Positions 1-10,000 of a stretch of DNA of 10,000 bases are shown here, in pieces. The position numbers were made by a program, and so were the translations under genes. The stretch's first letter is position 1, and each line of letters begins with the position of its first letter. Under the pieces are notes generated by a model. The model saw nothing but the letters and a program-made list of their open reading frames with translations, was not told where the DNA came from and made no database searches. The DNA comes from Thiobacillus sp. (lineage in GTDB: Bacteria > Pseudomonadota > Gammaproteobacteria > Burkholderiales > Thiobacillaceae). The stretch covers positions 1 through 10,000 of the forward strand of contig JAIWOL010000146.1 in assembly GCA_020216925.1 (NCBI GenBank), written 5' to 3'.

Positions 1-37
1 CACAGCTCCCCACAAAATCTTCTCGCACGCTGATTTT

Positions 38-535
38 ATGCGGGTCTACATGCTGTGCCGATACCTCCCCGGTGAAATATCCGGGCTAGCCCCGTTTGCG
101 CTGGCCCTGTTGATGGGCTCGCCCGCAGTCCATGCGGCTGCCCCTGCTGAAATCGCGCCCGTGGAGGCTGCCGCGCCCGCCGATGCCGAAAAGGTGGTCT
201 ATCACGTCAACGACAGCGAGAACGCCATGATCGCGCTGCGCAATGTCCAGAACCACCTCAACGCCAGCAAGGATGCACGCATCGTGGTTGTCACCCACGG
301 CAAGGGCATCGATTTTCTGCTCAACAACGCTCAGGACAAAAACGGCAATCCTTACGAGCCCGTGGTGCAAACACTCAAGGATAAGGGCGTGGATTTCCGC
401 GTCTGCAACAACACGCTCGCCAGCCGCAAGCTCGACGCCAGCGCAGTCATACCCGAAGCGACGGTAGTGCCGTCCGGGGTCGCCGAGATCGGACGCCTGC
501 AGGCGAAGGAAGGCTACGTCTACCTGAAGCCCTGA
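38..535 (+). CDS. Exported DsrE-fold protein (first of two in the window)
   Basis: A 165-residue protein with a hydrophobic N-terminus (residues about 15-30) ending in a signal-peptidase-like site near VHA-A (31-34), then an Ala/Pro-rich linker (about 34-50). It is therefore probably periplasmic. The rest looks like a DsrE/DsrF-like alpha/beta domain: a first strand (KVVYHV), a second strand with a His-Gly turn (IVVVTHGKG, 82-90) and the motif GVDFRVC ending in the single conserved-looking Cys123. DsrE-family proteins handle persulfide sulfur on such cysteines, but secreted members are poorly characterised, so a sulfur-carrier role is inference. The second exported DsrE-like protein (2829-3341) has the same motif. 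No good Shine-Dalgarno sequence is visible before the ATG at 38; an in-frame ATG at 50 is an alternative and keeps the signal peptide. The promoter would lie left of the window. Confidence 0.75.
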   Translation: MRVYMLCRYLPGEISGLAPFALALLMGSPAVHAAAPAEIAPVEAAAPADAEKVVYHVNDSENAMIALRNVQNHLNASKDARIVVVTHGKGIDFLLNNAQDKNGNPYEPVVQTLKDKGVDFRVCNNTLASRKLDASAVIPEATVVPSGVAEIGRLQAKEGYVYLKP

Positions 536-544
536 AGCGGCTTG

Positions 545-569
545 CTGCCGGGCGACGGACGCCCGGCAG
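545..569. terminator. Perfect GC hairpin between convergent genes
   Basis: A 10-bp perfect inverted repeat (545-554 with 560-569) closes a 5-base loop (555-559). It lies 10 bp after the DsrE-like gene and 14 bp before the stop of orn, which converges on it. The stem is very stable on either strand but no T-run follows on either side. It is therefore not a classical intrinsic terminator. A bidirectional transcript-end barrier or 3' stabiliser is the likely role. Confidence 0.5.
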
Positions 570-583
570 GGTCATCCCGCGCC

Positions 584-1132
584 TCAGGCCGGGCGGATGA
601 AGTGCTCGCGGTAGTACTTCAGTTCTTCGATGGATTCATAGATGTCGGCAAGCGCTTCGTGTTTGCCGGATTTCTTGAAACCTTCGGCAAGGCCCGGCCG
701 CCAACGCTTGGCCAGCTCCTTCAGCGTGCTCACATCCAGATTGCGGTAGTGGAAGAAGGCCTCCAGCGCGGGCATGTAGCGCGCCATGAAACGGCGATCC
801 TGACAGATGGAATTGCCGCACATGGGCGAGGTGCGCTCGGGCACGTATTGCTTCACGAAGGCCAGCATCTGCGCCTCGGCGTCGGCTTCGGACAGGCGTG
901 AAGCCTTGACCCGGTCGATAAGGCCGGATTTGCCGTGCGTGCCCTTGTTCCAGTTGTCCATCGCCTGCATCACTTCGTCTGGCTGATGCACCACCAGCAC
1001 CGGGCCTTCGGCCACGATGCCGAGATCGGCGTCAGTGACGACAATCGCAAGTTCGATGATGCGGTCGGTCTCGGGCACGAGACCGGTCATTTCCATGTCT
1101 AGCCAGAGCAGATGGGTGGGGTTTGTCGCCAT
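584..1132 (-). CDS. orn: Oligoribonuclease (3'-5' exoribonuclease)
   Basis: Orn degrades the 2-5-nt RNAs left by other RNases, and pGpG from c-di-GMP breakdown, to mononucleotides. It is a cytosolic DEDDh exonuclease. The 182-residue protein has the usual family length. The acidic catalytic set is visible: Asp12 and Glu14 in LWLDMEMTG, Asp112 in CQDRRFM, and His158 with Asp163 in GKHEALADI. The start at 1132 is chosen because AAGGAA lies 9 bases upstream and the protein then begins at the family's usual place. The same frame could extend 33 codons upstream, but that stretch looks like non-coding leader. It is divergent from the cytochrome gene (113 bp between starts) and converges with the DsrE-like gene. 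Identification is firm. Confidence 0.96.
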
Positions 1133-1245
1133 GCGGGGTTCCTTGTTCAATGAGCGGACATTCTCGCATAGCCCCAGACAGGTTCGGGGTGGCGAAACAC
1201 GGTGCTTGACTCCATAATCGACGCAAATCACTCTGGAGTTCTGCC
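1133..1245. promoter_or_regulatory. Divergent intergenic region orn / cytochrome c
   Basis: This 113-bp region must hold promoters for orn (leftward) and for the cytochrome-phhB-rsgA run (rightward). The best rightward -10 candidate is CATAAT at 1213-1218, 27 bases before the cytochrome ATG, with only a weak -35 match 17 bp upstream. A TTGACT at 1206-1211 is too close to serve that -10. A TGGAG ribosome-binding site sits at 1234-1238. I found no convincing leftward consensus promoter for orn. Confidence 0.3.
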
Positions 1246-1551
1246 ATGAAAATTCTGTCCCTGCTCGCCCTGGCCCTGCTCTCCGCCCCGCTGCACGCCG
1301 CCCCCTTCGACAAAGGCGACCCCAAAGCCGGCAAGGCCCTGCACGACAAGTCGTGCACCAGCTGCCACGTCAGCATGTTCGGCGGCGATGGCAGCAAGAT
1401 GTACACCCGCGCCAACCGCAAGACCCAGACCGCACAACAGCTCGCCGCCCGCATTTCGGGCTGCAATGCCAACACAGGGGCGGGCTGGTTCCCGGAAGAC
1501 GAGACACACGTGGGTGCCTACCTCAACCAGCAGTATTACAAGTTCAAGTAA
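1246..1551 (+). CDS. Small secreted c-type cytochrome, possibly SHP-like
   Basis: A 101-residue periplasmic electron carrier or haem sensor. A short signal peptide (residues 1-18, ending LHA-A) is followed by one haem-binding CTSCH motif (Cys37, Cys40, His41). Ordinary class I cytochromes place the axial Met far toward the C-terminus. Here the only Mets after the haem site are at 44 and 52. The C-terminal half instead carries a Cys-Asn pair (Cys73-Asn74) in [10 protein letters not shown]. That resembles the region of SHP-type (sphaeroides haem protein) cytochromes, in which Asn is the labile sixth ligand. This resemblance is from memory and unverified. The start has a good TGGAG site. The stop codon is joined to the AGGAGG site of the next gene, so translation of the two is probably coupled. 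The redox partner is unknown. Confidence 0.85.
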
Positions 1552-1560
1552 GGAGGCCGC

Positions 1561-1902
1561 ATGGTCCACACCATCGATGAACTCGTCCGCAAGAAATGCG
1601 CGCCCTGTGAAGGCGGGGTTGCCGCGATGACCGATGCGCAGATCACGCCCATGCTGAAGGGTTTGCCGGGCTGGCAGCGTGACGGCGACAGGATCTTCAG
1701 GAACTACGCGTTCAAGGATCACTATCAGGTGCAGGCTTTCACCAACGCCGTGATGTGGATATCGCACCGCGAGGATCACCACCCCAACCTCGTCGTCGGC
1801 TACAACACGGTAAAGGTCGAATACTGGACGCACGCCATTGGCGGCCTGTCCGAAAACGATTTCATCTGCGCGGCCAAGGTCGACCAGCTTGTCGAGCAGT
1901 GA
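1561..1902 (+). CDS. phhB: Pterin-4a-carbinolamine dehydratase
   Basis: The enzyme dehydrates 4a-hydroxytetrahydrobiopterin to quinonoid dihydropterin, recycling the cofactor of phenylalanine hydroxylase. The 113-residue protein has the typical family length. It shows the family signature: the N-terminal CAPCEGG motif (Cys13, Cys16), the EDHHPN segment with His73, His74 and Pro75, then YNTV, and TH..GGL with His91. A very strong AGGAGG site starts directly at the preceding stop codon and lies 4 bases before the ATG. The gene is therefore co-transcribed with the cytochrome upstream and, 3 bp downstream, with rsgA. No phenylalanine hydroxylase gene is in the window. Where that enzyme is absent, family members have been linked to molybdopterin or folate metabolism, so the physiological substrate here is uncertain. 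Confidence 0.93.
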
Positions 1903-1905
1903 CGC

Positions 1906-2799
1906 GTGAATGAAGCGGCCGGAGAGCTCGAGTCCGGCCTGGTGATCGCCGCTTTCAGCCGACGTTTTATCGTCGAGACGGCGCACGGTCCCCTGCCCTG
2001 CCAGGTGCGCGGCCGGCATCTCCAGGTCGTCTGCGGCGATCGCGTCGAGTGGCGGCGAAACGGCGAAAGCGGCGTGATCGAGCGGGTCAGCCCGCGCGAC
2101 ACCCTGCTGTATCGGTCCGATGCGTTCAAGACCAAGGCCATCGCCGCCAATGTCACGCAGCTTGCCGTGGTGGTGGCGCCGCGCCCGAGCTTTTCACCGG
2201 AGCTGGTCCAGCGCTGCCTGCTGGCGGCAGAAGATCAGGGCATGGCCAGCCTGCTGCTGCTCAACAAGACCGACCTGCCCGAAACGCCTCTCGCCCGTGC
2301 ACGGCTCGCCCCGCTCGCCCGGATTGGCTACCCGGTCGTGGAGTTGTCGGCGCTGACCGACGCCACACCGCTGCGCAAGCGGCTGAAGGGCCATACCACG
2401 CTGATGATCGGGCAATCCGGCATGGGTAAATCAACCCTCGTCAACGCCCTCTTCCCGGGTGCCCGGGCCGAAACCGCCGAATACTCCGAAGCGCTCGATA
2501 GCGGCCGCCACACCACTACGCACACCCGTCTGTACCGCCTGGATGACGGTTCGGCACTGATCGATTCGCCCGGCTTGCAGGAATTCGCATTGCAGCATCT
2601 TGATGCCGACGCCCTGGCGCATGCCTTCATCGAGTTTCGCCCCTACCTGGGACAATGCCGCTTCCGCGATTGCCGGCACGAAAGCGAGCCGGGCTGCCGG
2701 CTGGTCGAGGCAGTCGATTCGGGGGCCATCGATGCCGCCCGGCTCCACCTGTTCCGGCTACTGCGCCAGGCGCAGCAGCGCGCAACGCACAGGCTATAA
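1906..2799 (+). CDS. rsgA: Ribosome small-subunit biogenesis GTPase RsgA
   Basis: RsgA is a circularly permuted GTPase that binds the decoding region of the 30S subunit during late maturation. The 297-residue protein shows an N-terminal OB-fold (about 10-65), then the permuted motif order: G4 NKTD (120-123) precedes the G1 P-loop GQSGMGKST (169-177), G2 threonines in RHTTTHT (201-207) and G3 DSPG (220-223). The C-terminal zinc site is intact, with Cys251, Cys256, His258 and Cys264. The start is a GTG, 3 bp after the phhB stop, with only a weak ribosome-binding site, suggesting translational coupling. An ATG at 1910 is out of frame. The gene is followed after 29 bp by the second DsrE-like gene. 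Confidence 0.96.
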   Translation: MNEAAGELESGLVIAAFSRRFIVETAHGPLPCQVRGRHLQVVCGDRVEWRRNGESGVIERVSPRDTLLYRSDAFKTKAIAANVTQLAVVVAPRPSFSPELVQRCLLAAEDQGMASLLLLNKTDLPETPLARARLAPLARIGYPVVELSALTDATPLRKRLKGHTTLMIGQSGMGKSTLVNALFPGARAETAEYSEALDSGRHTTTHTRLYRLDDGSALIDSPGLQEFALQHLDADALAHAFIEFRPYLGQCRFRDCRHESEPGCRLVEAVDSGAIDAARLHLFRLLRQAQQRATHRL

Positions 2800-2828
2800 C
2801 ACAGATACCCCCTCGTCAGGAGACTGTC

Positions 2829-3341
2829 ATGAAACGAATCGCGTCTGTCGCTTTGGCGGTTTGTTGGCTGTCTGGCGCGTTGCCGGCGCACGCGGCCGGA
2901 ACCTGGGTGCAAACGCCCTACCAGCCGCCCAAGGCCCTGTTCGAGTTTTATTTCGACACCCCCGGAAAGATCGGCAGCGCGCTCTACTGGATGCGCGCCC
3001 TGATGAATCCGCTGACCGAAGCACCCTACAGTTACGCGCCCGAGGATCTCTCGCTGGTCGTAGTCATACACGGCACCGAGATCGTCACCGTGGCAAAAAA
3101 GAACGAGGCGAAATACCAGGAAGCGGTCGATCGCATGCGCTACTACGCCGGCCTGGGCGTGAAATTCAAGGTGTGCGGCCAGGCCGCGGAAGATTACGGC
3201 TATGCGGTGAAGGACTTCCAGGACTTCATCGAGGTGGTGCCCAACGCCATCACCGAACTGGCGCACTGGCAACAGCAGGGGTATGCGCTCATCCTGCCGC
3301 AAATCATGGACAAGAAAATCAACATCGAATCGATCCGCTAG
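2829..3341 (+). CDS. Exported DsrE-fold protein (second of two)
   Basis: A 170-residue protein with a clear signal peptide (residues 1-22, ending AHA-A), hence periplasmic. After a linker with YQPPKALFEFYFDTP and an aromatic-rich helix, the core has a strand-turn LVVVIHGTE (76-84), a helix (about 90-107) and GVKFKVC ending in Cys116. The same HG turn and GVxF[KR]VC motif occur in the protein at 38-535, so the two are probably distant paralogues of the DsrE/DsrF-like group. A persulfide-handling or scavenging role is inferred from the fold and the lone conserved cysteine, not shown. The ATG has a good AGGAGA site at 2818-2823. The 29-bp gap behind rsgA suggests co-transcription. The name 'DsrE family' is as specific as I can support. 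Confidence 0.8.
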   Translation: MKRIASVALAVCWLSGALPAHAAGTWVQTPYQPPKALFEFYFDTPGKIGSALYWMRALMNPLTEAPYSYAPEDLSLVVVIHGTEIVTVAKKNEAKYQEAVDRMRYYAGLGVKFKVCGQAAEDYGYAVKDFQDFIEVVPNAITELAHWQQQGYALILPQIMDKKINIESIR

Positions 3342-3430
3342 CAGTCTGTCATTTGCAGGTGGACATCACGGGGCCGGGCGGGGATTCACGATCACGCCGT
3401 CTGCCTCCGCCATCGCTGCGCTGCCGTGCA
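3342..3430. other. Convergent intergenic gap, no terminator seen
   Basis: This 89-bp gap separates the ends of the second DsrE-like gene (+) and the CBS-domain gene (-). I see no strong hairpin with a T-run on either strand, although termination is expected here. Rho-dependent termination is one possibility. Confidence 0.4.
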
Positions 3431-3865
3431 TCATTCCGGCCAGTGCTTGATGTAACGCTTCAGCAGGCTGTTTTCGAAATTCGCTTCCTTGAGGCAGGCG
3501 CGCGCCACGTCGTGGAAGGAAATGATGCCAAGCAGCTTGTTGCCGTCGAGGATGGGCAGGTGGCCAATGTGCGATTTGGTCATCACGTCGCGCGCGTAGT
3601 CTACCGAGTCCTCGGCGTTGGCGACGACCGGTTCGGTGACCATGATGGTGCTGACCTGCGCATCCTTCAGGTCGCAGCCTTGTTTGACCATGCCTTGCAC
3701 CACGTCGCGTTCGGTGAGCAGGCCAACCATTTCGTCGTTCCGCATCACTACCAGCGAGCCGACGCCCAGTTCGACCATCTTGCTGACCGCACTTTGCACG
3801 GAATCGCTGGGCGCGATGCTGTAAATGGTGTCGCTCTTCAGGGTGAGAATTTCGCGAATCTGCAT
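3431..3865 (-). CDS. Two-CBS-domain protein
   Basis: A 144-residue cytosolic protein made almost entirely of one Bateman module. The first CBS motif spans about residues 8-62 and ends GLLTERDVV. The second spans about 73-127 and ends GIISFHDVA. Such stand-alone CBS pairs bind adenine nucleotides (AMP, ATP or related) and act as energy or redox sensors. The partner protein is unknown, and no attached catalytic domain is present. A GGAG site precedes the ATG at 3865. It is the last gene of the leftward run, 48 bp after the DJ-1-like gene, and has its own promoter candidate (3899-3927), so it may be expressed independently of the arg operon. Confidence 0.92.
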   Translation of the reverse strand: MQIREILTLKSDTIYSIAPSDSVQSAVSKMVELGVGSLVVMRNDEMVGLLTERDVVQGMVKQGCDLKDAQVSTIMVTEPVVANAEDSVDYARDVMTKSHIGHLPILDGNKLLGIISFHDVARACLKEANFENSLLKRYIKHWPE

Positions 3866-3898
3866 GGCTGTCTCCGGATCGGCTGTCGTTACGCAAAC

Positions 3899-3927
3899 AT
3901 CATAAAGGGGACGTCAGGCTCTGACCA
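3899..3927 (-). promoter_or_regulatory. Candidate sigma-70 promoter of the CBS-domain gene
   Basis: On the minus strand TGGTCA (3922-3927, 4 of 6 to TTGACA) is followed by a 17-bp spacer and TATGAT (3899-3904, 5 of 6 to TATAAT). It lies 34 bp upstream of the CBS ATG. The -35 falls inside the end of the DJ-1-like gene. This would give the CBS gene expression separate from the arg operon. Not confirmed beyond sequence match. Confidence 0.4.
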
Positions 3928-4465
3928 GACCGGCCTCGACCTTGCCGCGCACTTCCGCCCCCTGGAGAACCTCGACCAGCACGAGCGCGAAATCCATCGC
4001 CGTGCCCGGTCCGCGCGAGGTGATCACCGTGCCGTCGGCCACCACGGGTGCCGCACTGACGGTTACGCCGGGCGGATTCAGCGTGTCGAGAAACCCCGGG
4101 TAGCCAGTCGCCTGCCTTCCGGCGAGGATGCCGGCCTCCAGCAGCACGGTCGGGGCGGCGCAGATCGCCGCCGTGTATTTGCCGGCCGCAGCCATGCGCC
4201 GGATCAGATCGAGGATGCGCGGATCGTCCTTGAGGTGGGCGGCGCCGGGCATGCCGCCCGGCAACACCAGCATGTCGTAGCTGTCTTGCAGCGCAAGATC
4301 GAGCGTCACGTCCGGCACGATTTGCACCCCCCGGCTCGCCCTGACGATGCCGGGTTTCAACCCGGCAACGATCACCTCGATGCCGCCTCTTCTCAACAGG
4401 TCGATGATGGTAACGGCCTCGAGTTCCTCGCAGCCCTCGGCAAGTGGAACCAGCACTCTGGGCAT
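3914..4465 (-). CDS. DJ-1/PfpI (YajL-like) family protein
   Basis: A 183-residue cytosolic protein with the class I glutamine-amidotransferase-like fold of the DJ-1/YajL group. It has the nucleophile-elbow cysteine Cys102 in AAICAAPTVL and Glu16 in GCEELEAV, which matches the DJ-1 glutamate that lowers the cysteine pKa. It also has the LVLPGGMPGA loop (66-75). DJ-1/YajL proteins protect against oxidative and carbonyl stress. Chaperone, glyoxalase and deglycase activities have been proposed, and the last is disputed. The ATG at 4465 is preceded by GAGGAGG, which overlaps the yajQ stop codon, and the gap is only 10 bp, so it is co-translated with yajQ. Family assignment is firm; the exact orthologue (yajL) is likely but not certain. 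Confidence 0.92.
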   Translation of the reverse strand: MPRVLVPLAEGCEELEAVTIIDLLRRGGIEVIVAGLKPGIVRASRGVQIVPDVTLDLALQDSYDMLVLPGGMPGAAHLKDDPRILDLIRRMAAAGKYTAAICAAPTVLLEAGILAGRQATGYPGFLDTLNPPGVTVSAAPVVADGTVITSRGPGTAMDFALVLVEVLQGAEVRGKVEAGLVRA

Positions 4466-4475
4466 GAGCGCCTCC

Positions 4476-4961
4476 TCAATCGCGGAAATTCTGGTACTGC
4501 AACGGAAAGTCGGTGATGCTCTTTCTCACCAGGGCAATGGTTTCCTGAAGCACATCGCGCTTGGCACCGGATACGCGCACGGTGTCCCCCTGGATGCTGG
4601 CCTGGACCTTGAGCTTGCTGTCCTTGATGCACTTGACAATCTTCTTGGCCAGTTCGGTTTCCACGCCGGTCTTCACCGCGATGCTGCGCTTGACCTTGTT
4701 GCCGGAGACCTTTTCCACGCTGCCGACGTCGAGGCATTTCACGTCGACGCCGCGCTTGGCGAGCTTCTGCGAGAGGATGTCCTGCACCTGATCGAGCTGG
4801 AATTCGGTGTCGGCAAACACCGTCAGCTCGTAGTCGGCCTGCTCGACGCGGGCATCCGAACCCTTGAAGTCGAAGCGCGTGGACACTTCCTTGTTGACCT
4901 GATCGACGGCATTCTTCACTTCCTGCTTGTCCACCTCGGACACGATGTCGAAACTCGGCAT
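4476..4961 (-). CDS. yajQ: YajQ family protein (DUF520)
   Basis: A 161-residue protein of the usual YajQ length. It carries the family hallmarks [11 protein letters not shown] at the N-terminus, VSTRFDFKG (26-34), KRGVD, and the C-terminal LQYQNFRD. The fold is a tandem of two RNA-recognition-like domains. YajQ proteins bind nucleotides or nucleic acid, and in Xanthomonas and Pseudomonas a member binds cyclic di-GMP and works with a LysR-type regulator. Whether that holds here is unknown. The ATG at 4961 has GAAGGAAG upstream, inside the end of the bph gene, with 2 bp between the two reading frames. The same frame runs further upstream without a stop, but that part overlaps bph antiphase and lacks family residues. 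Confidence 0.95.
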
Positions 4962-4963
4962 GA

Positions 4964-5539
4964 TCAGCTTCCTTCTTCCAGAACGTGAACCTCGACCGGC
5001 GGGCCGGACTCGTCGTGAAACTCGCACGCAGCCAGCACGCCCAGTCTCGCCACCTCGTCCGCATCGCGCGCCGGATCGGCGTAAGCCGCAAACATCGCGC
5101 CAAGCGCATAGGGGCTGCCCGAACCATAGGCGTAGAACTTCGAGAACTCCTGCACGGTGCGATGCGCCGACACACCGAAAATGCCGCGCCGGTTGGCGAT
5201 CAGCACATCCATGCGGCTGGATTCGAGTTCGTCTTCCTTGTCTTCCTCGGCTTGCAGGAAATAGTTTTCCTTCAGCGCACCGTGCAGCGCATTCCAGACA
5301 CGAAAGATTTCCGCCGGCGTGGCAAACGCCGGCGGCGTTTGCTGCGCGGCAAAATAGTCCGTCAGGATGAGATGCGCCGTCGCGGTACCGGTGATGCCCA
5401 GCAGGCTGTCCCCCACCCGGATGATCTTGCGGTGGTTGACGATGTAATCGGCGGATTCCTTGCCGCCGCCCCACTTGGTCAGCGTGTCTGCGGCGATGGC
5501 GATACGGCCATTCTTCCTGACGACGGTGACGGTAGACAT
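4964..5539 (-). CDS. Betaproteobacterial proteasome homologue (BPH), HslV-related protease
   Basis: A 191-residue N-terminal-nucleophile hydrolase of the proteasome/HslV superfamily. After Met removal the chain starts [10 protein letters not shown]..., which aligns without gaps to HslV TTIVSVRRNG.... This puts Ser at position 1 (nucleophile) and Asp at 17. The probable catalytic Lys is in NHRKIIRVG (Lys38 of the precursor, shifted about four residues by an insertion). The segment AYGSGSPYA (137-145) matches HslV IGSGGPYA, which supplies another active-site Ser (Ser140 of the precursor). An acidic stretch (98-106, EEDKEDELE) fits the acidic inner chamber reported for BPH. BPH of Thiobacillus denitrificans and Cupriavidus was described as a tetradecameric double ring. 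No hslU ATPase is adjacent. The gene starts 12 bp after ppnP and ends 2 bp before yajQ. Plain HslV is the alternative, less likely because the insertions and missing hslU argue against it. Confidence 0.88.
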
Positions 5540-5551
5540 GATCCAGCCCGA

Positions 5552-5863
5552 TCAACCGAAGTGGCAGACGTAATGATACGGTTCGCCCGTCACCTCGATG
5601 TCGAAGCTGGAGTTGGCGGGGATGCTGAACGACTCGCCCTCAGGGCAGGTTTTCCAGTCTTCGCCCTTGAGCCTGTAGCGGCAGGCGCCGGCGACGGTCT
5701 CCATGATCTCGGGCGCACCGGTGTTGAAGGTGAGCGTGGCGGGCAGGATGACGCCGACGGATTTCTTCGAGCCGTCGGGCAACTGGATGGTATGCGACAC
5801 GCATTTGCCGTCGAAATAGACGTTGGCGCGGGCCTGAACCGAAACGTTGTTGAATTGGGACAT
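5552..5863 (-). CDS. ppnP: Pyrimidine/purine nucleoside phosphorylase PpnP
   Basis: A 103-residue single-domain cupin-like protein of the former DUF1255/YaiE family. PpnP splits a range of purine and pyrimidine nucleosides with phosphate into base and ribose-1-phosphate. Recognisable features are the N-terminal [15 protein letters not shown] segment, [14 protein letters not shown] (35-48), the [15 protein letters not shown] strand pair (51-65), [16 protein letters not shown] (76-91) and YHYVCHFG at the end. It is slightly longer than the 94-residue E. coli protein. The true start is 5863, where GGAG inside the end of argG is the ribosome-binding site. Only 2 bp separate it from the argG stop, indicating translational coupling. 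The same frame continues upstream, but that part lies over argG and is not real. Confidence 0.93.
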
Positions 5864-5865
5864 GC

Positions 5866-7095
<1,230 letters not shown>

Positions 7096-7107
7096 GGTTG
7101 TCTTGGC

Positions 7108-7347
7108 TTAATGGGTGGAACCGGATTGATTCTTGTCGATGATTTCGACCATGCCGGGAAAGCCGCCGACCTTGAGAATGTCGAGATTGGCTTTCTGGCT
7201 GGCCTTTTCGATTTCGATGCCGACGACACGCCCGTCTTCGGACATGTTGAGGACAATGCCTTCGTGCGCTTCCCAGGCATGGGCCGGATTTTCGGGGGTG
7301 ATTTCGATGTACAAGGAATCCATGTCCTTGAAGTAAGCAATGTTCAT
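7108..7347 (-). CDS. DUF2283 family small protein
   Basis: A 79-residue protein with the compact DUF2283 pattern: an N-terminal MNIAYFKDMDSLYIEI strand pair, a short acidic loop, GIVLNMSEDGRVVGIEIEKAS (about 30-50) and then a variable tail. DUF2283 proteins are small, cytosolic and of unknown function; some are found near toxin-antitoxin loci. The start at 7347 is chosen because the family begins exactly here. The upstream sequence is CCC-rich and lacks a good ribosome-binding site. A downstream in-frame ATG (7323) has AAGGA too close. It sits between argF (36 bp away) and argG (12 bp away) on the same strand, so it is co-transcribed with arginine genes. I see no reason in its sequence for a role in arginine synthesis. 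Confidence 0.85.
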   Translation of the reverse strand: MNIAYFKDMDSLYIEITPENPAHAWEAHEGIVLNMSEDGRVVGIEIEKASQKANLDILKVGGFPGMVEIIDKNQSGSTH

Positions 7348-7383
7348 TTGTCTGGGGTCTGGGCGGGGAGCAGGATCAAGGTG

Positions 7384-8300
7384 TCAGTTTTCGACTTTGC
7401 CGAGTAGCAGGTATTCCATCAGGGCCTTCTGTACATGCAGGCGGTTTTCCGCTTCATCCCACACCACCGATTGCGGGCCGTCGATGACCTCTGCCGTCAC
7501 TTCCTCGCCGCGGTGTGCCGGCAAGCAGTGCATGAATACGGCATCCGCCGCAGCCATCTTCATCATGTCGGCATCCACACACCAGTCGGCAAAGGCCTTC
7601 TTGCGTTCTTCGTTCTCGGCTTCGAAACCCATGCTCGTCCACACATCGGTCGTGACGAGGTCGGCGTCGCGGCACGCGTCCATCGGGTCGGCAAAACTTT
7701 CGAAATGGTCGGTGCCGTAAAGATTGGCGCGCTCGGGCTCGACTTCGTAACCGGGCGGCGTCGATACGTGCACGTTGAAATCGAGCACCTCGGCGGCTTG
7801 CAGCCAGGTGTTGCACATATTGTTCGAGTCGCCGACCCAGGCCACGGTTTTACCCTGGATCGGGCCGCGATGCTCGATGAAGGTGAAGATGTCGGCGAGG
7901 ATCTGGCAGGGATGGTATTCGTTGGTGAGCCCGTTGATGACCGGCACGCGCGAGTGCGCGGCGAAGCGCTCGATGATGTCCTGCTCGAAGGTGCGGATCA
8001 TCACGATGTCGACCATGCGCGAGATGACTTCGCCCGCGTCCTCGACCGGCTCGCCGCGGCCGAGCTGGGTGTCGCGGGTGTTGAGATAAATCGCGCTGCC
8101 ACCCAACTGGTGCATCCCGGCTTCGAAACTCAAGCGCGTGCGGGTCGAGCTTTTCTCGAAGATCATCGCCAGTGTGCGGTCGACCAGCGGGTGATACGGC
8201 TGATAGCGCTTGAAGCGCGACTTGATCAGCCGCGCGCGCTCGAACAGGTAATTCAGCTCGTCGCGCGACAAGTCCTTGAATTGCAGAAAATGCTTAGTCA

Positions 8301-8301
<1 letters not shown>
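7384..8301 (-). CDS. argF: Ornithine carbamoyltransferase
   Basis: ArgF makes citrulline from ornithine and carbamoyl phosphate. The 305-residue protein shows the carbamoyl-phosphate loop SSTRTR (51-56), HPCQ (130-133), the ornithine-binding DVWTSMG (219-225) and the catalytic HCLPAHRG loop (258-265). The length matches anabolic enzymes. The start codon overlaps the argD stop by one base (TGATG), and only a weak GGCGG site is present, so translation is likely coupled to argD. Gene order and context favour the biosynthetic rather than the catabolic (arcB) enzyme: argD precedes it, argG follows, and no arcA or arcC is present. Confidence 0.97.
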
Positions 8302-9482
<1,181 letters not shown>

Positions 9483-9561
9483 GGCAGTCCTCGTACAGCT
9501 GTTCCCGCTAGGCGGCTCTTGTCGTTCAAACAGCGTTGAAGCCAATATCGGCAGGCAAAGC

Positions 9562-9593
9562 AAAATAGAAAACGGCGGCCGTAGCCACCGTTT
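9562..9593 (-). terminator. Intrinsic-terminator-like hairpin in the argD leader
   Basis: On the minus strand a 10-bp stem (9584-9593 with 9570-9579, one G-U wobble) is closed by the tetraloop UACG with a C-G closing pair, the extra-stable cUNCGg type. It runs into TTTTCTATTTT (9572-9562). Stem, loop and U-rich tail give it the shape of a rho-independent terminator read leftward. Read rightward the wobble becomes a C-A mismatch and no T-tract follows. It lies 79 bp before the argD ATG. It could be an attenuator of the arg operon or end a transcript from further upstream. Confidence 0.6.
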
Positions 9594-9610
9594 CATGTTG
9601 CAGCGCTTTG

Positions 9611-9616
9611 ATTATA
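9611..9616 (-). promoter_or_regulatory. Candidate -10 box of the arg operon promoter
   Basis: A perfect TATAAT on the minus strand, 128 bp upstream of the argD start. No TTGACA-like -35 stands at 16-18 bp (the 17-bp position reads GCCTCA), so an activator or UP element may be needed, or the match may be chance. Transcription would start near 9604, only about 11 bases before the terminator-like hairpin. Confidence 0.4.
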
Positions 9617-9618
9617 GG

Positions 9619-9960
9619 CTGAAAAGCGCCCGCTGAGGCCATCCGTCCGCCATGAAGAACAGCGCCGGCATGGACAACATCACGTCTTGCGCGATGCCGG
9701 AGGGCCACCCGGCACACCGGCTCTTCCGCGCGTCCGTGGCCGGCTCCACACCGGGGATACAGCCATGCGCGTGGCGCAGCATGCTTGCTGGGCCAGGCAA
9801 CCTTGCCGCCAGCCGCGGCATGCCTGAACGCCGCCCGCTGCGCAAAAATACCGGATTCAGCGGGTTTTCACGATGCAACGCCGCTTGCCGGCGCGACCCG
9901 GCAAGCCTGCCCGTGTCGTCCAATAAGGGAAGACGCGCAAGCAGGCCCCATGCAGCCAGG
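9619..9960. other. About 340 bp without a convincing gene
   Basis: This GC-rich stretch lies between the arg promoter candidate and the right-edge promoter. Overlapping open frames exist on both strands: minus 9612-9923, minus 9526-9717, and a plus frame open from ATG 9652 to the window end. All are rich in Arg, Ala, Pro and Cys, resemble no family I know and lack good ribosome-binding sites. I see several short inverted repeats and one strong one (9883-9906). It may be intergenic, a decayed gene or a structured RNA. Confidence 0.4.
9883..9906. repeat. Perfect inverted repeat (GCTTGCCGG / CCGGCAAGC)
   Basis: A 9-bp perfect palindrome arm (9883-9891 with 9898-9906) surrounds a 6-base loop CGCGAC. 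No T-run follows on either strand. It shares the TGCCGG...CCGGCA core with the hairpin at 545-569, which could mean a dispersed REP-like family or simply GC-rich hairpins. It might also be part of an operator or a terminator for neighbouring transcription. Confidence 0.4.
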
Positions 9961-9968
9961 CGGCCGCG

Positions 9969-9977
9969 TGCTAGAAT
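9969..9977 (+). promoter_or_regulatory. Extended -10 element facing out of the right edge
   Basis: TGCTAGAAT is an extended -10 (TGn then TAGAAT, 5 of 6 to TATAAT) on the plus strand; no clear -35 is seen. Transcription would begin near 9984 and read into a gene beyond the window. In several betaproteobacteria rpsT (ribosomal protein S20) lies near the arg genes, so it is my guess for the downstream gene, from remembered gene order only. Confidence 0.45.
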
Positions 9978-10000
9978 CGGGCAAACTTTTCATTGCCACA

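Follow-up and report, generated by a model that had tools for sequence, protein, structure and literature searches.

The window analysed here, 10,000 nucleotides of a Thiobacillus sp. contig (JAIWOL010000146.1, assembly GCA_020216925.1), contains a gene for a proteasome-like protease of the BPH type, in which serine instead of threonine occupies the N-terminal nucleophile position. This raises the question of whether the gene belongs to the BPH family or to HslV, and of how serine came to occupy a position held by threonine in its closest characterised relative.

Start Site, Residue 1 and Active Site

The reading frame of the BPH gene (Table 1) begins with ATG TCT ACC. An in-frame TGA lies five codons 5′ of the ATG, the intervening codons being TCG GGC TGG ATC, and no ATG, GTG or TTG occurs between this stop and the start; a propeptide is therefore impossible, in agreement with the initial annotation. 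Methionine aminopeptidase cleaves Met before a small second residue such as Ser, and Ser1 would be exposed as residue 1 once this enzyme has removed the Met. Because the BPHs of four other genomes also carry Ser1 (82%–93% identical, codon TCC), the serine in the window is not a sequencing slip. The mature protein further contains Asp17, Lys37, Gly50, Ser139 and a GSGSPYA motif, and the acidic stretch at 98–106 (Met = 1) falls within the pore loop. The serine at mature position 1, Asp17 with the GSGSPYA loop and the acidic insertion had all been proposed initially, and each was confirmed.

Table 1. Features in the window, with genes in their minus-strand order.
Feature	Position	Strand	Basis
argD, acetylornithine transaminase (start tentative)	8301..9596	-	Profile matches
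argF, ornithine carbamoyltransferase	7384..8301	-	Profile matches
argG, argininosuccinate synthase	5866..7095	-	Profile matches
ppnP, pyrimidine/purine nucleoside phosphorylase; 3′ end 12 bp from BPH start	5552..5836	-	PF06865, E 8e-34
BPH gene, 191 aa, with predicted Ser1 at the mature N-terminus	4964..5539	-	ORF, homology and model fold match
TCT codon of the predicted N-terminal Ser1 nucleophile, immediately 3′ of ATG	5534..5536	-	Sequence
Acidic pore loop, 15 residues (mature 93–107)	5216..5260	-	Sequence
yajQ; start 2 bp past BPH stop	4476..4961	-	PF04461, E 2.6e-66; NF003819
DJ-1/PfpI family protein	3914..4465	-	Profile matches
CBS-domain protein	3431..3865	-	Profile match

Family Assignment and Operon

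The window protein matched the solved BPHs of T. denitrificans (5ovs/5ovt; phmmer E 1.1e-91) and C. metallidurans (5ovu; E 1.3e-36), values that argue against a chance reading frame, and matched T. maritima HslV far more weakly (E 2.9e-4). It scored 14.9 bits on the Pfam Proteasome model, under the cut-off of 22.4, and only 20.3 bits on the HslV model, for which the curated cut-off is 157.75. HslU was absent among the 14 window ORFs scanned, and the gene thus lacked both the score and the adjacent hslU that would mark an HslV. An AlphaFold2 monomer model (15 sequences; mean pLDDT 84.4, pTM 0.83) resembled 5ovs_A with a TM of 0.92 at 73% identity. Its low-confidence segments were residues 27–32 and pore loop residues 99–105; the centre of the pore loop is likewise described as disordered in the T. 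denitrificans crystals (PMC5777263).

Both sequence and fold were thus nearer the solved BPHs than HslV. Ser1 directly after Met, the active-site residues, the long acidic pore loop and the argG-type operon are further BPH features of the gene. BPH operons have been described that contain argG, hsp33 or pyruvate dehydrogenase genes, and for Thiobacillus BPH the argG setting is already published (PMC5777263). Judging from sequence, the gene can be assigned to BPH, with an intact active site and of the Thiobacillus argG-operon type. It is a member of a known family, found in a group where only Thr1 had been reported. The T. denitrificans BPH shares Asp17, Lys37, Gly50 and Ser139 with it, as well as the acidic pore loop, the lack of a propeptide and the argG operon (PMC5777263), whereas it differs in having Thr1; the clade of the window protein additionally has Gly47 (Ala in 137 of 139 Thiobacillus rows with Thr1) and a further 11 clade-specific positions.

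The minus-strand order in the window is argD, argF, argG, ppnP, BPH, yajQ, the DJ-1 family gene and the CBS gene, with intergenic gaps of 29, 12, 2, 10 and 48 bp from argG onward. A comparison of 68 related loci (same strand, aligned ends within 400 bp) found yajQ 3′ of BPH in 57 of the 65 loci with room for it, ppnP 5′ of BPH in 46/61, and argG at most 2.5 kb upstream in 47/53. The Ser1 relatives L011, L012, L013 and L044 retained the operon order up to their contig ends. Elsewhere in the window, two DsrE-family proteins are encoded on the plus strand (38–535 and 2826–3341), both of which look exported from a hydrophobic N-terminus judged by eye, and between them lie genes for an RNase_T exonuclease, a cytochrome-like protein (under the Pfam cut-off) and a pterin dehydratase, together with rsgA.

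Distribution of Ser1 and Thr1

The initial annotation left open whether described BPHs use Ser or Thr. Both are used, and Ser1 BPHs had already been described: in the part of the work cited here, Fuchs et al. (PMC5777263) assign Ser1 to every BPH from outside Betaproteobacteria, set these proteins against the prototypical Thr1 ones and read the split as pointing to variants that were separate from early on. A literature search by title and abstract opening returned no paper on a Ser1 BPH in Thiobacillus, and the cited portion of PMC8665760 mentions Thr1/Ser1 in general terms only.

The genus group of the window's genome was taken as Thiobacillus because the named loci nearest to the window are mostly Thiobacillus and Hydrogenophilales records. 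In this group, 44 of 56 genomes had a BPH match, and residue 1 was Ser in 5 and Thr in 34 of the 39 that could be read; G434, G438, G444, G445 and G450 had a match without a readable locus. Order-wide, a BPH match was found in 149/399 genomes and residue 1 was read in 109 of these. Among these 109, Ser1 occurred only in G046 (codon AGT), in G153, G191 and G371, each with one Thr1 and one Ser1 copy, and in the genome of the window itself. The two BPHs of G153, G191 and G371, which belong to one genus group (g34), are L213/L214 (G153), L172/L223 (G191) and L224/L145 (G371); in each pair, the Ser1 copy is divergent, on a long branch and about 40% identical to the window BPH.

Thr1 was also found outside Betaproteobacteria, in P0254 (722-kb contig; source name Pyrinomonadaceae, which we take to be Acidobacteriota) and in L075 (an Acidobacteria bin, 3.6-kb contig). 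Ser1 is therefore not limited to BPHs outside Betaproteobacteria, as the window clade, G046 and the second copies in G153, G191 and G371 indicate, nor, if the labels hold, is Thr1 limited to Betaproteobacteria. In that case, the argument for two ancient variants, as given in the cited part of PMC5777263, would be without basis. Separately, the titles of L053, L054, L032 and L020 (Bordetella parapertussis, Rhizobium sp., Gammaproteobacteria) clash with their betaproteobacterial-looking BPH loci; these are probably misnamed metagenome bins.

Repeated Exchange of the Nucleophile

Trees were computed with residue 1 masked. Protein rows were kept if their start read M[ST][TS][VILA]; this filter retained 66 of 74 new proteins, and the eight dropped all had TT at the start, so that Thr1 is slightly undercounted. 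A 120-row set was obtained by selection at 76% identity, removal of 20 names by hand (some of them Ser1) and addition of 19 BPHs and 3 HslVs, and 77 rows (31 Ser1) were hand-chosen from it; many rows are metagenome proteins taken without a DNA check. The 77-row tree required at least 12 changes between Thr and Ser at residue 1, nine of them forced by well-supported branches, and bootstrap trees required 11–12. Larger, more quickly computed trees gave 13 (120 rows, 8 forced), 15 (395 rows) and 19 changes (461 rows). Parsimony counts changes without separating gain from loss of Ser1. Placing all Ser1 rows in one clade was rejected (p-AU 6e-9). Because residue 1 switched repeatedly across the tree and a single Ser1 clade was rejected, Thr and Ser appear to be interchangeable as the nucleophile in BPH, contrary to the published two-lineage picture. 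It is this repeated switching that is new here, Ser1 per se being already known.

Frequent switching would also fit a shell or binding ring that is catalytically idle, in which residue 1 drifts with its chemistry unused. In the cited sections of PMC5777263, peptidase activity in vitro was seen for no BPH on any substrate tried, both proteins assayed being Thr1. Ser139, reportedly hydrogen-bonded to residue 1, is retained in 330/360 Thr1 rows vs 48/101 Ser1 rows (raw counts, uncorrected for kinship). However, Asp17 and Lys37 were invariant in all 461 aligned BPHs, including 101 with Ser1 (rows prefiltered by their four N-terminal residues). An unfiltered reading of residue 1 covered 213 of 214 loci (L011–L224; the window is left out of this set and L071 is cut off), and the 166 distinct genes comprised 152 Thr, 14 Ser and no other residue; in a dead site, Ala, Gly or other residues should turn up as well. 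Moreover, epoxomicin and MG132 modified BPHs, and epoxomicin sits at Thr1 in a crystal structure (PMC5777263). An idle shell is thus unlikely. Nei–Gojobori dN/dS ratios, rough given dS of up to 1.23, were 0.068–0.160 for 10 Ser1 pairs and 0.071–0.157 for 15 Thr1 pairs: purifying selection acts on both groups to a similar degree, and the Ser1 genes are not decaying.

Origin of Ser1 in Thiobacillus

In the 77-row tree, the Ser1 clade of the window comprised 12 rows (support 100/99) and fell within a larger Thiobacillus clade (31 rows, 100/100), beside a Thr1 row (95/88). Uniting the Thiobacillus Ser1 rows with other Ser1 rows was rejected for Nitrospirota (p-AU 0.0016), borderline for G046 (p-AU 0.048) and unrejected for the Thiobacillus row P0079 (p-AU 0.378), all three groupings having been named post hoc, which weakens the p values. 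P0079 may therefore share the Ser1 event of the other Thiobacillus rows. The serine codons are TCN in the window clade and AGT in G046. As TCN and AGY codons are not interconvertible by one step, Ser1 of G046 would be separate from that of the window clade. The Nitrospirota (L068, L069) and Acidobacteria (L072) Ser1 BPHs resemble the window protein in Ser1, Asp17 and Lys37 (Fuchs et al., PMC5777263), but are only about 50% identical to it and lie at another locus, where no argG-operon genes were found, and Ser1 in the Nitrospirota proteins appears to have an origin separate from that in Thiobacillus.

These data bear on the alternative that Thiobacillus acquired the Ser1 form by transfer or recombination from non-betaproteobacterial BPHs. 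Ser1 is indeed common outside Betaproteobacteria, both in PMC5777263 and among the proteins collected here, yet such an acquisition is very improbable given the nesting of Ser1 among Thr1 Thiobacillus rows with residue 1 masked, the rejected union with Nitrospirota and the unchanged operon and position. Conversion limited to a very short tract around the start codon could still have occurred. Ser1 most likely arose within Thiobacillus, in a gene at this locus that had previously carried Thr1. Overall, we consider it likely that the window gene is an argG-type BPH with an intact active site whose Ser1 arose in Thiobacillus, amid repeated Thr/Ser swaps across the family.

Gly47 was considered as a compensating residue, being present in 13/13 Ser1 Thiobacillus rows vs 2/139 Thr1 rows. 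In tree-aware pairs it accompanied Ser1 in 5.7 and the opposite in 0.2 of 8, and it ranked first in 589 column-residue tests (5.8 vs 0.3 of 10 pairs, median p 0.0625). The link was absent in 66 newly fetched sequences (0.6 vs 0.5 of 5 pairs); with old and new sequences combined, Gly47 was again first, of 658 tests, and weaker (4.8 vs 0.4 of 12, median p 0.125). As the replication failed and the residue had been picked after seeing the data, we do not claim compensation. Residues 33, 51, 54 and 123 were linked to Ser1 in raw counts and showed no significant link on the tree.

Predicted Mechanism

The window BPH is most likely an unfoldase-independent N-terminal-nucleophile protease. By homology, it would assemble into a two-ring 14-mer whose active sites face inward and whose acidic pore loop is flexible, and would act without HslU. 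Since the known inhibitor adducts are on Thr1 BPHs, the chemistry of Ser1 is something we infer: Lys37, oriented by Asp17, would deprotonate the Ser1 hydroxyl, Ser1 would attack the substrate and Gly50 would provide the oxyanion hole. Since the same swap recurred across the family, BPH has probably lost the constraint by which residue 1 stays a threonine in HslV and proteasomes.

Serine nucleophiles have been described in related particles. CodW, the B. subtilis HslV, likewise has an N-terminal Ser nucleophile, but is active with CodX only (PMC5777263). The yeast β5-T1S proteasome, a laboratory mutant, is active with a 40%–45% loss on Suc-LLVY-AMC owing to a rotated Ser1, and another substrate showed no detectable impairment (PMC4792962). 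According to the cited part of that study, the Thr1 methyl group is held by Ala46, Lys33 and Thr3 in β5, and this is offered as a reason for the invariant Thr in proteasomes and HslV. That BPH has repeatedly tolerated the cost of Ser1 suggests that its turnover is slow or specific and that it does not serve to degrade proteins in bulk. More doubtful is the wider proposal that Thr and Ser are freely exchangeable in BPH since turnover, the limit that keeps HslV and proteasomes at Thr1, does not constrain it, and that it may perform slow, specific or acyl-transfer reactions (compare the ligase connectase) instead of processive degradation.

The question of why proteasomes need Thr was approached with an engineered yeast mutant (PMC4792962), whereas BPH offers many natural Thr/Ser swaps, one of which falls within a genus with solved Thr1 structures. 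If the wider proposal is true, Thiobacillus species that are close relatives but differ in having Ser1 or Thr1 constitute a natural experiment.

Relationship to HslVU

The initial annotation described the gene as lacking hslU, which holds for its neighbourhood and fails for the genome: a separate hslV–hslU pair lies elsewhere (C124:8816–9331 and 9432–10751; hslU 668.6 bits) in the 2.04-Mb assembly, which is 84.6% complete and contains one BPH. An hslVU pair elsewhere had been named as evidence against the BPH reading if the gene also grouped inside canonical HslV; the pair exists, and the gene falls outside HslV both by model score and in the tree. The initial interpretation was thus partly supported, being right on BPH, Ser1, the active site and the loop, and having missed the hslVU genes and the known Ser1 BPHs. 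The HslV (ClpQ) of the same genome shares the proteasome-type fold by family (PF00227, over the cut-off) and differs from the window BPH in its Thr1 behind a short propeptide (MEQYRG-TTI, start Met chosen by eye) and its adjacent hslU.

That the window gene is a divergent HslV working with the genome's HslU is hardly credible, even with an hslU present and with the descent of BPH from HslV (PMC5777263), since it scores far below the HslV cut-off, the genome's own HslV adjoins hslU, and, in the cited part of PMC5777263, C. metallidurans BPH pull-downs were without HslU and BPH is reported not to conserve the residues that contact HslU. An association of Ser1 with hslVU loss was also discarded, as HslV and HslU were above their cut-offs in 8/9 Ser1-carrying genomes examined, the exception being G443 (84% complete). 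As a control, residue 1 of HslV was Thr in all 45 proteins read from the 54 genomes with HslV over the cut-off.
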